NCBI GenBank assembly: GCA_012032285.1
Contig: JAAURJ010000010.1
Span: 1 to 64,000, forward strand
DNA: 64,000 bases
Direction of reading: 5' to 3'
Source of the DNA: Sphingomonadales bacterium
GTDB taxonomy: Bacteria > Pseudomonadota > Alphaproteobacteria > Sphingomonadales > Sphingomonadaceae
The position numbers were made by a program, and so were the translations under genes. A model generated the notes under the pieces. That model did no database searches. It worked only from the letters and a program-made list of their open reading frames with translations, and was not told where the DNA came from. Every line of letters starts with the position of its first letter. The first letter of the stretch is position 1. This document shows positions 1-64,000 of the stretch, one piece after another.

Positions 1-758
1 GAAAATTTGATGGTCTTGTGTATGTCTATGTCGAATATCTGTTGTATAGGGACATTGGCATAGGCGGCTATTAGGAAGTTGCTGGAGCAATTATTTTCCA
101 GCATTTCCTTCAGCTGGTCTGGTGTAGCGAGCTTTCTGGGTTGAGGACGGATGTTTTGGTCAATGGTGAAGCTTTTGGAGCGGTTGCCGGAATGTTTGCG
201 ATATTCGCCGATGCTGAATCCCAGCTGGTAGAGTGCATGCTGGAAATTGTGGTCGATGACGATTGTTTCGTAATCGCAATAGGAGCCTTCAAAATGGCAG
301 AGGCTGTCTTCAAGTGAATTCATTGGCATGAAGACATAAAGAATCTCGCATCTGTCGTGCCTACCAAACAGGTCTGAAAAGCTGCTTGTGTCTTTGTCCG
401 CGGTCTTTTGCGACCAATAATAGTAAAGGTCATCGAGCCATTCGCATGAAAGATCGAGGTCTTCATTTTCCGACATGATTTCGTCGCGCACGCTATCATG
501 CCAGCAGTCCCAGCTGTTGTAGCCTTCGCTGATAGAATCCGGGAATTCTGGTTCTCGGTTTTTGTATTTTGCATCAAGCGTCTGGCTTGCAATTTTATTC
601 AGCTGGTCTTGAGTCCATTGGGAATGTCCCGATTGATATCTTTGCCAGTCATAATGGTCTGTAAGATTGTCGAGCCATTGCTGGCCGGGGATGCTTTCTG
701 CAAAATTGGCAATACTGGTTGCGCCGGTAATACCGGCGGGAAGCTGGGGTGTGAACAT
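1..758 (-). CDS. Hypothetical protein, C-terminus beyond the window
   Basis: The reading frame is open from the ATG at 758 to the left window edge, about 252 codons, so the C-terminus is missing. The start has an AAGGAT-like ribosome site in AAGGATCAACTCC directly before the ATG. The protein is hydrophilic, rich in Asp, Ser, Trp and Tyr, with no signal peptide or membrane segment. I do not recognise the family. It lies 12 bases after the stop of the gene at 771-1265, which suggests co-transcription. Confidence 0.7.
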   Translation of the reverse strand, partial: MFTPQLPAGITGATSIANFAESIPGQQWLDNLTDHYDWQRYQSGHSQWTQDQLNKIASQTLDAKYKNREPEFPDSISEGYNSWDCWHDSVRDEIMSENEDLDLSCEWLDDLYYYWSQKTADKDTSSFSDLFGRHDRCEILYVFMPMNSLEDSLCHFEGSYCDYETIVIDHNFQHALYQLGFSIGEYRKHSGNRSKSFTIDQNIRPQPRKLATPDQLKEMLENNCSSNFLIAAYANVPIQQIFDIDIHKTIKF

Positions 759-770
759 GGAGTTGATCCT

Positions 771-1265
771 TTATGCGTGTTCGCGGATGGTTTCTTCGAT
801 GAACCGGCGGGTCGATGACCAGATCACCTTGTCCGCGTTGATAACGGCAGCGCCGCCGCCAAATTCGCCTGGTCGTAATTTGTCGCAGCTGAAAGACCAC
901 TCGATGCCCACGGGCAGAGATTCGGTGAGCGCCAGTCGTAAGATGGTCACAATGTTTTCCGGGTTGGCTTGGTCGCCGTATATTTGGACTATTAGTTTGT
1001 CGCTGTTATGTTCAAATTTGAAGTCGGCGCCGGGGTCAAGGTTGTCGTTATCTTCGAATTTATTAGCGAGATCGCCCAAAGGATTGTCTGGGTCTATGTT
1101 GTCAACAAACTTGTGGAAAGCAGGTGAGGCAAGAGCCAGAAAGTCGAGCTGCGTTTGGCTGTCTTCTGTGGCAATTTCGGTCGCGGTGAGGATTTCTTCA
1201 AGGAGCGCTTTTTCGCCCTCGGTGATGTAAAGGTCGGTTGCTGTAGAACAATATGTGTTTGCCAT
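771..1265 (-). CDS. Hypothetical acidic protein, 164 aa
   Basis: An intact frame with a good AAGGAAAATCCC ribosome site before the ATG. The protein is acidic, soluble and has no recognisable domain. Residues 100-140 (VTILRLALTESLPVGIEWSF) look like an alpha/beta fold. It is probably cotranscribed with the partial gene at 1-758. It is of the same style as the short unrecognised genes at 62-64 kb, which share the TTCCTTTT-type leader and C-rich upstream stretches, suggesting one accessory cluster that continues around the molecule. No function can be assigned. Confidence 0.72.
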   Translation of the reverse strand: MANTYCSTATDLYITEGEKALLEEILTATEIATEDSQTQLDFLALASPAFHKFVDNIDPDNPLGDLANKFEDNDNLDPGADFKFEHNSDKLIVQIYGDQANPENIVTILRLALTESLPVGIEWSFSCDKLRPGEFGGGAAVINADKVIWSSTRRFIEETIREHA

Positions 1266-1348
1266 GGGATTTTCCTTTTAATTAAGTCAAATTCCTATTC
1301 TTTCTCCTCCTTCCCTTTTTGTGCTTCATTTTTTGCGACATTCTGTCA

Positions 1349-1783
1349 TTAGATCAGCTGTGGGCAGCTGCTGGCTATAAGATTGTCGTTGTCATATTGT
1401 GGGCGATATTCAGCCTCTGCTGCGAGCATGGAGCATGACAGATTTTCGCCGCGTGCGTTAATGACAAAGACGACGGCTCTTTGATATCGGTCTTGCGTGA
1501 TTTCATAGGCTGTCATGCTTTGGGTGATTGTAGCCTGAAGTGCAGCCTTTTGGCGATACGGGTCGCCTTTCGCGCAGACACGGCCTTGTGTGCAATGACC
1601 GAGCATTTCGGCGGTATCAATGGCAAGTAGCCTGTAGCGCTTTCCTTGGCAGTTGAGAGTGTCGCCATCGATTGCATGGCAGTTTGTGATTTGTGTTTGC
1701 GCATATTTGGCAATATCGTTTTGAGCTTGGCAGCCCGTTCCGGTTAAGGCGAAAAGCGCAAGGTATGATCTGTGGAGTTTCAT
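1349..1783 (-). CDS. Thermonuclease (SNase-like) family lipoprotein
   Basis: The product has 144 residues. The N-terminus is a short signal peptide ending in a lipobox-like LTGTGC, so it is probably exported and lipid-anchored. Residues 35-130 match the staphylococcal nuclease OB-fold: AIDGDTLNCQG supplies the calcium-binding Asp, YRLLAIDTAE supplies the catalytic Arg and Glu, and DRYQRAVV supplies the second catalytic Arg. SNase-like proteins on conjugative plasmids are common and are usually periplasmic nucleases; the actual role here is unknown. Its start overlaps the stop of the upstream membrane-protein gene by four bases (ATGA), so the two are translationally coupled. Confidence 0.85.
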   Translation of the reverse strand: MKLHRSYLALFALTGTGCQAQNDIAKYAQTQITNCHAIDGDTLNCQGKRYRLLAIDTAEMLGHCTQGRVCAKGDPYRQKAALQATITQSMTAYEITQDRYQRAVVFVINARGENLSCSMLAAEAEYRPQYDNDNLIASSCPQLI

Positions 1784-2016
1784 TTGCGGTATGTCCTGAT
1801 TATCCAGATTATCTGCAATACTGTGATCACGGTGAGCAGCAGCATGGGAATTGATGCCAGAATAATGGATTTGCTTTTCAGCATATCAAATATGAGGGAT
1901 GCGGCTATGATTGAGAACATCAGTATAGCTACAGTTACAACAACCAGAAACGAATATAGCAGCGCATGGCAGGATTTCTTTGCCTTGCCTTTTGGCGTAT
2001 TGAGCGTGGTTTTCAT
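1780..2016 (-). CDS. Small two-TM membrane protein
   Basis: A 78-residue product with a basic N-terminus followed by two hydrophobic segments (about residues 20-44 and 52-73) and a basic C-terminal tail, so an inner-membrane protein. The frame ends in ATGA shared with the nuclease gene, indicating one operon. I do not recognise a family. Confidence 0.7.
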   Translation of the reverse strand: MKTTLNTPKGKAKKSCHALLYSFLVVVTVAILMFSIIAASLIFDMLKSKSIILASIPMLLLTVITVLQIIWIIRTYRK

Positions 2017-2101
2017 TGTTGATTTTTGTTTCTGTCTTTCTTTCTTGTTTTTCCGTCTGTTTTTTTCATTTCATGCTCCCTGTTTGGGTGAGTAATTGGG
2101 G

Positions 2102-2575
2102 CTATGGCTTGTGGGCGTGCAAATGTTTGCGCGCGGCATTTTCGATGGTGGCCGTGATTTTTCTATTCCCGCTCATCATTTGCCGCAGGCGTGTTTGGCC
2201 AGCATGGTGAAGTTGGTGCATTGCCATCCATTTTTTAAGCGTTGGGGCATTTGCGTTGATGATTGCAGTTAGCTGTTTTGCGTTTATTCGGGGTTCCAAA
2301 TTCCAATCGCGTAATTCTTCTGTATGAGCCGACCATGATGGCGCGATCGGTCCGCTTTTTTTAATGAGCGTGAAGACCCGTATTTTGCTTCGATCTTCGT
2401 GAAATTCAGCGACATTTAGATATTGATGGTTCTCCAGCGCCTTCAGCCATGGCCTTGTAGAAGCCGATGTGGTTTGCGCCACTAGACATAAATCGTCCAT
2501 CCGAATTGGTTTGTTGCGCTTATACAGGATTGTCCAGCAGCGCTGTCTGGCAGAGTTTTTTGGCATTGTTCTCAT
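2102..2575 (-). CDS. Winged-helix DNA-binding protein
   Basis: I chose the ATG at 2575 (157 residues) because the upstream gene stops at 2577 and the longer in-frame extension reads across that gene out of frame. Residues 8-75 look like a winged helix: RCWTILYKRNKPIRMDDLCL, then a recognition-helix region (TTSASTRPWLKALENHQYL), then a beta-wing with DRSKIRVFTLIKK. The C-terminal half is basic and helical. Such proteins often regulate plasmid accessory genes; the target is unknown. Confidence 0.68.
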   Translation of the reverse strand: MRTMPKNSARQRCWTILYKRNKPIRMDDLCLVAQTTSASTRPWLKALENHQYLNVAEFHEDRSKIRVFTLIKKSGPIAPSWSAHTEELRDWNLEPRINAKQLTAIINANAPTLKKWMAMHQLHHAGQTRLRQMMSGNRKITATIENAARKHLHAHKP

Positions 2576-2576
2576 G

Positions 2577-2717
2577 TTAGATTCCGTACCAGCGTTTGAC
2601 CGCTCTATTGATGATTTCGGGATTGTGTTTTGTGGCATATTCTTGCTGTAAATCTGCGATCTCTTTATCACTGGTGTTCTCGCCCGTTTCGTTAGATTTA
2701 CTATTTGCGTCGATCAT
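2577..2717 (-). CDS. Small hypothetical protein, 46 aa
   Basis: A short frame from the ATG at 2717, ending one base before the winged-helix gene starts (stop at 2577-2579, next ATG at 2575), which is typical of a coupled pair. The sequence is hydrophilic and helical, ending in RAVKRWYGI. A longer in-frame version upstream to 2927 has an unnatural composition and was not used. No family recognised. Confidence 0.5.
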   Translation of the reverse strand: MIDANSKSNETGENTSDKEIADLQQEYATKHNPEIINRAVKRWYGI

Positions 2718-2941
2718 TATTATTGCAACTTGTCCGAAGTTGTGGATGCTGTCTCGCTCAGGCGCATAGGCTTTGGAGCGGGCAGAATGTTGCGCTTGTA
2801 TTTTTGTGCCAAATATATTGCTTCTTCTTCGCGGCAACAATGGAAAATGTAGCATTTCAGAATGCACGCATAAAGCGATATTATTGCCTTGAATTTTGAT
2901 TTTTATGAGATGTAAATATGGCGCCATGAAAAGGAGCCATT

Positions 2942-3262
2942 ATGTTTACTGACTTGATTTCGAAAAAATTCTCGGATGCTTTTGATTTGGACGTCGAACT
3001 GAGAGATATTGCTGATAATAGCGACGAATTTCCAACCTTGCGGGCATTGGCACTATTGTCCATTGGGATGCCGCTTCATGACGGCTATATGAGTTGTCGT
3101 GAGCTGCTTGAGATTTTACACTGGTGTGCTGACGGGCGGCCTGAGGGCAAAGAACGTTTGGCAAAACTGCTCGGAACAGACTGCGATGATTATCAGCGAG
3201 CGCTGTATTACACGCTGGCAGCCGCGGCGGTTATGAAATGCTGGGCGATCTCAAGCGATTGA
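2942..3262 (+). CDS. Hypothetical protein, 106 aa
   Basis: The only plus-strand gene in the first 15 kb, divergent from the gene at 2577-2717. An AAAAGGAG ribosome site precedes the ATG by about five bases. The product is acidic and helical with no recognised domain. The last 18 residues overlap a second plus-strand frame (3238-3423) that looks like a natural continuation, so this may be the N-terminal part of one gene carrying a one-base deletion near 3225-3237. Confidence 0.6.
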   Translation: MFTDLISKKFSDAFDLDVELRDIADNSDEFPTLRALALLSIGMPLHDGYMSCRELLEILHWCADGRPEGKERLAKLLGTDCDDYQRALYYTLAAAAVMKCWAISSD

Positions 3263-3423
3263 CAGATGTTATGGCTTCGCGCTGTAAGATCGCAGTAGCT
3301 TGCAAAGGGTCTGGTTTCGATCAAAAGGAACCTTTTAATCCTTATGTCACCGCCAGGGCAGACGGGCCGTTGGGTAAATTCAATTATGACTTTCTTGAGG
3401 CTGAGTTTTGGAACGTGTCCTAG
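3238..3423 (+). CDS. Hypothetical ORF, perhaps the C-terminal part of the preceding gene
   Basis: A 61-codon frame overlapping the end of the 106-residue gene by 25 bases. There is no ribosome site of its own. The frame stays open upstream of its first ATG (GSRGGYEMLGDL), and the residues are protein-like. Both facts suggest a frameshifted continuation of the gene at 2942 rather than an independent gene. It ends convergently inside the 3' end of the Tad2-like gene. Confidence 0.35.
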   Translation: MLGDLKRLTDVMASRCKIAVACKGSGFDQKEPFNPYVTARADGPLGKFNYDFLEAEFWNVS

Positions 3424-3760
3424 ATATGGCCTTCGATCTGGCTTTTCTTTTTGCCGGTTGTTTGCGCTGCGTTTTGGGGTTTTGTGCTACTTTCGGTGCT
3501 TCCGGTTTCTCTTCTGTTTCATTATGTAAAATTGTTAATTCTTCTGGGCTTACTTCATACCAATCGTCGGTGCACCAGTCGGCGCGCTGCGGCGCGTAGG
3601 GGTAATTGATGATCAAGTTGTTTTTGGCCAGATAAACGAAGGGTTCTGTAAAGCCCTTGCTCCCGTCGATTTGGACAAACCGTATGCCATTATGCCAGCC
3701 TTTGCGGCGCATGCTCTTGTTTTGGCTTTCCATGAGGGTCAGTGCTTGCGCGAGTTTCAT
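3380..3760 (-). CDS. DUF2829 / Tad2-like protein (possible Thoeris anti-defence)
   Basis: The product has 126 residues. Residues 1-72 have the DUF2829 pattern: an N-terminal (K)xxxAL helix, then MRRKGWHNG, a strand ending in FVYLA, and a final segment with RADWCTDDWYEV that matches the family's closing 'D..a.DW' signature. DUF2829 includes Tad2, a phage protein that sequesters the Thoeris immune signalling nucleotide. The remaining 50 residues are a Lys/Arg/Pro-rich tail not expected in the family. It ends a minus-strand run of short genes behind ardC. The family call rests on remembered pattern, not on alignment. Confidence 0.6.
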   Translation of the reverse strand: MKLAQALTLMESQNKSMRRKGWHNGIRFVQIDGSKGFTEPFVYLAKNNLIINYPYAPQRADWCTDDWYEVSPEELTILHNETEEKPEAPKVAQNPKTQRKQPAKRKARSKAISRTRSKTQPQESHN

Positions 3761-3770
3761 GATAATTCCT

Positions 3771-3956
3771 TCAAATTATATAGCGAATAAGAGCCGCTTT
3801 TGTGTTGCGCGCTGGGATCACTTTATAGGGTTGAATGCTTGAAAAGGTAGCAATAATTGTGTGTTCGATCCCTGTTTGTTCGGTCATGGTCACAGCCAGT
3901 CGGTAGGCATTGTTAAAGCTGGCCAAATTCGAGGGTTTTATCAGTTTGTTCGTCAT
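3771..3956 (-). CDS. Small hypothetical protein, 61 aa
   Basis: A short intact frame with an AAGGA ribosome site eight bases before the ATG. It starts inside the end of the 3913-4605 gene (44-base overlap) and stops ten bases before the Tad2-like gene, so it belongs to the same operon. The product is soluble, mildly basic, and of no recognised family. Confidence 0.6.
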   Translation of the reverse strand: MTNKLIKPSNLASFNNAYRLAVTMTEQTGIEHTIIATFSSIQPYKVIPARNTKAALIRYII

Positions 3957-4605
3957 GAGGTTGTCCTTCGGGAGATGATCTTTTTTGACTTAGGCTTTTG
4001 AGAGTCGGTAATAGTTGCTGCAGTGTCTTTGCAAATTGGAGCGTGTTACAGATTTCGCGGTGTGTCGCGTATAATACGATGTAGCTGTCTTCGATCCGGT
4101 GGTGGGTGTTGGCTCTTATGACGACATTTGCTCCTTTGGCCTTTCTAGCGGTTATTTCGACTGAATAATTGTCAGCGATAAGGAATATTTTTCCAGGGTC
4201 TCCTGCCCTTCCTTCTTCGTGTTTTAGATTCCAGTCTTGGTCAGGAATATGTAAATAATCAGCAATGCCGGTGAGAACCTTTCTGGCTTCAAGATGGAAT
4301 TTCACTCGCACTTTGCGATTGAATAATATGTCCATGGAGGCGAGTTTTTCGAGGTAAAATTTCCTTTTTATTTCCTTTATTTTTTTCTGACATTGCGCTT
4401 CTAGTGCGGCAATTTTTGCAGGCGAATTACCTCTTCCCGGATAACCGTTAAGGAGATCTATTGCTGGGCATTTGGTTGGGTCTTTTTTGGCAAAATGACA
4501 GTCATCGAAGGCACGATTTAGCAGCCATATTTTATGCGATTGGTTGATTGGTTCATGTGTTGAGGGCATCGATAAACCGGAACACAGTATCATACCCTGC
4601 TGCAT
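3913..4605 (-). CDS. Hypothetical protein, 230 aa
   Basis: This gene begins five bases after the ardC stop. The N-terminal half has Cys/His pairs and a basic helical stretch (residues 60-90, lysine-rich, coiled-coil-like). The C-terminal half reads as mixed alpha/beta. An internal start (ATG of MILCSGL) is also possible. I recognise no domain. The position directly behind ardC and before a Tad2-like protein makes an accessory or anti-defence role worth testing, but the sequence alone does not show one. Confidence 0.65.
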   Translation of the reverse strand: MQQGMILCSGLSMPSTHEPINQSHKIWLLNRAFDDCHFAKKDPTKCPAIDLLNGYPGRGNSPAKIAALEAQCQKKIKEIKRKFYLEKLASMDILFNRKVRVKFHLEARKVLTGIADYLHIPDQDWNLKHEEGRAGDPGKIFLIADNYSVEITARKAKGANVVIRANTHHRIEDSYIVLYATHREICNTLQFAKTLQQLLPTLKSLSQKRSSPEGQPHDEQTDKTLEFGQL

Positions 4606-4610
4606 TCTGC

Positions 4611-5528
4611 TCAGGCATATTCCTTCTCCTCAGCCGGAATATTCGCATTTTTGGCAACGCAAGCATTGATATAATCGAGCGCTTCATCAGCTCGTGCAGC
4701 TGCGGTTAGAATGGCGTTCTTGTCATTTCTCAGAATCTCGATCCAGTGAGCGATATAGGAAGCATGGCCTTCGACCATGTCGTCTGGAAGCCCCAGTTGC
4801 GCGCTTAAAAAAGCTGCGCCGGTTTCCGCGACGAGTTCTTCAAATGCGTATGCTTTGTCGCCAAATCTTTTGCCGAATTTCCGGTCAAGCCGGGTATGAT
4901 GTCCGGTTGCGTGGATTAGTTCATGGGCTTTGATTGCGGCATAATCGGGATAGCTGCGAAATTGCTCCGGGTTGGGCAATTGGACATAGTTGCCGCGAAT
5001 GTTGAAGAAGGCAGCTGAGCCGCCATGACGATATTCAACGTCAGTTTTGGCAAAAAATTGGTCCAGTTCAGCTTTTTGTTCGCAAGGAGGCTGTTCATTT
5101 GCCGTGATTGGAGGAAAGTATTTTTCAGGGAGTTTCTCAATTTGCTCGACATTAAACACATGGTAGGACTTCATAATTCGGCGAAAATTCTGGCTGTTAT
5201 AGTCGTCTTCTGGATCTTTTGATTGGTCATCGACTGTGATTTGTTTGTAAAATATCGCTGGGCTCGATTTTTCGCCTTTGCGGACTTGGCCTCCTAATTT
5301 TTTGGCTTGTTGGAAGGTCATCCAGTATGGCGAACTATATCCTTTTTCGGCTGCTGTTGCCCAAAGATAAAGGCAATTGATGCCGCGATATGCCGTGCCG
5401 CAGGCGCGTAGCGGGCGGGTTAGTTTTGCTCGGGTCCATGGTTTTGTCCATGGTTTCACTCCTGCTTCCAATTTCGCAAGAATGGTATTTGTGATGGTTT
5501 GGGCAATGTCTGATTGGGGCTTTGTCAT
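4611..5528 (-). CDS. ardC: ArdC-like antirestriction protein
   Basis: A 305-residue protein. The N-terminal ArdC/DUF1738 domain (residues 1-130) has the family's features: QTITNTILAKLEAGVKPWTKPW, then YRGINCLYLW and YWMTFQQAKKLGGQVRKGEK. The C-terminal half is a zincin-like metallopeptidase with HELIHATGHHTRLDR near residue 204, matching HExxH. ArdC proteins protect incoming single-stranded plasmid DNA from restriction in the recipient. An AGGATCAGACC ribosome site precedes the ATG. A strong terminator separates it from the ParB-like gene upstream, so it probably has its own promoter. Confidence 0.93.
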   Translation of the reverse strand: MTKPQSDIAQTITNTILAKLEAGVKPWTKPWTRAKLTRPLRACGTAYRGINCLYLWATAAEKGYSSPYWMTFQQAKKLGGQVRKGEKSSPAIFYKQITVDDQSKDPEDDYNSQNFRRIMKSYHVFNVEQIEKLPEKYFPPITANEQPPCEQKAELDQFFAKTDVEYRHGGSAAFFNIRGNYVQLPNPEQFRSYPDYAAIKAHELIHATGHHTRLDRKFGKRFGDKAYAFEELVAETGAAFLSAQLGLPDDMVEGHASYIAHWIEILRNDKNAILTAAARADEALDYINACVAKNANIPAEEKEYA

Positions 5529-5551
5529 GGTCTGATCCTGTGATTTGGATG

Positions 5552-5584
5552 AAAAAAACCCGCAGCCAGGTTGCTGGCTGCGGG
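5552..5584 (-). terminator. Rho-independent terminator behind the ParB-like gene
   Basis: On the minus strand an 11-bp perfect stem (CCCGCAGCCAG at 5559-5569 paired with 5574-5584) with a four-base loop is followed by seven T. It lies between the stop of the ParB-like gene (5610) and the ardC start (5528). Confidence 0.9.
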
Positions 5585-5609
5585 CGATCGTTGTCAGATT
5601 TGGTGATTG

Positions 5610-7574
5610 TCAGGCGGTTTCTGTTTCCGCCTGTATTTCGTCGCTCTCGATTTCATCTTGCTCTGGGACTGGAGATTCCTTATCTCCTGCCCCATTGGTT
5701 TCGAAACGCAGTTCTTCAGGAACCCAGCTTAATGCAGCTTCTTTGATTTCGGGGTCCACGAGTGTTGTTCCAGCGAAGATCTTCTCTGCTGCTTCTGCGA
5801 TCTCGCTCTTTTTTGATGAGGCATACCGGGCCGCCAATGTAGGGTCTCCTAGATCAGCAATGATCTTGATGATTGAGTCCTTACGTAGCCCATTAAAATA
5901 ATTCTCTTTGGTAGGGCGCCAATGGTGTGCTGAGTTAATGCCAATGATATTGCCGATATGGTTCATGAAGCGGTTGCTAAATTGGTCTGAATTGAGCGAG
6001 GCTGTCAGTCCGCTGGACATCATATAAGCAAGCCACGCGGCTTTATCGGCAGGGTCTGCTTCGCGGAAGCGATCAAAACTGCCTGTGAGGTCGCTGGCGC
6101 TGTACCAGTCCGCGTTAAGCTGTGATAAAATGACATCGCGCTGTTTCTCGGCATCGGTTTGCGGGGCTGCTTGGTGGCTAAGTGGATCGTTTTTATCGCG
6201 GAATGCCAATGTCAGCCCGGTTGCATGGCCGTCAGTGTAGGACAGCTGGGCTAAGATCATTTTGAAAATCACCAGATCGAGCGCAAGTTGGCTGTCTTGA
6301 GCGATATGCAAAGCGAGTATGTCTCGCCGGGCCATTGCCATCAATTCGGTTATTTTACGGCTGTGGACCGGTTTTTCATCGTTTTCGTTGTCAGTGGCAT
6401 TGTCTCCATTCCGGCTTTTTGACTTTAACGGCTTGTTACTGAGTAAGCAGTGATGGCTGGTCAGCTCGCCATTTTGGTTGAGATGCACGAATGTTCCTAT
6501 AAATTCCTTATCTTCATCTGGGATTGGCCCTCTGCGGTCCTTGATGGCGGAATATTTTTTTTCAAGAGTGTCAATTTGGCTGCTTATATCATTTTCGTTA
6601 TCATCATTGGCCTCTTCAAGAGCCGCGTATAGCGCTTGAATTTGTTCTTTGATTTGCTCGCATTCGGTTTCTTCTTCCTCGGTGAGTTCGATCTTTGGGA
6701 GGGAGTAATGTTGGAATTTTCCAGTCTCATTATAGTCAACATAAGTTGACAGGCCGTAGCGGATCCATCCGAAGCCATTTTGAGCCCTGAATTTTTTTGC
6801 ATCCTGCTGCATTTTTTCATCGGCGAGTTTTTCGACGATATGCGGATCAAGCCATTGGCTTTGATCTTCTTTTGCAAAGAGGTCTGCTTCGATGCGGCCT
6901 CCAGCGGCCAGATATGCTTTTTCACCCACATATAAGGCTGCGGCATTTGTCGACGGTATGCTGTCATCGAGTATCGTTCGCCGGATCATATTTGTGTTAT
7001 TTTGATATCCGCCCTCAGACAATTTTGTCCATGCAGAGAGCTGTTGGCTGTGGTCGCCTGTCAGACCGTAAGATTTCGCACTTTCGATTGAAATATAGCC
7101 GCCGCGCAGTGCTTCAAAGATCGTTGGTTCAAGATTGCCCAAGCGTAGCCTCATGCGGACATGGCGGAGGTCGCAGCCATAGCGGGCGGCAACGTCTTCT
7201 TCATTTTTTCCGCTCTGGATCATTTCGGAAAAGGCTTTGCATTCATCTGCGGCTGTCATTGCGATCCGCATGGTGTTTTCGGACAAGGAAAGGTCTTTTT
7301 GTGCTTCCTGGTCGATATCTCGAACATCGCAGGCGACTTCATATTTTTTTGGCAATGTGCCGTTCTTAACGAGCTGCGTTATTGCGCGCAGTCGTCTACC
7401 GCCGGCGAAGACTTGGTAATGGCCTTTTTTCTTGCTTGCTGTTACTTGCAGATTTTGGATAAGGCCGTTGGCAGCGATGTTGGCGGCAAGCTCATCAATG
7501 CTGTCTTCTGCATTGCTCTTGCGGACGTTGTTTTCTGATATTGATAATTTTTCGATTTGAATCATGCTAGTCAT
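5610..7574 (-). CDS. ParB/RepB/Spo0J-family protein, 654 aa
   Basis: I used the ATG at 7574 because it is preceded by AGGAGAATAGCA; the frame is open 12 codons further. Residues 1-95 are a ParB N-terminal nuclease-like domain (ENNVRKSN, IAANGLIQNLQV, FAGGRRLRAI), followed by a helix-turn-helix region (MIQSGKNEEDVAARYGCDLR, about 115-140). The rest is a long C-terminal part typical of the 600-700-residue plasmid ParB-like proteins. ParA lies 6 kb away with its own small partner, so this protein may not be the segregation ParB; ParB-like proteins of this size are common in plasmid leading regions. A terminator follows the stop. Confidence 0.9.
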   Translation of the reverse strand: MTSMIQIEKLSISENNVRKSNAEDSIDELAANIAANGLIQNLQVTASKKKGHYQVFAGGRRLRAITQLVKNGTLPKKYEVACDVRDIDQEAQKDLSLSENTMRIAMTAADECKAFSEMIQSGKNEEDVAARYGCDLRHVRMRLRLGNLEPTIFEALRGGYISIESAKSYGLTGDHSQQLSAWTKLSEGGYQNNTNMIRRTILDDSIPSTNAAALYVGEKAYLAAGGRIEADLFAKEDQSQWLDPHIVEKLADEKMQQDAKKFRAQNGFGWIRYGLSTYVDYNETGKFQHYSLPKIELTEEEETECEQIKEQIQALYAALEEANDDNENDISSQIDTLEKKYSAIKDRRGPIPDEDKEFIGTFVHLNQNGELTSHHCLLSNKPLKSKSRNGDNATDNENDEKPVHSRKITELMAMARRDILALHIAQDSQLALDLVIFKMILAQLSYTDGHATGLTLAFRDKNDPLSHQAAPQTDAEKQRDVILSQLNADWYSASDLTGSFDRFREADPADKAAWLAYMMSSGLTASLNSDQFSNRFMNHIGNIIGINSAHHWRPTKENYFNGLRKDSIIKIIADLGDPTLAARYASSKKSEIAEAAEKIFAGTTLVDPEIKEAALSWVPEELRFETNGAGDKESPVPEQDEIESDEIQAETETA

Positions 7575-7676
7575 TGCTATTCTCCTGAGTGGTTGAGTTG
7601 ATGCTTTCATGCACCAATGCTCATCCCCTTTTTCCCCCTCCCCTTTCTGGTTCGAGATTGTGCTGGAGATCTGGGT

Positions 7677-10600
7677 TTAATCTTTTTGGAGTTTGGTTAT
7701 GATCGCGGGGGCTTGGCGGCCTGGTATAAAAAGCCGGGTTTTGAAGCTTATGATTTCAGTGAAGCAGCCGATTGATTTATAATAGCTGAGCCGAAGTGGG
7801 TCATAGTCTTGGACTTCCAGCCTCTGCTCTTTGTTGACGATCTTGCATGTCAGCCTGTGTGTGTAGGATTCGTTCGGTCTAATCGCAATTGTTTGGCCGG
7901 CTTTTGCAAAGCTGATGATTTGCGCTGCGTTGTGGTTGGTTTCGACTTCGATGTTAAATGTACTGCATAGTTTACGCATCATGGCGGGATGGACAGTTCT
8001 TCCCAAGAGGGATTTTCCTGTTTGGTCAATGATCCGCTGGACCTTGCTATACTCTTGGTCAAGATGGTTCCAGATTGGCAGCAATTGTCCAGTGACGATA
8101 AAGATTTGCTCTTGCGTAATGATATCTTTCAGCTTGCGTTCTTTTGCAGTCCATAGCGCTTTGAGATGTTCTAGGTCGGCCAGTTCCCAGCTCGATTCAG
8201 CTAACTCGGCTTTTGTCATTAGGCTTTTGCCGCCTGGTCTGGTGATTATGTAGGTTTCAATGACGTCGCCTTCGTCTGTCATTTGGGTGTGATAGGGGAT
8301 GCAAATGCCTGGATTTCCGGATTTGGTGTTGAATAGCAGTTTGGCGCGGCTGTTTTTTGCAATTCTCAAAGCTTGTGCTAGGGTGGTCACAGGTTTTCTA
8401 TATTTGAGGTCAAGAGTTAGTAATTCGGTTGTTGCTTTGGAGCGCGGGTCGGTTCTGAGGATTTTGCAGTCAGTGACCTTGATTTCTTCGACCTTGAAGG
8501 TTTCAAGCCCGATATCAAGTGTGCCTGCTTTGCGTGCATCTTCTACACGGATTTCTATCATCGACATAAATTCATCGAATATGGCATTTTGTGTTTCAAT
8601 CTTCATGGCCAATATCCGGTTCAAATAGCGCTGGATTGTTGGATAGATTATATCGCCTGTTTCTCTGTCGATCAGTTTGAGGCCGGTTTGTTCTTCAAAC
8701 ATTGCCAATGTGGTGCTTTTCAGCTTGTTTTTGGTGAGAAGGTTGATCCAGGCAACAAGTGCATCTTTTGCATATTGGCTTTCCAGATTGTCCGCTGGAT
8801 TAAATAGGTTTTGCCCTCCGGTTTGTCGTTGGCCCTTGGTAAGCGCGCCTAAAGAGTCGAGCCTGCGGGCGATTGTTGAAATGAAGCGGCGCTCGCCTTT
8901 ACAATTGGTTGTGACAGGCCGAAAAATGGGTCCAGAAGCTTGGTGTGTGCGATTTGTGCGTCCAAGCCCCTGTATTGCTTTGTCTGCCCTCCAGCCCGGT
9001 TCGAGCAGGAAATGCTCGCGGCGCTCTTGGTTTTTGGCATTGAGACTGGCATGATAACTTCGGCCCGTGCCTCCTGCATCTGAAAATGCGAGTATTCTTT
9101 TTTCTCCATCCATAAATGCTTGGGCCTCTGCTATATTGCTTCTGGCAGATCGCGATTGGACAATTTGTTTGCCGGTTTGGTCAAACATAAGACGTCGGGT
9201 TCGCCCTGTTACTTCAGCTACATTTTCCTGCCCGAAATGGTTGATTAGGCTATCGAGTGCAGATGAGCAGTTGGGTAGTGCGCAGATTTGTTCCAGCAGG
9301 TTTTCGCGGGCTTCCAATGCTGCAGCTGATTGGATCGGGCAGCCATTGTTATCCAGCATCGGCTCCGAGCGTTCTTTGCCTTCATCGTCTACATAGATGC
9401 GCATTTGCGTTGTTGGGAAAGCGTTTTTCAGATAGTCGATTATATATTCGGTTGGTGACAGCTCGACGTCGAGGTCGGCTTTTTCCTGTTCGTCCATATC
9501 TGACAGTTTGCGCCCAAGCATCGCTTCGGCGGTTGTGACCAGCTGCACCACGCAGCTTCGGCCTTCTTCGAGTGAAATTTCGATTGCTAAAATGAGTGCA
9601 GGCATTTTCATTGCAAGCAGTGTTTGATTAAAGAATCTCTGCTTGCTGCTCTCGAAACGCGATCTGGCTGTTGATAATGCTCTGCTATTAAGCGTGGCGC
9701 CGGTCGCTGCGCATATGATATTGTTTAGTTGGAGCGTTTTCTCAAAATTGCGGTGGATAATGGACCAGGCGTCGGCATAGATATTGAATATAGCGATTTG
9801 TTCATCGGTGAGTTCGTGCTCAAGTATGTCATATTCTACGCCCTCAAAACTGAGTGAGCGTGCAACATATAGCCCTTGAGCCTTTAGCTCGCGTGCAACG
9901 ATTTCCATGGCTGCAATGCCGCCTTGTTTGATTTCAGAAATGAATCCGGCTTGGTTTGAAAAGGCCGTGTCTTTGCCCCACAAGCCTAGCCTGCTTGCGT
10001 ATGCGATATTTTCAATTTCCGAGGCGCCTGTGGCGCTGGAATAGATCACTCGTGCGTTCGGAAGAGCATTTTGGAGCCTCACTCCGGTTAAGCCTTGGAG
10101 AGATGCTGATTTAGCCCCAAATTCGTTTTTCGAGCCTGCTGCACCGCCCAAAGCATGTGATTCATCGAATATCAAAGCGCCGTTGAAATTGTCGCCTGCC
10201 CATTGGGCAACCTGATGGAGCCTGCTTCCTGCATCAGTTGAGTTGCGGATTGTCGCATACGTAGTGAATAATATGCCCTCTTTCATGTCGATAGGCCGTC
10301 CACTTTTCCAGCTGCTCAAAGGCTGTATGTCGAGTGCAATATTTCCAAGGGCTTTCCAGTCTCGCCGGGCATCTTCAATCAGCGCTGAGCTCTCGCTGAT
10401 CCAGATATGTTGCCTGTCTCCCTTGAGCCAGCGATCCATTATTATGGCTGCGATTTGGCGGCCTTTGCCTGCACCTGTTCCGTCACCTAGGAAAAAACCT
10501 TGGCGGTACGCGCGTCCTTGATCGGATTCGGAGAGTCGGAGAAGATCTTCGTCTGTTATGAATTTACCTGGTAGATATTGTTCTGTTGCTTCTCCGGCAT

Positions 10601-11876
10601 AAATGATCGTCTCCAGTTGTGCTTCGCTCAATATCCCTTCTGTTATAAGTTTGCGAGGCAGCGTTGGTTTGTAAGTTGGTTTAGGCGACTTGATTGATCC
10701 CATCGCTGCTGACTCAACAAGTTTGGAAGGATGAGGCTTTGCGCTCGGAATATCTATCGTGCTGGGCTGATATGCGAGATATTGGCCGATAATTGCTGGT
10801 GGAGATTTTTGGTCTGATATTGTGTATGGCAGTTCTTCAAATTGGTTCTCTGGAATCTTCAGAGTTGGTTTCTGCCTTGGCTCTGCGGGCTTGAAAGCTG
10901 AGAACAGATTTTGGCGATGGGCTTTGATCGGTTTTGCGTCTGGTTTTACTTTTCTGATAAGTGAGCTGGAGGATTGGAGCACATCTTGAAGATTGCCAGC
11001 AAGGCGAATTGGCGCAGAATTGGTTTTTCCCTCGTCAAGAACAGCGATTTTGATGTCGATTTGTGTTCCATGTTTTTTGAACGCTTCAGCAATATCGTAG
11101 ATCGCCGTTAATGTTGCATTGCCGCACTGGTTTGAAAATTTGGCTATCTTTTGCTCGGTATTGCAGAATGACTCTGGCATAATTGCAACAATTCTGCCGT
11201 TTGGAGCAAGACAGTTTGCAGCGCTGAGCAGATGTTTAATTGCTGCGTTCGGATCCGGCTGCCCATTAGTTTTGGCAAATGGTGGGTTCATCAATATGAT
11301 GTCATATTTTTCTTCAACGAAAGCATGGATGCTAGAGCTATCTTGGCAAAGGTGGCGGGCTTTTGGGTGTGCGATTTTGAGCAGTTCGCATCGCATCGGA
11401 TCGATTTCGTTCAGGGTCAGTTTGTGACCTGCTGATTTTGGGAATGCGGCGAGCAATCCTGTGCCTGCATTTGGCTCCATAACAGTATCATCTGGCCGGG
11501 CTTGTGCTATCTTCCAGGCCAGATAGCTCACCGCAATTGGTGTTGAAAACTGCTGAAGTTTGATTTGCTCTTCTGACCGTGTGGTGTGCGTTGGTTGCAT
11601 GAGGTTTATGCTCAAAAGCATATCTATTGCATCACCTCCGGACGGCAGATTTATGGATTTCAGGGCCAGGATGTTTGCCAGCTCGAGCATTTCAAAGCTG
11701 TCTTTTTGGGTCCAGATTCCGCTTTCGTTTGTTGTTCCAAAGCTGGATCGCATTGCTTGATTGAGCGTATCTCGTGATATAGCTTCGCAGTTTACGATGA
11801 GTGCGGCGATTTTGTTCGCGGCAGCTTCAATATATCTTGATTTTTCAGCGGCACTTAATTTTTCGGTATTTAGCAT
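7677..11876 (-). CDS. DNA methyltransferase fused to strawberry-notch-type helicase, 1399 aa
   Basis: Two enzymatic modules in one chain. Residues 110-290 are a class I SAM-dependent N6-adenine methyltransferase: motif I VMEPNAGTGLLAAF near 135 and catalytic NPPF near 197. Residues 420-1010 are a superfamily 2 helicase of the strawberry-notch type: Walker A GDGTGAGKGRQ near 466, DESH near 572, and a C-terminal helicase domain with QGLGRTNRTHQ near 970. The last 350 residues are a conserved tail. This methylase-helicase architecture is known from conjugative elements and resembles P1 DarB, which protects incoming DNA from restriction; that role is inferred here. AAAGG precedes the ATG. Confidence 0.9.
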   Translation of the reverse strand: MLNTEKLSAAEKSRYIEAAANKIAALIVNCEAISRDTLNQAMRSSFGTTNESGIWTQKDSFEMLELANILALKSINLPSGGDAIDMLLSINLMQPTHTTRSEEQIKLQQFSTPIAVSYLAWKIAQARPDDTVMEPNAGTGLLAAFPKSAGHKLTLNEIDPMRCELLKIAHPKARHLCQDSSSIHAFVEEKYDIILMNPPFAKTNGQPDPNAAIKHLLSAANCLAPNGRIVAIMPESFCNTEQKIAKFSNQCGNATLTAIYDIAEAFKKHGTQIDIKIAVLDEGKTNSAPIRLAGNLQDVLQSSSSLIRKVKPDAKPIKAHRQNLFSAFKPAEPRQKPTLKIPENQFEELPYTISDQKSPPAIIGQYLAYQPSTIDIPSAKPHPSKLVESAAMGSIKSPKPTYKPTLPRKLITEGILSEAQLETIIYAGEATEQYLPGKFITDEDLLRLSESDQGRAYRQGFFLGDGTGAGKGRQIAAIIMDRWLKGDRQHIWISESSALIEDARRDWKALGNIALDIQPLSSWKSGRPIDMKEGILFTTYATIRNSTDAGSRLHQVAQWAGDNFNGALIFDESHALGGAAGSKNEFGAKSASLQGLTGVRLQNALPNARVIYSSATGASEIENIAYASRLGLWGKDTAFSNQAGFISEIKQGGIAAMEIVARELKAQGLYVARSLSFEGVEYDILEHELTDEQIAIFNIYADAWSIIHRNFEKTLQLNNIICAATGATLNSRALSTARSRFESSKQRFFNQTLLAMKMPALILAIEISLEEGRSCVVQLVTTAEAMLGRKLSDMDEQEKADLDVELSPTEYIIDYLKNAFPTTQMRIYVDDEGKERSEPMLDNNGCPIQSAAALEARENLLEQICALPNCSSALDSLINHFGQENVAEVTGRTRRLMFDQTGKQIVQSRSARSNIAEAQAFMDGEKRILAFSDAGGTGRSYHASLNAKNQERREHFLLEPGWRADKAIQGLGRTNRTHQASGPIFRPVTTNCKGERRFISTIARRLDSLGALTKGQRQTGGQNLFNPADNLESQYAKDALVAWINLLTKNKLKSTTLAMFEEQTGLKLIDRETGDIIYPTIQRYLNRILAMKIETQNAIFDEFMSMIEIRVEDARKAGTLDIGLETFKVEEIKVTDCKILRTDPRSKATTELLTLDLKYRKPVTTLAQALRIAKNSRAKLLFNTKSGNPGICIPYHTQMTDEGDVIETYIITRPGGKSLMTKAELAESSWELADLEHLKALWTAKERKLKDIITQEQIFIVTGQLLPIWNHLDQEYSKVQRIIDQTGKSLLGRTVHPAMMRKLCSTFNIEVETNHNAAQIISFAKAGQTIAIRPNESYTHRLTCKIVNKEQRLEVQDYDPLRLSYYKSIGCFTEIISFKTRLFIPGRQAPAIITKLQKD

Positions 11877-12058
11877 GGTCAGCCTTTCAGACAGATTAAA
11901 TCTGCAGGCCTTTTCCCCCTCCCCTTTTATGCTGCGATCTTGATCAGAAAATTTGTTGGAAAATATGTTATGATATTGTAATCATTCGCAGTGCGGTCAG
12001 CGACCTGTTGCTCGACTGCTAGATCACTAGCTGACCGCACATATTTCGTTTTAACTGC

Positions 12059-12450
12059 TCAGGATTGAACAGGTTTTACTGTTTGGAGTATGGTACTTTT
12101 TGTGGTGTTTTCTGCCGCTGGGGCTTTTTCATATATAATTTTTGCAATTTTATGTACCTGTTTACCGTCAGCTTTTAGTGACAGTTTGCCTAACAAATTT
12201 TCAATCTCGTTTGTGATTTTTTCGTAGGTAAGCCCCGGTTTTTCTTTCATTGGTTCGCGGCCCAGCACTATCCAATTTGGCAGCACGCAAAATTTTCTGT
12301 GTAGTTCTATGAGTATGTTAGCGGTTGGTTTTGTTTGGTTTTTTCCCAGTTAATCAGCGCCCGCTTTGATATTTGCAGTTCTTTGGCAAACTTTTCTTGG
12401 GACAAACGCTCGTTTTCACGGATAGTTTTTATCCGGTCACCAATCGACAT
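12059..12450 (-). pseudogene. XRE-family regulator interrupted by a -1 frameshift
   Basis: The first frame (ATG at 12450) encodes a clear XRE helix-turn-helix, IGDRIKTIRENERLSQEKFA through SKRALINWEK, then runs into a stop at 12307. The next frame, entered by restoring one A to the six-A run at 12339-12344 (seen as T on the plus strand), continues NQTKPTANILIELHRKF and VLPNWIVLGREPM, which is the usual XRE continuation, down to 12059. The joined product would have 130 residues. Either one base is missing in the sequence or the gene is broken. No strong ribosome site is seen. It sits between the CsgG-like gene and the methylase-helicase. Confidence 0.75.
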
Positions 12451-12478
12451 ATCGATATTTTTTTGAGGTAATTTTCTT

Positions 12479-13312
12479 TCATTGTGGCGCTTCTTGGCTG
12501 TTCGTATTTTTCTCAATGTTTGCCGTCGTGTTGTACTGTGGAATAACAGCAGCGGTCTGTGCTGGTTTTAATGTCACGCGCGCATTGGTTACAAGTTTGC
12601 GGTAGGCATCAAGCATTGCATAGGAGCTGACCTTTCCAATATCTGTATTCGCAAAACTTCCGCCCAGCGCCCCTACACCTAAATCGAGTAGTAATCCCCC
12701 TCCGATAATCGAAACGTCTTTATGCCTTGCTGAACCTGTGGAGACAATTTCTTGTATTCCTGTCTTTGCATTTACGACACTGAGCAGCACCTGGCTTTCC
12801 AATGTTTTGGTTTTTAAACCAACGGCCGAGCCGAACAAGCCCCCTATTCCGCCGCCACCTTCGCGTGATTTAGCGTCTGAATATAAGATCTGGTAAGTCA
12901 GTATGTAGTCGACAGCTGTTATTTCTTTACCTGTGTTTCCTGTTCGTTCATTTTCTTTTTGGATAGCCTCAAATGCTGCTGATCGATCTGCGATTTGGAA
13001 GCACCGGGATTTTGCTGCAAAAAGCTTCAGTAATGGGCCGGGGTCAACTTTGTCGGGACCGCCTTTTTTATTTTGTTCTGCGAGGCGGGCAAGTGCTGCG
13101 AATTGAGGCGGGAGCTGGTCGGTTGGATCATCGGTTTTTTGTTCCACTAGTTGGACAATTCCGATGGGTTTATCGCACATTTCAAGCGCGGTGTTTTCGT
13201 CAATGCCGGTTCCGCCCTTGCCCGTCTTTTGAGCCGCTGCAGGAACTGCTGTCATTAAGGTGATAGTGCAGCTATAAAAAAATATTGTGTTTTTCAGCAT
13301 AGTTTTTTGCAT
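12479..13312 (-). CDS. CsgG/HfaB-like secreted protein
   Basis: A 277-residue protein with a classical Sec signal peptide (hydrophobic residues 7-23, cleavage near AAAQ) and a CsgG/HfaB-like body: IGIVQLVE, LLKLFAAKSRCFQIADR, then YILTYQILY and an extended glycine-rich stretch, then DARTG-like VNAKTGIQEIVSTGSA. CsgG proteins form outer-membrane secretion pores or peptidoglycan-linked complexes. No lipobox cysteine is seen at the cleavage site, unlike true CsgG, so it is probably periplasmic. It lies between the ParA partner and the XRE regulator on the same strand. Plasmid-borne copies are frequent in sphingomonads; the role is unknown. Confidence 0.78.
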   Translation of the reverse strand: MQKTMLKNTIFFYSCTITLMTAVPAAAQKTGKGGTGIDENTALEMCDKPIGIVQLVEQKTDDPTDQLPPQFAALARLAEQNKKGGPDKVDPGPLLKLFAAKSRCFQIADRSAAFEAIQKENERTGNTGKEITAVDYILTYQILYSDAKSREGGGGIGGLFGSAVGLKTKTLESQVLLSVVNAKTGIQEIVSTGSARHKDVSIIGGGLLLDLGVGALGGSFANTDIGKVSSYAMLDAYRKLVTNARVTLKPAQTAAVIPQYNTTANIEKNTNSQEAPQ

Positions 13313-13354
13313 ATTGGCATTTCCTTTTTTACGGTGTGTTATTGTATAGCTGTT

Positions 13355-13666
13355 TTAAAGGCCATGTTCCCGCTTATATAGTGCCCATGCTTCTTCGATG
13401 AGAACGCCCTGCACTACACCTCGTCGGTTTTTTTCTTCTTTGATTTCGTCGGAAACATTTGGCAAAACTTTGGCGTGAACTTGGCCTGTTCTTGGACTTG
13501 GTTTGCGTCCTGGTGTTCCGCTGCTTTCGCGCGAATTGAAGCCTTTTTTCGCTGCCCGTTCTTCCATTTGGCTTAATTCTTTTTCGCTCTGAAGTTTTCG
13601 TGTTGATCTAAGTTTTTTAAGGTCAACTTGGAACGGTGTGACATTATCATTTTTGGGTTGGGTCAT
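13355..13666 (-). CDS. Small ParA partner protein
   Basis: A 103-residue basic protein overlapping the end of parA by 20 bases, as expected for a partition operon. The N-terminal half is Lys/Arg/Ser-rich and probably disordered. The C-terminal part (HAKVLPNVSDEIKEEKNRRG, then VVQGVLIEEAWALY) is consistent with a ribbon-helix-helix-like DNA-binding domain. By position and size it is the centromere-binding partner of ParA; this is inferred from context. Confidence 0.7.
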   Translation of the reverse strand: MTQPKNDNVTPFQVDLKKLRSTRKLQSEKELSQMEERAAKKGFNSRESSGTPGRKPSPRTGQVHAKVLPNVSDEIKEEKNRRGVVQGVLIEEAWALYKREHGL

Positions 13667-14330
13667 TGGTGTTGCCTTTCTCTAATCTGATCAATACTGT
13701 TTCAGCAAAGCGTTTCGCATTTGCTTTGGCTGCTTCCATATTACCTTGCGGCGGCATAGTGTATAAATTACCGCCGGTTGCAAATAGTGCAGAATAGGCA
13801 GATCGTAGCGCTAGTTTACATTCAATCACGTCGACGCCTTGTGATACGAGCGATTCGTGAATGCCTCTTTCTTGCATTGAAATAATAGTATTGCTCGTCA
13901 TGGTGAAGGCCACTGCCAATTGTATTTTTCTACCTAGAGCTTCTTCTTCTTCTTCGATTAAATTTATGATTTCTGCACCAATATCAGCGTCTAGGCTTGT
14001 TGGGCGCATTGGTGTTATAACAAGATCGGCTTGAGTTATTGCTCTGGACATTTTCCGCGAAGCTATTCCTTCTGGGTCTACTATCACGATTTTTCCGTCG
14101 CCTTCATGCTCTCGGATCATTTTAATGATATTCGATTCAGTGATATCCCCAATCACCTGTATGCCATTCGGCAGTTTTGCCGCGTTTGCCCATCGTGTGA
14201 CGGATAAGTTAGGGTCGGTGTCAAGGATTGTTACAGGAATATCTAGGAGCGCCATTTCTGTTGCAAGAATGACAGCGACTGTGCTTTTCCCGGTTCCACC
14301 TTTGGGCGACGCGATAACGATTGTGGGCAC
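13647..14330 (-). CDS. parA: ParA-family partition ATPase
   Basis: A 227-residue Walker-type ATPase: the deviant Walker A is SPKGGTGKST at residues 8-17, then the TILDTDPN motif and the VIVDPEGIASRKM motif. I chose the GTG at 14330 because an AAAGGAGG ribosome site ends four bases before it; an ATG further upstream (MYPVSK) lies among the upstream repeats. ParA moves plasmid copies apart with a centromere-binding partner, here probably the gene at 13355-13666. The repeat array just upstream is the likely operator and centromere. Confidence 0.9.
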   Translation of the reverse strand: MPTIVIASPKGGTGKSTVAVILATEMALLDIPVTILDTDPNLSVTRWANAAKLPNGIQVIGDITESNIIKMIREHEGDGKIVIVDPEGIASRKMSRAITQADLVITPMRPTSLDADIGAEIINLIEEEEEALGRKIQLAVAFTMTSNTIISMQERGIHESLVSQGVDVIECKLALRSAYSALFATGGNLYTMPPQGNMEAAKANAKRFAETVLIRLEKGNTNDPTQK

Positions 14331-14344
14331 TTGACCTCCTTTAT

Positions 14345-14541
14345 ATCTGATTAGTTTAGATACCGGATACATATGCAAACCGGATATGCAAAGCAATCCG
14401 GTTTATTATTATATCGGATATTTTTTTTAATGGGATATCTAGGTTAATCCGGTATCTTTTTAAATCCGGTTTTACAGCTAATCTGGTTGTCACATAAATC
14501 GGATTTGCTTTCATATCCGGTATTTTGAACAATCTGGTAAT
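14345..14541. repeat. ATCCGGT-type repeat array upstream of parA
   Basis: About ten copies, in both orientations, of a seven- to eight-base motif ATCCGGT/ACCGGAT with one-base variants (ATCTGGT, ATCGGAT) are spread over roughly 200 bases, for example TACCGGATAC at 14361-14370 and AATCCGGTATC around 14456-14467. They sit between parA and the upstream gene on the same strand. An array like this is what a partition operator and centromere (parS-like) looks like. A replication iteron role is possible but repC is 2.7 kb away. Confidence 0.65.
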
Positions 14542-14549
14542 CTAATTTC

Positions 14550-15506
14550 TCAATCTGAGTGCCTTTTTATCTGATATGTGACATGGTATTTCAAATTTGA
14601 TCCAGCTCCACCGGCAACCAAACGTTTATTCTGAAGTGTGCTCATAAGTTTAAGAGCGCCAGGCTTGCTGATACTGAAAAGCCTAGAAATTTCATTGAGG
14701 TTCAATCCATCGAAAGCAGCTATATAGAGAGCCGCGTCGGTGAATTTCGAATTTCTGCGTTGCGCTGGGTAAAGCGAGTACGCTTTCCGTTCTAAATCAA
14801 TAATATAAAACATGGTTTCCGCCGTTGCGGCCGCAGATTTTTCTATGGAATTAATGATAAGGTCTGCCATCATGTCGGGGTGGCAATCTGCTCGGAACAT
14901 CTGGCGATTAAAGAGGGCAGGGAAGGGGACTGAGAGGACATCGAAGCCAAAGGCTTGGCTATTTGCCACTGACAATAGGTTGAGAGCCCAGCACGGCGAA
15001 TATGCCGTCGCCTGCAGGGTATCTGGATTCAAACTTTCGCTTATCCTGTTGGCTTTCACAGCAGTATAGATCGCAGCTGCAGGACCGGATTTGGTGCTAA
15101 TATTTTTAACCGTACGGCGGGTGTTTTGGAACTGAGTGTGGAGATTGTCTACTATCTGCAATGCGGCATCGGTTTCTTGTGCGATTGGTTCGCCGGATAT
15201 TTGTTGCACCAACTGAATGGCATTTGATATCCGGTTTTGCGCATTCTCATTTGCTTTTGCGAGTAAGGTAAGGAAAGCTATTCTTTCGGACATATTTTCT
15301 AAATGCGTCAGCTGTGTTTGATAATTCAAGCCTCGATCCTGACAATAGGATAACCATGCCTTTCTTATAGCAAAGATCGCCATAAGATCATAAATATCAT
15401 CTCTAAATAGGGCAGGGTGGTCTGAAATCAGTCGGTTGACCGTCGCGATTTCGACAAGATACCGATTGATTTTCAGGCTCACGTGATTTGGTATTTCAAT
15501 CATCAT
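14550..15506 (-). CDS. Hypothetical protein with C-terminal helix-turn-helix, 318 aa
   Basis: An intact 318-residue frame starting with a double ATG. The last 60 residues form an apparent winged helix: DAALYIAAFDGLNLNEISRL, then SISKPGALKLMSTLQNKRLV, then a beta hairpin. The N-terminal 250 residues are helical with no recognised domain. It lies between parA and the divergent recombinase gene. A DNA-binding role is likely; the target is unknown. Confidence 0.72.
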   Translation of the reverse strand: MMIEIPNHVSLKINRYLVEIATVNRLISDHPALFRDDIYDLMAIFAIRKAWLSYCQDRGLNYQTQLTHLENMSERIAFLTLLAKANENAQNRISNAIQLVQQISGEPIAQETDAALQIVDNLHTQFQNTRRTVKNISTKSGPAAAIYTAVKANRISESLNPDTLQATAYSPCWALNLLSVANSQAFGFDVLSVPFPALFNRQMFRADCHPDMMADLIINSIEKSAAATAETMFYIIDLERKAYSLYPAQRRNSKFTDAALYIAAFDGLNLNEISRLFSISKPGALKLMSTLQNKRLVAGGAGSNLKYHVTYQIKRHSD

Positions 15507-15546
15507 TTTCGTTTATAGCGGGCATCAAAAACTGGCAATTAATATT

Positions 15547-15567
15547 AACCTAAAACTCGTTTAGGTT
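15547..15567. repeat. Perfect inverted repeat between recombinase and its divergent neighbour
   Basis: AACCTAAA (15547-15554), a five-base spacer, then TTTAGGTT (15560-15567). It sits about 150 bases upstream of the recombinase start and 40 bases from the divergent start. It could be an operator for one of the two genes or a recombinase core site. No second copy was seen in the window. Confidence 0.4.
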
Positions 15568-15714
15568 GGTGCCAATTTATTTGCACTATTGATAATTGCA
15601 GGTTATCGCTATATCAAAAATGATATCCGTTTATTGCGAATCGTTCGCAATTACTTTCACTTTTGGCTCAAATTCGAGCTTCATCTGTTTACGTGCTTGT
15701 CATTTTGAAAGGAA

Positions 15715-16839
15715 ATGTGGGTGTCGAAGTCAGTTATCTTGCCGGAGACACTTGAGGTCATCGATAAACTGTACGGGTTGAATCCTCGTATCGGCGCTGT
15801 TGATGATGTATTGCTTGATGCTGTGTTTCGGGCTTGGTCCGAGAATACTCGCCGGGCGTTTCGATCTGATATTACGCTTTGGCTGCGCTGGTGTCATTTC
15901 AGAAGGATATTTCCGCCGCAGGCTTCGTCAGCTGACGTTGCACGTTGGATAGGCGAATTGGCTGAAGGGAAGGGTGTTTATGATCGCAGCCGCGCTCCTG
16001 CAACGATAAAGCGCTATTTGGTTCATGTCGGCCGTGCATACCGTTTGGCAAAGTTAAGCGACCCTACTTCAGATGATTTAGTGTTGTATGAAATGAGGGC
16101 GGCATTCAAAAAGCTTGGTAAGGGGCAGAAACAAGCTCAAGGATTGCGATATAAAGGCGATATTTCTGACTTCGATAGCCCTGCAGCTCCTCTGTCTCTG
16201 GTAACGCTCTTGAAGGCGTGTAAGCGCGGGATAGGACGTCTTGATGCTTTGGCGCTGCGCGATATAGCATTATTGCGAACTGCATATGATACTGGTTTAC
16301 GACGCGCTGAGCTGGTGCGAATCGAGGTGGTACATATTGACGGTCCTGATGACAACGGTGCTGGGCGGCTCTTTATCCCAAACAGCAAAACTGACCAGAT
16401 GGGGGAGGGGGCTTACGCCTATCTTTCTTCTTCAACAATGCAGGCGCTAGGCGATTGGTTTTTGGCTGCTGGTCGTAAGAGAGGGCCGGTATTTTCACGC
16501 ATTAGAACCTATTCCGATGGGTCTGTTTCTGAAATCTGTGAAGAAGCACTTCATCCGCAATCTATAAGCCTCATATATAAAAGGCTTGTTCGCCGGGCGC
16601 ATGAAATGGGATTTTTGGGCGATATGCCGCTTTCACGACTAGAAAAGCTGGTGGCTGACATTTCAAGCCATTCTATTCGGGTGGGTGTTGCTCAGGATTG
16701 TTTGGCAGCGGGCGAAGATATCGGTGCGATTATGCAGTCGTACCGCTGGAAAGATCCCCGGACTGTTTTGCGGTATGGTGCAAAATTGTGTACGCGCAGC
16801 GGAGCAAGTGCCCGCATGGCTAAGCGGCTTGAAATTTAA
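15715..16839 (+). CDS. Tyrosine recombinase / integrase
   Basis: A 374-residue protein with a SAM-like N-terminal DNA-binding domain (residues 30-130) and a catalytic domain. The visible catalytic residues are Arg in TGLRRAEL near 193, His-x-x-Arg in HSIRVG near 320, and Tyr in VLRYGAKL near 353; an Arg/Trp is seen in YRWKDPRTVLRY. The chosen ATG at 15715 has little spacing after the GAAAGGAA ribosome site; a GTG at 15721 would fit better, so the start is uncertain by two codons. It may resolve plasmid multimers or mediate integration. The call is secure, the role is not. Confidence 0.9.
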   Translation: MWVSKSVILPETLEVIDKLYGLNPRIGAVDDVLLDAVFRAWSENTRRAFRSDITLWLRWCHFRRIFPPQASSADVARWIGELAEGKGVYDRSRAPATIKRYLVHVGRAYRLAKLSDPTSDDLVLYEMRAAFKKLGKGQKQAQGLRYKGDISDFDSPAAPLSLVTLLKACKRGIGRLDALALRDIALLRTAYDTGLRRAELVRIEVVHIDGPDDNGAGRLFIPNSKTDQMGEGAYAYLSSSTMQALGDWFLAAGRKRGPVFSRIRTYSDGSVSEICEEALHPQSISLIYKRLVRRAHEMGFLGDMPLSRLEKLVADISSHSIRVGVAQDCLAAGEDIGAIMQSYRWKDPRTVLRYGAKLCTRSGASARMAKRLEI

Positions 16840-16867
16840 GTTTAGCATATCTGTAAGGTGGTTTTGC

Positions 16868-17134
16868 ATGTTTTTTTGGCTTTCTAATTTGGTCAATCGG
16901 TTCAAATATTTGCTTATGTTCGCTGTTTTTGGTGGGCTGGGTTCTCAATTTGGAATGATGCAGATGGACGGTTTTGATACGAGTAGTCTATCTTCATATT
17001 GGCCTCTTTTGCTTTCTATGGTCACAGGGATATTGCTCACTCTTGTTCGGTTCATGGTAAGGCTTTTGACCGCGGCTTTGCTGTTGTTTGGAGCATATAT
17101 TTATTGGTCTGGTTCACTGCCGCAAATTTTTTGA
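16868..17134 (+). CDS. Small three-TM membrane protein, 88 aa
   Basis: Begins 28 bases after the recombinase stop at an ATG preceded by AAGGTGG. The 88 residues hold about three hydrophobic segments and no soluble domain. I do not recognise a family. It is probably cotranscribed with the recombinase and is convergent with repC. Confidence 0.65.
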   Translation: MFFWLSNLVNRFKYLLMFAVFGGLGSQFGMMQMDGFDTSSLSSYWPLLLSMVTGILLTLVRFMVRLLTAALLLFGAYIYWSGSLPQIF

Positions 17135-17175
17135 CGACAATGCTGTTTGATGATCGCGGTCTGTTATAACCGGTT

Positions 17176-18441
17176 TCAATCCATTTTTCTGCGTTTCATG
17201 ATGGTTCCCCATAGGTTCAGTTCATCTTTGTGATATTTGGCCCACATACCCATAAAATAGCCGCCGGCATTTTTGCTGGGGTTGTTGACATTCCATTCTA
17301 GCGTGATGGCAAACATTATTTGTGCATATCCGAGCGGAAGCTCAGCCAGCGCTTTGATCCATAGATCTCGTTTCAGATGGATAAGGTTATGGCCGTGACT
17401 ACTTATCGCTTTGCCGAGCGCTTCCCAGCTGCGGCTGTCCTTTTTTTTTTCATCGATGCATATAAATTCAGCGACAGATGGGAAAAGGTGAGGAATTTCG
17501 GATGATGAGATATCCCCATATTGTGTAAATGTGATTTCATGCTCCTTTTCTGGTGGATCTGAGGGTGAGTTGGAGACACTACCCTCTCCGCTACGGCTAC
17601 CTTGGTAAGCCTTTATATCTCCTGAAGGAGATTCGGTGCTTGTAGAGGTAATTTGGGGGTCATTTTTTCCACCCTGGGGTGTTAATTTATTTGGTTGAGT
17701 TTCGCTGAAATGTTTATGCAAAAGGTCTGTGAGTTTCTTGTTCGCTTCGCCCAGCTGTTGCCATACGTTCATCATTTTTTCTAGTGATCGTGAATGGGCA
17801 GCATCTTTGATTTTGGGTGCGAGACTGTCAGTGAGTGTAGCAATGTCCAGCCACCGGTTTTCTGCTATATTTAGGTGCAAGCATTGCTCATACATTTGGC
17901 CGATGTTTCTGGTAAAGCGAAGCGCTTCGCGTTTCATTTTTTGGAGCTTGCTGTAATTTTTTTCAAATTGTTCGATTGCGATTTCATGGTCGTGAAATTT
18001 TGCTGCAAGCGGCGCGAGATTTATACCAACGGTTATATCGAGTAGATGGCCTTTTCGTGGTCCAGTTGTATGACGGCCGCCCGATCTTTTTCCATTGCTT
18101 GTTTCGCTCCTGCTGATGAGCCCCAGGTTATTTAATTCTCTCATCTGTTTCTTCACTGAGCTGACGGTAAGTCCGATGTCAGCAGCTAGCCGTTCATTAC
18201 TGGCAAAACAAATTGGACGTCCATCATGCCAGTCAATTTCTCTTGTATAGCTGAAAAGTGTCGTGAGTAGTAGCATTGCAGGTTTGCTGTAGCCTAGAAT
18301 CGGCCCAGCTTTGGCGCATATTTCTAAAATGCGTTTGTAATGAATGCCTTTGTCCATTTGAAATTTCGCAGCGTATGCGTCTGCATCGATCGTCGCTAAT
18401 GTGACGGTCGTAAATCCGGTCTTTGCTAAACCTATTGCCAT
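17176..18441 (-). CDS. repC: Plasmid replication initiator RepC-like
   Basis: A 421-residue protein. The N-terminal third has the RP-C-type winged helix: GRPICFASNERLAADIGLT, then VSSVKKQMRELNNLGLISR and a basic RRSGGRH-like segment. A variable, proline/serine-rich linker (about 260-320) follows, and the end carries the C-terminal RepC domain (NAGGYFMGMWAKYHKDELNL). RepC starts replication, usually from an origin inside its own coding region. An AAGGGAG ribosome site lies eight bases before the ATG. repA/repB are not adjacent, so the classical repABC order is absent; parA is 3 kb away. Confidence 0.85.
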   Translation of the reverse strand: MAIGLAKTGFTTVTLATIDADAYAAKFQMDKGIHYKRILEICAKAGPILGYSKPAMLLLTTLFSYTREIDWHDGRPICFASNERLAADIGLTVSSVKKQMRELNNLGLISRSETSNGKRSGGRHTTGPRKGHLLDITVGINLAPLAAKFHDHEIAIEQFEKNYSKLQKMKREALRFTRNIGQMYEQCLHLNIAENRWLDIATLTDSLAPKIKDAAHSRSLEKMMNVWQQLGEANKKLTDLLHKHFSETQPNKLTPQGGKNDPQITSTSTESPSGDIKAYQGSRSGEGSVSNSPSDPPEKEHEITFTQYGDISSSEIPHLFPSVAEFICIDEKKKDSRSWEALGKAISSHGHNLIHLKRDLWIKALAELPLGYAQIMFAITLEWNVNNPSKNAGGYFMGMWAKYHKDELNLWGTIMKRRKMD

Positions 18442-18505
18442 TATTTTGCTCCCTTGTGATCCCGGTGAGCGGGCAAAAAAATCCTGTTGCGCGAAGCACG
18501 CTATA

Positions 18506-18534
18506 TTGACATCGCTGTAGGAAGGTTATATCAA
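18506..18534 (+). promoter_or_regulatory. Promoter of the first repC-proximal RNA
   Basis: A -35 TTGACA (18506-18511), 17-base spacer, and -10 TATCAA (18529-18534), on the strand opposite to repC. It sits about 65 bases upstream of the repC start, where repABC-type counter-transcribed RNA promoters lie. Confidence 0.6.
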
Positions 18535-18540
18535 CGCTCT

Positions 18541-18620
18541 TTATCGTTAGCGCTTTTTGGGCACTGCAATGCCTGATATGTCTTCCACTGATGCCCGGCT
18601 TCGTGCCGGGCTTCGTTTAT
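18541..18620 (+). ncRNA. Candidate counter-transcribed RNA, unit A
   Basis: Predicted start about seven bases after the -10 box. The transcript would contain a small internal stem (GGCA-CTGCAA-TGCC) and end at a terminator stem GCCCGGC (18593-18599) / GCCGGGC (18605-18611) followed by TTCGTTTAT. It runs antisense to the repC leader. In repABC plasmids a short RNA of this kind represses repC and sets incompatibility; that role here is inferred from position. Confidence 0.55.
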
Positions 18621-18817
18621 CCGCTCACAGCGTATCCTTTCTCTTGATGTTAATATTATTCTCATCTGACTGCTGGCAGTCGGTCGAGCTGCTGTGCGAG
18701 GAGAGGGTGCTATAACTCCCATTTTGATTCGTGCTGGTTATACTGGTTGACATAAATGCCATTCGATCCTCGCTGAATTTAGAATGCAAAAAAGGGCCGC
18801 GATAATCGCGTTAGCCT

Positions 18818-18922
18818 TTGCTTTGGTGGATTGTTTGTGCTATCAAGGGATTTGATGATTATCCGCTTTCAGCCGCCAAGCTGTGAAGCACTATTAGATG
18901 CCCGGCCCTGCGCCGGGTTTTC
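18818..18922 (+). ncRNA. Candidate short RNA, unit B
   Basis: A second unit with the same build: -35 TTGCTT (18818-18823), a 17-base spacer, -10 TATCAA (18841-18846, identical to unit A), then a body with an internal stem (GCTTTCAGC with GCTGTGAAGC) and a terminator stem CCCGGC/GCCGGG (18901-18917) followed by TTTT. The predicted transcript is about 70 bases, from near 18853. It is on the plus strand upstream of repC. Confidence 0.48.
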
Positions 18923-19128
18923 TATGTCTGCAAATGGCTTCCTTTCATTTTGATTTTAATACTCATCACTGGCGCACGGTCTTCAAACCAAGCTCCTGAG
19001 ATGGGCTTTGAAATATCGTTCGTTTTCGAATGTTTCGCGTAGCAATGAATAAGATCTTGTTTAATTTCTGTAGGCATTGCTTCATTCAATCGTTTGGAAA
19101 ACGGACGCAAAAACGGCTGTGAAAATCA

Positions 19129-19247
19129 TTCACTGCTTGCTCTGCTATTTATATGATGCTATGAGGAATTTGCTTCAGGTTCTCTTGTAGCCGTATGGCT
19201 TATGAGCATCGTTTTCAGGAGCCCGGCCTTGTGCCGGGCTTTTTTTA
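19129..19247 (+). ncRNA. Candidate short RNA, unit C
   Basis: A third unit: -35 TTCACT (19129-19134), 17-base spacer, -10 TATGAT (19152-19157), a body with an internal stem (AGCC-GTAT-GGCT), and terminator stem GCCCGGC/GCCGGGC (19221-19239) followed by eight T. The predicted transcript is about 84 bases. The terminator T-run overlaps the last codons of the minus-strand gene at 19245. Confidence 0.5.
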
Positions 19248-19817
19248 TTTTCCAGACAATTTTTTCTCCTCGTTAAAATTGAAATTTGGTTGCAGTGCGG
19301 TGTCATTTGAACGCTCCAGCGCGTCGGGCATGGTGATCAGGATCGCGTGAATTGCTTTAGCTCTGGGCAGTCCCAATTCCTTTTTGATACGAGTTAAATA
19401 TTCGATACTTTCAACACTGAGAGCAGTCGTGATGTCATGCACGGGTTCAGTCCTGGGAAATATTGGCGGCATCTCAAGTTGTTTCGGTTCGATCTGTTTG
19501 GCAGTGATCTTTACGATTTGGTCAAGCATTTTGCCGAGGCTTCTGATTTTGTGCCTTGCTTGCATTTCTTTGATCTGTTGGTTTAGTGGGCGTGGGAGTT
19601 GCACCCTAAAGGTCAGCTCCCCTTGGCTTTTAAGGCGCTTGCGCCAATTGGCGCTTTTCCGGGCGGGCGTTGATTCGAGTCGAGCTGTATCCATGGCGCT
19701 ATTTTGCGTCATAATGGGGCTAGTGTCAATGTTTCCCCATTTATTTTGATGCAACTGCGCGATAGGGAATATTGCTATTGGTGGCTTATTGTCAGCTTGT
19801 GTATGGTTAGACATCAT
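19245..19817 (-). CDS. Hypothetical basic protein, 190 aa
   Basis: An intact frame with a double ATG. The middle (residues 55-115) is strongly basic and helical (RKRLKSQGELTFRVQLPRPL, then NQQIKEMQARHKIRSLGKML) and looks like a DNA-binding ribbon-helix-helix-type segment. The C-terminal part (SVESIEYLTRIKKELGLPRA) also looks helical. No family name can be given. It overlaps the upstream membrane-protein gene by 11 bases and its stop abuts the terminator of RNA unit C. Confidence 0.65.
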   Translation of the reverse strand: MMSNHTQADNKPPIAIFPIAQLHQNKWGNIDTSPIMTQNSAMDTARLESTPARKSANWRKRLKSQGELTFRVQLPRPLNQQIKEMQARHKIRSLGKMLDQIVKITAKQIEPKQLEMPPIFPRTEPVHDITTALSVESIEYLTRIKKELGLPRAKAIHAILITMPDALERSNDTALQPNFNFNEEKKLSGK

Positions 19818-20376
19818 TTTCGTGTTCCAATGTCTTGATCAGTTTGCTTAAATGGCTGACTTGAGGGGATGGTGTTCGCTCTGTTTCTTTTTCTTCGAGT
19901 ACGGCGCGCCATTCCTGAATGTCTTGCACTCGGATCGGGAATGCTCTTGCCCTTTTGAGCATTGAATACGCTAATTGCAGAGCGAAATATGGATCTTGGC
20001 TCAGTATTAGTTTATCTATTTCTTGCAGCGAAGCTATTTCATCGCCGTGTAGATTAGCTTCTGTTCCTATTGTTGATGAAGGGGCTCTGCCGTGTTCAGC
20101 AAGCTCATTCCCTTCAGCCTTGATCGCCATTGCTACAATAATTGAGGCAAATCCAATTCCGAACCCGATAATTTCGAGGACATTTATCGTTTGTTTGTTG
20201 AGACCGATGTTATGGTTGGCCAATATGTCAAAAATGGCAATTGGCGCAGAGATTAAGATGATTCCCGTGAATAGCAATATTCCCGTGATATGATTTTGAA
20301 ACAATATGTTATATTTATTATTGGGATTCCCTAGGAATAAGCTGTGCGGGTTATGTTCGTTTTGACGATGGTTCAT
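19807..20376 (-). CDS. Membrane protein with cytoplasmic tail, 189 aa
   Basis: Two hydrophobic segments (about residues 30-52 and 66-86) followed by a charged, helical C-terminal domain of about 100 residues. No signal peptide. The family is not recognised. It overlaps the following basic-protein gene, so they probably form one operon. Confidence 0.65.
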   Translation of the reverse strand: MNHRQNEHNPHSLFLGNPNNKYNILFQNHITGILLFTGIILISAPIAIFDILANHNIGLNKQTINVLEIIGFGIGFASIIVAMAIKAEGNELAEHGRAPSSTIGTEANLHGDEIASLQEIDKLILSQDPYFALQLAYSMLKRARAFPIRVQDIQEWRAVLEEKETERTPSPQVSHLSKLIKTLEHENDV

Positions 20377-20583
20377 AGCATGCCGGCTCGTTACAAAGTG
20401 TAAATTTCCGGGAGGCTAGGCTTTTCTCAATGTAAGTTCAAGATATGAAATGACATAGGACGGGTTTACGGGTACTTGCTTGTGAGTGTTGGATCAAACT
20501 TATTGCTAAAGATATCTTCATAAATGTGAGCTAGTTATTATGTTTAATCATTCCTTGTTTGCTTGACTCAAAATGGTGTGCCA

Positions 20584-21426
20584 ATGACAGATTCACTTAG
20601 TTTTCATCCAGAAGAGCAAAGCCTGGGGGCTATAGGGGATGCTTTGTTTTTGGATATCAGGCATAGGATCATGACAGCACATTTTGGCCCTGGACAGTTC
20701 TTTTATGGGTCAATTATGGCATCTGAAAAGGGTATCGATGCAAAGCTTATGGCGTCCGTCGCAAGGGCGCTTCAGTGTCATGGGTATGTTACTGATTTAG
20801 GTTCAGGCAAATATAGTGTTAAAGGATGGTCACAGGCGGAGTTTAATAAGGTGCTCTTGCAAATGCGTGATAGTCAGCGTAGTATCTTGGTGAAATTTGC
20901 CGAACATATGTCGGATATAGATCGGCTTCGTCTGGCAGCTTGCCTTGATGTGGAAATCAAGTCTGATCCATTACCTATCGATGTGGAAGCTTATTACATC
21001 AGATGGTTGATGTTTTTTCAATGTTCGCTTCATGCTTATGGGATGGGGTCTTTTAGAACATTCGCTTTGACTCTTACGCCGCCGTATTTACGCCGTCGTC
21101 TTTTAACCGGCTTAGCGCCGGATTTGATAAAGATGACCTTTTCTGGTCTTCGGAGGCTTTTCGATGCCTACAATCTGAATGCTTCTGACAAAATTGTTTC
21201 CCTGGTGGATGAATATTGCGAGAGGATTTTTCCTATTTTGATTTCTACTAATGATCTTTATAATGAGTTTGGATCATTTTCGGAGGTTGATTATAGGATG
21301 CTAGCTATTTCTGGAAAGCCTTTGTTTCGTAAACCAGGCGATAACAGACCTGATATTGCGCTTGGCTTTCGTGAGCCGCTCAGTTGGGAACAGTTCAGGG
21401 CGTTGGGTTTTAGCGTCAAATGTTAG
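20584..21426 (+). CDS. GntR-like transcription regulator (paralogue 1)
   Basis: Started at the ATG at 20584 (280 residues), which matches the length of the paralogue at 25712-26554; a TTG start at 20563 is possible. Residues 10-75 look like a GntR-type winged helix (GDALFLDIRHRIMTAHFGPGQF through RALQCHGYVTD). The C-terminal domain is helical. The last residues, ALGFREPLSWEQF, recur in the paralogue (VGFREPLNWKDF). No clear ribosome site is seen. It overlaps the receiver-like gene by seven bases. The ligand is unknown. Confidence 0.75.
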   Translation: MTDSLSFHPEEQSLGAIGDALFLDIRHRIMTAHFGPGQFFYGSIMASEKGIDAKLMASVARALQCHGYVTDLGSGKYSVKGWSQAEFNKVLLQMRDSQRSILVKFAEHMSDIDRLRLAACLDVEIKSDPLPIDVEAYYIRWLMFFQCSLHAYGMGSFRTFALTLTPPYLRRRLLTGLAPDLIKMTFSGLRRLFDAYNLNASDKIVSLVDEYCERIFPILISTNDLYNEFGSFSEVDYRMLAISGKPLFRKPGDNRPDIALGFREPLSWEQFRALGFSVKC

Positions 21427-21842
21427 ATATAGTTGTTTCATCACAGAAACCGGACACCACAGAGATACGTGTGTTGATCGCGTCGGTTGATTTTTCTTTC
21501 ACCGATCGATTCCAAAAAGCCTTTTCTGCTCGGGGAGCCCATGTTTCTTTTTGCGAAGAAGGTTTTGAGGCTTTAACGATGTTAGAGACATCGCGTTATA
21601 GCATTTTGTTTTTTAATGGTGGTTATCCCGATAGTTCTGAACCAGGTCTTTTGGGTATTGGTGGGAACGAATTGGCTCATATGTGGCGTCAGATTGAGCG
21701 TCGGGGTGAACATATGACAATTGCTTGCGTATCTTTAAGTGCTAGTTCAGGTTTTTCTAGACTAAAATCTCGTTTTTTTTGCGATCCAGTTGAGCATTCT
21801 AGCAATCGCGGTGTTGATTATCATTTTGGGATATCAGTCTGA
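21420..21842 (+). CDS. Degenerate response-regulator receiver protein, probably frameshifted at the end
   Basis: The 140 residues follow a receiver fold: RVLIASVDFSFTDRFQKAFSA (beta1-alpha1), YSILFFNGGYPD (beta3 with Asn where the phosphorylated Asp belongs), TIACVSLSAS (beta4) and GVDYHFGISV (beta5, no Lys). A stop follows, but the next frame (21841-21954) is open and reads DEDIVLPLLEDVHVSNAQLL, which fits the missing last helix. A one-base change near 21838-21841 would join them into a longer protein. Lacking both key residues, it cannot be phosphorylated conventionally. It overlaps the GntR-like gene. Confidence 0.65.
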   Translation: MLDIVVSSQKPDTTEIRVLIASVDFSFTDRFQKAFSARGAHVSFCEEGFEALTMLETSRYSILFFNGGYPDSSEPGLLGIGGNELAHMWRQIERRGEHMTIACVSLSASSGFSRLKSRFFCDPVEHSSNRGVDYHFGISV

Positions 21843-21983
21843 TGAAGATATTGTTCTACCGTTGTTGGAAGATGTTCACGTTAGCAATGCGCAGTTGTTG
21901 TGCAAATCAGAGACCACTAATGATGAGAATGGGGTTGTATGGATTAAGTTTTGATTGATATTTCAATTTAATACCATAAGGAA

Positions 21984-22003
21984 AAGGGGGCCTAAGCCCC
22001 CTT
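21984..22003 (-). terminator. Terminator of the CHASE2/peptide operon
   Basis: AAGGGGGC (21984-21991), a CTAA loop and GCCCCCTT (21996-22003). On the minus strand it is followed by TTTTCC; it lies 21 bases after the small peptide gene's stop. It can also stop the plus-strand receiver gene. Confidence 0.7.
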
Positions 22004-22023
22004 AAACATTATATAATGAAAAA

Positions 22024-22125
22024 TTACCCGTTGCTTCCGCCACTGCGGCCGCCGCCCATCAGCCAAGACCAGAAACTTTCTGTTTGGCGTTCGACTTGCT
22101 TAGTTTTTTCAAGTGCATTTATCAT
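22024..22125 (-). CDS. 33-residue peptide with Gly/Ser-rich tail
   Basis: Too short for usual gene finders. From the ATG at 22125 (GGAG ribosome site eight bases upstream) it encodes a charged N-terminus (about 16 residues), an aromatic FWSWLM patch and a GGGRSGGSNG tail, then stops at 22024. It lies 78 bases downstream of the CHASE2 protein gene on the same strand and before a strong terminator, so it ends that operon. No family recognised. It could be a signal or modified peptide, but nothing in the sequence proves it. Confidence 0.55.
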   Translation of the reverse strand: MINALEKTKQVERQTESFWSWLMGGGRSGGSNG

Positions 22126-22203
22126 GTTAAAACTCCGTATTTTTTGGTTTTATTAACCAAAGAGTATTATAAGAAAAAATTAACCTATTTCAATAATAAT
22201 TTA

Positions 22204-24483
22204 TTAGTATGTCTTGTCGGCGATTATTGTGATATTCGATTTTATAAAATCGTCAATTTTCAGAGGTATATCTATAATTTTACCGCGCGCTTGGTTACAA
22301 CCCATATGGCGTAATTCTGTCAAGATATCGCTATCTTCCAGGTCATCGGCAGTTGTGATAATGCTATATAGCTTGGCGATTCGTAAGGCAGCGTCAACGA
22401 GGATTTTTTGTCCGATTGACCGGTTGATATTTGTAAATTCTCTTGAAAAGAAAATTTCGTCAAACCTAATATTCTGAAGAATGTGGATGTCATCAGAGGA
22501 TGTTCCGAAATCGCCTAAGCCGATTTTTACACCTGTATTTTTCAGTGTTTTTATTTTGTTTATTACGGATTCATTTTTGAGATATTCTCTGAAATCTATT
22601 ATTTCTATTGTCAACGCACTGGGCTCGCAGGATTCCGCTTTTAGCATGTCGATTAGTTTTGTTATGAATTCTTTCTCCAGTAATAACATTGTAGGAATTT
22701 TCAAGCTGATGGTGAAAGAAGAGTTTATGCTGCTTAGTTTTGCTGCGTGCTGTATGGCTTCGATTGTCAGATAATCGTAAAGCATCGGTACATTGTTTGT
22801 ATTCTGCGCCATTATTTGTATCTGGGATGCGGTGATATTGCCTTGGATCGGGTGGTTCCAATGAGCGTTTGCTTCGGCAGAATTCATTTGGCCGGTTTGC
22901 AAATTTTTAGTGGCGTTAAGCATGACTAATACTTGTCCATTTTTTATCGCCCTGGAAAATTCTTGTTCGAACTGTTCTCTTATTTCTGCTAGATAATCGC
23001 GTGGATTGCTAACGATATATGTTGAGCCAGTTTTATGCGCTTTAGTTGAAGCAGCGATTGCGTTCGCGCTGCGCTGTTTAACACTTTCCATTACGTCTCG
23101 GTCTATGCCGAAGTAAATATCGACTTCTAGTTTATGGTTATCCACGTCGATTGATTTGATGAAGAGATTTCGCAAGGCCGTGACATAATTAACAAATTCT
23201 TCAGTTTTCATTGAGGGTATTTCCCATAGAAACTGTCCGGTTTCGTTATGGGTAAGCTGTTTTTCGTCCACTAGACTTGTTAGTCGATGACCGACTTCCC
23301 TTATGATCTTCGTGTGAGTTATTGGTTCTTCAAATCTCGCTTTGTTTTCGGCTATTGTAAATTTAGCGGCGATCAATATGCCTGTAGAGAGAATTTCATT
23401 GGCTGTGTAACTCGCTGAATTGTTGAAGCCGGTTTCAATTGTGCGCTGTACTCTTAGAAGTGCTGCTTTTTTGAGGCCTACATATATTCCGCTTGCTATG
23501 AGAAATGTGATTCCTGGCAAAGGATCATTTGGGATATGAATTACTGTTAGCCAACTACTCGCTACCAATAGAATTGCAATACCTCCGATCGTTATAAATT
23601 TGCTTTGACGTAGGCCTGTTGTCGTTAGTAGCGTCATTCCGACCAGCAAGGAGAATATGAATAATGGTCCCCATCCGATGCTGATTGGAATATTTCGTTT
23701 TAAGGTTTCAGTTCCGAGCGCATGGAAAACTACTCCTGGGTATTCACCCCAACCTGGCATTGAATGGACGTCATTTTGAGATAGGTCGGTGACGCCGACG
23801 ATTACAGTTTTTCCGGCAAGTTTTTTCGCTCCTGCGGTTTGTTTGAGAACGTCAACCGCATTTACGATGGGGATAGTTTTGGGGTTGATCGAATAATCGA
23901 GTTTATAAGTCGTTACTTGGTCTGTTTTTATATTGGCAGCACTTGCTGATAGTGATTGGATGCGACCTCGACTTGTTTCTATGTTGAGTGGTATTTCCCA
24001 GATATAGCTAAAGAGATATGGTAAGTAGGCCGATACGGCGGGTGCCTTGCCTACGACCTGCTGATGTGAATAAACGGTTTCAGGTGTGGTTGTATCATTA
24101 TCGCTAGCGAGGGCAATGATCTTCGTTTTGCTCTGCATTCCTGCGAGCGTTCGACGAAGCGCGTCATCTTCCCGGGGTTCTGTTTTACCTTGATACCCAA
24201 TATCGACGTATATGGCTTGGGGTTTTTGCTGGTCGATACGTTGCAGCAATTCTGCTTGCTTGGATCTCGGCCATGGCCAGCGCCCAACTTCTTTTATTGA
24301 GGGCGAATCTATTCCTACGATCACGACTTGCCCTGATGCTTCTTTTAGCTTAATTTTTTTCTGTAGGATTTCTATGCTAAGCGAGATTGGCTGCAGAAGT
24401 TCTATTCCGCCAATTATCGCAGTGATTGCAGCGATGAGTGAAATAACACCGGCAATTTTGCGTTTATTTAGAGTCAAGGCCAT
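22204..24483 (-). CDS. CHASE2 membrane protein with degenerate GGDEF and EAL-like domains
   Basis: A 759-residue protein. An N-terminal TM anchor precedes a CHASE2 sensor domain (VVIVGIDSPSIKEVGRWPWP, VGVTDLSQNDVHSMPGWGEY), then two or three TM segments around residues 265-335. The cytoplasmic part holds a GGDEF-like region with ETGQFLWE in place of GGDEF near 416, and an EAL-like domain (470-750) with VLVMLNATKNLQTGQMNSAE, LTIEIID and LGDFGTS near 655, where the second motif lacks the normal double Asp. Both catalytic sites therefore look inactive, so a c-di-GMP-binding or purely structural role is more likely than synthesis or hydrolysis. The 33-residue peptide gene follows it. Confidence 0.85.
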   Translation of the reverse strand: MALTLNKRKIAGVISLIAAITAIIGGIELLQPISLSIEILQKKIKLKEASGQVVIVGIDSPSIKEVGRWPWPRSKQAELLQRIDQQKPQAIYVDIGYQGKTEPREDDALRRTLAGMQSKTKIIALASDNDTTTPETVYSHQQVVGKAPAVSAYLPYLFSYIWEIPLNIETSRGRIQSLSASAANIKTDQVTTYKLDYSINPKTIPIVNAVDVLKQTAGAKKLAGKTVIVGVTDLSQNDVHSMPGWGEYPGVVFHALGTETLKRNIPISIGWGPLFIFSLLVGMTLLTTTGLRQSKFITIGGIAILLVASSWLTVIHIPNDPLPGITFLIASGIYVGLKKAALLRVQRTIETGFNNSASYTANEILSTGILIAAKFTIAENKARFEEPITHTKIIREVGHRLTSLVDEKQLTHNETGQFLWEIPSMKTEEFVNYVTALRNLFIKSIDVDNHKLEVDIYFGIDRDVMESVKQRSANAIAASTKAHKTGSTYIVSNPRDYLAEIREQFEQEFSRAIKNGQVLVMLNATKNLQTGQMNSAEANAHWNHPIQGNITASQIQIMAQNTNNVPMLYDYLTIEAIQHAAKLSSINSSFTISLKIPTMLLLEKEFITKLIDMLKAESCEPSALTIEIIDFREYLKNESVINKIKTLKNTGVKIGLGDFGTSSDDIHILQNIRFDEIFFSREFTNINRSIGQKILVDAALRIAKLYSIITTADDLEDSDILTELRHMGCNQARGKIIDIPLKIDDFIKSNITIIADKTY

Positions 24484-24879
24484 GGCAGAAGACTATATTT
24501 CCAAGGTAAAAATTTGGTTAATTCAGCATTAACCGCGTTGTTCAATATGGCACTGGATGCTAAATGCCACATATTTGAGAGTCTTTGTTGCGTTGGATTT
24601 TCAATGACTGGTGCAGTGTAGTATTGGCGATTTCGCCTTGTCAGAAGTGCATTTATTGAACCGCTCCCCGGGAACGGGAGCAAAGGTTTTCTGAGTGAAA
24701 ATGTCAAATCTTCCATTTTCGCTATGCTATGGAATTTTTGGTTTCTAGGGTATCGAGTTGTAACTTTCGATTTGGTAAAAGCGAATAATAGACAATATTG
24801 AAGCTCGCAGGTCGTTTCGTTTTGAGTAGGTTTTCAGCAAAGGTTTTTCAATGTTTACGGCTTGTTTGGGTTGGTGGAT
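24484..24879. other. Intergenic region between divergent regulator genes
   Basis: About 400 bases without a convincing gene. It holds an imperfect stem GCTCCC/GGGAGC near 24663-24681 and no clear promoter boxes I would defend. The minus-strand frame overlapping here is out of phase with the CHASE2 gene and has poor composition. Confidence 0.4.
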
Positions 24880-25671
24880 ATGTTTCTGAAGACAGAGCCG
24901 TCGATGACGGAAATAGTATTCTTTGAAACGCGCTTCCAGATTTTGTCGGGGGTTTATCGGTCAGGCGCAATCATTGATCGGGATGATGTATGTAAGGAAT
25001 ATGGAGTTTCTGCAAAGGTCGTGTTAGATGCGTTTAGATTGCTTTTGGTGGAAGGGTATCTGGATTCACCCAAACGTGCAATATATGCCATTCGTGCTTG
25101 GGATGAAATACAACTTCAGGATCATTTTGAAATGTGGGCGACGCTTACTAGCCTAGCTGCGTCTAGGACCGCAGAGCGAGCCTCTATGGAGGAAATTGAG
25201 GAGTGTGCGATGTTATTGTCAGATCCTGACAGTTTCGATTTTGGTTTACCCAATTCTGTGGAGGAGCACATTAGGGAGTTTTGTCTTTTCAATGCAGAAC
25301 TCTTTCGATTATCGAAAGCGGTTCCGCTTTTGGGTTTATCGCAAAATTTCATTCCAAATGCTCTTCGGCGATATGGAATCTACTGTTCGAGTGCAGAACA
25401 GCTGAAAAATGACCGGAAACTGCTTTCCGAGATCACTGAGCTTTTGTATCAGCGTGATTCTGTTGGCCTCAGAGATGAGGTTGCAAAGTTAATAATGCGG
25501 CCGTTGGTCGATGTTATTCAATTTGTATCAAGTCATCAAAAGGAGTCCACATCGGTTGTGGTAAACCGTTTTTCTGCAGACATGAAAAGTAAAGGCTGTC
25601 AATTTGGGCTGGGTGGCCGTGAGCCATCCCTTGACGGCACGATTTACCCTTATGGATATGTTGCTAGATAG
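24880..25671 (+). CDS. GntR-family regulator with FCD-like domain (paralogue 2)
   Basis: The start is unclear; I used the ATG at 24880 (263 residues), and a TTG at 24862 or an ATG at 24904 are also possible. The N-terminal winged helix is clear (TRFQILSGVYRSGAIIDRDD through LDAFRLLLVEGYL), and the helical C-terminal domain resembles FCD (MWATLTSLAASRTAERASME). The end (GLGGREPSLDG) shares the GREP motif with the neighbours. It is convergent with the next GntR-like gene. No ligand can be predicted. Confidence 0.72.
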   Translation: MFLKTEPSMTEIVFFETRFQILSGVYRSGAIIDRDDVCKEYGVSAKVVLDAFRLLLVEGYLDSPKRAIYAIRAWDEIQLQDHFEMWATLTSLAASRTAERASMEEIEECAMLLSDPDSFDFGLPNSVEEHIREFCLFNAELFRLSKAVPLLGLSQNFIPNALRRYGIYCSSAEQLKNDRKLLSEITELLYQRDSVGLRDEVAKLIMRPLVDVIQFVSSHQKESTSVVVNRFSADMKSKGCQFGLGGREPSLDGTIYPYGYVAR

Positions 25672-25711
25672 TGGGTTTTGCGCAATTTCATCTAAACATA
25701 TTATGAGGTCA

Positions 25712-26554
25712 TTATTTTATAACCATAGCCTCAAAGTCTTTCCAATTTAGCGGTTCGCGGAACCCGACTTGCATGGGTGTGCCTGGTTCACCATAAGGCG
25801 TGAAGACCGGTTGTTCAGGCAGCGAGCTATCATTGTAATTGATTTCGCCGTCGTTGGCCAAACTTTGATATCTGCTGTTTTGAAGCACCATGGCGGGTAC
25901 CCATTTTTCCCACTGATGGGTAGCTAGTAATGAAATTTGTTTTTTGTCCTGTTGTTCAATGGCCTTGATCAAGCCTTTCATATAGGATTGCAGTGATCTC
26001 ATACCAGCATGGCCGATCGAGTATATAAGGCGTCTGCGCAAGACTGGAGGTACAGCCGACAAGAGAATTTTTCTGAAGTTTCTGACTTCAGTTGAATATA
26101 GGATGGTGTGCCAATACATCCATGCTCGTATTTGGAATGCTTCACAAACGTCAGCGGTTAACTCGCCAGAGAGGTCTATATCAATTGCTTTTCTGAGCAT
26201 GGATAACATGTCTTCATCATTACGTTCGCTAACTTTGCTGAGCATAAACTCTGCCATCTCTCGCAGCGTTGTCAAAAAATCTACGATTTCATCGTCGGAC
26301 CAGCTGATGATTCTGGCACTTTCTAATTGCCAATCGACCAGATATCCATGATCTGACAGGGCTTGGGTTACTTGGAATGCTAGTTGGTCGGAAAGCTGAA
26401 AGCTCTTAGCGAAGTTCTTCAATTTAATGAGTTGGCCTGGCCGATAAACGCCCGTTTGGATGCGATGTCGTGTTTCTAGAAAAATTCGGTCCCCGAGGTC
26501 GCCGAGTGATAGCTCGCTATCAAAGAAACCTGTGTCGATGTCGCTTGCAGTCAT
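25712..26554 (-). CDS. GntR-like transcription regulator (paralogue 3)
   Basis: 280 residues with AGGAG before the ATG. It has the same layout as the protein at 20584-21426: winged helix (GDRIFLETRHRIQTGVYRPG through ALSDHGYLVD), a long helical domain and the C-terminal VGFREPLNWKDF motif. The two proteins also share PPVLRRRLI/PPYLRRRLL near residue 170. They are therefore paralogues. Its gene is convergent with 24880-25671. Confidence 0.75.
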   Translation of the reverse strand: MTASDIDTGFFDSELSLGDLGDRIFLETRHRIQTGVYRPGQLIKLKNFAKSFQLSDQLAFQVTQALSDHGYLVDWQLESARIISWSDDEIVDFLTTLREMAEFMLSKVSERNDEDMLSMLRKAIDIDLSGELTADVCEAFQIRAWMYWHTILYSTEVRNFRKILLSAVPPVLRRRLIYSIGHAGMRSLQSYMKGLIKAIEQQDKKQISLLATHQWEKWVPAMVLQNSRYQSLANDGEINYNDSSLPEQPVFTPYGEPGTPMQVGFREPLNWKDFEAMVIK

Positions 26555-26782
26555 GGATATTGTCTCCTAACGGTATAATTTTATATCCAAGTTTAGCATC
26601 GACTGTTGGCACATGGCCAGAAAATATTCAACTTCTTAGGTTGTATGCGGCAGACTTTTTGTACCGCAGCCGCAAAATAGTTTGATTGGCTAACGCTATA
26701 CTTTTGATATGTATTTTTGCGCTCGTTTTTGAGAGGTATGTATTATCCATGTCAATAAGCCGGACACAGGGAATTTGAGGTT

Positions 26783-27145
26783 GTGGTGAAATTAAAGGCG
26801 AGCGCTGCTCAATATGATGTCAGCCAAGATTTTTTTGCGATAATGACGGAGGCAATTTGTCTCCACAGCAATCGGACAATGAAGTTTCAAACATTGCGAA
26901 CTGTTGTGGCAGTTATTTCTGAGAGGCTCTATGATCAGGAGTTTGATCCAAACCATTTTCAGATTTTCATCGACACTGTGCCCATTAGCGGTCCGAACAG
27001 GATTTATCTGAAGGTTGAAACTTGTATCAATGTGAGACTTACAGAAATGAAGGTTCGTTTGGAGAAAATCCACGGTTTTCCTTTGTCTGATCGCACTGCA
27101 ATCGCCTATTTTGTCCATTTGGGTATCGAACAAAATCTGTATTGA
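26783..27145 (+). CDS. Hypothetical protein, 120 aa
   Basis: A GTG start (with GAGG upstream) gives a 120-residue soluble protein, mixed alpha/beta, with no recognised domain. It is the last gene before the transfer operon on the same strand, so it may be part of transfer control, but that is positional only. About 250 bases of non-coding DNA follow. Confidence 0.55.
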   Translation: MVKLKASAAQYDVSQDFFAIMTEAICLHSNRTMKFQTLRTVVAVISERLYDQEFDPNHFQIFIDTVPISGPNRIYLKVETCINVRLTEMKVRLEKIHGFPLSDRTAIAYFVHLGIEQNLY

Positions 27146-27176
27146 CCAAAAAAACGTACTTGACAGTCTTGTCCAT

Positions 27177-27194
27177 ACTATGACATTTCATAGT
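27177..27194. promoter_or_regulatory. Palindrome in the leader of the transfer operon
   Basis: ACTATGA, CATT, TCATAGT: a perfect seven-base inverted repeat about 200 bases upstream of the first pilin gene, close behind a TTGACA-like box at about 27160. The spacing to a -10 box is not good, so I do not call the promoter itself. It looks like an operator for a regulator of the transfer genes. Confidence 0.4.
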
Positions 27195-27398
27195 GCGGAG
27201 CCAAGGGAAGGGTTCAGTTCGCGCTTTTGGCGTCGATTGGGTTGAACTCCAAAAACTTGATTTCGGTAATAGTCTGATTTCGTTTCGCTCGATGTCTGCT
27301 GATTTCGAGAGTGATGGAATGTGTCTAATTTTCATGGGGGTTTAGGGATACTCTGCTCCGCCTGAATATTCGGGTACAATTCAACAATGGAGTTCTAT

Positions 27399-27719
27399 AT
27401 GAAATTTTCATTACAGTTATTCACGCGCCAGCAGATGTTTGTTGTCGCATTGTTTTTGGCGCTTGCAGTCTGTTTTGCAACGATAGATCCAGTTATGGCG
27501 GGCACGGATGCCACGTTTAAGCCCATTTCTGACCGTATTGGTGCGTGGCTTACCGGCAGTTTGGGTTATGTCATTGCGATCATCGCCTTCATGATCGGTG
27601 TGGTAAACGCCATTCGCGGCGAGCGGGGCATATGGTCAATGGCTTTTCCATTTTTTCTGTCGATCATCATTGGTGTTGGTTTGACGGTTATCCAAGGCGG
27701 TTTCACCGCAGTAATCTGA
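27399..27719 (+). CDS. traA: TraA-type conjugative pilin (copy 1)
   Basis: A 106-residue prepilin from the ATG at 27399, six bases after TGGAG. A long Sec signal (residues 12-36) ends at VMAG, and the mature part has two hydrophobic segments joined by the basic loop NAIRGERG, as in TrbC/VirB2/TraA pilins. The second copy follows 54 bases downstream with the same length. A GC-rich stem behind the stop may stabilise this segment of the message. Confidence 0.82.
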   Translation: MKFSLQLFTRQQMFVVALFLALAVCFATIDPVMAGTDATFKPISDRIGAWLTGSLGYVIAIIAFMIGVVNAIRGERGIWSMAFPFFLSIIIGVGLTVIQGGFTAVI

Positions 27720-27726
27720 ATTCAAT

Positions 27727-27754
27727 CGGCTGCTTCATGATGATGGGGCAGCCG
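27727..27754 (+). other. Hairpin behind pilin gene 1
   Basis: CGGCTGC (27727-27733) pairs with GCAGCCG (27748-27754) around a 14-base loop. No T-run follows, so it is more likely a message-stabilising or processing stem than a terminator. Confidence 0.45.
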
Positions 27755-27773
27755 TAGGCCATGAGGGGGTTTT

Positions 27774-28094
27774 ATGAGATTTTCTGTCAAAATCGCTACA
27801 CGGGAACAGCTTATTTTTTTAGGACTGATGCTGTTTCTTAGCATTTTTGTCGCGTTAAGCGATCCGGTTATTGCAGGTACGGATGCGACTTTTAAGCCTA
27901 TTTCTGATCGTATTAGTGCGTGGCTGACTGGCAGTTTGGGTTATGTCATCGCGATAATTGCCTTTATGATTGGCGTCGTAAATGCGATCCGCGGTGAGAG
28001 GGGCTTGTTTTCAATGGCTTTTCCTTTCTTTTTATCGATCATCATTGTTGTCGGGCTGACTGTTATACGAGGCGGCTTTACTGCGGTTATTTAA
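27774..28094 (+). CDS. traA: TraA-type conjugative pilin (copy 2)
   Basis: 106 residues, aligned end to end with copy 1. From GTDATFKPISDRI through NAIRGERG the two are almost identical; the signal peptide differs clearly. This is a tandem duplication that has diverged mainly in the leader. Both copies look functional. Which of them builds the pilus cannot be told from sequence. Confidence 0.85.
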   Translation: MRFSVKIATREQLIFLGLMLFLSIFVALSDPVIAGTDATFKPISDRISAWLTGSLGYVIAIIAFMIGVVNAIRGERGLFSMAFPFFLSIIIVVGLTVIRGGFTAVI

Positions 28095-28100
28095 TTTTGA

Positions 28101-28124
28101 GGGTGGCTGTAATGCCGCCCTTTT
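28101..28124 (+). terminator. Hairpin with short T-run behind pilin gene 2
   Basis: GGGTGGC (28101-28107) / GCCGCCC (28114-28120) followed by TTTT, just before traL. As traL and the rest of the operon continue on the same strand, it should be a partial terminator (attenuator) that keeps pilin message in excess. Confidence 0.55.
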
Positions 28125-28140
28125 CATATGGGAATTTCTG

Positions 28141-28431
28141 GTGTCATACGCGAGTGAATATCGTATCTATCAGCGTCTCAACGACCCTGAAATTATCGCG
28201 ATTTGGACTATCGATGAGTTTTTTGCGGTCATATTTCCTTTTTTTCTGGGCGTCGTGCTGAAGGCAGTATTCATAGGTCTGGGTACTGGCCTGGTTCTTT
28301 GGTGGGTGTTGAAGAAGGTTAAAGCTGGTAAGTCATTGGCATGGGCTTATGGCCTTCTGCATTGGCATTTTTCGGGGTACTTTCCGAGCAAGCATCTTCC
28401 ATCGACTAGTGTTCGTGTGCTGACTGGGTAA
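28141..28431 (+). CDS. traL: TraL conjugative transfer protein
   Basis: A GTG start gives 96 residues with the TraL layout: a short cytoplasmic N-terminus with YRIYQRLNDPEIIAIWTIDE, then two hydrophobic segments, then a basic tail ending HWHFSGYFPSKHLPSTSVR. TraL is an inner-membrane component of the F-type secretion channel, needed for pilus assembly. Six bases separate it from traE. Confidence 0.85.
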   Translation: MSYASEYRIYQRLNDPEIIAIWTIDEFFAVIFPFFLGVVLKAVFIGLGTGLVLWWVLKKVKAGKSLAWAYGLLHWHFSGYFPSKHLPSTSVRVLTG

Positions 28432-28437
28432 ACACTT

Positions 28438-29043
28438 ATGGATACAAGACAGGCTTTTGCCGATAATACAAAATATCTTGCACAGCGAAACATGATAGCC
28501 GGTATCTCTGGCTTTTCGTTGTTTTTAAACCTAATTTTAGGCGTCTACGTCATGTTTCGTGATGAGACTGTAGTGCTCCAGCCTGTTATTCAACAGCCGC
28601 TTAAGATTACAGGGTCGCATATAACTTCTGATTATCTTGAACTGGTGACGCGGGACACGGCTATCGCTGTTCTCAACCGCACTCCTGCCAGTATCGATTA
28701 TTGGATGAATAATGTTTTGCGTATCACCGATCCTGCCGCTTATGGCCAGGTCAAGACCCAGCTTTTGCGGGTTAAAAATCAGCTCGGCGACACGGATATA
28801 ACTCAGCATTTTGAACCTTTGACGATTTCAACTTATCCCGATGATTTGCGTTCTGAGGTCACCGGAATTGTATACGTTTATGTCGGTTCTGCGCAGGTTT
28901 CAGAGACCCCTGTGCGTTATGAGTTTAATTGGACATATCGTGGGCTCAGCTTGAAATTGAGCGGATTTAAGGCACTTCAGAATGGCCCCGACGAGAATAA
29001 CGCCCTGACTGCTTCTCAGGGTGGTGAAGGGGTTGTACAATGA
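28438..29043 (+). CDS. traE: TraE conjugative transfer protein
   Basis: 201 residues with one N-terminal TM segment (about 20-40) and a periplasmic VirB8-like domain (SDYLELVTRDTAIAVLNRTP onward). TraE belongs to the VirB8 family of channel scaffold proteins. The stop overlaps the traK start. Confidence 0.87.
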   Translation: MDTRQAFADNTKYLAQRNMIAGISGFSLFLNLILGVYVMFRDETVVLQPVIQQPLKITGSHITSDYLELVTRDTAIAVLNRTPASIDYWMNNVLRITDPAAYGQVKTQLLRVKNQLGDTDITQHFEPLTISTYPDDLRSEVTGIVYVYVGSAQVSETPVRYEFNWTYRGLSLKLSGFKALQNGPDENNALTASQGGEGVVQ

Positions 29044-29747
29044 TGCGTAGAATTGTTTATGGTTTACTTGCGCTGGGTATTATTCAGTCGCCTGCTTATG
29101 CTGACCAACGTTATACGGTTCGGGATGGCGGCGAGATTGCTTGCCAGCTTTCACTGCGTGATGTTACACGTATTTCGGCGGTTGGCGACTTTATTGTTAC
29201 GGATGTCAAGCGTTCAGCGAGTGATCCTACTTTAGAGTTTTCTGTTGCTAATGAAGAAAACCGGGGTGATTTGTATCTGTCTTTTCAGGATGGGTCGGGG
29301 GCTCGGCGCGTTTCTTTTTTTGCCATTACGCAAAAGAATTTTGTCTATAAATTTGATTGTGATGTTGTTGATCTCCCTTCGCAACAGATCTTTATCCAGA
29401 ACCCAACTATCGACGAGTCGGAAGTGCAGGTTGCGTCTCAAGATGGTTGGGAGAGATTGCTTGCCATAGGCAGTGCGCTTGCTGAAGAAAGGCCTTATCC
29501 CGGTTTCGTTGTTTCATCTGTTCCGCTTGAGCCGCAATTTGTGGGCGGGCTTAAAACGCAGGTCATAAGAACATACACTGGTCAGGACATGGTTGGTAAG
29601 GCTTTGGACATTACAAACGTCCGTAGCAGCCGGGTAACTTTGCGTGAGGATGAGATAAAGAATGCGTCTACGATCTGGTTGTCATTATCGGACCCTGTTG
29701 TAGAACCTGGTGCCACGGTTCGTCTTTATGTCTTGGAACGGAAATGA
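29040..29747 (+). CDS. traK: TraK conjugative transfer protein
   Basis: 235 residues with a Sec signal ending around SPAYA and a beta-rich body typical of TraK/VirB9-like secretins (IACQLSLRDVTRISAVGDFI near the start, RSSRVTLREDEI near the end). It forms part of the outer-membrane core with TraB and TraV. It overlaps both neighbouring genes by four bases (ATGA). Confidence 0.87.
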   Translation: MMRRIVYGLLALGIIQSPAYADQRYTVRDGGEIACQLSLRDVTRISAVGDFIVTDVKRSASDPTLEFSVANEENRGDLYLSFQDGSGARRVSFFAITQKNFVYKFDCDVVDLPSQQIFIQNPTIDESEVQVASQDGWERLLAIGSALAEERPYPGFVVSSVPLEPQFVGGLKTQVIRTYTGQDMVGKALDITNVRSSRVTLREDEIKNASTIWLSLSDPVVEPGATVRLYVLERK

Positions 29748-30205
29748 CAACGGACACTGCCTTGAACACGGAAAGCATTGCTGACCAGCATGCACCGCCT
29801 TCCTTAGCGGTTCTGGTTTGGGGCGCCTTGATGCGGTTGATCTTGGTTGCTTTTTTGGGTTTGGCTCTTCTTTTTGCCTGGTTTTATTATACTGCCGCTT
29901 CGCAATCGTCGGAGTCCTTGGAAAAAGGTACAGCTGTTGTTGGCAGCAAGCGCGCTATTTTGCAGCTACCTTCGCAAAAATTACAGGGTTTTGAGCCTTT
30001 TATATACTCAGGCGTGACACTCAACATTGAATCAGAAAATTTTGTTCAAGATGCAGAGCTGAACTACCGGCTCGCTATGCAAGAGAGAATACGCGAAATT
30101 GGTGATTTGCTGTCGGCTAAGGGTAAGCCTGCTGCTGCTTATAGTCTGACATATCCTGCACAGCGGACATTAAACCGCAAAATAGAAGGTGATAAAAATC
30201 CATGA
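29744..30205 (+). CDS. Hypothetical membrane-anchored protein between traK and traB
   Basis: 153 residues with one N-terminal TM segment (about 22-45) and a charged periplasmic part. Four-base overlaps with traK and traB show it is an integral operon gene. The position corresponds to accessory proteins such as F TraP, but I do not recognise homology. The family is not named. Confidence 0.72.
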   Translation: MTTDTALNTESIADQHAPPSLAVLVWGALMRLILVAFLGLALLFAWFYYTAASQSSESLEKGTAVVGSKRAILQLPSQKLQGFEPFIYSGVTLNIESENFVQDAELNYRLAMQERIREIGDLLSAKGKPAAAYSLTYPAQRTLNRKIEGDKNP

Positions 30206-31644
30206 CTGTACCTGCTCAGCCTTTGGATAACGAGGGCGTTCCCAAAAGTGGCTTGGACGAATCTGTTTCTGGTATGGAGGCACTTCGTTCATCGCAGGAG
30301 GAAAATATACCTCCCGGATTTGCCAGTGCTGAAGAGGCTAATCTGTCTGCAGCCCGGAGGCAGAAATTTATTGTCTATGGAGTGGCAGGTGGTGCTGCGT
30401 TACTTATCGGTGCGAGCTTGCTTGCTCTTGCCAATTCTACATCAGAAGGTGGCAAGCCAACTGTTGAGGCAAATGGGGTGCCTGTGATTGGTGCCGATGG
30501 GCAACCATTGGATGGAAACACAAAACAGATTGATGTTGGAACTTCTGCAGCTCCGAGCATGGATCCTACTTTGCAACGATCGCAGACCGAAAATAAAATG
30601 ATCGATCTTCAGCAGCAGCTAAACGATGCTGAACAAAGAGGCGACGTTGTTGCGCAGCAGCGCATTCAAGGTGAGCTACAAGCAGCCCGGGCCAGTCAAT
30701 CTGCTGGGATATACGCATCCAGTATAAGCAGTCGGCCGTCTTCTAATAGTGGGCAGGGTGCAGAGGTCGCCGCCTTGCGTCAGGAGATTGCAAATTTGCG
30801 TAATCAACGCGCAAATCCAGTGCCTCTGCCTGTATCTGCGCCGGTGCCTTCTTCGGTTGCAGCTTATCAGGGGTCTACTGGACCATCTCCGGTTGTCGAT
30901 AATTCAGCTTCTGCCTCTGCTGGTGGGGGCAATGTGATAAAAATCGGTTCTTATTCGGCTGCTGGCGGTAAGAATGCTGAGCGAGCCGGTTTGACTTTTG
31001 CCGATACGAAAAATTACTTGCCGCCCAATTCAATTGCTACAGCCCGTGTAATTGTTGGCGCGGATGCGTCCACCAACGTTCGCAGTCAGTCAGATCCTAT
31101 ACCGGTAGTTTTACGTATCACTTCACGCGCCCGTTCTGTTGTGCTCAATGACAAAATTTTGAATACCGACATTTCAGGCTGCCTGGTGAACGGCGCTGCC
31201 TACGGCGACCTTTCTTCAGAAAAGGTTTTTGTCAAATTACAAAAAATGACCTGTGCTGCTAGCAATGGCGGGGTTGCTGTTTCAGAAGTAAAAGGCTTTG
31301 TCGCTTTTGCTGGTAAGTCTGGTGTGCGCGGGAGAGTTGTTTCGAGAGAAGGCAGCTTTGTAGTAAAAGCATTTCTGGCGGGACTTGTGGGCGGTATTGG
31401 ACGTCTTGGGGAGAATGTTGCATCCAGTCAGCTATATTCACCGACAATCACATCGGGATCAAACCGTCCTCCTATAGATCTTGGAGCGATTGCTGCTGGG
31501 GCAGGGGGGTCTGGTATTTCGGATGCGGGCGACAAGGTGTCAAAATATCTGATCGAGCGAGCGGAGCAATATCAGCCGGTGGTAGAGATGCCTACCGGTA
31601 TTGATGTCGAGGTTGTCTTTTTGGATGGGAGTTTTGTGAGGTGA
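30202..31644 (+). CDS. traB: TraB conjugative transfer protein (VirB10-like)
   Basis: 480 residues: a TM segment near 55-75, a long Q/A-rich coiled coil and proline-rich region (110-240), then a TrbI/VirB10-type beta barrel domain (NYLPPNSIATARVIVGADAS, DISGCLVNGAAYGDLSSEKV, VEVVFLDGSFVR at the end). TraB spans inner and outer membranes in the core complex. It ends in a four-base overlap with the dsbC-like gene. Confidence 0.9.
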   Translation: MTVPAQPLDNEGVPKSGLDESVSGMEALRSSQEENIPPGFASAEEANLSAARRQKFIVYGVAGGAALLIGASLLALANSTSEGGKPTVEANGVPVIGADGQPLDGNTKQIDVGTSAAPSMDPTLQRSQTENKMIDLQQQLNDAEQRGDVVAQQRIQGELQAARASQSAGIYASSISSRPSSNSGQGAEVAALRQEIANLRNQRANPVPLPVSAPVPSSVAAYQGSTGPSPVVDNSASASAGGGNVIKIGSYSAAGGKNAERAGLTFADTKNYLPPNSIATARVIVGADASTNVRSQSDPIPVVLRITSRARSVVLNDKILNTDISGCLVNGAAYGDLSSEKVFVKLQKMTCAASNGGVAVSEVKGFVAFAGKSGVRGRVVSREGSFVVKAFLAGLVGGIGRLGENVASSQLYSPTITSGSNRPPIDLGAIAAGAGGSGISDAGDKVSKYLIERAEQYQPVVEMPTGIDVEVVFLDGSFVR

Positions 31645-32495
31645 GCCCCTTCCTACAGCGGATTTTTGTGCTTGTTTTCATCTCGGGATTCTTCGCGCTG
31701 ATTATCGTGATGGAAAAGACTGATGCTTCTCCTGGAATTAGGGTAGCCGATCAGCAGTCGCTTGGTGCTTTTCGGTCTCTCAAAGAACAATTGCCGAATA
31801 CATTGATCAAATCTATAAAATGTGATCAGCCTATGGGGCTCTGCGAGGTGCGGGCAGGTGATAATATTTTCTATACTGACCGGGCTTCAAAATATCTGGT
31901 CATCGGGCATATTTATGACCTTGATCGCAAGGTTAACTTAACCGAGGCGAGTTTATCAGGTGCGCCTCTTGGAGATAATGCTTCGGATGGTGTGCCGGTT
32001 GAACGGGTTGGATTGAACGAAAATCGCAGTCGTCAATTGGCAGCCAACAAAAACTCTGTTGCTGCGACATCTGAAGAAAAAGTGGATGCTTCCACGCTGC
32101 CTGTCTCGGGGGCTATCGTTTGGGGTAATTTCAAAAGCCGCCCTGTTTATGTCTTTTCTGATTTTCGCTGCGGATATTGCCGTGAGCTTTCCTCTGAGCT
32201 TGCTGCCTTAAATGTGCGCGTCGTAGAGATGCCGATTTCGATTTTGGGGTCGCGGGAAATTTCCAATTCGGTTTTCTGTTCCAAAAATCGTCACAAGGCT
32301 TTGCTCGATGCTTATGCCGGTAGGAATTTGCCTGCTGGTAGTTGTGACACGTCGGCCTTAGATAAAGTTGAAGCATATGCAAGAGCACATGGTTTTGATG
32401 CAACTCCTATTCTTGTTCGCGGCGATGGGACAGTTTTGCGGGGCATGAGACCCCGACATGAATTGGCGAAATGGTTGAATGGAGGCCGCTTATGA
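31641..32495 (+). CDS. dsbC: DsbC-like thiol:disulfide isomerase
   Basis: 284 residues, GTG start overlapping traB. N-terminal TM/signal, a DsbC-type dimerisation-like domain, then a thioredoxin fold with VYVFSDFRCGYCRELSSEL and catalytic CGYC near 176. DsbC isomerises disulfides in cysteine-rich transfer proteins (here TraN, TraU, TraH). A dsbC gene between traB and traV is a known variant of F-type systems. Confidence 0.86.
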   Translation: MSPFLQRIFVLVFISGFFALIIVMEKTDASPGIRVADQQSLGAFRSLKEQLPNTLIKSIKCDQPMGLCEVRAGDNIFYTDRASKYLVIGHIYDLDRKVNLTEASLSGAPLGDNASDGVPVERVGLNENRSRQLAANKNSVAATSEEKVDASTLPVSGAIVWGNFKSRPVYVFSDFRCGYCRELSSELAALNVRVVEMPISILGSREISNSVFCSKNRHKALLDAYAGRNLPAGSCDTSALDKVEAYARAHGFDATPILVRGDGTVLRGMRPRHELAKWLNGGRL

Positions 32496-33019
32496 TAAAA
32501 CATGGCATCATCTTATTTGGTATGGTTGTATCCTTGTCGGGATGCACAATTTTTGGCGAAAAGAATGTCAAAGGAAATTTTGCCTGCGCACCTGCTGAAG
32601 GAACCTGTGCGCCGACGCTCAATATTGATGATGGGGCTATCAAAAAGCTGCGGGAAAATGCGCGGGCTGGCACAGCAGTTGTGGTGCCAGGTTCGACGAC
32701 ATATATAGCTAAACCAATAGGTCGCCCTGCGAAAATAGTCTTTCCCGCTTATATAGACGCGCAGGGACGGTTGCACGAGGCAACTATCGTTCACACTCGT
32801 TTTAACGATAATATCGTCGTTGCTGACCAATCGTCAATGCCGGTGGCAACTGGGCCTTGGGTTTCTGGGTCGGTCGATTTGGTAACTCATGCTTCGAAAG
32901 GCAGGCCGATGAGTCCAGTTAATCCCGTGGTTTCTTCGCCTGTCTACTCTCCTGCGCCGGTAGCTGCTGGCGACAGCGTTAATAGTGCTGAGACCTTGCC
33001 TATAGATCAGGGAGAGTGA
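32492..33019 (+). CDS. traV: TraV outer-membrane lipoprotein
   Basis: The ATG at 32492 (GGAGG six bases before, overlap with the dsbC stop) gives 175 residues with a lipobox VSLSGC at the signal end. The body has the TraV two-cysteine feature (FACAPAEGTCAPTL) and a proline-rich C-terminus. It anchors the TraB/TraK core in the outer membrane. Confidence 0.82.
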   Translation: MIKHGIILFGMVVSLSGCTIFGEKNVKGNFACAPAEGTCAPTLNIDDGAIKKLRENARAGTAVVVPGSTTYIAKPIGRPAKIVFPAYIDAQGRLHEATIVHTRFNDNIVVADQSSMPVATGPWVSGSVDLVTHASKGRPMSPVNPVVSSPVYSPAPVAAGDSVNSAETLPIDQGE

Positions 33020-33028
33020 GGCTGCGGT

Positions 33029-35645
33029 ATGTCTTGGGTAACTGAAACGATAGAAGGACTAAAAAAAATCTTCGGTGGGTCAGGAGAAACTGCCTCTGAA
33101 AAAAAATACCGCCAAGATTTGATGCAATTTAGTTCTTTCCTGCCTTATCATGCTTATGATTCTGAGTTTGAATTATACCAGAATGCGAAGTCCAAAGGCT
33201 TCATTATTGAAGTGTCTCCGCTAATAGGCGGTGATGAGCGGTCTGTGCGTATTATGCGTCAGCTGCTTGGTGAAAATTTTCCTGTCGGCACCTGTGTTAC
33301 AGCAACCTGTTTTGTTTCGCCGAAGGTTGCAGAAAAGCTCAATGATTGGTTCGTCCCTCGTATGGTTGCCGGAGGGGTTCATAAAGAAATGGCTCGGCGG
33401 CGCATTGCCTATCTCGCAAGAGGGTCTTGGGATTCCCTGGGAGGAGAGTCCCCCTTCCATATTCGTAATTTTAGAACTTTCATTACCGTCGAGATACCCG
33501 GCAATAAAATAACTGATCAGGTGATGGGCGCTATCCGCAGCTCGATGATGGCCAATCTAAAGACAATTGGAGTGTTTGCTAAAAATTTGACGCCTGAGGA
33601 TTTGATCAGCTTGATTGATTCAATCCTTGTGCCCACGCAGTCAACCTATGCGCGATCCTTCGGATATGATGATACTCGTTCATTAAATGACCAGGTTCTC
33701 CCGCGAAACATGCTTATGGATGTTCGTATTGACGGCGTAGATTTGCGTACCGATGTCTTCAATCAGCAAGATGTAAATGACATGCTAGCGTCGAAACGAA
33801 AAAGCCAATATGAATATTTTAATGTTCGCGCTTTTCATGCGATGGGCTTTCCCAAATATTGGGCATTATGGGATAATGTTGATCTCATTGGCGACCTCTT
33901 TAATGACCAGATGAATTTACCTTGTCCGGTGGTTACGACTTTTGCGTTTCAGTATCAGGATCCTGAGACTGCCAAAAGTAAGGCAACAATCAAATTTATG
34001 CGCGTTCAGCAGCAGTCTGAACAAAGATTATCCATGTTCACGCCAAATGCAAAGGAGCGAGCTTCAGACTGGGGTGATTTCAAAAACGACTTAGAGGCTG
34101 GGGGCCTACCGATCCAGATGTATTATGGTGTTTTGATTATTTCGCGTTACGGTGAACAGGATCGCAATGAGCGGATAGTGAAATCCATATACATAAATAA
34201 GGGTTGGGATTTGCAAAAGGTTCCCGGCCTGCACGTTCACGGTTTGCGTGCTGCCTTGCCAATGACCATGGGCGGCGGCTTTTTCGATGAACTTAAACGC
34301 AAGGCGTTGACCCATCTGTCTTCGAGTAATCAGGCTGCGAGTTTGCTGCCTTTGCAGGGTGAATATCTTGGCTCACATCGCAGCGATATGCTGTTTATGG
34401 GTTGGCGAGGGCAGCCATTCTTCTGGTCGCCGATGGAAAATGAGGCCGGTAATCATAATGTGATTGTTTTTGGCAAATCAGGGTCGGGAAAATCTGTTCT
34501 TTTGCAGGATTTATGTGCTTCGTGGGTTGGTTCTGGTTCACACGTAACTGTTATTGATGACGGCCGCTCCTTCGAAAATTCGGGCGCTTTACAGGGCGCA
34601 CGCAACGTAGAATTTACGATGTCGTCTAATTTCAGTTTGAATATTTTTAAGATGATCGATCCATCTATGATGGCCGCCGATGGCGATTACAAATTGGAAT
34701 GTATGTCTTTGTTGAAGGCAATGATTGGGCAAATGTGTCGTTTTTCCAATCCTCTTACAGATACCGAGGGCGGCATTATTGATGCTGCTGTTAATGAGGT
34801 TTGGGAAGCAAAAACTGTAAATGCGACTGTTGATGACATTATTGCTGAATTAAAGGGTATGGAGAACCCGCTGGCTGTTGATCTTGGTACCGCAATGCAA
34901 GCTTTCGGTTCAAAGGGTACTTTTGGAAAACTGTTTTTGGGTCAGCCTAGTTTTTCTCTTTCTGACCCATTTACGATTTTTGAGCTTAGCGACCTGTCTG
35001 GTCATGAAGAATTGCGGGCTGTTGTTCTGACAGCGATTATGTTCATGTCATCGCAGAAAATGCGTCGTATGGACCGTTCCATTCCCAAATATCTGATAAT
35101 CGACGAAGCATGGCAGCTGTTAAAGGGTGGTTCTATGGCAGAATTTGTCGAGACCTATGCTCGTACATGCCGAAAGTATGGCGCATCTTTGGTGACAGCT
35201 ACGCAGTCGCTGGCTGATTATCATAAATCGGCGGGTTCGCTTGCTGCGCTAGACAATAGCGACTGGACAGTGATGCTCGAGCAGAAGGCCGAAACGCTCA
35301 ACGAGATTATGAAATCGGAGCGTCTTTCTTTGTCCAAATATCTGTTCAAATTTGAAGTCTGTCGCGCGTAAAGGTCGTTATTATTCGGGCGTGATGATCA
35401 CTGGTCCCGAGATGCAGGCTTGGGGCAGGTTAGTGATCGATCCTTACTCCGGGATGATCTATTCGAGTTCGCCAGAGGTATATGGCCGTATCAACGAGCT
35501 GAAGCAGCAGGGGTATGAGCTTACCAGCATTATCGGACATCTCTTGGACGGTAGCCATTTGGTGATGGAAGATAATGGTCAAGATGTGAGCGCGGCATAT
35601 TCATCATCCATGGTGGATGATCCTGCGCCTGAATTGGTTCAATAA
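33029..35645 (+). pseudogene. traC: TraC ATPase (VirB4-like), interrupted by a one-base frameshift near its end
   Basis: The first frame encodes 780 residues of TraC: N-terminal TraC domain, Walker A FGKSGSGKSVLL near 484, Walker B KYLIIDEAWQLLKGG near 690. It then runs into a stop just after LSLSKYLF. The next frame from 35352 continues as TraC C-terminus (RKGRYYSGVMITGPEMQAWG, then RLVIDPYSGMIY and INELKQQGYEL). Removing one T at 35351-35353 restores an 871-residue protein, the expected TraC length. TraC powers pilus assembly. Truncated as written, it would lack the last 90 residues. Confidence 0.88.
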
Positions 35646-35662
35646 GCAAAGGGTCTGAAAAT

Positions 35663-36064
35663 ATGAAACTACATCTCAAACCTAGTGATTTCATCATTCC
35701 GATCTCCCTTGCAGTTGCTTTTGTGTGGGCCGTTTGGGTGACGCTGCGCGTTTATGGTGACGAAAACAAAGTGGTTCGTCTTGGTGCTGCTTCGATTATT
35801 CAAGAGTATATGACGGCCGCAGCAGGCAGTTCTTGGACTGAGCAGGAAGTCAAACAGAAGACCGATGTATTCACAAAAACGCTCGATGAGCTGATCGAGG
35901 CAGAGGCCGCCAAAGGTCATACAGTTTTAATGACAGAGGCGGTTCTTTCTAAAAACACAGAAGACATTACAAATAAGGTGCGCTCCGAACTGGTTAAAAA
36001 AGTGGGTTGGCCCACGCCTGCACCTCGACCGGCGCCAATACAGCTGGGTCCATCGGGGCAGTGA
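35663..36064 (+). CDS. trbI: TrbI, F-type transfer protein
   Basis: 133 residues with an N-terminal TM segment (12-30) and a periplasmic helical part, ending in a proline-rich tail. Size, topology and position after traC match F TrbI, which affects pilus retraction/assembly. No catalytic motif is expected. Confidence 0.72.
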   Translation: MKLHLKPSDFIIPISLAVAFVWAVWVTLRVYGDENKVVRLGAASIIQEYMTAAAGSSWTEQEVKQKTDVFTKTLDELIEAEAAKGHTVLMTEAVLSKNTEDITNKVRSELVKKVGWPTPAPRPAPIQLGPSGQ

Positions 36065-36065
36065 T

Positions 36066-36620
36066 ATGACGGTTACGATTACTGAACAGCACATATTGGC
36101 AATTCATGGTTGGTTGAAAACCAACCGGTCTTTGTTGCTCCGTTGTTTGCGCTATTTGGTGATTGGGCATGTCGCTCTTGGCCTCCTATATTGGTTGAGC
36201 ACTTTTTATGTGTTTGTGGTCAATCGTAGCGATTCGCTACCGGACTATCTCTATTATTCATCCTATGACATGCCTGTAGAAAAAGGAGGGTATGTTGCTT
36301 TTTATCCCAAAAAAACACCTCTTGTCAGGGCACATTTTGGCGGTGAATCGATTATATTTGTGAAGCATGTCTTCGGTGTGGCGGGCGATGTTGTGACGCA
36401 TAGCCCCCAGGGTGATGTGCTCGTCAACGGAGATTTTGTGGGCAAAATAAAGCGGTCCTCTATGCGCGGAGAGCTTTTGGATGAAGGTCCAGTCGGTATC
36501 ATCCCAAAAGGCTGCATTTATGCCGGTTCGCTTCACAAGAATGGTTTTGACACCCGTTATGCTGCAATTGGCTATATCTGTTCAGCGCAAATTTACGGCG
36601 GTGCGAGGCCATTGCTATGA
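36066..36620 (+). CDS. S26-family signal-peptidase-like TraF/TrhF
   Basis: 184 residues with one TM segment (25-50) and a serine-peptidase S26 fold: catalytic Ser in NRSDSLP and Lys in FVKHVFGVAGD are present, with GGDVV-like and GAGSLH-like strands. Such peptidases process or cyclise pilin in related systems. Here it may trim the TraA pilins. Distinct from the thioredoxin-like traF at 40713. Confidence 0.75.
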   Translation: MTVTITEQHILAIHGWLKTNRSLLLRCLRYLVIGHVALGLLYWLSTFYVFVVNRSDSLPDYLYYSSYDMPVEKGGYVAFYPKKTPLVRAHFGGESIIFVKHVFGVAGDVVTHSPQGDVLVNGDFVGKIKRSSMRGELLDEGPVGIIPKGCIYAGSLHKNGFDTRYAAIGYICSAQIYGGARPLL

Positions 36621-37237
36621 GGTTGGTTTATCTTTCCTTCTTTATGTTTTTTGTTCTCTATCCTTCGATAGCAGAGGCGAAGGACTATGGCACGAGAGGC
36701 AAGACATTTGTTGTAACCGAAGTAGATTTGTTAAAGGCTATCGCTTCGAGACTGCGAGGCATGAATCAGAGCGGAGAGATTGCCCGGCTGAATGAGCAAT
36801 TCAAGCAGCGCGCTATAGCTAAAATCAACCGTCCTGTTCCAGTTGCAGGTCTGTCCCCAGCAGTGGAGCCGAGATCATATTTTTACGATCCCACAATGGT
36901 TTTTGGAGGCGATGTAAAGGACGACAAAGGCAAGCTCATTGTGCGCAAAGGTCAGTCGGTTAATCCGCTCGACCTGCTATCTTTCAACCAGACTTATGTT
37001 TTTTTTGATGCTGACCGGCCAGAAGAAATATCCTATGTCACCTCCAAATTTGCTAATGAAGTCAACATCAAGTTGATAATGGTCCGCGGTGCTCCGATCG
37101 AAGCAATGCGGAAATATAAACGCCGCTTTTATTTTGACCAGACGGGCTATTTAACGGGCAAGTTAGGCGTGAAGCATACTCCCGCCGTCATGAGGCGCGA
37201 TGGTAACCGCCTGAAGATCGAGGAGGTTCCTTTATGA
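36617..37237 (+). CDS. traW: TraW pilus assembly protein
   Basis: 206 residues with a Sec signal (SIAEA cleavage) and TraW features: RSYFYDPTMVFGGDVKDDKG, LDLLSFNQTYVFFDADRPEE and YLTGKLGVKHTPAVMRRDGN. TraW is periplasmic and acts with TrbC and TraU. It overlaps traU and the S26 gene by four bases. Confidence 0.88.
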   Translation: MRLVYLSFFMFFVLYPSIAEAKDYGTRGKTFVVTEVDLLKAIASRLRGMNQSGEIARLNEQFKQRAIAKINRPVPVAGLSPAVEPRSYFYDPTMVFGGDVKDDKGKLIVRKGQSVNPLDLLSFNQTYVFFDADRPEEISYVTSKFANEVNIKLIMVRGAPIEAMRKYKRRFYFDQTGYLTGKLGVKHTPAVMRRDGNRLKIEEVPL

Positions 37238-38265
37238 GGGTCTCTTTGTGTGTTTGGACGCGCTGTATGGCGATGTTGTTTGTTTGTTTCGGCTTGGTCT
37301 GCGTGCCGGCTAAAGCTGCACCTACGACTTGCACAGGTAATTTTGTCAATCCGATAAGTGACATTGATTGGGCCGCAATGTTTCCTTTGTCAGTTGGCGG
37401 TCTGGAGATCTGGCCCAATTGGAATAATCTCCCCGATACCAAAAATCCTCTTTCACCGATTTGCGCATGCGGTACTCCTGTTCCTCGGATTGGTATAGCT
37501 GTCGGCTTTTGGGAGCCGGTTCGGTTGATCGACGTCACCTATAAACCATGGTGTTTCGTGAACCTTGGCGGGGTTTCACTTGATCCTGGTCTCGATGTGG
37601 GCGTGGGAACTCAAACAGGTATGCCTAATGCTGGGGCAGAAGGGGTTCATAACATTGCTCAGTGGAACAATCACTATTACATATATCCGCTCATATATTG
37701 GTTAAACCTGCTTGCTGATTTTGGCTGCCTTGAAGCTGGTGATGTCGATGTTGCTTTCATTACCGAAGTTGACCCGTTGTGGCATGATGATGTGTCAACG
37801 GCTCTATTTGGCCCTGAAAATGCGGCTTTTGCAAATTTGTTGGCGCAAACGGCCTGCATTGTGGATTGTGTTTCTTCGACAAGAAAATTGCCTAATGATA
37901 ACTTATTTTGGTGTGCTGGATGCTGGGGCCCGATGTATCCTATGACTGGTAATACGCATCATACAGAAGTTCTTCAGTCAGGAAAATTATCAGCGGCGAG
38001 GCTCATGTATTTCTTGCACCGCGTTGGGATCACCTCGGGCACGATGGGCAGCCAAGGATTGTGTAACAAATATTTCATGCCGGTAATGCGCAAGCAGCAA
38101 TATCGTTTTCAGATGGTAAACCCGGTTGCCAAAACCGGGTCTAGGTATTCGACTACGACTTTGGGGACCTCTACGATGATGCGCAATTCGGGGACTGTGT
38201 ACCCTGTGAAAGGCGAGGACCAAGGCTATCTTATTTGGCGCAAGCGGAATTGTTGTGTCTTATGA
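37234..38265 (+). CDS. traU: TraU pilus assembly/DNA transfer protein
   Basis: 343 residues with signal peptide and many cysteines (CSPICACG-like SPICACGTPVPRIGIAVGFW, SWGPMYPMTGNTHHTEVLQS). These are TraU signatures. TraU is periplasmic and is needed for pilus formation and DNA transfer. The disulfides fit the dsbC gene upstream. Confidence 0.92.
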   Translation: MRVSLCVWTRCMAMLFVCFGLVCVPAKAAPTTCTGNFVNPISDIDWAAMFPLSVGGLEIWPNWNNLPDTKNPLSPICACGTPVPRIGIAVGFWEPVRLIDVTYKPWCFVNLGGVSLDPGLDVGVGTQTGMPNAGAEGVHNIAQWNNHYYIYPLIYWLNLLADFGCLEAGDVDVAFITEVDPLWHDDVSTALFGPENAAFANLLAQTACIVDCVSSTRKLPNDNLFWCAGCWGPMYPMTGNTHHTEVLQSGKLSAARLMYFLHRVGITSGTMGSQGLCNKYFMPVMRKQQYRFQMVNPVAKTGSRYSTTTLGTSTMMRNSGTVYPVKGEDQGYLIWRKRNCCVL

Positions 38266-38978
38266 TTAAAAGGCGTTTTCTTGTTGCTGTTGGAGCATTT
38301 GGTGCTGTCGCAGCTGCAGCATTTGCGCAAGATATGGAAGGGATCAGCATCGAAGAAATCAATCGCCGGGCTGCTGAATTGTCAGCTGAAGCATCTGAGC
38401 TGGTCGGGATTGCGCAGGATAAGGCAGATGCCAAACAGAAGGAAGCCGAAGAACAGGTCGCGGCTGCTAAAGCGGGTGCTGAGCGTGCTGATATTTCTGG
38501 TATAGAAGGCATTGAGAAGGGCGATATTTCTTCGCTTCTGGAAAGAAGGTCTGCGCAGAGTAATGACGGGCTTGTGGTTTTTGTAAGTCTTGCGATGCCT
38601 AAAGATTCCTTACGCAAGGTTATTCTCGACACATCAAATGCTGGAGGCATGGTTTTATTTCGCGGATTTCCGAATAACAGCCTTCAGCAGTTTCGTGTTG
38701 GTCTGCAATCTGTTTTGCAGGAGGGTGATCCGACGCGCAATATTGCGGTAGACCCCCGTATGTTTCAGGCCTTTAATGTTACCAGCGTCCCGACTTATGT
38801 AGCTTATGGTGCACCACTCGACCTATGTAGCGAGCTGGAATGCGAAAGCACTCCGCCTGCTCATGATATTATGCGCGGTAATGTGCCTCTTGAATATGTT
38901 CTCGGAGAATTTGCAGACGGGCGGGGGCCGGGTGCTTCTGTCGCGCAAACAGCTCTCGTAAGGATGCAGTTGCGATGA
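38262..38978 (+). CDS. trbC: TrbC pilus assembly protein
   Basis: Started at the ATG overlapping the traU stop (238 residues). Signal peptide, a charged coiled-coil stretch (residues 25-80) and a TrbC core with LVVFVSLAMPKDSLRKVILD, MVLFRGFPNNSLQQF and NVTSVPTYVAYG. It acts with TraW in F-type systems. Confidence 0.88.
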   Translation: MIKRRFLVAVGAFGAVAAAAFAQDMEGISIEEINRRAAELSAEASELVGIAQDKADAKQKEAEEQVAAAKAGAERADISGIEGIEKGDISSLLERRSAQSNDGLVVFVSLAMPKDSLRKVILDTSNAGGMVLFRGFPNNSLQQFRVGLQSVLQEGDPTRNIAVDPRMFQAFNVTSVPTYVAYGAPLDLCSELECESTPPAHDIMRGNVPLEYVLGEFADGRGPGASVAQTALVRMQLR

Positions 38979-40708
38979 ATCTGCGCCGCTTTTTCATGCA
39001 TATTACTCTTGGTGCTGCGGCGCTCTCTCCGGGTTTGATTGCTTTTGCTCAGCAAAATAGCGGCACTTACTCGGATGGCACAAGCACGGCCAAGCGCGCA
39101 TTGGATGAAAGTCAGCAATTTCCACAGGCTGATGACGCTGCGCAGCAAATTGATGCGTATGATCCTAATCCATCTTTTCCTGTAACAAGAGAAACTGCAG
39201 AAAACCCTGGAGTACTTGATTCACAAGGTCGTCAGCAAGCAACCTATGGAGACCTTGTTGTATCGACCAATCGCCAGCCTCGCTATAATCCTGATGAGAT
39301 TAAAGCTCTGGTTGGCCCTTCTATTCGAGTGTCGAATGATCCCCAGACATATTTGGGGGGAGTAGATGCAAGTGGTCAGCCTATTTCATGCCAGCCTGTT
39401 CCGTTTGGCGGGGCGACGCCTACAACATATGAGACGAGCTGCAATACCGGTGCGGCAGTAGCTCAGACAAGTTCAATCTGCACTATGCCGTTACGCGTGG
39501 CTGTTACAAATACAAATAGCTATCAGTATTTTTGTACCAGCGATGCCTTCGATGAAGGCGGTGGGGGCTGTTCTGCTTTTTCCGAGGGTTTTCTTTCAGG
39601 GGCTTGCCGCATTACTAACAGGCGCGTTGTTCGCCCTTGCTTAGTTCGGGAACGCAGTGGATTCTGCCCCGAACCTGGGGAACCTTATACGATCAACACC
39701 GTTGTTTGTAACGCAGAGGTTTCTGGTAAAACACCGGTGAGGGTTATTCCTGGTACTCCGGTTGTTACGGAAACCAGAGATACATCGGCCTGCACTTCAA
39801 TTGAGCAATCTGGCAGCTGCTCGGTAACGGAGGAGACCTGTTTGGACCCTACTCCAACTACACGGGTGATCGATGGGGTTTCTATCACACGCAGCTGTTG
39901 GAATATGTCGCGCAGCTATAATTGCGATGTTGTCACAAGAGGCAATTCGGATTGTCAAAGCCTAGAGAGCAATCCTCTTTGCAGATACGATCGCACCGAA
40001 TGTTTGGATGCACAACCGGCAAATGGTAGCTGTAATGTCGAAGACCGTATTTATACCTGTTCAGCCTCAGCTACATCACAGGGGTCTTCTACCGCTTATG
40101 TCTGCGCCGATGGCATTTATTGCGTGAATGGTGAATGCCAGCAGGTTGAAGCACAACCATCCAATGATTTTCCAAAAGCAGTCGCAGCCTTAAATAGCGT
40201 AAGCCAAGCTGGTCAGGATTTTGATCCAAATAACGTGTCTATTTTCACTGGTAAGGACATGCGGTGCAGCAAGCCTGTTTTCGGGATTACCAATTGCTGC
40301 AATGGTGGTTCTGGTATTCCTCTTATCGGCGCCTGCAGTAATGATGAAAGGCTTCTTGCAAAAGCTGTAGACAACGGGTTGACGCACCGGGTTGGCAGTT
40401 ATTGTTCCAAAAGTTTTTTGGGCATCTGTTCGTCCCGGCGGACTACCTACTGCGTTTTTCAGTCAAAGCTGGGCCGGTTGATTCAGGAGCAGGGTCGGCC
40501 GCAACTAAACCTGAGTTGGGGTAAGCCTAAGGAACCTGTGTGCCGCGGAATTACCCCTGATGAATTTTCGCGCTTGGACCTTTCAAAATTCAATTTCAGT
40601 GAAGTGATCGACGATATGGCATCGCTCGCGACCATTCCGAATGAAGCGCAGGCTTTGGCTGATCTTCAAGCCAAAATTCGGGCATATTATACAAATCCGG
40701 TGAGGTGA
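38975..40708 (+). CDS. traN: TraN mating-pair stabilisation protein
   Basis: 577 residues, signal peptide, and about 40 cysteines, densest at residues 120-480. The C-terminus has RLDLSKFNFSEVIDDM and IPNEAQALADLQAKI, as in TraN proteins. TraN is an outer-membrane adhesin that stabilises donor-recipient contacts. The N-terminal region is Q/D-rich. Confidence 0.88.
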   Translation: MNLRRFFMHITLGAAALSPGLIAFAQQNSGTYSDGTSTAKRALDESQQFPQADDAAQQIDAYDPNPSFPVTRETAENPGVLDSQGRQQATYGDLVVSTNRQPRYNPDEIKALVGPSIRVSNDPQTYLGGVDASGQPISCQPVPFGGATPTTYETSCNTGAAVAQTSSICTMPLRVAVTNTNSYQYFCTSDAFDEGGGGCSAFSEGFLSGACRITNRRVVRPCLVRERSGFCPEPGEPYTINTVVCNAEVSGKTPVRVIPGTPVVTETRDTSACTSIEQSGSCSVTEETCLDPTPTTRVIDGVSITRSCWNMSRSYNCDVVTRGNSDCQSLESNPLCRYDRTECLDAQPANGSCNVEDRIYTCSASATSQGSSTAYVCADGIYCVNGECQQVEAQPSNDFPKAVAALNSVSQAGQDFDPNNVSIFTGKDMRCSKPVFGITNCCNGGSGIPLIGACSNDERLLAKAVDNGLTHRVGSYCSKSFLGICSSRRTTYCVFQSKLGRLIQEQGRPQLNLSWGKPKEPVCRGITPDEFSRLDLSKFNFSEVIDDMASLATIPNEAQALADLQAKIRAYYTNPVR

Positions 40709-40712
40709 AATT

Positions 40713-41678
40713 ATGAAACTGATCTCGAAGCGCAAAAAGGCATTACTACTTGTTTCCCTTATGCCTGGATTATCTGCGTCTGCTCTAGGAGCTGCGCAAA
40801 ACACTCATCCTTCAAACATAGGGCTCGATGATGAGCCTGTAGCCTATTATGGTTCTATTGATCCCGATGACATTTTGGAAGATGAATTGCAGCCGGGTGA
40901 GAAAGCATCTCAGCCTGAAGAAGAAACAGCGGCTCAGAGCGATAGTCAACTGGGCGATTCTTTCTATTGCGAAAAGCGGCAGCTTGGGCAGTGGTTTTAT
41001 TGTGAACGGCTGAAGGAGCCCGAAAAGAAGGGTTCACCTTCAGTTGCAAAAGCCATGGAAAAGCAATTGACGGCTTCGCAGCGGGTCAAATTGATCACGC
41101 GAAAGTTGGATGAGCTGCGCGACCGTGCTATTTTGGAACCGACCACCGAAAATCTATATGCTTACATAAGCTATCAAAACAAACAGTCGGATCGTGCTTC
41201 TAAATTTGCTGATGTTTGGGAACGCACTATGATTGCCAGTCCTGAACTCGATTATACTTTGAAACGGCCTGTTTCAAAGCTTGGCAAGGAAGACTTCAAG
41301 GAAAAACGTCAGGCAATGATGGATGCCACTATGGCAAGCCTTAAAGAGCGATATGGTGTGTTCTATTTTTATTCAGGGCTAAACTGCTCTTCTTGCGATA
41401 TTCAGGCTCCTATAATTTCATCGCTTAAGGACAATTATGGCCTGACTGTCATGGGTATGACTAGCGATGGCTATGCACATCCATTATTCCCGGAAAGCAA
41501 GATGGAGAACGGTGTGCGCAAGACCATGGGTCTTCCTGGCAATATAAATCCAACGATCGCGCTTTATGACACATTGCAAAGACGCTCGATTTTGATCGGA
41601 AGCGGGATTTTGTCGTCTGATGAAATTGTAAACCGCATTTATCTGTTGACGCAGACCAAGCCAGGGGAGGATTACTGA
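40713..41678 (+). CDS. traF: TraF, thioredoxin-fold transfer protein
   Basis: 321 residues: signal peptide, an acidic stretch, a helical middle, then a thioredoxin-like domain with YFYSGLNCSSCDIQAPIISS (CSSC near 225) and PNINPTIALYD. TraF is periplasmic and helps pilus assembly by disulfide chemistry. It overlaps by one base the start of the paralogous gene that follows. Confidence 0.87.
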   Translation: MKLISKRKKALLLVSLMPGLSASALGAAQNTHPSNIGLDDEPVAYYGSIDPDDILEDELQPGEKASQPEEETAAQSDSQLGDSFYCEKRQLGQWFYCERLKEPEKKGSPSVAKAMEKQLTASQRVKLITRKLDELRDRAILEPTTENLYAYISYQNKQSDRASKFADVWERTMIASPELDYTLKRPVSKLGKEDFKEKRQAMMDATMASLKERYGVFYFYSGLNCSSCDIQAPIISSLKDNYGLTVMGMTSDGYAHPLFPESKMENGVRKTMGLPGNINPTIALYDTLQRRSILIGSGILSSDEIVNRIYLLTQTKPGEDY

Positions 41679-42109
41679 TGTCAGTATCAAGGCGTGAGGT
41701 TCTAGGCGCAGTTGCCTTAGCAGGATGTTTGGGAGCAAGCTCGTCTGCATTCGCTCAAGACATGGTTTCTGTTGCCGATCTTGGAAGGCGTTACGGCATA
41801 TTTTATTTCTATGCTTCAACATGCGCTGCTTGCAGGGTTCAAAATCCAATCTTGTATTCTCTTCGCCGGCAAGGTTTGCCGGTTATGGCAATTTCCCAAG
41901 ATGAGGGTCCAAATCCATATTTTCCTGATTACAAGATCGATGGGAAATTGGGCCAGCGTTTGGGTGTTCCCAGAAATATAACACCCACCTTGGCAGCCTT
42001 CGACTCGCTGCTAAGACAGACCGTTATTTTGGGCTCTGGCGTCATTGAAGGCCGCGTCATAGTCGAAGGCTTGCTCCATTTATTACGTCAGTCAGGAGGT
42101 GCGATATGA
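41678..42109 (+). CDS. trbB: TrbB/TraF-like thioredoxin-fold protein
   Basis: 143 residues with a twin-arginine-like signal (SRREVLGAVALAGCLG) and one thioredoxin domain: FYFYASTCAACRVQNPILYS with CAAC near 48, NITPTLAAFDSLLRQ near 110. It resembles the C-terminal domain of the preceding TraF, so it is probably a duplicate or TrbB-type isomerase. The symbol is given by position and fold only. It overlaps traH by four bases. Confidence 0.72.
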   Translation: MSVSRREVLGAVALAGCLGASSSAFAQDMVSVADLGRRYGIFYFYASTCAACRVQNPILYSLRRQGLPVMAISQDEGPNPYFPDYKIDGKLGQRLGVPRNITPTLAAFDSLLRQTVILGSGVIEGRVIVEGLLHLLRQSGGAI

Positions 42110-43572
42110 GCGGGTTTAATTATATGCTGAGAGCTTTTGCCATTTTCTTGTCGATTGTGTCTTTGATGCACCCGGCTTTTACGCCTGCTGTGCATGCAAG
42201 CGTCGAAAGCGAAATGGGAACATATTACAATGATATGTCGAGTGCGACTTATAATGTCACCGGACCGTCGGCCTTCACCTCACAATCGATGGGTTATTAT
42301 TCCGGCGGATCGATCTATGCCCGTTTTCCGCAAAAAAACCTATACCCAGTTAATCTGCAGCTTCCTTCGGCCAAAGCAGGTTGCGGAGGGATTGATATTT
42401 TTACAGGGAGCTTTTCTTTTGCAAATTCCGATCAGTATGTTGCCATGGCGAAATCGGTCATAAACAGTGCAAAAGGATATGTTTTCAAACTTGCTATAAG
42501 TGCTTTAAGCGGTCTTATTGGAGCCCAGCTTTCCGATGTGCAGGGGATCATAAATTCGGTCAATTCTGCGAACATCAATTCCTGTGAATTGGCGCAGCAG
42601 GGTGTGAACAGTCTTTTGAGCGAGATGGATCTTGCCCAATCTCTTACCTGTAGGCAGATTGCCAGCACAAAGGGGGATTCATCTGATTGGTCTGCTGCGA
42701 TGGAAGATTGCGCGCGGCAGGGGTTTCGAAACCAAGCGTCTACTTCAGCAGCTCAGTCTTCTAACCCGGATGTAAAGGCAGTGTCACAACAGGATCCAAT
42801 GTCTCCGCGCAATATCACTTGGAAAATGCTCAAAACCAACGGTCAATTCTCCTCCCGCGATAATAGTTTCAACGAGATGATGATGAATATCGTAGGAACA
42901 GTTATCGTTTCCCGTGAAAATGAAAACTCGCCGAACAACATAGCATTTTATGGTGGAAATCTCGACACTGTGATGCAGGTGATGCTTTACGGAGGTTCTG
43001 CTGATATTTATGTGTGTGATACATATTCCGAAAATGGGTGCATGAAACCTACCCCGAAAAACCGCAAAATTGAGTCCGCCGGTTCTATTCGCGGGTTGGT
43101 TCTCAAGGATTTACAAGGTATCAAGTCAGCGATCCAGAATAACCGGAAGCTGACCAATACTGAGCTTGCGTTGGTCCAGAATACCACTGTTCCAGTATAT
43201 AAAATAATGCTGGTTACGGTATCTAAAGGTGGTTCCTATCTTGCAGATAGCGAGATCGAAGTTTTGGCGGACCTGGTTGCTTTCGATATGATTGACCGGA
43301 TGCTCACAAGTTTGTCCTCCGAAATTACTAACACTCAGACTGCTGTGGGGAACGCCACTGGTGCTGAAATGGCCCAATGGCGACAGCAATTTGATGCTGT
43401 GCAATCCAAAATGGCTGGTACTCGTCAACAGGTGATAATGCGCGTTGAGATATTGCAATCGCTTCTTGGCCGCACCCAGATTTTGGAATCCTCTCTTAAA
43501 AATGGTCTTAGCAGCCAATTGCAGGCATCAATGGGCTTTGCACGTACGCTGCGCGAAGCTGGTGTGCGTTAG
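42106..43572 (+). CDS. traH: TraH pilus assembly protein
   Basis: 488 residues with a signal peptide (VHAS cleavage) and the TraH core: GGSIYARFPQKNLYPVNLQL, GCGGIDIFTGSFSFANSDQY, SCELAQQGVNSLLSEMDL and a C-terminal coiled coil. TraH is periplasmic/outer-membrane-linked and is needed for pilus assembly with TraF, TraU and TraW. Confidence 0.92.
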   Translation: MSGFNYMLRAFAIFLSIVSLMHPAFTPAVHASVESEMGTYYNDMSSATYNVTGPSAFTSQSMGYYSGGSIYARFPQKNLYPVNLQLPSAKAGCGGIDIFTGSFSFANSDQYVAMAKSVINSAKGYVFKLAISALSGLIGAQLSDVQGIINSVNSANINSCELAQQGVNSLLSEMDLAQSLTCRQIASTKGDSSDWSAAMEDCARQGFRNQASTSAAQSSNPDVKAVSQQDPMSPRNITWKMLKTNGQFSSRDNSFNEMMMNIVGTVIVSRENENSPNNIAFYGGNLDTVMQVMLYGGSADIYVCDTYSENGCMKPTPKNRKIESAGSIRGLVLKDLQGIKSAIQNNRKLTNTELALVQNTTVPVYKIMLVTVSKGGSYLADSEIEVLADLVAFDMIDRMLTSLSSEITNTQTAVGNATGAEMAQWRQQFDAVQSKMAGTRQQVIMRVEILQSLLGRTQILESSLKNGLSSQLQASMGFARTLREAGVR

Positions 43573-43609
43573 GCGTTTTTGGAAGCAATCTGCTTTCAGG
43601 AGAAATGTT

Positions 43610-46600
43610 ATGTATGAAGTTATCACAACCGGCGGCATTGAGTATATGGTCCAGGCTTTCAATGCTGTTGCTGGCTGGACTGGGGGAGGCGGCTATCAGA
43701 GCTTTCTTCGTGTGGTGATGATGGTGGGTTTTATGTATGCCATCATAATTGTCACCTTCAATCTTGAGATAAAAACCTTGATGAATTGGTTTTTGGGTAC
43801 GCTCTTGATTTATGGTTGTTTGATGGTGCCTACGACAAGTGTGCGGATTGTTGATACTACCAATCCGGCCTATGGGGCCCGTGTTGTCGGCAACGTGCCG
43901 CTTGGCCTTGCTTTGATGGCCAGCACAACGTCGCAGATCGGTGACTGGATGACTGGAACAGCGGAGACTCTTTTTGCTCCCCCTAATGGCCAGCAATATC
44001 GAAGCAATGGCATTCTTTATGGTGCATCGATGATAAATCAGGTCAACGCATTGGACATCGACGACCCTGTGTTCAATGAAAATCTGACGAACTATGTTCA
44101 AAGTTGTGTGATGTATGATATATACCTTAACCGTAAGAAGCTGTCCGATGTAACACAAAGCAATGATATCATGGCGAGCATTGCAACAACCTCAGTGTCT
44201 CTGTTCGTTCCAATTCGCAAATCTTTGACTGCGAATGTTGAGCCGACCGTTACTGTATGCAAGGATGCATATAATGATATAAAACAGCAATGGGCTGCTT
44301 TCTTTCAATCTAGGCAAGCAAAAATTGCCAAAATTTTCTACCCCAGTCTGCAAAACAATCTTGCTACGGCTAAGGTCGTAAATGATCTTCCGCTTGTTTA
44401 TGGAGCTCTCACTCAGAACTCACAGGATTCTCAGAAGATCATTCAGCATGCAATGGTGATGAATACCTTTACTGCTGCTCGTAATGGCGGCCAAGGTGAC
44501 TCTGCGATTGATGCTTTTACGCAGGCCCGCGCCGATGTTCAAACGTCAAATACCTATAACAGTCTTGGTACGGCCGCGCGTAAATGGGTGCCGATCATCG
44601 GGATGATTTTGACAGTGCTATTCTATTCACTATTCCCGATCATTTTTGTGCTCTTTTTGCTGCCTCAAACCGGCTACATGACGCTGAAGAGTTATTTTGT
44701 AGGATTTCTCTATTTGGCCTCGTGGGGGCCGATATACGCAATTTTGAACATGTTTCTGGTTAGTCGGTACTCTGCTGATATGTCAGCGATCGCTACAGGC
44801 GGAATGACTTTATCAAACCGTGTTGGTGTCCAGAATGTTACCAATAGCACCTCTGAGCTGGCAGGGTATCTTCTCGCTTCTGTTCCATTTCTTGCAGCCG
44901 GCATTACCCGTGGAGCCATGGCGATAGGGTCTTTGTCGCATAGCTTTTTGGCTCCGGCGCAGTCAGCTGCAGGGGCTGCTGCTGCTGATAAGACACTTGG
45001 AAATTACAGCGGGGGAAATTTGAATTGGCAGAATTTGCAGGCAAACAATGCTTCGACCTTCCAGCAGCAACTAGCCCCTGCAATGACTACTGGTTCTGGA
45101 GTATTTCGAAATATCAATGCTGATGGGTCTACCAATAGCGTTTATAGCGGGCGTGAGGTTTTTGATAACAAACCTGGCATCAGCAGTTATTTCACCAGTA
45201 TTACATCGTCGTTTGGTGCCGGTCAATCTGCAACGCTTAGCGCAGCTGCAACGCGAACCGAAGGAAGGGAACTTCGAGCTTTACAGAGCACGCTTGCCTC
45301 TACATCCCGTTCGCTCTCAAGCAGCACTGGCGGTGGCACAACAACAAGCAGAGGCACTCAATCGTCGAATACCAATATCTCTGCTGGAGGAAGACGCGTG
45401 AGCGAAGGAGTCACTGTTACTGACGCCAAGGGTAATGTTATAAGCAAAGGTGAGGATGAACGCACAGGTTCTGAATTTAGGGATAGTGGGCGTACACATG
45501 TAGGCGCGGAAGCCTATCTGGAGGGCAAGGTAGGCACGCCTCTCGGTGGTATTGTTGGAAGTGAAGTAAAGGTAGGGGCAAAGGCGAGTACTGGATACAC
45601 ACGCTCATGGGACGATGCTGATATCGAAAGTAAAGGAAAGTTTGAAAGCGATGTAGATAACGAAAGCTACAATAGGGCGGAAACCGACGACAATCAAAAA
45701 TATTCTGACCGTGGCTTTCGTAATGAAGACGGAACATTCAAAAGAGTGTCAAATGATGAGTTTTCTAGTTGGAGCAGTGAGAAGAGGGACGCTTATACCC
45801 AATCGTTGAGTAATGAGATTTCAAAGAATGAAGCTTTGGCAAAAAAATATGATGAGGCTGCTAGTTTTTATAATAGTGCTTCGACAGATGTAGTTACAAA
45901 CCTTAACCGCGATTTTGAGGATTATGTAACTAGCAATCCTGATTATTCTGGTTTTGGTGCTAACGGCCGCGATCTGCTAATGAAAAGCCCTGGCCAAAGG
46001 TCAGTTGCTGAAACTGCTGCTTTTAATCAAGCGCTTCAAGGGTTTTACAAACAAGAGGTCGATAAGCACATCGCAGAATTTAATGATGCTAAGGAACATA
46101 TTGATGACAGTTATAACGCTCAGTCTGGTTCATTTGCATTGCCTTCTTCTGTTCCATCTGATTTCGCGAGAGGTGGCGGGGTCAATGGCCCCGGTGGCTT
46201 TTCCCAGATAGCAGATGATCTTGGATCAACCCCTTATAATTCTGCTCGCGGAGGTGGAATAAATACGCGCTTCGTTCCGGGCCCGGGCACACGTTCATAC
46301 GAACCATCAAAGGATCAATATGGAACTCCAGGTATGGTGGCTGGGATTGATGAGCTTGGTCTCAGAATGCAAGCGAGGGGATATTCACCAGTCAATGTTG
46401 GTGATTTGAGTAAGCAAGGTGGAGGCCCGATGGCTGGTCACGATGGGCACCAGACTGGAAGGAATGTTGATCTTCGTCCTATGCGGAAAGACGGGAAGAA
46501 CCTTCCAACGAGTATAAATGAAACAACTTATGATTATGAAGCAACAAGAGCAATGGTGATGGAAATGAGACGAATAGACCCTGATGCAAAAATATTCTTC

Positions 46601-46678
46601 AACGATAAACGTCTGATTGCTGAAGGTCTCACGAGCTGGCTAGAAGACCATGACAATCATCTGCATTGGCAGAGATAA
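43610..46678 (+). CDS. traG: TraG mating-pair stabilisation protein with C-terminal peptidase motif
   Basis: Started at the ATG at 43610 (AGGAGAAATGTT before it), giving 1022 residues. The N-terminal 450 are the TraG membrane domain (several TM segments). The middle (500-900) is S/T/G-rich and variable. Residues 940-1020 carry an M15/M74-type metal site: HDGHQTGRNVDLRP near 942 with the His/Asp pair, and DHDNHLHWQ at the end (HxH). That motif is typical of murein endopeptidases. In F the C-terminal part of TraG is not known to carry this, so a peptidoglycan-opening role is inferred. Confidence 0.85.
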   Translation: MYEVITTGGIEYMVQAFNAVAGWTGGGGYQSFLRVVMMVGFMYAIIIVTFNLEIKTLMNWFLGTLLIYGCLMVPTTSVRIVDTTNPAYGARVVGNVPLGLALMASTTSQIGDWMTGTAETLFAPPNGQQYRSNGILYGASMINQVNALDIDDPVFNENLTNYVQSCVMYDIYLNRKKLSDVTQSNDIMASIATTSVSLFVPIRKSLTANVEPTVTVCKDAYNDIKQQWAAFFQSRQAKIAKIFYPSLQNNLATAKVVNDLPLVYGALTQNSQDSQKIIQHAMVMNTFTAARNGGQGDSAIDAFTQARADVQTSNTYNSLGTAARKWVPIIGMILTVLFYSLFPIIFVLFLLPQTGYMTLKSYFVGFLYLASWGPIYAILNMFLVSRYSADMSAIATGGMTLSNRVGVQNVTNSTSELAGYLLASVPFLAAGITRGAMAIGSLSHSFLAPAQSAAGAAAADKTLGNYSGGNLNWQNLQANNASTFQQQLAPAMTTGSGVFRNINADGSTNSVYSGREVFDNKPGISSYFTSITSSFGAGQSATLSAAATRTEGRELRALQSTLASTSRSLSSSTGGGTTTSRGTQSSNTNISAGGRRVSEGVTVTDAKGNVISKGEDERTGSEFRDSGRTHVGAEAYLEGKVGTPLGGIVGSEVKVGAKASTGYTRSWDDADIESKGKFESDVDNESYNRAETDDNQKYSDRGFRNEDGTFKRVSNDEFSSWSSEKRDAYTQSLSNEISKNEALAKKYDEAASFYNSASTDVVTNLNRDFEDYVTSNPDYSGFGANGRDLLMKSPGQRSVAETAAFNQALQGFYKQEVDKHIAEFNDAKEHIDDSYNAQSGSFALPSSVPSDFARGGGVNGPGGFSQIADDLGSTPYNSARGGGINTRFVPGPGTRSYEPSKDQYGTPGMVAGIDELGLRMQARGYSPVNVGDLSKQGGGPMAGHDGHQTGRNVDLRPMRKDGKNLPTSINETTYDYEATRAMVMEMRRIDPDAKIFFNDKRLIAEGLTSWLEDHDNHLHWQR

Positions 46679-46706
46679 TAGCTTAATTGGAATGTAATAT
46701 GATAAA

Positions 46707-46934
46707 TTATGGTTTGGTGGCTATCAAAATGAAAAATACCACAAATACGAAAACTACAAAGCCAAGGATGAAAATAGACATCTTTTGGCTAAATTGTCGC
46801 GCTTTTTCTATAGTCTGTGCGACCTGGCCAGCAGGATCATTGTATGATGCAAGCAGCACACGCAGCTGGTCTGCAGTCTCAATATTTTCAATCTGTTTTT
46901 TGAAAATCTCGACATCATAATGAGGGTTATTCAT
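46707..46934 (-). CDS. Small membrane protein opposite the transfer operon
   Basis: From the ATG at 46934 it encodes 75 residues: an acidic helical N-terminus and a C-terminal TM segment (52-72). It lies between traG and the transglycosylase on the opposite strand. In F, entry-exclusion genes (traS/traT) follow traG, so an exclusion or immunity role is conceivable, but no homology is seen. Confidence 0.55.
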   Translation of the reverse strand: MNNPHYDVEIFKKQIENIETADQLRVLLASYNDPAGQVAQTIEKARQFSQKMSIFILGFVVFVFVVFFILIATKP

Positions 46935-47024
46935 GTTCGTTCCAATCAATTTTGTGTGTGGATAATAACATCATTTTGTGACAGCTCAAAGTTCTTTTTT
47001 TTGTTCTGAATGGGAGGGAAAACC

Positions 47025-47968
47025 ATGAAATTTTTGTCCTTAGTTTTAGCCATTATTGGCAGTATGTCACTGAGCGCCGGGCCTTTGCTTGCGGCGCCCC
47101 AAAAGGGCAGCGCGGCGCAAGCAAATGCCGGTGGTCAGCTGATCATAAACAATGCACAACTTCTCAACAAAGTGCGCAATGGAGCTGAACCTGCTCTACC
47201 GGAGAGGGGCTTACAAAAACCTGTTCGGTCGATAAGGTTAGGTGAGAGGCAAGCTGTAGTTTTGCCACCCGTTCAGACTCAAACTGCGCCGGACGGTATG
47301 ACATTTGCAACAAGGTTGCAGTATGTTGAGCAGTTGATGGCTCAAGCGGGTTTTTCCAAATTCAAAGGCTCTCCTGATGTTAATGTTCTTACCGGTGTTA
47401 CCAAGCCTGTGTCGATGAACCAAATGGCTGCGGTGGCAGATGCCTATTCGCAAACGCCAGCGCCTGTTTTCTCTATTGACGACATCATTAGGTCTGGTGC
47501 TGCTGAACCAACTGCGCCAACGATAGGCTGTGAGGCATTTCCATACCGTCCCACCGGGTTCATGAGTGCTGCCAATGAGGCCAACAGGCAGCTTCTTTTC
47601 CCCTATGTGCGTAAAGCTGCTTGCGATGCCGGGATCCCGGTCGGTTTGTTTGACGCATTAGTTGTTCAGGAAAGTCGCTATAACGCTTTGGCGCGTAGTC
47701 ATAAAGATGCTTTTGGTTTGGCCCAACTGATGCCGGGAACAGCGCGGCAGCTCGCTGTAAACAGATATACCATCCATGACAACTTGCGCGGCGGTGCGAA
47801 ACTTATGCGCGAGTTGCTTGACAAATATGGCGAGATCCATTTGGCATTGGCCGCGTATAATGCCGGGCCAGGCGCTGTCAAAAATATAATGGTGTTCCGC
47901 CGTACCGTGAAACCAAAAATTACGTTGCTACCATTCTCGACACATGGAGCAAAATGTCTGTCTATTAG
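47025..47968 (+). pseudogene. Lytic transglycosylase (SLT family), frameshifted near the end
   Basis: From the ATG at 47025 (GGGAGG upstream): Sec signal, a variable region, then a SLT domain with catalytic Glu in VVQESRYN near 215, AFGLAQLMPGTA and LALAAYNAGPGAV. The frame then reads a nonsense tail to 47981. Adding one A to the run at 47880-47884 gives KKYNGVPPYRETKNYVATIL, the expected SLT ending, with a stop at 47966-47968 (314 residues). Such enzymes open peptidoglycan for the transfer channel. Confidence 0.85.
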
Positions 47969-48026
47969 ATTGTGGGTTTGAAGGAACTCAGGTCTGTAGC
48001 TGACGGCAGGGTATTGGGATACAAAA

Positions 48027-48452
48027 ATGTTGATATTAAAATGTAGTCATTGTGACTTTTATCTTTTTCCAACCCGTCCTTCATTTGAGATATTCAGATG
48101 CTCAAACTGCATGCACAGTCAGCTTGTCTTGAAACGTAAGGGCAAACACCGTATTTTGGATTTGCACCTTGTTGACCGTTATGTGTTGGGTATTCTGATG
48201 ATAGGCTTTGTTGCTGCGATCCCATTCCCACAAATTTCACCCGATGCAATTAAGGCAATCTTTGTGCTAATGGCAATATGTGCTTTTATGATCCTTGCCG
48301 GCGAAGGCTATTTGCAGCTTGTTTCAGGGGTCGGCCGTGATGGTCATATGATGAAAAATACTATGGATGACAGGCTGCCGTCATATTTGCGGATCATGCT
48401 TGGTATATTCGCTCTTTTGGGTCCGTTACCGCTCATCTTGGCTTGGTCGTAG
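48027..48452 (+). CDS. Zinc-ribbon membrane protein, 141 aa
   Basis: Two CxxC pairs (CSHC near residue 6, CSNC near 27) form a probable zinc ribbon, followed by three hydrophobic segments (58-75, 79-97, 121-138). I do not recognise a named family. It lies 58 bases after the restored transglycosylase stop. About 450 bases without a convincing gene follow. Confidence 0.6.
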   Translation: MLILKCSHCDFYLFPTRPSFEIFRCSNCMHSQLVLKRKGKHRILDLHLVDRYVLGILMIGFVAAIPFPQISPDAIKAIFVLMAICAFMILAGEGYLQLVSGVGRDGHMMKNTMDDRLPSYLRIMLGIFALLGPLPLILAWS

Positions 48453-48899
48453 ATGTGATAAATATGAACAAGATCAGATATTTAATATAACATATATTAT
48501 CAACCAATCTTGTTGTGAGCGGTGGATTCAATTATGACTGACATTCTAGGTCTTACATATACTCAATGTATTCGGCGAACAGGGATCGATTGGGCTCATC
48601 GTTCTGCGCTCCGGTTGCGCCACGATTACGTTGGCAGTAAGGTCGCCCCCGGTGATTAAACGTGGTAGAGGGCATGGTAAGGGACAAAGGCGATGAGATT
48701 CAGTGACAAAGGCCGTGAGATTCGCATTCACTTTGGCAACGCGATTTCTGCAAAAAACTATACCAAACAATAATATAGGACATATTGCGACTATTTCGCA
48801 AAATTTCGTTCTCATCACATCGGTTCATGCCAAACTGACGGACCTACATGCTTGGAAATAACTAAAACTGATGCATTTGCCGTGGCTTCTATCACATTC
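48453..48899. other. Non-coding segment with repeats
   Basis: No convincing gene. A minus-strand frame at 48546-48818 has unnatural composition and no ribosome site. The interesting content is the repeat pair at 48676-48698 and 48898-48920 and a tandem near-copy of its core at 48705-48723. Confidence 0.45.
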
Positions 48900-48920
48900 T
48901 CATCGCCTTTGTCCGTTACC
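48676..48920. repeat. Inverted repeat pair, possible mobile-element remnant
   Basis: A 23-base sequence (GGTAAGGGACAAAGGCGATG..., 48676-48698) recurs inverted at 48898-48920 with one difference in 23. A third, diverged tandem copy of the core GACAAAGG(C)xxTGAGATTC lies at 48705-48723. No transposase is visible between. This looks like a decayed insertion element or a regulatory repeat, not a complete element. Confidence 0.45.
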
Positions 48921-49151
48921 AATCCACTCAACGCGGTGAGAAACGGATGCTTTCCAATGTTCTTCAAACTCAACCATAATTCGAGGAACCATAATCACTA
49001 AAGAGATTCCAAACGTACCAGTAAACACTGATATAAGTCTAAGCGTTGAAGAATCTATTGATAGACTATTGGCTCTCAATGTAAAAAAAATAGCGGTTGC
49101 AGCTAGCAAAACACCAAAAAAATATAATAACATTTCAATATGTTTCTTCAT
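48900..49151 (-). CDS. Small membrane protein, 83 aa
   Basis: From the ATG at 49151, AAGG is visible upstream. Two hydrophobic segments (about 7-25 and 40-58) and a charged tail. The last 15 codons run into the repeat at 48898-48953. It may be a real gene or a fragment. No family recognised. Confidence 0.45.
   Translation of the reverse strand: MKKHIEMLLYFFGVLLAATAIFFTLRANSLSIDSSTLRLISVFTGTFGISLVIMVPRIMVEFEEHWKASVSHRVEWIGNGQRR
48929..48953. repeat. Imperfect direct repeat, copy 1
   Basis: CAACGCGGTGAGAAACGGAT followed by GCTT recurs with a few changes at 49356-49380. Confidence 0.4.
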
Positions 49152-49294
49152 TCTACCAGTTTCCTTGCGCGAGTGTTATACGTTTATTAGCGACCCGGGC
49201 AATTCACATTCCGCCAATATCCTTTCGCGTTCAGCAGGTTACCAGCTCCGATATCTCACTGCCCATGTAAGAATTTCTATCTTTCACAATGTAG

Positions 49295-49319
49295 GCTCCT
49301 TTGAGCGCCTCAAAGGAGC
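49295..49319. repeat. Perfect 11-bp inverted repeat
   Basis: GCTCCTTTGAG (49295-49305), CGC, CTCAAAGGAGC (49309-49319). No T-run follows on either strand, so it is not a standard terminator. It may be an operator or a site acted on by a DNA-binding protein. Confidence 0.45.
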
Positions 49320-49355
49320 ACCCAAATCCGCTTATCCCATTTCATCGCACCCACG

Positions 49356-49380
49356 CAACGCGGTGAGAACCGGACGCTTA
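49356..49380. repeat. Imperfect direct repeat, copy 2
   Basis: Partner of the copy at 48929-48953: CAACGCGGTGAGAACCGGAC followed by GCTTA. Confidence 0.4.
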
Positions 49381-49526
49381 CGAAAAATGCGCTTCGATAA
49401 GCTGAGTTATGAAGGCAGATTGCGACTTACCCAAATAATCTGCCCCATGCTTTATCCGCGCAGCAAGGAGGCCCGGCAAGTAAATAGAGATTGGCAATTT
49501 GCTCAAATCTATGATCCCTTTGTTGC

Positions 49527-49655
49527 TTATCCCATGTCCATGGAGGCAGGGCAAAAACGCCCAGCGCAGGACCGGCGACCCTCTTCAGGATTAACTACTA
49601 ATCCACAATCAATATCCTTCAAAACGGCTAAAATATCAAGGCTAATTGGTTCCAT
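49527..49655 (-). CDS. Possible small ORF coupled to traI, 42 aa
   Basis: The ATG overlaps the traI stop codon by one base (TGATG arrangement), so it could be translated by re-initiation. It encodes 42 residues, including three cysteines, with no recognised family. It may be an artefact of a chance frame. Confidence 0.3.
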   Translation of the reverse strand: MEPISLDILAVLKDIDCGLVVNPEEGRRSCAGRFCPASMDMG

Positions 49656-52600
49656 CAGCTGATGTCAAAGTCCCTTGTTTTTTCCATCTCATTGACTTTC
49701 TCATCTTCGTTTTGCTGCGTAGCTGTTTCTTGGCTTGATGATTGTTCTGCATTATTTTGAGGTGTTTCAGCAATGTCCTGGCCCATTTTGATCTTGGGCG
49801 CGTCCTTTAGATTGTCACCTCTGCTGATTGATAATTCGGCCATTTCAGACCTAAACTCTTCGGTGAGTTCCATACTGCCCGTCAATTTGAAATCATCTTG
49901 AATACTCATGCGCGTCGCAATTTCATTGGCGGCAGAACTATCTTGCTTGTTTGGGTCATCTTTACTGCCGAAAAATTCGTGAAGCTTATCGTTTGACAGA
50001 TCGTCTTTTTTGAAGCCGTGGTCTTTTTCATCTCTGTCTTGAGGGCTTTCGGGCTTTTCTTTTTCGCCGAATGCGTTTTTATATGCTTCTTTGAAATCAT
50101 CGAGCTTCGGATCTGGCAATTGCCCTGTTTTTTCAAGCGCACTGGTCGAATCCCGTGAGGCTGATTTGGATGTTTGCATCAGCTGCTCGACAGAATTTGT
50201 GTGTATCTCCAGCTTGGCAATAGCGCGTGTTGGTCCGACATACATATCACGCAGGCTTGCTTGTAGCGGGGATTTTGAACCAGCGGCCATGATCGCACCC
50301 AGTTTGGAGCCGCCTTGCACCTTATCGACGTTGAGCGCATAGCCTAATGTCAGCTTGTTATTCTGGCTATGGCCGTGTTCAAGCGTCACCTCCCGGTCTT
50401 TTCCCATGGCGTATGTGATGCCTTTTTCGTCTATGCTTTTGACCGTAGCGATATCTCCATTGATAATTTTCTCTTCTTTCAAATTACGGTTAAACCGAAC
50501 GATGTCCCCGGCATGCAATGCGGTTGTTTTTTCAGTCGATAGCGTGATGCTATCGCCGCGCTTATCTTGGCCGGGCCGCGAGATATTATTGCTTTGGATT
50601 TTGCGCGGGTCAAAGCTATGAAGGGTTCCTTTGCTGTCCTGAACCGTCACTCTGCTGATGTGATCGCTGCTTGTTACTGTATAGTCGCCTCTGGAGAGCC
50701 CTAAGCTACGGCTTTGTTTATGCACTTCCATCTTGTCACCGGGATTATACGATGTGGCCATCCTCAACTGCTGGTCGCTTAAGACTTTTTGCTCATGGAT
50801 TTTATGCTGGATGGCAGGACCTGTAATTTCGCCGCGCTCAAGGCGTTCCTTTTGGACCATCGAATTTATTGTCTCGCGGTCTTTATTGCCAACCGTGATC
50901 AGATAATAACCGGCACGTTCCTCCTGTGTTTTTTCCATGTAGCTTTTTGTAGCGCTTTCGAGATATTTCTCATTCACCACAAAATTGTCGCGGATCGCTG
51001 CGAAGGCTTCATCAACGCGCCCATCGCGGATATGTTCATTATATCTTTTGATGTCATTATTGCTGTGTCTCACAACATCGGTGAGCTTTTCATGCGCTGT
51101 TTTGATAGTCTGGACGACCTCGAAGGCTTTACCGGCCAAAACAGATTGTTTCTGGCCCTTATCGCCAATAGTCACAACTTTCTCGATACCCAGCGCTTTT
51201 TGGGCTTCTGTGAGTGCGAGCATGTCTTTGTTACTGGCCTTTGAGGCTTCATCCATAATCATCAACGCGCCGCTATATTCAGCCCGCATCTCTGCCAATT
51301 TTTGAGGTGATTCTTTAGCTGCATCAAATTGTATAAAAAAGGAGGCATTTGTGCGGGTATCAACGCCAACGCCCTTCATTTCCTCGACCGTTCGGGTGTC
51401 AGGGCCGATACCCATCACCTTATGGCCTTGATCCTTAAGAGCTTCAAATACCGGCCCGAGCATGGTGGTTTTACCTGTTCCTGAAAAGCCCTGGATATTC
51501 ACATAGCGGTCTCTGCTTGTCAGAATAAGGCTGGCCGCGCTCATCTGCTCGGATTTGAGCTGCATGACTTCACCTGTTTTGCCATCGACGCGCAGATGCG
51601 GCTCCAGGGCTTTTTCAACGTCCTTTTTTTCCATAAAAGGTTCAGCCTTGCCGCGCTGCTCTTCAATATTGGCGATAATTTTGCTTTCTGTCGCAAGCGC
51701 GTCTTTGGTCGTGATATATTGAGCCGGCATACCCTTGGCTTCCGAAACTCCGTCAACGATAAGGCCATCGCTTTTGAGCTGGTTCATGCGTTCTTTGAGC
51801 ATTTCAAGCGTCACGCCGGGAATGTTCTGGTCAAGTGCAAAGCGGAAGGCCTCACGCTCTTTGAACGCAGCTTCAAATTGTTCCTTATGAGCTATACCGC
51901 TGGCGAGTGCGACGGCTGCTTTCATCTCTGCGGTTGATCTTGTGTGTGCCTTGATATTTTTGGGCAGATAAGGGCTATCAGCAATTTTGGCTTCATAGGC
52001 CGCATCATGCTTGGCAACCATTTCTTTGTAACTTTGTGTAATAGTTTGCCGCACCTTCCCGGCGAAGCTGGTCGCTGGCTCGCTTTTTTCTGCTGATTTA
52101 ATCGCGTCAGATACAGCCTTGGCCCCGTCAAAGCCGTTTGCTTTGTCGAAAGCCTTATTTTCGGAATTAAGCACATCTGCATCAAATTTTTTGCCTACGT
52201 TGCTTCTGGTATCATAGCGGGCAATGCGTTCAGCGCCGTAATTGCCCTTACCCTCTGCTTCTTCTTTAATGTCCCGCCCGCGCGGCGAGTTCGCCAGCAC
52301 AACATCGCGCGGTACAGCTGCAATATCCCAGCCTCGCTTGTCTTCATTTTGCCTCAGCTCATAGCCCAGCGGCCTGATGCGGTTGGCAAAATCCTGCAAT
52401 TGAGCCGAACTCATGAGTGCGCTGTCTCGCCAGATCATCCGGTTGTCGAGTGCGCGCCAGGTGCCGTCTGCGGTTTTTGTGATATTTGCTATGCTCACAT
52501 GGTCATGCAGATGCGGCCTCCCTGCATCATCATAGCCGTGCGTTACGCGCGTCATTGCAAGATTGCCTGTTTTTTCATATGTTACATTTCCACGGTCGCT

Positions 52601-53275
52601 GATCTTAGCCTGAGCGTAATTTTTTTCGATATAGGCAAGGCTACTGGCGACAGAATCGCGCCAGGCTTTAACAAGCCGGTCATCGCCGTGGGTCACAGCA
52701 AGAATAGATACAGATTTGGGCGCGGAAAAAATCAGCTCTGTGCCAAGCTTTTGCCGGTCATCAGGATTTGTTTGGCTAATGCCTCCCTTGCCATCATTCT
52801 GGGTTGCATCTGCGGCCCCTGCTTGCAGGCTCTGCTTTTCACCGCCCGCCCCGTTACCCTGCCTGCCTGCATCATCTTGCTCTTGCTGGGGTGTGCTTTC
52901 TATGGCCTCAGATGGCGGCCCATCTGCCTGCCCACCAGACTTTTCATCCTTTGAACTATCAGGGCTGTTTAGTGCTTCCTTTTCTTGCTTATCAGATTCC
53001 GTTTGGTCGCTGGCGTTCTTTTCAACGAGGTTCCCGTCTTCCGGCGTAGTCTTATCTTCTTCATTGCGCAGCGCGGCAATTTTTTGGACATCGCCTTCAA
53101 AAACGGTTTCAAGCTCTTCTTTGGAGGCCTCGCCTGTTAACCCTAATTCTGCTGCGGCCTCGCCAAGCCATTCGGTCCCCTGAAATTCTTCCTTTTCCAG
53201 CTGCGACTCTTTGCTGGTGTGGTATTCTGCTGTTCCGCCCGCCGAACCTATGCTTCCAACATTGATCATGGTCAC
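49655..53275 (-). CDS. traI: TraI, MobF-family relaxase and helicase
   Basis: 1206 residues from a GTG overlapping the traD stop (an ATG at 53269 is also possible). The relaxase has an N-terminal Tyr at residue 18 (AEYHTSKES), an insertion of about 110 acidic, Gln/Ser-rich residues (60-175) absent from TrwC-type proteins, FSAPKSVSILA, and the metal-binding histidines in RPHLHDHVSIAN near 255. The RecD-like helicase has Walker A FSGTGKTTML near 597 and DEASKASNKD near 672. TraI nicks oriT and unwinds the transferred strand. Confidence 0.93.
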   Translation of the reverse strand: MTMINVGSIGSAGGTAEYHTSKESQLEKEEFQGTEWLGEAAAELGLTGEASKEELETVFEGDVQKIAALRNEEDKTTPEDGNLVEKNASDQTESDKQEKEALNSPDSSKDEKSGGQADGPPSEAIESTPQQEQDDAGRQGNGAGGEKQSLQAGAADATQNDGKGGISQTNPDDRQKLGTELIFSAPKSVSILAVTHGDDRLVKAWRDSVASSLAYIEKNYAQAKISDRGNVTYEKTGNLAMTRVTHGYDDAGRPHLHDHVSIANITKTADGTWRALDNRMIWRDSALMSSAQLQDFANRIRPLGYELRQNEDKRGWDIAAVPRDVVLANSPRGRDIKEEAEGKGNYGAERIARYDTRSNVGKKFDADVLNSENKAFDKANGFDGAKAVSDAIKSAEKSEPATSFAGKVRQTITQSYKEMVAKHDAAYEAKIADSPYLPKNIKAHTRSTAEMKAAVALASGIAHKEQFEAAFKEREAFRFALDQNIPGVTLEMLKERMNQLKSDGLIVDGVSEAKGMPAQYITTKDALATESKIIANIEEQRGKAEPFMEKKDVEKALEPHLRVDGKTGEVMQLKSEQMSAASLILTSRDRYVNIQGFSGTGKTTMLGPVFEALKDQGHKVMGIGPDTRTVEEMKGVGVDTRTNASFFIQFDAAKESPQKLAEMRAEYSGALMIMDEASKASNKDMLALTEAQKALGIEKVVTIGDKGQKQSVLAGKAFEVVQTIKTAHEKLTDVVRHSNNDIKRYNEHIRDGRVDEAFAAIRDNFVVNEKYLESATKSYMEKTQEERAGYYLITVGNKDRETINSMVQKERLERGEITGPAIQHKIHEQKVLSDQQLRMATSYNPGDKMEVHKQSRSLGLSRGDYTVTSSDHISRVTVQDSKGTLHSFDPRKIQSNNISRPGQDKRGDSITLSTEKTTALHAGDIVRFNRNLKEEKIINGDIATVKSIDEKGITYAMGKDREVTLEHGHSQNNKLTLGYALNVDKVQGGSKLGAIMAAGSKSPLQASLRDMYVGPTRAIAKLEIHTNSVEQLMQTSKSASRDSTSALEKTGQLPDPKLDDFKEAYKNAFGEKEKPESPQDRDEKDHGFKKDDLSNDKLHEFFGSKDDPNKQDSSAANEIATRMSIQDDFKLTGSMELTEEFRSEMAELSISRGDNLKDAPKIKMGQDIAETPQNNAEQSSSQETATQQNEDEKVNEMEKTRDFDIS

Positions 53276-55647
53276 ATATCCATGTCAAATTCACGGCTGT
53301 TCTCGTTATTTTTGTCTCCATTCTTGGGTGCTAGATCGCGTTTGGTTGTTTCATCGAGATCTGTTGTACCTCTCGTTTGCTGAGCCACTGCAATATCCTC
53401 TTTGGGCTTTTCTTGAGCCATATCTTTACGGAATGCGTCTGTAAGCTTTATGACATCCATTTCCGGCTTAGCCTTCTGACCATCGCCATCTTTTTTCGTT
53501 TTGACAGCAGCGTTAGCGGTCTCTTGGCTTGTTATAGTGCTAGCGTTGTTGTTTTCATCATTTTGAACATTGATGCTTTCTTGCCGCGCCAGTTTTTCTG
53601 CCTCAGCCCCCTGCCCTATTTTTGCCAGACCTGCGGCCTGCGCGACCTCTTCAAGCGATGCGGTGATATTCTGTTTAGCCGCAGCTGCATCTTTTACCTC
53701 CGCGCCGCCGCTCTCGCCTGTATCTGGCGCAGATGGCTTTTCCTGCTTTTTGGTTGTCGTTCTGATAAATCCTTCCCGGCGTGCATAGGCATCTGCCACC
53801 ACGTGATATTTTTTATAGGTCAGATGTATTCTCGCAGTTGGAAAACCATCTGTCATTTTAAGATAGCCGTGGAGCGATTGCAGATTCATCAGGTCATCTG
53901 GCAAAACCAAAGGCTCGACTTGGGTATTCGCCGTCAGCGTCGATGTGTCCCTATTGGTGTTATTTGAGATCGAATAGGCCTCATCGACTTCGCGCACTTC
54001 GCGGTTCCCGATCAGCTTCGAACATATCTCGGCCGTATCGGGATCGGGTACAGCCAGCATCAGCTTATTGCGCGTGAGGTTTATCATATTGTTGGTGGCG
54101 TTATCCCCATACATCTCTTTCATTTTCGCAAAGCTGTGCAAGCCTACCATAATTGCACCGCCCTGATTTCGTATCGTCTGGAAGCCGTCTGTGAGCGAAG
54201 GCAGCTTATGCAAAGCGCCCAGCTCATCAAGCAAAAACCAGATTTTGAGATGCGGCTTGTTGGGCATATCCATTTGCGAATAAAGCGCTGTATTGATCCA
54301 CAATGTAATCAGCGATCGCGTCATTTCTTTTTGGGTATAGCTCGATGCAATATATAAAATGCTGCTATGCTCCCGCTTTTCCTGTATCCACTTTTTAATT
54401 GAAAAAGGTTTTCCCTCATCGGGCAGACATTGCAGAATATCGGCATTGGCATTGAACACTGCTCGGATTGATTCTGCCATCCGGGCGGCATCTGGTGATG
54501 TCAAAGGGTCGGCAATTGTGCCTTCCATTTTGCTGTGGATAGATTTGAGGTCCGCGGTCATCAATTCTTCGACCAGGGCCTTGTTTGTCGCCCTACCTTC
54601 CATCAACAGTTTGATACACATTTCAGAAAATAATGTGCGCGCAGCAATCTGCCAGAACGGGTCTGATCCCTCCCCTGCTTCTGGTATCAAGGCTTTGGCG
54701 GCCGTCTTTACTTCTGGCTCTGTTTCGCAATCGTTGAAAAAGGACCAGTTCGGGCAGCGTTGATCAAATGGGTTCAAAATAAAATCGCGCCTTGGATCAT
54801 AAAAACTCTCTATGAATGTTCCTGTAAGGTCGAAGATCACCGCACTGTGGTTATGGGCGCGAATTTGTTCGATTATATTTTTGAACACCACCGTTTTTCC
54901 TGTACCAGTTGTACCAATCAGCATCGTGTGGGTTTGCTCATATTGATAAGGAAAAGGAATCCCGGCTATTGAATAAGGAATATGCAGTTCAGCCTCATTC
55001 AGCTCGTCCATTTTCTTCTTCAATACATCTTCAATCTTCAAATTGGGAAACAGCTCTTTTGCCTTTTTGACCAGCTCGCTATTATTGAACGCCTGGATGC
55101 CACGCCGCAAAATATCTGGTTCTACCAAAATAGCGCCGCGCTTGTGGTGGTCTTTCAACATTTCGTTTCCGCGCTTTATTGCGATGTCGGAATAAAAGAA
55201 TGTGAAGGTCAGCGTGATAACTGTCGATAGCATGATCGCTATACCCAAATATGTCCAGAAACGTCTCAGGGCTGTCACAACAAACGGGTTCGATGCAATC
55301 GTCCCATACGTGATATGCCGCACATTATCCTGAGTAATAACCAGGTCGTAGCTCTGGTTAGGATTGGATCCTAGCAACAGCAGCACATCGTATAACCATT
55401 TGGTAAAAACAAACCGAAGGTCGTAAGGAGACATCCAGACATATCGCATCACATAAAAAAAGAATGCGCTCACAAAAAAGAAAAGATATATCGGATATTT
55501 TGCTCCGCCCAGCCACAGGTTCAGTTGGTGATTTATAAGATTAGCGCCCCGCGAAAAGTCACCACTGTTGCGATAAACATCCCCGCGTTTTGTCTTATGC
55601 TGATGGTCTATCCTGCTGCGATCGTCGCGAATATCACCTTTAGCCAA
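53272..55647 (-). CDS. traD: TraD, type IV coupling protein
   Basis: 791 residues with two N-terminal TM segments (about 50-72 and 130-155), Walker A MLIGTTGTGKTVVF near 250, Walker B WFLLDELGALHKL near 474, and a Gln/Glu/Ala/Lys-rich disordered C-terminus. TraD delivers the relaxase-DNA complex to the secretion channel. It overlaps traI by four bases at its 3' end and the ribbon-helix-helix gene by eight at its 5' end. Confidence 0.93.
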   Translation of the reverse strand: MAKGDIRDDRSRIDHQHKTKRGDVYRNSGDFSRGANLINHQLNLWLGGAKYPIYLFFFVSAFFFYVMRYVWMSPYDLRFVFTKWLYDVLLLLGSNPNQSYDLVITQDNVRHITYGTIASNPFVVTALRRFWTYLGIAIMLSTVITLTFTFFYSDIAIKRGNEMLKDHHKRGAILVEPDILRRGIQAFNNSELVKKAKELFPNLKIEDVLKKKMDELNEAELHIPYSIAGIPFPYQYEQTHTMLIGTTGTGKTVVFKNIIEQIRAHNHSAVIFDLTGTFIESFYDPRRDFILNPFDQRCPNWSFFNDCETEPEVKTAAKALIPEAGEGSDPFWQIAARTLFSEMCIKLLMEGRATNKALVEELMTADLKSIHSKMEGTIADPLTSPDAARMAESIRAVFNANADILQCLPDEGKPFSIKKWIQEKREHSSILYIASSYTQKEMTRSLITLWINTALYSQMDMPNKPHLKIWFLLDELGALHKLPSLTDGFQTIRNQGGAIMVGLHSFAKMKEMYGDNATNNMINLTRNKLMLAVPDPDTAEICSKLIGNREVREVDEAYSISNNTNRDTSTLTANTQVEPLVLPDDLMNLQSLHGYLKMTDGFPTARIHLTYKKYHVVADAYARREGFIRTTTKKQEKPSAPDTGESGGAEVKDAAAAKQNITASLEEVAQAAGLAKIGQGAEAEKLARQESINVQNDENNNASTITSQETANAAVKTKKDGDGQKAKPEMDVIKLTDAFRKDMAQEKPKEDIAVAQQTRGTTDLDETTKRDLAPKNGDKNNENSREFDMDM

Positions 55648-56023
55648 CGACTTTTCCTCCGTCTATCCGTGGATGCTTTTTATCAACATTTTCGACCGTC
55701 ATGTCGTAAATTTTTTGGAGACCCTCTTGGTCAAAATCGAGCTGATTCCTATACACATTTGTCGCATGATTATACTCGACTATTTCAATCAGCCGTTCAA
55801 AACTTCGGCGATCACGCTCCATAGCTTGCATATGCAAAATGTAACTGGTCATGACTTCCCGCGCTGCTTGGGCGCGCGTTATTCCTAATCGAGATGCAAC
55901 CTCGTCTAAGTAATCTATAACATTAGCTGGTATGCGGATCGTTAGCTGCCGCAATGCTTTAACATCTGCTCGGTTTACACCGCCGCGCTGCTCGGTCGCG
56001 GATATATTGTCTTCATTTGTCAT
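55640..56023 (-). CDS. Ribbon-helix-helix relaxosome accessory protein
   Basis: 127 residues. Residues 24-60 form a ribbon-helix-helix (LRQLTIRIPANVIDYLDEVA, then SRLGITRAQAAREVM), followed by a helical C-terminal oligomerisation part. It overlaps traD, the arrangement of TraY/MobC-like accessory proteins that bind oriT. Its upstream region has 21-base-spaced direct repeats that could be its binding sites. Confidence 0.8.
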   Translation of the reverse strand: MTNEDNISATEQRGGVNRADVKALRQLTIRIPANVIDYLDEVASRLGITRAQAAREVMTSYILHMQAMERDRRSFERLIEIVEYNHATNVYRNQLDFDQEGLQKIYDMTVENVDKKHPRIDGGKVVG

Positions 56024-56100
56024 TCAAATTGGATAGGTCAAAATGCCCTCAAGATAAAGAGGAAAACGCACTGTGCGCCCTGAAATTTGAACTATAGCCT

Positions 56101-56219
56101 CGTATACGCCTCTTGGCGAATCGTATACGCCTCTCTTATAATCCTATGTTTTACGTTAGCAGCATCTATTAAAGCCTCTTCTACGCATCTTGAAATGACA
56201 CTTTGAACAGGGCTAACGT
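56101..56219. other. oriT: Candidate oriT / operator region
   Basis: Upstream of the accessory gene: direct repeats CGTATACGCCTCT at 56101-56113 and 56122-56134 (21-base spacing, two helical turns) and a degenerate third (GCCTCTTCTACGCATC, from 56174), plus an inverted repeat ACGTTAGC (56153-56160) / GCTAACGT (56212-56219). This is the position where oriT lies next to accessory, coupling and relaxase genes. No nick site can be assigned from sequence. Confidence 0.5.
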
Positions 56220-56423
56220 TCACATTCCAAAAAGCGCCTTCGGCTCCTTGGCGATCAAGGCTCATCGCTTCGTTCTCCTTCAGCTAATTTTCCGATTTGA
56301 AAAGCAGCCCGAGGCAGCGTTCTGGCGGAATCTCTTCCATCAATTTTCAGCCGCCGATGATGATTGCCAATGCCTGCTTTATTGATTAGCTATGCAAGAG
56401 GATTATTTCAGGAAAGGAAAAAC

Positions 56424-56657
56424 ATGTCTGACGCAAAAACTTTAGCCGCTCGCAAAAAGGAATTACAAGCGCAGCTTCGTGATTTGGAAAATCAAGAACA
56501 GCTTACTGCACAGAAACAGATAACTGATAAATCTCTTTCAATCCTCACGGACATTCTGCCGCAATATACGATTGGAAAAATTACCAAGGCGCAGGCAAAA
56601 AAACTGGGAGAGTATCTTTCAAAAAATGGGATTGAGCAGCTGCTACAAAAAATGTAG
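56424..56657 (+). CDS. Small helical protein, 77 aa
   Basis: From the ATG at 56424 (AGGAAAGGAAAAAC upstream). Lys/Glu/Gln-rich coiled-coil N-terminus (KTLAARKKELQAQLRDLENQ) and a second helix with GKITKAQAKKLGEYLSKNGI. Divergent from the relaxosome operon, with 24 bases to DUF1173. No family recognised. Confidence 0.65.
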   Translation: MSDAKTLAARKKELQAQLRDLENQEQLTAQKQITDKSLSILTDILPQYTIGKITKAQAKKLGEYLSKNGIEQLLQKM

Positions 56658-56681
56658 TTTTGCAAAAGGGGAGAATTTTCA

Positions 56682-57860
56682 ATGCTTCAAAAATATCAAA
56701 TAGGTGAATATGAAATTGATGCAAATGCTCCTGAATTTTCTGCAATGGTCGAAGCTGCATATAATGAAAGGGAAACTCCCATTTGTCTTTGTGATACCGA
56801 CCAAAAACTGAAACTATATATCGCTTATCGCCATAACCAATATATTCTGGCACGCTGGCCTCATTCTGGTCACTTGCATAATCCCAAATGCGAACATTTT
56901 GAAGCGCCAGATTATCTAACCGGCTTTGGACAAGTAAGCGGCTCAGCAGTCATTGAAGATGACGAAACCGGCGACACGTTTTTGAAATTTGGTTTTCCCA
57001 TGTCGAAAGGTTTGGCGCGAGCTGCTCCTACTTCCATGACAAATGACAAGCCAATTTTGAAAGCGGTCGGTACAAAACTGACCATCCGGGGTCTGCTGCA
57101 TTTTTTATGGGACCGCTCGCATTTGACGCATTGGCATCCCAAAATGTACGGCAAGCGCAATTGGTTTATTGTTCGCAAAGAGATTCTGAATGCGGCGCAG
57201 GTTTGTAAGGTAAAGGGACATAGTTTGCGCTCTTCGCTCTTCTTGCCCGAGAATTTTTCATCGGCGAAGGCTGATGAAATTAAAGCAAGAGCCGCTGCTG
57301 TTTTGGGGCCGTGCTATTCTTCGGCGGATAATATCATGATTATGATTGGCGAAGTTAAGTCCATTCAAGCGGACCGCTTCCGCCCCGGATTAACTATTCG
57401 TCATTCCGCCGATCGTTCTGTCTCGATGGATCAAGGCGATTGGAACAGATTTGAAAAGCGTTTTTCTTCGGAGTTGATGTTGCACGCTGACGATCCCGAC
57501 GGCCATTTAATTTTTGCAGGCACATTTTCCATCGGTAAAAATAAGATGCTCAATTTTTATGAGATGACGCTCATGCCTGTCTCGGCTCATTGGCTACCCT
57601 ATGAAGATAAGGAAGAGCTTGAGCTGATTAGAAGCGCAGTCTCTGCAAGTCGCAGATTTGTGAAGGGATTGCGCTATAATCTTGATTCAGAAAAGCCGAT
57701 TGCGTCGATTAGCTTGCGCGACACCGGCAAGCAAGTTACTGCGGTTCATCTCGCAAATTCACGGCCCAATCCAGAATATGACCAGGCGCTTGCTGAATTG
57801 ATGCAAATGCCAGGCGTCAACCATATTATTTGGCGTCCTGGCCAAGTGCTGCCCTTTTAA
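56682..57860 (+). CDS. DUF1173 family protein
   Basis: 392 residues, GGGGAG before the ATG. The sequence has the DUF1173 features I recall: CLCDTDQKLKLYIAYR near 35, HNPKCEHFEAP near 70, a central RNWFIVRKEIL segment, and IWRPGQVLPF at the end. The family occurs on alphaproteobacterial plasmids and has no known function. It ends convergently with the small basic-protein gene. Confidence 0.8.
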   Translation: MLQKYQIGEYEIDANAPEFSAMVEAAYNERETPICLCDTDQKLKLYIAYRHNQYILARWPHSGHLHNPKCEHFEAPDYLTGFGQVSGSAVIEDDETGDTFLKFGFPMSKGLARAAPTSMTNDKPILKAVGTKLTIRGLLHFLWDRSHLTHWHPKMYGKRNWFIVRKEILNAAQVCKVKGHSLRSSLFLPENFSSAKADEIKARAAAVLGPCYSSADNIMIMIGEVKSIQADRFRPGLTIRHSADRSVSMDQGDWNRFEKRFSSELMLHADDPDGHLIFAGTFSIGKNKMLNFYEMTLMPVSAHWLPYEDKEELELIRSAVSASRRFVKGLRYNLDSEKPIASISLRDTGKQVTAVHLANSRPNPEYDQALAELMQMPGVNHIIWRPGQVLPF

Positions 57861-58003
57861 CCGGATCGCGGTGGCTCTTTTTTCTGCGATGCTTTGCCGG
57901 ATTTGTTCTTGCCGTCTTTTTGGTCAGCATTTTTTTGCTCTTTGCTGCGTTTTTCTGCTTTTGCGAGTGCGGTTTGAAATTGGTTTTTGATCGATATTTT
58001 CAT
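57857..58003 (-). CDS. Small basic protein, 48 aa
   Basis: From the ATG at 58003, which follows AGAAAGGAGA. The product is almost wholly Lys, Glu, Gln and Ser, probably disordered. The stop overlaps that of DUF1173 by four bases. A longer frame to 58042 lacks a ribosome site. Confidence 0.55.
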   Translation of the reverse strand: MKISIKNQFQTALAKAEKRSKEQKNADQKDGKNKSGKASQKKEPPRSG

Positions 58004-58060
58004 TCTCCTTTCTGAATGAAATTCGTGCGGCGGTTCAGGCATTCAAGTATATAATTCCCC

Positions 58061-58090
58061 AAAAAAAGCCCCTGCCGTTTCACCGGCAGG
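58061..58090 (-). terminator. Terminator behind the DUF2493 gene
   Basis: Stem CCTGCCG (58071-58077) / CGGCAGG (58084-58090); on the minus strand it is followed by GGC and seven T. It lies 12 bases past the stop of the DUF2493 gene. Confidence 0.85.
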
Positions 58091-58101
58091 AGTGAGGCGG
58101 C

Positions 58102-59058
58102 TTATGCAGCCTTTCGGCAATCCGCTTTGCGGATGACAAACAGGGGGACGCCCGCGGCTCTGGCTTTTTGTGCAAGATTGGCTTGAATGCCTGAACCTTC
58201 GCACGCGATAACCTCAACGGGCTGCAACGAAATTATGCGCTCATTACGTGCAAAGGCTGCGCGGTTGCCGTGGCTCCGGTCCAGCCTGAATGCAATGACG
58301 CTGACGTCATTAGCGGCGGCCCATGCTGCTGCAATCGCGTCAACGCCTTTGCGCTGTGCGGTGGTAACCAATATCATATTTGGCACGCGCTTTTTGACGC
58401 TGTCGAGCCGCGCATAAATAGGCGCTGCTTCTTCCCATTCTGCACCGCCTGAAATAGCGACTAGCGGGCCTTCTGGTGCAAAGGCTTCGCGCTTCTTGGC
58501 GGCTCTTGCTGCCAGAAAGTCGCGGGCGTCTATTTGGCTTGCTGTGCGTCCTGATGCGCTGCGGCTTCCTGTCGTAGCGCTCCATGGCTTGCCGCTATCG
58601 GTGCGGTAGCGGGCGGCTGCATGGTCGCGCATGGCTTCTATGGCCTCGCGAGCTTCTGCAAGGCTTTGGCAGATGCGCTGGGTGTCTTCCATTTCTGTTT
58701 GGTAAATTTCTGATGGGTCATAATGCCGCGCAAGTTCGCCAAGCTTTTTGGCTGCATCATCTTCGCGCCGCTCAATCTGCCTTGCAACCATGTGCAAGCT
58801 ATTGACTATGCCCCAGGCAATTTGTTCTGCGAAGGGTTCCAAACGGGTATCTGCCAAAAGTTCAAAGGGTGTTCCTGTAAGGCTTCCAGCCAGAAATTCG
58901 GCAAAAGCGTCGTCGGGCAAAGGGGCCTGCGTGGGTTCGTCAAATGCTGAAAGCTGGCTGGTTTCTATCTGCTCGGAAAAAGCGGCGGCGAAACTGTCTG
59001 ATGCGGTTGCATCTGCATAATGTTCTTTCAGGTCTGCAAAGCTGGTAAAGCGGGTCAT
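58102..59058 (-). CDS. DUF2493 (YspA/cpYpsA-related SLOG) protein
   Basis: 318 residues. The N-terminal 180 are helical and acidic with a long coiled coil. Residues 195-315 are the SLOG-like domain: GPLVAISGGAEWEEAAPIYA (glycine loop after strand 1), MILVTTAQRKGVDAIAAAWA (strand 2 with GxD), and VIACEGSGIQANLAQKARAA. SLOG proteins bind nucleotides and some act in defence signalling; the plasmid DUF2493 forms have no defined job. It is GC-richer than the transfer genes, which suggests a different history. Confidence 0.8.
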   Translation of the reverse strand: MTRFTSFADLKEHYADATASDSFAAAFSEQIETSQLSAFDEPTQAPLPDDAFAEFLAGSLTGTPFELLADTRLEPFAEQIAWGIVNSLHMVARQIERREDDAAKKLGELARHYDPSEIYQTEMEDTQRICQSLAEAREAIEAMRDHAAARYRTDSGKPWSATTGSRSASGRTASQIDARDFLAARAAKKREAFAPEGPLVAISGGAEWEEAAPIYARLDSVKKRVPNMILVTTAQRKGVDAIAAAWAAANDVSVIAFRLDRSHGNRAAFARNERIISLQPVEVIACEGSGIQANLAQKARAAGVPLFVIRKADCRKAA

Positions 59059-59166
59059 TATATGCCCTCCTTGTTATTTTGTGAAAATGGGAATAGACGG
59101 CTTCCAAGCTTTTGCGGTTCAAGCTGGCGCTGGTTTACTCCATGGCGCTAGTCTTGATGCAAAAGT

Positions 59167-59203
59167 GGGCCGGTAGGCGTTGGCGCGCCTCCGGCCCTTT
59201 TTT
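59167..59203. terminator. Bidirectional terminator between DUF736 and DUF2493 genes
   Basis: GGGCCGG(T)AGGCG with CGCC(T)CCGGCCC, stems at 59167-59173 and 59191-59197. Six T follow on the plus strand and ACTTTT on the minus strand. It lies between the DUF736 stop (59208) and the DUF2493 start. Confidence 0.65.
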
Positions 59204-59207
59204 GGCT

Positions 59208-59648
59208 TTAAGCAAATGGGACGCTATCGTCCAAGCTTGCGGTGCTTTCGCCTAGGCCATCATCCTGCACCTCAATTTCTGCGTCGGCCTGCATTTGCTG
59301 GCGGCGATTATCTGCGCCTTGGTCCCAGCATACAACCATTCCTTGGCTTCCATCTTTGCCGGTGAATGGCCAAAGGACAACAGGGAGCGGCTTAGGCATG
59401 ATAGGATCGGACAGTTCGCCGGTATAAAATACCTCGCCGGTTGCTTTCTTGGCCTGCGCCCAAAGAGCGCCAAGTTCAACCTGTGTCTTAAACCCGTCAA
59501 AAGAGGCCATCACGCGATAGGCAGGGGCTTTCTCGTGCTGGCTTTCAACGGGGCGCAAGAAAATAGGTGCGCAAAGGGCAAGCGTGGTGATTTGGCCGAC
59601 AAGCTGACCGCGTGATGATTTGGTTACGATACCTACAGATTTAGACAT
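59208..59648 (-). CDS. DUF736 family protein
   Basis: 146 residues from the ATG at 59648 (TGGAG upstream). It matches DUF736 (VGIVTKSSRGQLVGQITTLA, RPVESQHEKAPAYRVMASFD, IGAAW-like LGALWAQAKKATGEVFYTGE). The usual core of about 100 residues is followed by an acidic tail. The family is almost confined to alphaproteobacterial plasmids and mobile elements; function unknown. Confidence 0.82.
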   Translation of the reverse strand: MSKSVGIVTKSSRGQLVGQITTLALCAPIFLRPVESQHEKAPAYRVMASFDGFKTQVELGALWAQAKKATGEVFYTGELSDPIMPKPLPVVLWPFTGKDGSQGMVVCWDQGADNRRQQMQADAEIEVQDDGLGESTASLDDSVPFA

Positions 59649-59951
59649 AATATTCACTCCATTTAGGCCAGTTGGCGCTGGCCGGTTTATGAGGGGGACC
59701 GTTCCGCCCTACCCCTTCTTAATAGGGTTTTCCCTTTATTTTGTCTAGCAAATAGAAACACTTGACAAGCTTTCGCCCAGCCCGGTCATTTTTGGAGAGT
59801 CCTGCTTACCAGCTGCGCAGCAGCCGACAAAAAACGCAGGCGGCGGTAGCCGCCTTTCCTTCTTGGCGGTTGATCATGGCGCAAGCTGTCCTTTTTTTGC
59901 CGTCATTTTCGGAGCCGTCCTTGCTGGGGCTCAAGCGACAGTGATTTTTTC

Positions 59952-60096
59952 GCCATACAACAGGCACGGGAGAAAAGAGCTTAGCGAAGGTTGGTTTTGG
60001 GGGGATTTTGCTTCAGCAAAATTAAGAGCGGGCGCAGCCGCCAAAATCCCCCCAAAGCCTACCGTAGCTTCTTTTCGACGCAACTCGTTGTATGGC
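59952..60096. repeat. Nested inverted repeats, long hairpin
   Basis: Outer arms GCCATACAAC (59952-59961) and GTTGTATGGC (60087-60096); inner arms TTTGGGGGGATTTTG (59996-60010) and CAAAATCCCCCCAAA (60042-60056), 31-base loop containing GGCGCAGCCG. A competing stem ATTTTGC/GCAAAAT also exists. The folded region is upstream of the minus-strand DUF736 gene. Confidence 0.7.
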
Positions 60097-60217
60097 CTAA
60101 AATTGCTGTCACGCCGAGATCCTGCAAGGATGGTGTAGAAAATGATGGCAAAATGCGCCGTGATCCCGCGCAATGGGCAGCTTGGCTGACCATTGCCTGG
60201 CGTAGAGCGTAGCGCAA

Positions 60218-60258
60218 AAGGCCGTAGGCTTTTTGTTGCTGCAACAGGCGGTAGCCTT
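60218..60258. repeat. Hairpin in the non-coding region
   Basis: AAGGC (60218-60222) pairs with GCCTT (60254-60258) around an inner GTTG-CTG-CAAC stem. A short, weaker structure than its neighbour. Confidence 0.4.
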
Positions 60259-60745
60259 GCGTGAGCGATCGTTACCCGAAGGGCCAAGACGCTGCAGGCG
60301 GCTTGGGCGTAGCGAAGCGAAGCTAGAGCGCGCTGCCAGTTTACTGGCACACGCCATTCTTTTTTATTTTTGGCTGTTGCTCCCGGTTTAACTAACTATT
60401 TTGCAGATTTTTCATCTTCCGGGTCAGGTTTATCTGTCATACCCGCATTAGGTTTCGACATTGTAAAGGATTGTTTTCGGGATAGGTTTTAAGGCATTGG
60501 TAAATGTATATTATACAGGAACGCCGCTGATAAGGAGAAACTTTGTCGCTCTTTTATATTGCAAAAAAAAAATAGCCAACCTGAAGTTCAGGTCGGCTAT
60601 TGTCAGTAGAGTTTAGCACGGGCGCTGTTCTCTGAGAGCTCATATTTCGATTGGGATATCTTGGTTTTGGTATCGGTATTCTTTCTCGCAGTACGAGCAG
60701 GCCAGCGTTTCACTGCAGGTTAGCTCTTTGGATGGCGGTTAGCCG

Positions 60746-61138
60746 TTATCCAAATTGGAATGCTGTTGTGAATTTTGCCAGCAATATGACAATAGTTAGA
60801 AAGCCCGTGAGCATACCGGCGAATTTCACGATCAGGCCATTGGCTGATTTTGATATTGATGTTTCAAGGTTTGCGGCTGACAGGCTGACAGAATTTTTGG
60901 TTTCGGCTATCAGTGCATTGATCTCGGCAAATTTGGCATCTACGGCTGCAAATTTGGAGCCGATCCTTGCCTCCATCGCTTCCAGGGTGAGGGAAAGTAT
61001 TTCGCGCGTCACCGTTTCATTTTCGAGGCGTGCAGCGGCATTGTGAATGCTTAGCGCAATTGCTTCGGCTTGGATGGGTTTGATACCGGCTTCGGTGAGT
61101 GATTTCTTCATGTCTTCCAGTAGATGCTTCGGGTACAT
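60746..61138 (-). CDS. Coiled-coil membrane protein (DUF1640-like)
   Basis: From the ATG at 61138 (130 residues; ATGATAGGAT a few codons upstream is another possible start). A KxxxAGIKPIQAEAIALSIHN helix, a long coiled coil (50-95) and one C-terminal TM segment (112-128). The layout is that of DUF1640/CCDC90-like proteins seen on many mobile elements. Function unknown. Confidence 0.7.
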   Translation of the reverse strand: MYPKHLLEDMKKSLTEAGIKPIQAEAIALSIHNAAARLENETVTREILSLTLEAMEARIGSKFAAVDAKFAEINALIAETKNSVSLSAANLETSISKSANGLIVKFAGMLTGFLTIVILLAKFTTAFQFG

Positions 61139-61231
61139 GTCATATCCTATCATGTTGAGGGTTGTGCTTCAATTTGAAAAATTGATGGCGGCACCGGGAG
61201 GAGGGATAGTGCCGCCATCGCCCTGAAACGT

Positions 61232-61554
61232 TCAGGGAAGGAATTCAAAATCGTCTACGATGATTTCGGTCTGGTATCTTTTGGCGCCTTCTTTCTCGTA
61301 GCTGGAATAGTGAATGTGACCGTGAACAGCGATGGCTTCGCCTTTTTTCAGATACTTCATCGCTAAGTCGGCCTTGCCGTTGAAGCAGGTGATCTTGTGC
61401 CATTCTGTATCCATTTGGGCATAACCTGTTTCTTGGTCCCGCACTGTTTCGCCGTCGCGGCGTTTAGGCCGGGATGTTGCGAGGCTGAAGGTTGCAACTT
61501 TGCCTGTCTGGCTTGGATTGTCGCCGAGGCGCCGATAAGAAAAACTTTATTCAT
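61232..61554 (-). pseudogene. ssb: Single-stranded DNA-binding protein, frameshifted near the start
   Basis: The ATG at 61554 starts MNKVFLIG, then one base is missing around 61530-61532. Restoring it continues as RLGDNPSQTGKVATFSLATS, RPKRRDGETVRDQETGYAQM and EWHKITCFNGKADLAMKYLK, a classical SSB OB-fold, to the stop at 61232 (107 residues). Plasmid SSBs coat the incoming single strand and sit in leading regions. The C-terminus ends DDFEFLP, without the usual acidic DDIPF tail. Confidence 0.85.
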
Positions 61555-61922
61555 TGGTAATCTCCTTGTCTGTAAGCGAGCGGCTTTTTCCGTTTGCTTG
61601 GCCTTTAAGAGAGCCGGGTTTAAGGGGGAGATGCACCGGAGGCGCAGCCGTAGGGAAACCGGAAAAACAGGCTGGCGCGGGCCGCGAAGCAACTCGGGCC
61701 TGTTTTTCCGGTTGCATCTCCTCCTGCCCGGATCAAAGGGCATGAGAGCAAATGGATTTAAGCCGCTTGCCTTGCAGCTATGGTGTTCCTGAATGTCGGT
61801 TTTGTCGGACCGCTTGCGCACCGTGTTTGCGGGTGCTGCTCTGTCAGCTTGCTATGTACCGATCCTTCGCTTGGCGATACCGCTGGGCTGTCTGGTTATG
61901 CTTCTGGGTTTGGGGTGGCTGG
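61555..61922. other. Intergenic region upstream of ssb
   Basis: About 370 bases holding the long inverted repeat at 61624-61724 and no defensible gene. Confidence 0.5.
61624..61724. repeat. Nested inverted repeat upstream of ssb
   Basis: Inner perfect arms AACCGGAAAAACAGGC (61657-61672) and GCCTGTTTTTCCGGTT (61698-61713), 25-base loop; outer arms GGGGGAGATGCA (61624-61635) and TGCATCTCCTCC (61713-61724). The spacer contains GGCGCAGCCG and GCAACTCG, shared with the hairpin at 59952-60096. It lies 70 bases upstream of the ssb start. A single-strand promoter (Frpo-like) or ssi-type structure is possible. Confidence 0.7.
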
Positions 61923-62153
61923 TCAGCTGTTAAATCGGTTTGGCCGTTTTTTGTTATGGTCCCAAACAGGCGCTTTGAGCTGTTCTTCGGTATGGCCCGT
62001 TACCCAGCCCATGAGAAGGTCGGTCGATTCGCGAGGTTGCCTGCCCTTAATCATTTTTATGATTTCTGGATCCTGCGCGGGTGCTTGCAGCCCGTCATAA
62101 TAGCCTTGCTTGCCGAGTGCCCGTCCATGGTCAAATTCTTTGTGGTTGTGCAT
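61923..62153 (-). CDS. Small hypothetical protein, 76 aa
   Basis: ATG at 62153 with GGAGGACGATC directly before it. Soluble, charged, Trp/His-containing (MHNHKEFDHGRALGKQGYYD, DLLMGWVTGHTEEQL). No family recognised. In the same orientation as its neighbours. Confidence 0.68.
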   Translation of the reverse strand: MHNHKEFDHGRALGKQGYYDGLQAPAQDPEIIKMIKGRQPRESTDLLMGWVTGHTEEQLKAPVWDHNKKRPNRFNS

Positions 62154-62183
62154 GATCGTCCTCCATGCATTTGATGTTCAGGT

Positions 62184-62480
62184 TTAGTACTGGTTGGTTT
62201 GTGATGGCATTGTGATTGGTTGAATTTGGTTTTTATATTTGTCACCACGGTAAATGACTGGGTAGCGCAGCCGTGCTAGGTAGAGCGGTGTATTTGGGAT
62301 TTTGAGCAGAATTTCGGCATGTTCGATCTCGATGATTTCGACAATGTCGGCTGATATTGAGGGAGTTATGGTTGTAGCAAGTTGGAGTGCTTCTTGTGCT
62401 GTTTCTCCCCAGGTCACCCATTCGTTTGTCTGCATATTATAAGCGACATATAGTGCTTGGCTGATGTCAAGTTCTCTCAC
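62184..62480 (-). CDS. Hypothetical protein, 98 aa
   Basis: GTG start (GGAAGATATAGCC upstream) overlapping the end of the 62467-63054 gene by 14 bases. Soluble alpha/beta protein (YVAYNMQTNEWVTWGETAQEAL), a pattern seen in short plasmid proteins, with no named family. Confidence 0.65.
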   Translation of the reverse strand: MRELDISQALYVAYNMQTNEWVTWGETAQEALQLATTITPSISADIVEIIEIEHAEILLKIPNTPLYLARLRYPVIYRGDKYKNQIQPITMPSQTNQY

Positions 62481-63054
62481 GGCTATATCTTCCCGATATT
62501 GTGTATTCGCGCTGTTTGAGTGATTTGATCTTATATAGAAGGTCAGTTTTCAGCGACTTGAAAATCAATGTTCGGCCATCCTTTAGGGTTCTGAAGATTT
62601 GTTCTTCCCTGCCATTGTTAAATTTGATGGGTGCAGCAAATTTCACTATGTCGTCATGCTTCGGAGTTGGCTGGTCGGTCAGTTTGCTATTTTCTCGGCA
62701 TTTTGCCCGCCATTCCTTTGCGCTTTCATTTTCTGTTGGTGAGAGCATATTCAGAATTTTGGATGGGCAATTATAATGGTAAGGGCCCATCGTTTCATCC
62801 ATATCTTTGTATCCAAGATATAAGCCATCTGAGGCGCTTGGCATCAGTTTGATGAGGTATACTACTGCGAAAATCCGGCTCCTTTTGGTTTGCTTGTCAT
62901 GTGAGCAGACCGCGGCGTAATATTCTCTTCGCTTGTGCAAAGTTGACGCAAGAACGGTCTGCGCAATGTTATCTCTTTTGCAGGTAAATTGTTCGTCAAG
63001 GTAGAGTTTGGGCGTTTTTTGGGCTTTATAGCCCCCAACAAATGTCCATCCCAT
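62467..63054 (-). CDS. Hypothetical protein, 195 aa (DUF6927-like start)
   Basis: ATG at 63054 with AAAGGAAAACGCC upstream. The MGWTF start and the overall layout resemble a small DUF family of plasmid proteins (DUF6927), but I would not insist on it. Basic C-terminus with RSLKTDLLYKIKSLKQREY-like sequence. No known function. Confidence 0.62.
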   Translation of the reverse strand: MGWTFVGGYKAQKTPKLYLDEQFTCKRDNIAQTVLASTLHKRREYYAAVCSHDKQTKRSRIFAVVYLIKLMPSASDGLYLGYKDMDETMGPYHYNCPSKILNMLSPTENESAKEWRAKCRENSKLTDQPTPKHDDIVKFAAPIKFNNGREEQIFRTLKDGRTLIFKSLKTDLLYKIKSLKQREYTISGRYSRERT

Positions 63055-63093
63055 GGCGTTTTCCTTTCGGGATATAGTTGCGTCGGGTTTGTG

Positions 63094-63357
63094 CTATTGG
63101 TGCTGGTTCCACAGTTGCAAAGTCAGCGCATCCTCATCTTCGCTTTCCCCTAGGTCAAAATAATCTGGTGCGTCTTGACGTTCGAAAATCAGCACGTCTT
63201 CTCCGGTGGTTGCAGCGAGAAGTTTGACCTGTTGGAGGACATGCTTTTCGAAGAAGGGTTGCGGGAGGCATTCATCGACATTGTTGAAGGTTGCGAGGAT
63301 GTGATAGCTTTCGTCGTCTCGCTGATAAGCGAGCGTGGCATAGACTAATTTGGTCAT
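63094..63357 (-). CDS. Hypothetical acidic protein, 87 aa
   Basis: ATG at 63357 (AAGGACCATATC upstream). Soluble, acidic, with an alpha/beta pattern (KLVYATLAYQRDDESYHILA). No family recognised. It lies 15 bases from the next gene, so they are probably cotranscribed. Confidence 0.65.
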   Translation of the reverse strand: MTKLVYATLAYQRDDESYHILATFNNVDECLPQPFFEKHVLQQVKLLAATTGEDVLIFERQDAPDYFDLGESEDEDALTLQLWNQHQ

Positions 63358-63372
63358 GATATGGTCCTTGGG

Positions 63373-63744
63373 TTAGGCGAGCGCCAAGATTTCGTCGCGT
63401 GAGCAATTTGGATTTGCGGTCTGGAATCGGGCAAGTGCGTCTTTTGGTGTTTTACCCAGGATGATGGTTATAAGTTCGCCTACGTGCCAGTCCTCGGCGA
63501 GATAGGAGAGGTGGTAGGCATTCATCTGATTTTCTTCATCATTTAGCCTCTTTAGGTTTCGCGCGTGGACCGGGCACCAAGGCGTGTCTGTGGGGGAGAT
63601 GATATAGCTGTCAGCGTTCAGCATTTGGGTATCGAATGAGACGATTTTTCGGACGCCCCAATAGACTCCATAATCGTTTGTATAATAGGCAAAGTCTCCT
63701 GCCTCGAAGCGTTTTTCGTGATGAGTGCTGGCTGGTGTTGACAT
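63373..63744 (-). CDS. Hypothetical protein, 123 aa
   Basis: ATG at 63744 with AAGGAACCACCA upstream; an in-frame start at 63783 lies further up without a ribosome site. The sequence has FEAGDFAYYTNDYGVYWGVR and LKRLNDEENQMNAYHLSYLA, and a C-terminal helix. No family recognised. Confidence 0.65.
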   Translation of the reverse strand: MSTPASTHHEKRFEAGDFAYYTNDYGVYWGVRKIVSFDTQMLNADSYIISPTDTPWCPVHARNLKRLNDEENQMNAYHLSYLAEDWHVGELITIILGKTPKDALARFQTANPNCSRDEILALA

Positions 63745-63798
63745 TGGTGGTTCCTTCTTGATTAAGTCTTCATCACCATTCATTCCCCTTCCCTTTTC

Positions 63799-64000
63799 TC
63801 AGCTCTCTATTGTGAGCGCGTCTGGAAAAAAGGCGGCAGCGTCCAGATATTCGATGATTTCGGCAAGCGATTTTGCTTTTCGGATCGTATGCTCATTGAC
63901 CATGATGTCCTGGTCTTCGTCGATGTCATAATGGAGCGTTTCGCCTGAGCCTTTGTGTATGGCAACTGATCGGTCCCATAAGCCAGCGCAGCTTTCGGTG
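63799..64000 (-). CDS. Hypothetical protein, N-terminus beyond the window
   Basis: The frame is open from the right window edge to the stop at 63799-63801, 66 codons inside the window. Acidic, soluble sequence (YDIDEDQDIMVNEHTIRKAK). No family recognised. It belongs to the same accessory cluster. Confidence 0.6.
   Translation of the reverse strand, partial: TESCAGLWDRSVAIHKGSGETLHYDIDEDQDIMVNEHTIRKAKSLAEIIEYLDAAAFFPDALTIES

Follow-up and report, generated by a model that had tools for sequence, protein, structure and literature searches.

The DNA upstream of the plasmid replication initiator gene repC in this sphingomonad contig raises the question of why a single initiator gene should be preceded by three units that each resemble the gene of a counter-transcribed RNA (ctRNA) and are read in the direction opposite to repC. 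The genes and units concerned are listed here in the coordinates of the window, by which we mean the whole 64,000-nucleotide stretch analysed (positions 1 to 64,000 of contig JAAURJ010000010.1).

17176-18441, minus strand: repC, encoding a plasmid replication initiator of 421 aa (PF03428, E 1.2e-24), with its start 43 nt beyond unit A.
18485-18624, plus strand: unit A, a predicted ctRNA module, with a -35 box TTGACA (18506-18511), a 17-nt spacer, a -10 box TATCAA (18529-18534), a hairpin (18560-18573) and a terminator (18593-18611).
18625-18762, minus strand: small ORF B (45 codons), which starts 35 nt past unit B (+35) and stops at the edge of unit A (0).
18798-18931, plus strand: unit B, a predicted ctRNA module, with a -35 box TTGCTT (18818-18823), a 17-nt spacer, a -10 box TATCAA (18841-18846), a loop hairpin (18870-18883) and a terminator (18900-18918).
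18922-19077, minus strand: small ORF C (51 codons), which starts 40 nt past unit C (+40) and stops at +10 of the edge of unit B.
19118-19252, plus strand: unit C, a predicted ctRNA module, with a -35 box TTCACT (19129-19134), a 17-nt spacer, a -10 box TATGAT (19152-19157), a hairpin (19189-19200) and a terminator (19217-19243).
19245-19817, minus strand: orf190, whose homologues abut the ctRNA module in some of the relatives.
19807-20376, minus strand: orf189, overlapping orf190 by 11 nt.

Along the minus strand, orf189 and orf190 come first, then module C with small ORF C, module B with small ORF B, and finally module A and repC. A preliminary description of this DNA had placed three promoter, short RNA and terminator units on the plus strand, opposite to repC, on what it took to be a repABC plasmid, and the boxes with their 17-nt spacers lie exactly where it put them. 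Each unit also has the internal stem (GGCA-CTGCAA-TGCC in A, CAGC-CGCCAA-GCTG in B and AGCC-GTAT-GGCT in C) and the GCCCGGC/GCCGGGC-type terminator that it reported. Only unit A, however, stands just before repC; units B and C face minus-strand small ORFs of their own, which had been overlooked. A multi-unit locus was right in kind, but the replicon is, from its gene content, of the repC type rather than repABC, since the two genes upstream of repC, orf190 and orf189, match no ParA or ParB family in profile searches. No repA or repB lies directly upstream, and the genes for ParA (13647-14396) and a ParB-domain protein (5610-7610) are both on the other side of repC. Orf189 and orf190 likely form one minus-strand operon, and neither falls in a Pfam or NCBIfam family at the usual cut-offs. 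Because it encodes ParA, a ParB-domain protein, a TrwC-type relaxase, a TraD/TrwB-type coupling protein and F-type transfer proteins, the contig is probably a conjugative plasmid. Elsewhere in the window we note an ArdC-type anti-restriction protein (4611-5528, minus strand) and a strawberry-notch helicase/methyltransferase (7677-11876, minus strand), probably accessory genes of such a plasmid, and, a few kb from the replicon, a CHASE2 and EAL domain protein (22204-24483, minus strand) that is a candidate cyclic-di-GMP phosphodiesterase.

RepC scores 125.7 bits against NF040974 in the profile search, under the cut-off of 150, and its relatives in plasmid records are distant, with all 547 records below 60% identity; no relative was found at E 0.001 in the 36 other genomes of the genus, and none was confirmed by exact peptide patterns among viral and GTDB contigs. 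Orf190 matches a set of seven module-abutting ORFs of relatives (hhalign probability 96, E 3.8e-9), with a blastp E of 8e-12 against its counterpart in Novosphingobium sp. MD-1 (L034 orf262) and 0.09 against that of L018, and has no relatives in viral contigs or, by tblastn, in plasmid records. The RepC of another genome of the same family (G301) starts almost identically to that of Sphingomonas sp. AAP5, from which we take the host to be a sphingomonad.

Boxes and hairpins by themselves are weak evidence for ctRNA genes, and the promoter boxes are near chance. A generic promoter scan gives eight sites with 4.7 expected from shuffles, and of the three promoters scores only that of unit C; a generic terminator scan gives nine with 4.4 expected. 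As these scans are only about two-fold over shuffles, the case cannot rest on boxes, and the significance of the units comes instead from comparison with relatives. Within the region, a repeat search groups the three terminators in one family at spacings of 307 and 321, and a GCAAAAA motif recurs at spacings of 313 and 321. The bodies of A, B and C between -35 box and terminator are no more similar to one another than shuffled sequences are, by which we reject a recent tandem duplication with recognisable bodies, and for the same reason cross-talk among the three predicted ctRNAs is unlikely.

For the comparison with relatives we used a covariance model, R1, built from 27 aligned related modules that include unit A and exclude units B and C. 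In the window R1 scores 89.0 bits for A, 38.4 bits for C (E 1.7e-9) and 35.4 bits for B (E 1.1e-8), with the next-best match at 14.1 bits, and so recovers both of the units withheld from training. The matches are full-length, and a gene start lies +43 (A), +40 (C) and +35 (B) beyond the module, within the distance of about 30-50 nt by which we define the family. In 396 genomes of the order, scanned with stricter filters and at most eight candidates scored per genome, there are 20 matches of at least 60 bits in 19 genomes, window included, and between 35 and 60 bits only C, B and one match in G298. In 385 genomes of the class (E 1e-4) the best match outside the window is 36.4 bits, and apart from the window's own there is none at 60 bits or more. 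Terminator-type matches elsewhere in whole genomes reach about 28-37 bits. In Sphingomonas paeninsulae the one, divergent module ahead of RepC reaches 40.7 bits, showing that a canonically placed module can score this low.

Nucleotide comparison leads to the same family. A blastn search with the replicon finds a stretch of at most 50 nt (18590-18639) at 85-95% identity in six plasmids, all of sphingomonads, with nothing else at E 0.01, and a query with the short stretch adds more sphingomonad plasmids at 82-95% among the matches listed, alongside many short unrelated matches. The conserved stretch corresponds to the unit A terminator and the element TTCGTTTATCCGCTCA. Related modules share an anatomy of a GGCGCGAAGCGCGC hairpin, a -35 box like TTGAC or TTGAA, a -10 region, a hairpin-bearing body, a terminator and the conserved element. 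Typically 41-50 nt beyond them, a gene for RepC or for an HTH_36-type protein, probably also an initiator, starts on the opposite strand, at dozens of sphingomonad plasmid and contig loci. The same module thus precedes repC or an HTH-type gene again and again, and the proposal that unit A is the RepC counter-transcribed RNA is well supported by these comparisons, with a promoter and intrinsic terminator of a predicted RNA opposite the repC leader both in the sequence and in R1. The membership of B and C in repC-type ctRNA control is supported at the level of the family; they belong to the same module family as A, as had been suggested, but are not recognisable as recent copies of it. RepC itself lies directly downstream of unit A only.

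No Rfam model matches the module in the window or in the relatives compared. The window has no match at the gathering score, none of 25 weak matches at 18400-19300 is to a ctRNA family, and SorX (E 0.015) and five other weak matches that we viewed as alignments rest largely on the common terminator shape. In 20 relative loci the single Rfam match is a glycine riboswitch away from the module. An Rfam-unmatched module family common to RepC and HTH_36-type genes of sphingomonads (L018-L072, L112-L114) is an observation in its own right. Searched against plasmids, the DNA of units B and C gives four short matches, all of terminator size, and no sister plasmid able to show conservation of the two units was found in viral, GTDB contig and plasmid searches.

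A second line of evidence is seen with the small ORFs. The stop codons of the minus-strand ORFs lie at +8 (orf190), +10 (small ORF C) and 0 (small ORF B) of the module edge. Several relatives have no longer ORF abutting the module, and the stop rule applies only where one exists; there the ORF mostly ends at 0 to +10 (for example L019, L020, L027, L032, L034, L038, L049, L071 and L072). In dinucleotide shuffles an ORF starting and stopping at the module edges arises in 0.8% for C, 1.0% for B and in 0 of 5000 for both together, in a test whose start window (+30 to +50) was fixed after seeing small ORF B (+35) and the small ORF of locus L026 (+32). Their predicted products have no relatives in the searches made. 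Small ORF C has no match in Pfam, NCBIfam, PHROG, PDB or plasmid-record searches, small ORF B none in the profile searches (Pfam, NCBIfam, PHROG), and the L026 small ORF only weak partial matches (E 0.015 or worse) in 296 genomes of the order. Neither B nor C is significantly similar in protein sequence to the other or to the L026 small ORF. Short DNA matches do exceed shuffles: the regions of small ORFs B and C match each other at z 5.2, and small ORF B matches L026 at z 4.4.

The minus-strand leader carries further elements, as follows.

18475-18501, minus strand: attenuator-like hairpin (18489-18501) and T7 run (18475-18481) in the repC leader; RNAfold gives five pairs, one of them G-U, with three strict pairs consecutively.
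18788-18810, minus strand: attenuator-like hairpin CGCGA/TCGCG (18798-18810) and T6 run (18788-18793) before small ORF B.
19109-19133, minus strand: attenuator-like hairpin GTGAA/TTCAC (19119-19133) and T5 run (19109-19113) before small ORF C.
18465-18484: repC-proximal arm of a long-range leader stem, inverted repeat I1 (duplex -21.2 kcal/mol, shuffle p 0.038).
18609-18628: distal arm of the long-range leader stem, bearing the TTCGTTTATCCGCTCA element and pairing with 18465-18484.

The 803-nt minus-strand leader contains exactly three runs of five or more T, one behind each hairpin, and at least three such runs occur in 0.1% of shuffles (mononucleotide shuffles, as for the loop motif below). 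In 45 of 52 distinct modules the ctRNA -35 box has a hairpin of at least four pairs next to it; in B, C, the distal module of L026 and L111 the stem letters differ and the pairing is maintained. Runs of at least four T are present in 37 of the 52, with at most two T consecutively in L026 distal, L032 (3882) and L111, so a module need not include the U-tract.

The long-range stem joins the ORF-stop side and the start side of a module. It is clear in A, weak in C (-13.7 kcal/mol, p 0.16) and L026 distal (-12.8), and absent in B (-9.8, p 0.46). Across 41 modules, hand-picked with near-duplicates mostly left out and with related clades that inflate the significance, cognate arms pair at a mean of -22.8 kcal/mol, compared with -19.5 for exchanged arms, a difference reached in 0 of 5000 permutations.

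Of 52 distinct modules, 39 have a recurrent loop on the body hairpin (CGCCAA, TTGGCG or TTGCCGG) with stems that vary, compared with 18 of 5200 shuffles. Unit B has CGCCAA on a stem of its own, and A, C, L026 distal, L032 (3882) and L111 are without the loop. We note that CGCCAA is present in 11 of the 52 and its reverse complement TTGGCG in 23, as if the U-turn loop had shifted from one partner, antisense RNA or target, to the other; the UUGG motif fits the YUNR U-turn of kissing antisense loops. When leaders are folded with the ctRNA target masked, the accessibility of the Shine-Dalgarno sequence and start falls in 13 of 15, by only 0.02 in B and C, and rises in L043 and in unit A (from 0.62 to 0.81), contrary to the proposed switch, so that no clean switch emerges from the folding.

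Tandem arrangements are rare. Among 56 strong module loci (at least 60 bits; 49 different sequences, with flanks of 800 nt or more on either side in 51 of the loci), gathered not without bias but by likeness to the unit A terminator region, RepC likeness or R1, three have more than one unit: the window with three, and L026 and L032 with two each. The pairs L003/L056, L006/L073 and window/L070 are each counted once in the 56, and a strong match in G301:C21 that has no locus is left out. Further strong loci (L112-L114) and L111 have one unit each. Weak module pairs 0.8-1.07 kb apart in G298, G293, G255 and G423 were rejected as tandem units; they are mostly matches to the terminator half, and their ORF lists, by eye, lack a rep layout. 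Such same-strand terminator-type pairs recur (L085-L088 in these four genomes, and G484:C60) and are treated as generic terminators. We also observe, upstream of repC in L041, L046 and L111, repeated TTCGTGCTTT- or TCGTGCTATCGATAACG-like blocks that resemble iterons and are perhaps those of a neighbouring replication initiator protein A.

Three loci provide context for the window. In Novosphingobium sp. MD-1 (L034) a single-unit form is seen, with an orf190 homologue, one module and RepC (PF03428, E 1.1e-9); the window has the same two ends, with two extra modules and two small ORFs in between. L026 carries two modules 320 nt apart in the order 100-codon ORF, distal module, 51-codon ORF, proximal module and HTH-type gene, which is the plan of the window with two modules. 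Its contig is labelled as a betaproteobacterial MAG and bears this sphingomonad-type two-module replicon at 6213-7998, the label reflecting either host transfer or a binning error. In L032 (2572-4952) an upstream ORF is followed by a module, a 108-codon ORF without a Pfam match, a second module 490 nt from the first and a full RepC, which looks like one replicon set into another.

Taking these observations together, we consider it rather probable that a repC-type replicon has its leader here, built of three ctRNA attenuation modules of the repC type that act in series with unrelated specificities. Each module would comprise a plus-strand ctRNA gene and, within the mRNA, a target, then a hairpin with a U-tract, then the start of the next ORF, and a transcript begun upstream of orf190 would encounter the three targets in turn. 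A ctRNA made in proportion to plasmid copies would pair with its matching target; the leader would then adopt the attenuator fold, and the next ORF would no longer be transcribed or translated. Since the three bodies are unrelated, each ctRNA is expected to act only on its own target. RepC would be produced only if every lock on a given transcript is passed, save where an internal promoter of the leader skips some of them; a minus-strand promoter-like site within unit B (18887-18858), one of a number of such sites within the shuffle range, could bypass unit C. The module family, its positions, the attenuator-like hairpins, the U-tracts and the small ORFs at module edges are seen in the sequence and by comparison with relatives, and we infer from them transcription of the RNAs, translation of the small ORFs, refolding, serial action and an effect on copy number and incompatibility. 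For serial attenuation we count the recovery of B and C by a model that excludes them, the fit of the small ORFs and repC to the start and stop offsets of relatives, the three U-tracts, the kept hairpin pairing, the family loop of B, the cognate arm pairing, the plan of L026 and the single-unit form in L034. Against it we count the masked folding of unit A and L043, the long-range stem absent in B and weak in C, the lack of the loop motif in A and C, a U-tract that is not fixed, small ORFs without homologues, L032, and the absence of a sister plasmid from our searches.

Several of these points fit an alternative in which unit A alone controls RepC, B and C were left behind by nested or duplicated replicons, and the small ORFs are decaying remnants or chimeras of the ends of initiators and upstream ORFs. 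Relic modules do seem to exist, as the L032 module before its 108-codon ORF suggests. The missing or weak long-range stem in B and C, the lack of homologues of the small ORFs, and the absence of a U-tract from the second units of L026 and L032 would all fit relics; the end of small ORF B is frame-shifted from the AVSG end of relatives, and the short DNA matches among the small ORF regions fit an old duplication. Decay alone would nevertheless hardly keep promoters with 17-nt spacers, terminators, hairpins and U-tracts intact in A, B and C while their bodies diverged, both small ORFs start and stop at module edges, and L026 shares the plan. We regard this alternative as unlikely, although it is the main rival to serial attenuation.

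Type I toxin-antitoxin systems consist of a small ORF with an overlapping antisense RNA, and the small ORFs with their overlapping antisense units match that anatomy. Small ORFs B and C could then be toxins silenced by RNAs B and C, stabilising the plasmid from a position beside repC. The C-terminal part of small ORF C loosely resembles SymE, a candidate dropped as no profile match was obtained. Neither small ORF matches SymE, Hok or another known toxin family in searches of Pfam and NCBIfam carried to E 10 and of PHROG carried to E 1; both are polar without an obvious membrane helix by eye, and the RNAs belong to a family of rep-control modules, all of which makes a toxin-antitoxin role very improbable. 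That there is no real feature here, generic G+C-rich terminators having met chance promoter boxes, is hardly credible: the modest excess in the promoter and terminator scans and the scores of terminator-type matches in whole genomes would allow it, but two independent full-length matches of 35-38 bits lie within 770 nt of A with their parts in order, and the ORF positions and U-tracts agree with them.

Serial attenuation can be set beside several known systems. In repABC plasmids such as p42d and pTiR10, as described in parts of PMC3155836 and PMC6090056, a ctRNA (inc-alpha, RepE, incA) lies between repB and repC, and the leader can form a large stem-loop or an intrinsic terminator. To the extent covered by those accounts, what is shared is a short, here predicted, antisense RNA that lies immediately before repC in the reverse orientation and has its own terminator, and possibly a leader of that kind. 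They differ in that three units are present rather than one, repA and repB do not lie upstream, two units face small ORFs, no Rfam ctRNA matches, and the predicted RNAs are about 70-84 nt, as estimated from boxes and terminators in the preliminary description, rather than the roughly 50-59 nt of repC and repABC ctRNAs. Plasmid pRmeGR4a carries repC without linked repAB, with an upstream antisense RNA that is a negative regulator and incompatibility factor (Izquierdo et al. 2005, as cited in the relevant part of PMC10194956), and pSmeLPU88b has two replication modules with a predicted ctRNA upstream of each repC (same part of PMC10194956). By these descriptions the window resembles the pRmeGR4a type in having RepC without linked repAB and an antisense RNA upstream, and differs in that there one RNA serves each repC, whereas here three units precede one.

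The single-unit modules of sphingomonads (L034, L018 on PP1Y plasmid Spl, L041 of Sphingomonas aliaeris and others) share the anatomy, a similar offset to the rep start and the conserved terminator-distal element, and lack a second module and small ORF before the rep gene. Plasmid pT181 has two countertranscripts (Kumar and Novick 1985, as cited in PMC2783167). The two are reported to overlap and to act on one target for one initiator. The window is like pT181 in having more than one antisense RNA per initiator, and unlike it in having three separate promoters, terminators and targets in series. In the relevant part of the Novosphingobium sp. PP1Y annotation (PMC4059872), a single p42d-type ctRNA is given for the first of four replicon columns, which is apparently that of the chromosome, while the other columns have none, though plasmid Spl bears the module. 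No description of tandem ctRNA units was recognised among the matches listed from the open-access literature on plasmid antisense RNAs and on small ORFs with repC. The nearest known kinds appear to be the single ctRNAs of repABC and repC plasmids, and the tandem form seems unusual.

If one transcript crosses all three modules, RepC expression would depend on three separate inhibitors. More tentatively, we offer as possible a stricter form of serial attenuation, a three-lock replicon in which every ORF after orf190 on the RepC transcript has a private ctRNA attenuator and RepC output is the product of three copy-proportional inhibitors. If true, this would give a steeper copy-number response and a multi-part incompatibility, and two of the locks would gate proteins of about 50 codons or leader peptides of a new kind.

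Sphingomonad plasmids often bear pollutant-degradation genes, and from the loci compared here these plasmids appear to have the single-unit module in common as a copy-control element, one that would offer a handle for incompatibility typing. The loop motif, CGCCAA on some ctRNAs and its complement TTGGCG on others, on varying stems, suggests a route by which specificity diversifies. Sharpening of copy-number control by serial antisense steps has, to our knowledge, been treated mainly in theory so far, and the tandem form would provide a natural test of whether it occurs.
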